7,479 nucleotides of DNA from an uncultured bacterium (GTDB taxonomy: Bacteria; CALINM01): NCBI GenBank assembly GCA_938045315.1, contig CALINM010000088.1:1-7479 (forward strand), in the 5' to 3' direction. Below are positions 1-7,479 of the stretch, piece by piece. The translations under genes were made by a program, and so were the position numbers. The notes below the pieces were generated by a model, which was not told the origin of the DNA, made no database searches, and worked only from the letters and a program-made list of their open reading frames with translations. How positions within the stretch are numbered: the stretch's first letter is position 1; every line of letters begins with the position of its first letter.

Positions 1-869
1 TCTGATTTATCGGAACAACCAGAGGTTAATTTTAACATTTGTGTGAAACCAATAATACCAGTTAAGGGATTGTTAATTTCGTGTGCTATTCCTGAGGCGA
101 GAATACCTATTGAAGTATATTTTTCATTCTGAAATATATGCTCTCTCATCTTTTTTAATTCTGTTATGTCTCTCATAAAAAAAACGATATATTTATCATT
201 ATCGAATTCAAAGGTAGTTGTAGTAATACTGTATGTAATACCGTTTAATTCTTCTTGGAAAAAATTTTTATAGTCATCATAATTAATATTTTTTAAAATA
301 CTCAATGGTATTAGATCATAAGCTCTCTTACCAATAACTTCTCTTGGATGCTTACTGAATAAATTTGAGAAGGGTTTATTGCATCTAACGATAATACCAT
401 TTTTATCAATTATAAATGCGTATTCAGGTATGCTGTCAAAAACAGTTAGCCAAAACCTTTGAGACTTTTCTAAAAATACATTTAAAACTTCTTTTCTTTT
501 TTTCATCCTATCCCTTTTTATAGTTTTTAAAATTACTTTTGTCAAATTTGAAGGCCAAAATTCATTTTTATATATTACTTCTTTAACACCAAGTTTAATC
601 AATTCATCAACCATCATATTGTCAAATTGTTGAAGTATAAGAATAATAGGCCGTTTAAGAAAACTTTTCTTAGCTTTTGAGATTATTTCCCTAATTTCAT
701 CAATATTATTATTATTATTTTCTATCAAAAGAATATCGCAATTGTTATGTTCCAATAATTCATGATTCGTTCTCACCCATTGTATATTAAAATCATTTTT
801 TAAAAAATAAAAATTTTTCTTTAATTTATCAAAGGTGTCAAAAAACTGAGTATATAGAAGCAGAATCAT
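1..869 (-). CDS. PAS sensor histidine kinase with N-terminal degenerate receiver domain (partial, C-terminus outside window)
   Basis: The open frame gives 289 codons and runs off the left edge, so the ATP-binding domain is not seen. Residues 1 to about 115 have the alternating strand/helix pattern of a receiver domain. The acidic pair near the N-terminus is missing, Glu50 sits where the phospho-accepting Asp should be (DILLIE), Gln80 replaces the switch Thr/Ser, and only Lys101 is kept. Residues about 138-245 form a PAS domain (SIPEYAFIIDKNGIIVRCN, ending in RDITELKKM). A HisKA dimerisation helix follows, with the H-box GILASGIAHEINNPL and His263 as the likely phosphorylation site. No membrane segment is visible, so a cytoplasmic kinase is inferred. 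The start at 869 is the only in-frame ATG after an in-frame stop at 873-875, but its Shine-Dalgarno is poor. It lies 10 nt after the HD-GYP gene and is a plausible phosphodonor for the two regulators upstream. The kinase identity is firm; partner and signal are inferred. Confidence 0.9.
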   Translation of the reverse strand, partial: MILLLYTQFFDTFDKLKKNFYFLKNDFNIQWVRTNHELLEHNNCDILLIENNNNNIDEIREIISKAKKSFLKRPIILILQQFDNMMVDELIKLGVKEVIYKNEFWPSNLTKVILKTIKRDRMKKRKEVLNVFLEKSQRFWLTVFDSIPEYAFIIDKNGIIVRCNKPFSNLFSKHPREVIGKRAYDLIPLSILKNINYDDYKNFFQEELNGITYSITTTTFEFDNDKYIVFFMRDITELKKMREHIFQNEKYTSIGILASGIAHEINNPLTGIIGFTQMLKLTSGCSDKS

Positions 870-879
870 ATTTCATGGA

Positions 880-2361
880 TCAAATTTCAGTTTTTATTCC
901 TTTCCCAGCGTCACATTCTAAAAAAGCCTCTACAACCTTCGGGTCAAACTGTTTCCCTGAACATCTTATTAATTCTTCAATAGCAACACTATGATCGAGA
1001 GCTTTTCTGTAGGGTCTTGTAGATGTCATAGCATCATATGTATCAGCAACTGCAAGTATTCTTGCAGTAAGTGGTATTTCTTCACCTCCGAGACCATCTG
1101 GATATCCTCTACCATCATATCTTTCATGATGGTGTCTTATTAATTCCCTTTCTTTTGGGAAAAATTTGATTGGTTTTAGAATATTATCACCTATCACAGA
1201 ATGCAGTTTTATTTCTTCAAACTCTTCATCAGTAAGCTTTCCTGGCTTTAATAACACTGTATCTTTTACACCAATTTTACCAATGTCATGTAAATATCCA
1301 CCAAATTTGATTACATCAATATCTTCATCTGATAGTCCCAAAACTTTTGCAATCTGTAAAGAATAATTAGTAACCCTTTCGGAATGCTTTTTTGTATATG
1401 AATCTCTTGCTTCAATGCTAATAATAAGTGACTTTAATGTACTCACAAGATTGCTATAAAATACTTCATATAATGCATTATTTTCTATTCTCAGTGAAAC
1501 TTTTTTAGCAAATGTGTTTGCAATAGCTATATCTTCTTCATTGAATCCTGATCCATCGTTTTTGCCATTAAATACTAATCCTCCAAACACTTCACCATTA
1601 ATAGTAAGAGGAGCAAAGAGAATTTCAGTATAATTACTAACTTGTCCTAAATTAGGAATAGTTTTTTTAAAGACGCCCGGTTTTTGTCCTTCTCCAAAAA
1701 ATTCTGAAAAAAAATTATTATGGGAGAGTGAAAATTTTTCCATATTGCCGATACATTTTCTCATTTTAACTTTCCCATTCTCGAACATTAAAAATGCAGT
1801 TCCTTTTACATCAAGGAGTTTATTGCCCAATTCTACCACTTTGTCATAAACCTTTTTATTGTCATAAAGCTCATCTAATTCAGCACTAACCTCTTGCAAG
1901 AGCGAAATAGATAAATATTTCTTATAAAGTGCTAAATTTAGAAAATTTAGATTTACACTTCCTTTTTCAACACCAATTTCCTTTATTAATTTTGGTTCTG
2001 TTTTAATTCTATTCAGAATTTCCATGATATTTTCTATAGTGAATGGCTTTGTGATAAAATCTGTAGCCCCCTCTTTCATGGCATTAACAGCATTATCTAT
2101 ACTACCATAACCGGTTATAACAACAATTGGTAGATATGGATTTATTCTTTTCGCTTCCTTTATTAGATCTATCCCATTCATTTCTGGCATAGTAAGGTCA
2201 GTGAAAACAACATTAAATTCCTCTTTCTGTATCTTCTCCAGACCATCTTTTCCTGTCTCTGCCAACTCTGTATCACACCCCGCTATTTGGGTTAAAAGCT
2301 GATATAATGTGTCCCTAACCATTTGGTCATCATCAACTACCAGAACTTTTAGCTTTTCCAT
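880..2361 (-). CDS. Response regulator with HD-GYP cyclic-di-GMP phosphodiesterase domain (REC-GAF-like-HD-GYP)
   Basis: This gene encodes 493 residues. Residues 1-120 are a complete receiver domain, with acidic residues D10-D12, phospho-acceptor Asp55 (VVFTDLTMP), switch Thr83 and Lys105 (TKPF). A middle section, roughly 150-300, resembles a GAF domain. Residues about 315-490 are an HD-GYP domain with His358-Asp359 in LHDIGKIG, a histidine cluster HHHE at 410-413, and Gly419-Tyr420-Pro421 in RGYPDGL. All expected catalytic and signature residues are present, so it should hydrolyse cyclic-di-GMP in the cytoplasm under control of receiver phosphorylation. This activity is inferred from the family. 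The ATG at 2361 is preferred over an in-frame ATG at 2403 because GGAG lies 7 nt upstream of 2361 and the receiver begins at once (MEKLKVLVVDDD). The longer start would add 14 residues unlike a receiver. It overlaps the preceding regulator by 29 nt. Lowering cyclic-di-GMP generally favours swimming, which fits the flagellar operon. Confidence 0.93.
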   Translation of the reverse strand: MEKLKVLVVDDDQMVRDTLYQLLTQIAGCDTELAETGKDGLEKIQKEEFNVVFTDLTMPEMNGIDLIKEAKRINPYLPIVVITGYGSIDNAVNAMKEGATDFITKPFTIENIMEILNRIKTEPKLIKEIGVEKGSVNLNFLNLALYKKYLSISLLQEVSAELDELYDNKKVYDKVVELGNKLLDVKGTAFLMFENGKVKMRKCIGNMEKFSLSHNNFFSEFFGEGQKPGVFKKTIPNLGQVSNYTEILFAPLTINGEVFGGLVFNGKNDGSGFNEEDIAIANTFAKKVSLRIENNALYEVFYSNLVSTLKSLIISIEARDSYTKKHSERVTNYSLQIAKVLGLSDEDIDVIKFGGYLHDIGKIGVKDTVLLKPGKLTDEEFEEIKLHSVIGDNILKPIKFFPKERELIRHHHERYDGRGYPDGLGGEEIPLTARILAVADTYDAMTSTRPYRKALDHSVAIEELIRCSGKQFDPKVVEAFLECDAGKGIKTEI

Positions 2362-2902
2362 TAGTAGACTCCAATTTTTTTTGAAAGACCTTAATTTCTG
2401 CATCAGTCAAAACATTCAACCCCTTTATCTCATCTAAAAGTGTCTGCTCTAGTTTTTCTACATTCAACAAATTATGACTAAAAATATGATTAATGAACCT
2501 TTTCAAAATCATATTTTCTCTCTGTAGATTTAGCATCTTCTTACATCTGGCTACTAAAAATAAGATTTCTTCAATTTTAAATGGCTTTGTAATGTAATCA
2601 TAGGCACCCAAATCAATAACTTTGAGAGCTGAATCTAATGTACTGTAAGCAGTAATTATAACTGTTGCTAAATCTGAATTCATTTTAAGCGAAGACTTTA
2701 TCAGTTCAATACCATCAATACCAGGCATCACCAAATCTGTAATAAGAATGTCAAATTTTTCACTTCTTAGAAAATCAATAGCCTCAAATCCATCCTTTGC
2801 AGCAATCACATAATATCCCTCTTTTGATAAAATTGAAAAGACTACATCCCTTGCTATTGGATCATCATCTACAACAAGTATCTTGAAACTCTTATCATCC
2901 AC
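2333..2902 (-). CDS. Response regulator, receiver domain with short helical C-terminal extension
   Basis: The 189-residue product starts with a full receiver domain (residues 5-122). It has acidic residues D12-D14, phospho-acceptor Asp56 (ILITDLVMP), Thr84 in the switch position and Lys106 (TKPF). The remaining 65 or so residues look helical and charged. They show no helix-turn-helix, no AAA+ module and no enzymatic motif, so an output by protein contact or phosphotransfer is more likely than DNA binding; this is inference. The start codon is GTG at 2902, whose G is also the last base of the preceding gene's TAG stop (TAGTG). AGGGA lies about 10 nt upstream and no ATG is better placed. The 3' end overlaps the HD-GYP regulator by 29 nt, so the two should be made together. 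The receiver closely resembles that of the HD-GYP protein (DLxMP, TKPF), and the pair may have arisen by duplication or share the downstream PAS kinase. Confidence 0.92.
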   Translation of the reverse strand: MDDKSFKILVVDDDPIARDVVFSILSKEGYYVIAAKDGFEAIDFLRSEKFDILITDLVMPGIDGIELIKSSLKMNSDLATVIITAYSTLDSALKVIDLGAYDYITKPFKIEEILFLVARCKKMLNLQRENMILKRFINHIFSHNLLNVEKLEQTLLDEIKGLNVLTDAEIKVFQKKLESTNGKAKSSGS

Positions 2903-3102
2903 TATTCATTTTCCCTAACTGCTTTGAGTACCTCTTCTTTAGCCTGGTTGATAATGTTTCTCTTTTTCGCTTCAGCAGATATACTTACAGTGTCTTTAGG
3001 TTCTTCTATGTTATCATTTTCGAGAATGTTATTAATCCTTTGTTTCAAGAATTTGTTGTAGACATTTGTTACTCCATTAATTTGGAAGGGATTAATAGTC
3101 AT
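2902..3102 (-). CDS. Small FlgM-like flagellar protein (66 aa, lacks the usual FlgM C-terminus)
   Basis: This is a real small gene. Its ATG overlaps the fliS stop in an ATGA, a strong Shine-Dalgarno (GGAGG, 8 nt spacing) lies inside the end of fliS, and its stop overlaps the next start by one base. The protein is 66 residues and highly charged, with no signal peptide or membrane segment. The segment KDTVSISAEAKK at about 36-47 resembles the conserved D-x-V-x-[IL]-S-x-E-A-K stretch of FlgM, the anti-sigma-28 factor, and NPFQINGVTNVYNKF near the N-terminus also resembles FlgM N-termini. FlgM proteins are usually around 90-100 residues and bind sigma-28 through a C-terminal helical part. Here only about 20 residues follow the motif, so sigma-28 binding is uncertain. 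The place after fliS is often held by fliT, but I see no clear FliT resemblance. The coding call is strong; the FlgM assignment is tentative. Confidence 0.85.
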   Translation of the reverse strand: MTINPFQINGVTNVYNKFLKQRINNILENDNIEEPKDTVSISAEAKKRNIINQAKEEVLKAVRENE

Positions 3103-3473
3103 TTAATTTGCCTCCATGCATCCCTTAATTCCATCATAATTTTCTCTACCACATTAAGATGAGAAATATCATTTTTTAAATTTGCTCTCGAGATCTCTTG
3201 CAAACAGAATATATACAGATCTTCCAAATTTTCAGCAATTTTGCCTCCCACATCTTTATTTAAGCTTCCCAATAACTCTTCTATTATTCTCGTCAACCTA
3301 AATATATTATCGACCTTTTCCTGTAAATCTTTAACTAAAATTGCTTTTTTCGCCCTATTAAGAAAATCTATTGCTCCATCATAAAGCATTATTAATAGCT
3401 CAACTGAATTTGTTGATGTTTTAACTACTGTCTCCATATAAGCATTTCTTGCTACTTGTAAATTATTAGTCAT
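3099..3473 (-). CDS. fliS: Flagellar export chaperone FliS
   Basis: FliS is the cytoplasmic chaperone that binds the disordered C-terminal end of flagellin, prevents premature polymerisation and delivers it to the type III export gate. The 124-residue product has the family's usual length and is all helical. Signature segments are the N-terminal ARNAYMETVVKTSTNSVELL, the LIMLYDGAIDFLNRAKKAI stretch at about 27-45, and a C-terminal helix ending LRDAWRQI. The ATG overlaps the fliD stop in an ATGA (4-nt overlap), and GGGGGA lies 8 nt upstream, so translation is probably coupled to fliD. The gene sits after flagellin, flaG and fliD in the usual filament-gene order. Nothing is missing or truncated. 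In some bacteria FliS also contacts FlgM or FliW; whether it does so here with the adjacent FlgM-like protein cannot be seen. Confidence 0.96.
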   Translation of the reverse strand: MTNNLQVARNAYMETVVKTSTNSVELLIMLYDGAIDFLNRAKKAILVKDLQEKVDNIFRLTRIIEELLGSLNKDVGGKIAENLEDLYIFCLQEISRANLKNDISHLNVVEKIMMELRDAWRQIK

Positions 3474-4855
3474 TTATTATTCCCCCATTTGCTTAAAGTC
3501 TGAGTTAAATAGTCACCATTTTTTTGAAGTCCTGCGATAGTTTTTTCAAGTTCATAAAATTTCTTTCTATATGAAACTTCCATTTGGTTTAATTTATCTT
3601 CTAAAGATTCAATTTTTTTATCCATGTTTGCTATCAACTTATTATAGTTTTCCTTCCTTTGTGGAATTATTTTTTCAAGATAATTATTTAAGTTATTCTC
3701 AAGGTTATTTATAACAGAATCAAAAGTATTGACTAATTCCACATAATTACTCCTTATAAAATTATCAAATCTAACACTATCAAGACTTAACACTCCTGTT
3801 TTATCATGATTTAAACCATAATTTGTTAAAGTTTTGCCATTATAAGAATCTGTTAAAATACTTCTAACCGAAGCTTTTAGTTGCCTCACTATGTAATCAT
3901 CTTTGATAGATGAATCATTTAAAGCAGTCATTAAATTATTATAATTTGATACAAAAGTATTCAAATTATTTATTGATTTGGGGTAATCTTTTTCAACATT
4001 CAACTTAATATATTCACCATTTGAGACATTTTGTAGCTGTAATGTAACATTTTCAACAATATCACTAATCTGATTTTTTGAGCGTGTAACAGTAATACCA
4101 TCAACTTCAACAACCGCGTCTATTGCTTTTTTTGATTGAGATAAATTTGCAATCCCACCAGAAACATTCCCATCCACATCATATGTGGCATTAAACGCTA
4201 ATCTTGAAAGGCCGCTATTATCAACCTCCTCGGGCAAAGTTTCAAAAATTCCATCATTATTTTCATCAACTCTAATTACAATTCTATTACTTGCACCTGT
4301 CTCAGTTGAAGTCAGAACAAGTCTATAACCAGATCCATCGTTTATTATATTTGCTCTTATTTTTAATCCAGTAGCATTAATTGCATTTTTTAGGCTACCA
4401 AGTGAATTGTTCATTGCATCTATTGTTATAATGTTCTCCTCACTGTCCCCAACTTTTATGGATATTTTTTGGACAGAATTTGCATCTAAATCAGCCACAG
4501 CAGCATCGGGAGTAGAAAATGTTTCAGAAAAAATACTTTGACTTTCTGCTAATCTAACCACTTTGAGAGTGTATATTCCCTCTTGTGCATTTTTAGAAGC
4601 AGATGCCGTTACAATATTTGGATTAGTTGTATGTACTTTATAGGGAACAAGATTTGCTCCTTTTAAGTCTTTGAGAGTGTCTTTTAAGTTTTTTAAAAGA
4701 TTTGTTAGATTGCCTAACTTGCTTATCTTCGTATTAAAATCACCTTTTTTCTTTTTCAACCCCTCGATAGGCTTTCTCTCCACAGCCATCAGTTGTTCTA
4801 TAATTTTTGCAGAATCTATTCCAGAAAATACACCAGTACCTGAAATAACCGTCAT
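3470..4855 (-). CDS. fliD: Flagellar filament capping protein FliD (hook-associated protein 2)
   Basis: FliD forms the oligomeric cap at the filament tip, where exported flagellin is folded into place. The 461-residue protein has the FliD N-terminal domain (SGIDSAKIIEQLMAVERKPI at 15-34, followed by a coiled-coil helix to about 70). A beta-rich middle follows, including a flagellin-IN-like motif (VEVDGITVTRSKNQISDIV near 245-265). The C-terminal domain contains FVSNYNNLMTALND, then TGVLSLDSVRFDNFI, and ends in a long amphipathic coiled coil (about 405-450). A DENNDG loop at 197-202 looks like a calcium-binding loop and is treated separately. It has no classical signal peptide, as expected for flagellar type III export. 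The start at 4855 has GGGAG 6 nt upstream and lies 3 nt after the flaG stop. The stop overlaps fliS by 4 nt. Length and ends are normal for the family. Confidence 0.97.
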   Translation of the reverse strand: MTVISGTGVFSGIDSAKIIEQLMAVERKPIEGLKKKKGDFNTKISKLGNLTNLLKNLKDTLKDLKGANLVPYKVHTTNPNIVTASASKNAQEGIYTLKVVRLAESQSIFSETFSTPDAAVADLDANSVQKISIKVGDSEENIITIDAMNNSLGSLKNAINATGLKIRANIINDGSGYRLVLTSTETGASNRIVIRVDENNDGIFETLPEEVDNSGLSRLAFNATYDVDGNVSGGIANLSQSKKAIDAVVEVDGITVTRSKNQISDIVENVTLQLQNVSNGEYIKLNVEKDYPKSINNLNTFVSNYNNLMTALNDSSIKDDYIVRQLKASVRSILTDSYNGKTLTNYGLNHDKTGVLSLDSVRFDNFIRSNYVELVNTFDSVINNLENNLNNYLEKIIPQRKENYNKLIANMDKKIESLEDKLNQMEVSYRKKFYELEKTIAGLQKNGDYLTQTLSKWGNNK

Positions 4856-4858
4856 ATT

Positions 4859-5182
4859 TTACTCCCTTTTCAAACTATTTTTTATATATTCTTTTATTCT
4901 CTCTTTTAAATTCATTAACTCCTCAGGTGGGATTTGTTTTATAAGATTACCTTCTTCATCTTCAATTCTTATGTAAACATTATTTTTTTCATCAATAACC
5001 CATAAAGCTTTAAAATATTTTGCTAATGGCTTCATCTCTTTTTTTGTTTTTTCATTTTTCTGAATCTCGTTATTATTTATATTGATTGATATAGAATCCC
5101 TATCCAATTTTTCAGGCTTTTTCTCAATATTATTAAGTTCTATATTGTTTATTGCTAAATTCGCAATAACTTTCGTAATCAT
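4859..5182 (-). CDS. flaG: FlaG family flagellar protein
   Basis: The 107-residue protein has a variable, Asn- and Lys-rich N-terminal half. It is followed by the conserved FlaG domain at about 52-107, with KYFKALWVIDEKNNVYIRIE and the family hallmark GNLIKQIPPEELMNLKERI (compare the D-x-x-T-G-E-V-I-R-Q-I-P-P-E-E signature). FlaG proteins are encoded next to flagellin and fliD in many bacteria and influence filament length or stability; the biochemical mechanism is poorly defined. It lies between flagellin (41-nt gap) and fliD (3-nt gap) in the same orientation. The start at 5182 has no Shine-Dalgarno at normal distance. The nearest strong one (AGGAGG) is 33 nt upstream, separated by a perfect 11-bp hairpin that could bring it close, as described separately. 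No signal peptide or membrane segment is seen. Confidence 0.93.
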   Translation of the reverse strand: MITKVIANLAINNIELNNIEKKPEKLDRDSISININNNEIQKNEKTKKEMKPLAKYFKALWVIDEKNNVYIRIEDEEGNLIKQIPPEELMNLKERIKEYIKNSLKRE

Positions 5183-5189
5183 TTTATTT

Positions 5190-5226
5190 CAGGGAGAGGG
5201 TTGTCCCTCCCCCTGCCTCCTTTTTA
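5190..5226 (-). promoter_or_regulatory. Hairpin between Shine-Dalgarno and flaG start (possible structure-bridged ribosome binding site)
   Basis: Read on the minus strand, the flagellin TAA (5226-5224) is followed by AAAGGAGG. Next comes an 11-bp stem, CAGGGGGAGGG paired with CCCTCTCCCTG (one G-U pair, loop ACAA, 5215-5190), then AAATAAA and the flaG ATG. Unfolded, the AGGAGG at 5221-5216 is 33 nt from the ATG, too far to work. Folded, the 26-nt hairpin leaves a 7-nt spacer, which is ideal. No run of T follows the stem, so it is not a standard intrinsic terminator. It may also protect the flagellin message from 3' exonucleases. Stem and spacing are seen directly; the function is inferred. Confidence 0.6.
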
Positions 5227-6348
5227 TCTACCTAAAAGCGCTAAAACTTGTTGTGGGCTCTGATTTGCCTGAGCAAGTACAGATATGCCAGCTTGCTGGA
5301 GAATCATAGACTTTGTCAAGTTAGCAGTTTCCACTGCAAAATCAGCATCCATAACTCTTGAACGCGCTGAAGAAACATTTTCTATTATATTGTTTAGATT
5401 CGCCACTGTGTACTCCAATCTATTGTTTATTGCACCGAGATCGCCCTTCTTGCTTAAAACATTCTCAATTGCTGTTGTAACGTAATCAATTGCATTTTGT
5501 GCATTTGCAATATTCGTAATATCTGCGGTAGAAAGATTTGCAGACAACGCATTAACTCTGGCATCTACTGAATTAATTGTAATTCTGTTGTTCAAAGCAT
5601 TTTCTGAACCAATCTGGAAAGTCCCAGAGCCAGCTGTAACATCAAATGTATTATCACTTGCTATATCTTGAATATTTGAATTAATAGTGACTTTTATGCC
5701 CAGTGCAGTAAAGTTAACTTCTGTACTATTAAGACCTGTTGGTACTGCCACATCATCAATAACCTGACTCTGACTTCCCACACTTAAAGTTAACTTTTTA
5801 CCACTGTTTGTTCCATCTTCAACTGTAAGAGTATATGTCCCAGCAGCTGCACCATTACTTGATATATCCTCTATACCGTTTGCCGCAGAGAGATTATTAC
5901 CTAAGTTACTTATCGATGAACCGAAACCACCATTTAACACATTCTGATTGTTAAATTTTGTAGAATTCGCAATTCTATCTATTTCTGTCTTTAACTGTTG
6001 GAATTCAGCATTAAGAGAAGATCTATCAGTACTTGTATTACTATCATCTGCTGCCTGAACTGCTAACTCTCTCATTCTTTGAAGCATGTTGTGTATTTCA
6101 TCCAAACCACCTTCAATAGTTTGTGCAAGTGAAATTGCATTATTAGCATTTCTAACTGCTTGAGATAATCCTCTTATTTGAGCAGTCATACGTGATGCGA
6201 TAGCTATACCTGCAGCATCATCTTTAGCAGTGTTGATTCTAAGGCCCGATGACAACCTTTGCATGGCTGTTGTCAAAATACCTTGGCTTTTTGTAAGATT
6301 CTTTTGAGCGTTAATTGATAATACGTTTGTGTTAACTACTAATGCCAT
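5224..6348 (-). CDS. fliC: Flagellin (filament subunit)
   Basis: This is the major filament protein, exported by the flagellar type III system. The 374-residue product has a classical flagellin N-terminal region, residues 1 to about 140 (MALVVNTNVLSINAQKNL, then LSSGLRINTAKDDAAGIAIA). It contains QRMRELAVQAA at 90-100, part of the D1 helix which in many bacteria is recognised by TLR5. A variable, Ser/Thr/Asn-rich central part (about 145-270) forms the exposed domain. The C-terminal region (about 275-374) is conserved and includes SSARSRVMDADFAVETANL, ending SPQQVLALLGR. No cysteine is present. The start at 6348 has AAGGAGG six bases upstream. A sigma-28 promoter and a roughly 100-nt structured leader precede it, and it heads the operon. 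Size and ends are intact. Gene naming varies (fliC, hag or flaA) between groups. Confidence 0.98.
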   Translation of the reverse strand: MALVVNTNVLSINAQKNLTKSQGILTTAMQRLSSGLRINTAKDDAAGIAIASRMTAQIRGLSQAVRNANNAISLAQTIEGGLDEIHNMLQRMRELAVQAADDSNTSTDRSSLNAEFQQLKTEIDRIANSTKFNNQNVLNGGFGSSISNLGNNLSAANGIEDISSNGAAAGTYTLTVEDGTNSGKKLTLSVGSQSQVIDDVAVPTGLNSTEVNFTALGIKVTINSNIQDIASDNTFDVTAGSGTFQIGSENALNNRITINSVDARVNALSANLSTADITNIANAQNAIDYVTTAIENVLSKKGDLGAINNRLEYTVANLNNIIENVSSARSRVMDADFAVETANLTKSMILQQAGISVLAQANQSPQQVLALLGR

Positions 6349-6354
6349 AAGCTT

Positions 6355-6361
6355 CCTCCTT
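6355..6361 (-). promoter_or_regulatory. Flagellin ribosome binding site, GGA-containing
   Basis: AAGGAGG lies six bases before the flagellin ATG and fixes its start. Its context CAAGGA also fits the core of a CsrA recognition site (CARGGA), so it could be the second site of a CsrA pair with the hairpin at 6375-6390. The ribosome binding role is near certain; CsrA binding is inference. Confidence 0.85.
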
Positions 6362-6374
6362 GAGTTTTTTTATT

Positions 6375-6390
6375 AAGGTATCCTTACCTT
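6375..6390 (-). promoter_or_regulatory. Leader hairpin with AGGA loop, candidate CsrA binding site
   Basis: On the minus strand AAGGTAAGGATACCTT forms a perfect 6-bp stem (AAGGTA with TACCTT) closing a four-base AGGA loop, 13 nt upstream of the flagellin Shine-Dalgarno. GGA in a hairpin loop, with A before it and U after it, is the core of CsrA/RsmA targets. In Bacillus subtilis, CsrA represses flagellin translation through one upstream hairpin site plus one site at the Shine-Dalgarno, antagonised by FliW. The same arrangement is seen here. No csrA or fliW gene is in the window. Confidence 0.55.
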
Positions 6391-6393
6391 TTT

Positions 6394-6445
6394 GGGGTAG
6401 CTTAAAAAATTTTTTCCCTCACCTCCTTTTTAGCTTTTATTCCCC
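6394..6445 (-). promoter_or_regulatory. 5' end of flagellin leader: orphan perfect Shine-Dalgarno in a possible stem-loop
   Basis: Near the expected 5' end of the flagellin transcript, GGGG (6445-6442) can pair with CCCC (6397-6394). AGCT with a following A run can pair with T-run plus AGCT, allowing an internal loop and a bulge. The resulting loop displays AAGGAGGTGA (6430-6421 region), a ten-base match to the complement of a typical 16S rRNA 3' end. No ATG, GTG or TTG opens a useful frame at the right distance. Similar orphan sites (the STAB-SD of cryIIIA in Bacillus) protect messages by ribosome binding. The sequences are directly visible; folding and role are inferred. Confidence 0.45.
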
Positions 6446-6454
6446 ACAATATAT

Positions 6455-6481
6455 ATATCGTCCTTTTTTCAAAAAAATTTA
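6455..6481 (-). promoter_or_regulatory. Sigma-28 (FliA) promoter for flagellin operon
   Basis: On the minus strand, TAAATTTT (6481-6474), an 11-bp spacer and GACGATAT (6462-6455) match the sigma-28 consensus TAAAGTTT-N11-GCCGATAA in spacing and in most positions. The expected start site is near 6448, giving a leader of about 100 nt. This fits flagellin as a late, sigma-28-dependent gene. The rest of the operon downstream has no other obvious promoter that I could recognise. Confidence 0.8.
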
Positions 6482-6490
6482 ATTTAGATT

Positions 6491-6517
6491 TAAAGTTTAA
6501 AAGAAAAAAAACGATAT
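6491..6517 (+). promoter_or_regulatory. Sigma-28 (FliA) promoter for the chemoreceptor gene
   Basis: On the plus strand, TAAAGTTT (6491-6498) is an exact match to the sigma-28 -35 consensus. After 11 bases comes AACGATAT (6510-6517), close to GCCGATAA. Transcription should start near 6524, about 23 nt before the MCP ATG. The -35 boxes of this and the flagellin promoter face away from each other with only 9 bp between them (6482-6490), so both genes probably fire together. Confidence 0.8.
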
Positions 6518-6546
6518 GATTAATAAAATAATGTGGGGGTTTTAAA

Positions 6547-7479
6547 ATGTTAAAGAAACTTACAGTGGGAAAAAAGTTATATTTTTTAACTTTTTTTATG
6601 GCTTTTGTAGTTATCATTATCGGGCTATGGGGCCTAAAGGAGATAAAAAAGCACAACGATACTTTGGAGACCGTTTACAATAATAGAATTATTCGAATGA
6701 ATCAAATAAATGAAATAAGTGAACTTATTAATGATTGTATTAGACATCTTCTATTAGCTCAAAATCATGATCCCTCTTTAGAAGTAAGTAAACTACATGA
6801 ATCAAACCATCCAATTACATTTCATTTTGATCAAATCGAATCAAACATACAAAAAATTAGAGAAATATTTAAAAAATACCAGGAAAATAAATTATCAGAG
6901 GAAGAAAAACAATTTGCGAAGAATTTTAGTGATCACATAGATAAGCTATACAATGATGGTTTAAAAAAAGGGGTTTCCCTATTAAATTCAAAAAACTTTG
7001 GAGAAGCAAGCATTTTCACATTTAATAATGTCTTACCCCTATACAAAACCTATCAAGAAACAGAAAAAAAGTTATTAGATATACAAAACAAAATAGCAAT
7101 GGAAGAAAAAGAACAAACTTATGAAAGATTCTCTTTTGTAAGAAATGCCACTATAATAATAATTTTAACGGGATTACTGATTAGCTTTTTTCTCGCTTAT
7201 ATAATAATACGCAACATTGTAAGCCCATTAAAAGAATGTTTATATTTCATGGAAAGTTTAGCTAATGGGAACCTCATGATAGAATTAGAATCTAAAAATA
7301 ATGATGAGTTTGGTGAACTAATATCCTCAATGAGAAAAATGATAGATAAGTTAAGGGGTGTTATATTGGAGGTTAAATCTGCGGCGGACAATGTGGCATC
7401 TGGCAGTAGTCAGTTAAGTAGTTCGGCGCAGCAGTTATCACAGGGTGCTACAGAGCAAGCTGCGTCAGTTGAAGAGACT
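6547..7479 (+). CDS. Methyl-accepting chemotaxis protein (partial, C-terminus outside window)
   Basis: The visible 311 codons encode a transmembrane chemoreceptor. Residues 1-10 are cytoplasmic and basic, and residues 11-30 are the first membrane helix. Residues about 31-198 are an external, all-helical sensor resembling the four-helix-bundle (Tar-like) type. Residues 201-221 are the second membrane helix, followed by a HAMP domain at about 216-268 (Pro227, and DEFGEL in its second helix). The signalling domain begins with a methylation helix (SQGATEQAASVEET) and is cut by the right edge, so the tip that contacts CheA and CheW is not seen. The start at 6547 has GGGGG 7 nt upstream and follows a sigma-28 promoter. 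The ligand cannot be told from the sequence. It is divergent from flagellin, and the shared regulation suits a receptor made late in flagellar assembly. Confidence 0.95.
   Translation, partial: MLKKLTVGKKLYFLTFFMAFVVIIIGLWGLKEIKKHNDTLETVYNNRIIRMNQINEISELINDCIRHLLLAQNHDPSLEVSKLHESNHPITFHFDQIESNIQKIREIFKKYQENKLSEEEKQFAKNFSDHIDKLYNDGLKKGVSLLNSKNFGEASIFTFNNVLPLYKTYQETEKKLLDIQNKIAMEEKEQTYERFSFVRNATIIIILTGLLISFFLAYIIIRNIVSPLKECLYFMESLANGNLMIELESKNNDEFGELISSMRKMIDKLRGVILEVKSAADNVASGSSQLSSSAQQLSQGATEQAASVEET

Follow-up and report, generated by a model that had tools for sequence, protein, structure and literature searches.

The window, the whole stretch of 7,479 nt that was analysed, carries the genes for flagellin, FlaG and FliD one after another on its minus strand. 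A first-pass annotation of this DNA had pointed to a Shine-Dalgarno sequence (SD) lying far ahead of the flaG start codon, with a hairpin exactly between the two. The features of the region are:

5224 to 6348, minus strand: flagellin gene, 374 aa (Pfam Flagellin_N, 3.4e-46, and Flagellin_C, 8.7e-26)
5226-5224, minus strand: flagellin stop codon TAA, read from the sequence
5216 to 5221, minus strand: SD AGGAGG, 2 nt past the flagellin stop and abutting the stem, identical in the congener
5190 to 5215, minus strand: whole hairpin, 11 bp, found by folding and by pattern search and conserved in the congener
5215-5205, minus strand: 5′ arm of the stem, CAGGGGGAGGG
5204-5201, minus strand: loop, ACAA
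5200-5190, minus strand: 3′ arm of the stem, CCCTCTCCCTG
5183 to 5189, minus strand: outer spacer AAATAAA, 7 nt from stem to ATG (also 7 nt in the congener)
5182-5180, minus strand: flaG start codon ATG
4859 to 5182, minus strand: flaG, 107 aa (Pfam FlaG match slightly below the curated cut-off, E 1.4e-4; 44% identical to the congener protein, with the MITKV start conserved)
3470 to 4855, minus strand: fliD, the next gene of the operon (FliD_N and FliD_C)

Ribosome-binding site and hairpin at the flaG start

The junction reads TAA-AA-AGGAGG-CAGGGGGAGGG-ACAA-CCCTCTCCCTG-AAATAAA-ATG along the minus strand, and every number in the annotated layout (AGGAGG, 33-nt gap, 11-bp stem, ACAA loop and 7-nt AAATAAA) proved right. 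An in-frame TGA lies 9 nt upstream of the flaG ATG both here and in the congener, which rules out a start just upstream, and the N-terminus MITKV is kept between the two species despite synonymous codon changes, which supports the annotated ATG as the true start of flaG. Alternative start codons were rejected on these two grounds.

The AGGAGG is separated from the ATG by 33 nt along the linear sequence, or by 7 nt once the hairpin is folded out. In sampled genes of the same genome (SD match of at least 5 nt within 40 nt) the spacing is mostly 4–9 nt, so the flaG SD, with gaps of 33 nt here and 36 nt in the congener, is too distant for normal initiation. Under a commonly used spacing penalty a 33-nt linear gap would be prohibitive and 7 nt nearly free. 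The duplex of AGGAGG with the anti-SD has a predicted energy of −11.0 kcal/mol, calculated with the consensus anti-SD rather than this MAG's own 16S end; the 16S 3′ end, sought in order to confirm the anti-SD, was found in neither MAG (this genome or the congener). The stretch from the stem to the ATG contains no free SD-like run, and an inner GGGGGAGGG that could pair with the anti-SD (−11.8 kcal/mol) is buried in the stem. This agrees with the earlier claim that flaG has no other good SD.

The stem comprises 10 Watson-Crick pairs and one G-U pair and has a predicted energy of −21.0 kcal/mol when folded alone (−19.6 kcal/mol for the congener hairpin); in the fold of the isolated junction both the SD and the ATG are predicted to be open. 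The opposite strand has C-A in place of the G-U and a weaker predicted energy, −17.6 kcal/mol, which speaks for a role in the flagellin-flaG transcript; an antisense element was rejected on this basis. In shuffled windows the expected number of matches to the hairpin pattern is 0, even when as many as 3 mismatches are allowed. Stems of 10 bp or more that include 7 or more G-C pairs are found three times in a 176-kb sample of stretches from this genome, once at the flaG junction and twice elsewhere, and the order SD, hairpin, 4–11 nt, start codon occurs once, at the flaG junction, with no further split sites in the sample. The junction had no Rfam match above the gathering score; the window's two sub-threshold hits both lie elsewhere.

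Upstream of flagellin, the leader contains a hairpin of the classic CsrA-site type, AGGT-AAGGAT-ACCT with an ANGGAN hexaloop (6389-6376, minus strand). The congener has TGGT-AAGGAA-ACCA, where U-A replaces A-U at one pair, a change of both partners that keeps the pairing. Further ANGGA motifs lie at −80 and −13. Given this leader hairpin, these motifs and the presence of both the csrA and fliW genes in the genome, flagellin looks to be under CsrA/FliW control. The csrA gene is apparently split across two contig ends by an assembly break: the fragment on C30 adjoins a flagellin-like gene (probably flgL) and that on C219 adjoins fliW. At about 6430-6416 (minus strand), some 73 nt before the flagellin ATG, lies AAAAAGGAGGTGA, a near-perfect extended SD with no start codon after it, which is kept in the congener at −84. 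Its flanks are complementary (GGGG..CCCC here, AAGGGC..GCCCTT in the congener) and might pair so as to keep it within a large loop; RNAalifold on the two sequences did not recover a stem around it. This element is possibly a standby site or a CsrA site. A sigma-28 promoter-like sequence, TAAA-N15-GACGATAT (6481-6455, minus strand), may drive the flagellin operon. A 66-aa protein with no Pfam match is encoded at 2902-3102 (minus strand), with fliS on one side and a response regulator gene on the other; its DTVSISAEAKKR stretch may resemble the C-termini of FlgM.

The junction in a congener and in other bacteria

The class comprises three genomes, and the comparison rests on one flagellin-bearing congener; in the third genome, of lower completeness, no flagellin was seen. 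The congener junction reads TAA-TTA-AGGAGG-CAGGGAGAGGG-GGCTAAA-TCCTCTCCCTG-AATAAAA-ATG. AGGAGG lies 3 nt past the flagellin stop, again flush with the stem, and the outer spacer, AATAAAA, is again 7 nt long, while a loop longer by 3 nt brings the total gap to 36 nt. A split ribosome-binding site would be expected to hold the outer spacing constant, here at 7 nt, while the loop is free to vary. The first-pass annotation had proposed a search of relatives for a kept stem and outer spacing, and the congener has both, with the total distance shifting from 33 to 36 nt through the loop.

Flagellin fourfold-degenerate sites are 38.7% identical between the two species against 35.6% expected from composition, and neutral positions are thus saturated. 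Despite this saturation the SD and stem arms are identical at 26 of 27 positions (P about 3e-10 against the fourfold rate), and selection on the SD-stem element is therefore well supported by this comparison. Two stem pairs differ between the species, G-U/A-U and G-C/G-U, and pairing is kept in both. The compensatory changes that had been proposed as a check were thus found in part: the two varying pairs were preserved by changes on one side, and no pair was changed on both. For this reason there is only moderate support for selection on the pairing itself and not on the sequence, and the arms, conserved as sequence, may have a sequence-specific role.

FlaG loci with their flanking stretches from 386 diverse genomes, together with flagellin loci, yielded 68 flagellin-flaG junctions, 66 of which were scored. 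Of the 66, 48 carry a strong hairpin, defined as one of at least 8 pairs with a shuffle p ≤0.05, and T-rich tails follow only 6 of these 48 hairpins. In equal stretches of 80 nt, strong hairpins were found after flagellin in 47/68 cases, inside flagellin in 4/67 and after flaG in 5/33. A strong hairpin thus looks to be a common feature of the ends of flagellin messages. The 5′ arms of surveyed junction hairpins lean towards purines (mean 0.65; at least 75% in 15 of 50 arms, at most 25% in one of 50), so that SD-like runs are often buried in them.

Recognised SDs at the other junctions usually lie 3′ of the hairpin. Among surveyed junctions with a strong hairpin, only the window and the congener have a good SD before the hairpin and none after it, and only in these two is a credible start found no more than 7 nt from the stem, in a survey whose start-calling prefers starts with a nearby SD and is therefore biased against detecting other split sites. 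One further lineage (L146) that appeared to have the split layout was rejected, since its start was mis-called and the likely start, MEVKN, lies further downstream.

Comparison with known structured initiation sites

In phage T4 the SD and AUG of genes 38 and 25 are brought closer by an intervening structure, from 22 to 5 nt and from 27 to 11 nt, respectively, and mutations that destabilise the stem reduce initiation (PMC3014915; T4 split initiation regions are described in Nivinskas 1999 and Malys and Nivinskas 2009, as cited there). Gene 38, which the first-pass annotation had named as a precedent, is thus a sound one. Like these genes, flaG has a remote SD with a hairpin exactly between it and the start and a usable effective spacing (5 nt in gene 38, 11 nt in gene 25, 7 nt in flaG): the SD gap is over-long, a stable hairpin leaves 7 nt and the structure is kept in one congener. 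As at the flaG junction, the gene 25 structure is conserved among close relatives only. The flaG junction differs from the T4 sites in belonging to a bacterial chromosomal operon, in its gap of 33–36 nt and in its 11-bp GC-rich stem. Its hairpin moreover appears to be part of a widespread flagellin 3′ feature.

In E. coli thrS a long hairpin stays folded while the ribosome accommodates it (PMC3936740), as would be the case at flaG. The distal part in thrS is described as a single-stranded region (domain 3) and is treated as a standby-site case (PMC3936740), whereas in flaG it is the only good SD. In E. coli, too, a flagellin message carries structured RNA at its 3′ end: the fliC 3′-UTR includes the FliX sRNA. 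FliX is Hfq-bound, has a short form that includes a REP sequence and, unlike this junction, has no flaG start nearby (PMC10578931). Apart from the thrS standby case, a limited literature search found no bacterial chromosomal SD beyond a hairpin, which is weak evidence of absence.

Candidate explanations for the junction hairpin

We lean, on balance, towards an explanation in two layers: a widespread flagellin 3′-end hairpin which, in this genus, falls within the ribosome-binding site of flaG and is looped out in the manner of the T4 genes. The first layer is the hairpin after flagellin, recurrent in bacteria and mostly no intrinsic terminator, which would protect or define the 3′ end of the message. 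The second is that in this genus the only good SD of flaG sits 5′ of that hairpin. The ribosome would bind the distal SD with the hairpin still folded, giving an effective distance to the start of 7 nt instead of 33; the hairpin would remain folded on the 30S subunit, and flaG initiation would depend on it.

Strong hairpins occur at most flagellin-flaG junctions, even where the SD follows the hairpin, and for that reason the hairpin's primary role is probably to serve the 3′ end of flagellin mRNA, as the first-pass annotation had suggested in second place, with the bridging of the SD gap a lineage-specific consequence or addition. The original proposal that the hairpin brings the SD to the start is thus partly supported: the layout in the congener favours it, as far as two species allow, and the survey tempers it. 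Against a split site stand the occurrence of the split layout in two species only and the lack of a pair changed on both sides; junction hairpins being widespread, the stem may also exist for another reason. More tentatively, one hairpin could do both things, capping the flagellin message and, folded on the ribosome, acting as the spacer-shortener of the flaG split site, so that flagellin and FlaG levels would differ through a single element.

The main rival is coupled reinitiation from the flagellin stop, in which the hairpin serves the flagellin message only, as 3′ protection or as a processing end, and the stem is no help to initiation. Ribosomes ending flagellin would be held by the AGGAGG and then pass or traverse the hairpin to reach the ATG. 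We regard this as possible but rather doubtful. It is consistent with an SD that follows the flagellin stop by 2 nt here and by 3 nt in the congener, and with strong hairpins at most junctions regardless of the position of the SD, 42 of 48 lacking a T tail, but it leaves unexplained both the constant 7-nt outer spacing with a changing loop and the SD abutting the stem in both species. The footprint of a terminating ribosome extends about 10 nt past the stop codon, so such a ribosome would touch only the first 1–2 nt of the stem and, by this textbook footprint, leave it closed. Coupled reinitiation could plausibly coexist with a split site.

A partial transcription terminator or attenuator that sets flaG-fliD-fliS below flagellin is quite unlikely. 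Such an element would be well placed between a gene that is presumably very highly expressed and genes needed at low dose, and 6 of the 48 surveyed hairpins do have T-rich tails. Here, however, the stem is followed by AAATAAAATG, and in the congener by AATAAAAATG, neither of which is a U-tract, and the hairpin is absent from the list produced by a terminator scan. A sense-strand intrinsic terminator was rejected because in both species no U-tract directly follows the GC-rich stem; the same absence disfavours the alternative raised at the outset that the stem is only a terminator. Least probable of all is that CsrA binding is the main purpose of the SD-proximal AAGGAGG and that the hairpin places CsrA so as to silence flaG along with flagellin. 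In favour of this, the genome encodes CsrA and FliW, a hairpin of CsrA type lies in the flagellin leader and AAGGA adjoins the stem. Against it, the motif lies outside the hairpin loop, unlike high-affinity CsrA sites, and GGA is part of any strong SD; CsrA control of the junction is possible, but nothing specific to the junction backs it.

Taken as a split site, the junction is plausibly a chromosomal instance of the arrangement known from T4, set in a seemingly general junction hairpin. The split sites with an SD beyond a hairpin that could be documented in this analysis are those of phage. A conserved chromosomal case, if true, would extend the device to bacteria themselves, and start-site predictors relying on linear spacing would miss such sites. 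With a hairpin recurring between flagellin and flaG, the excess of flagellin over its operon partners becomes a directly testable question.
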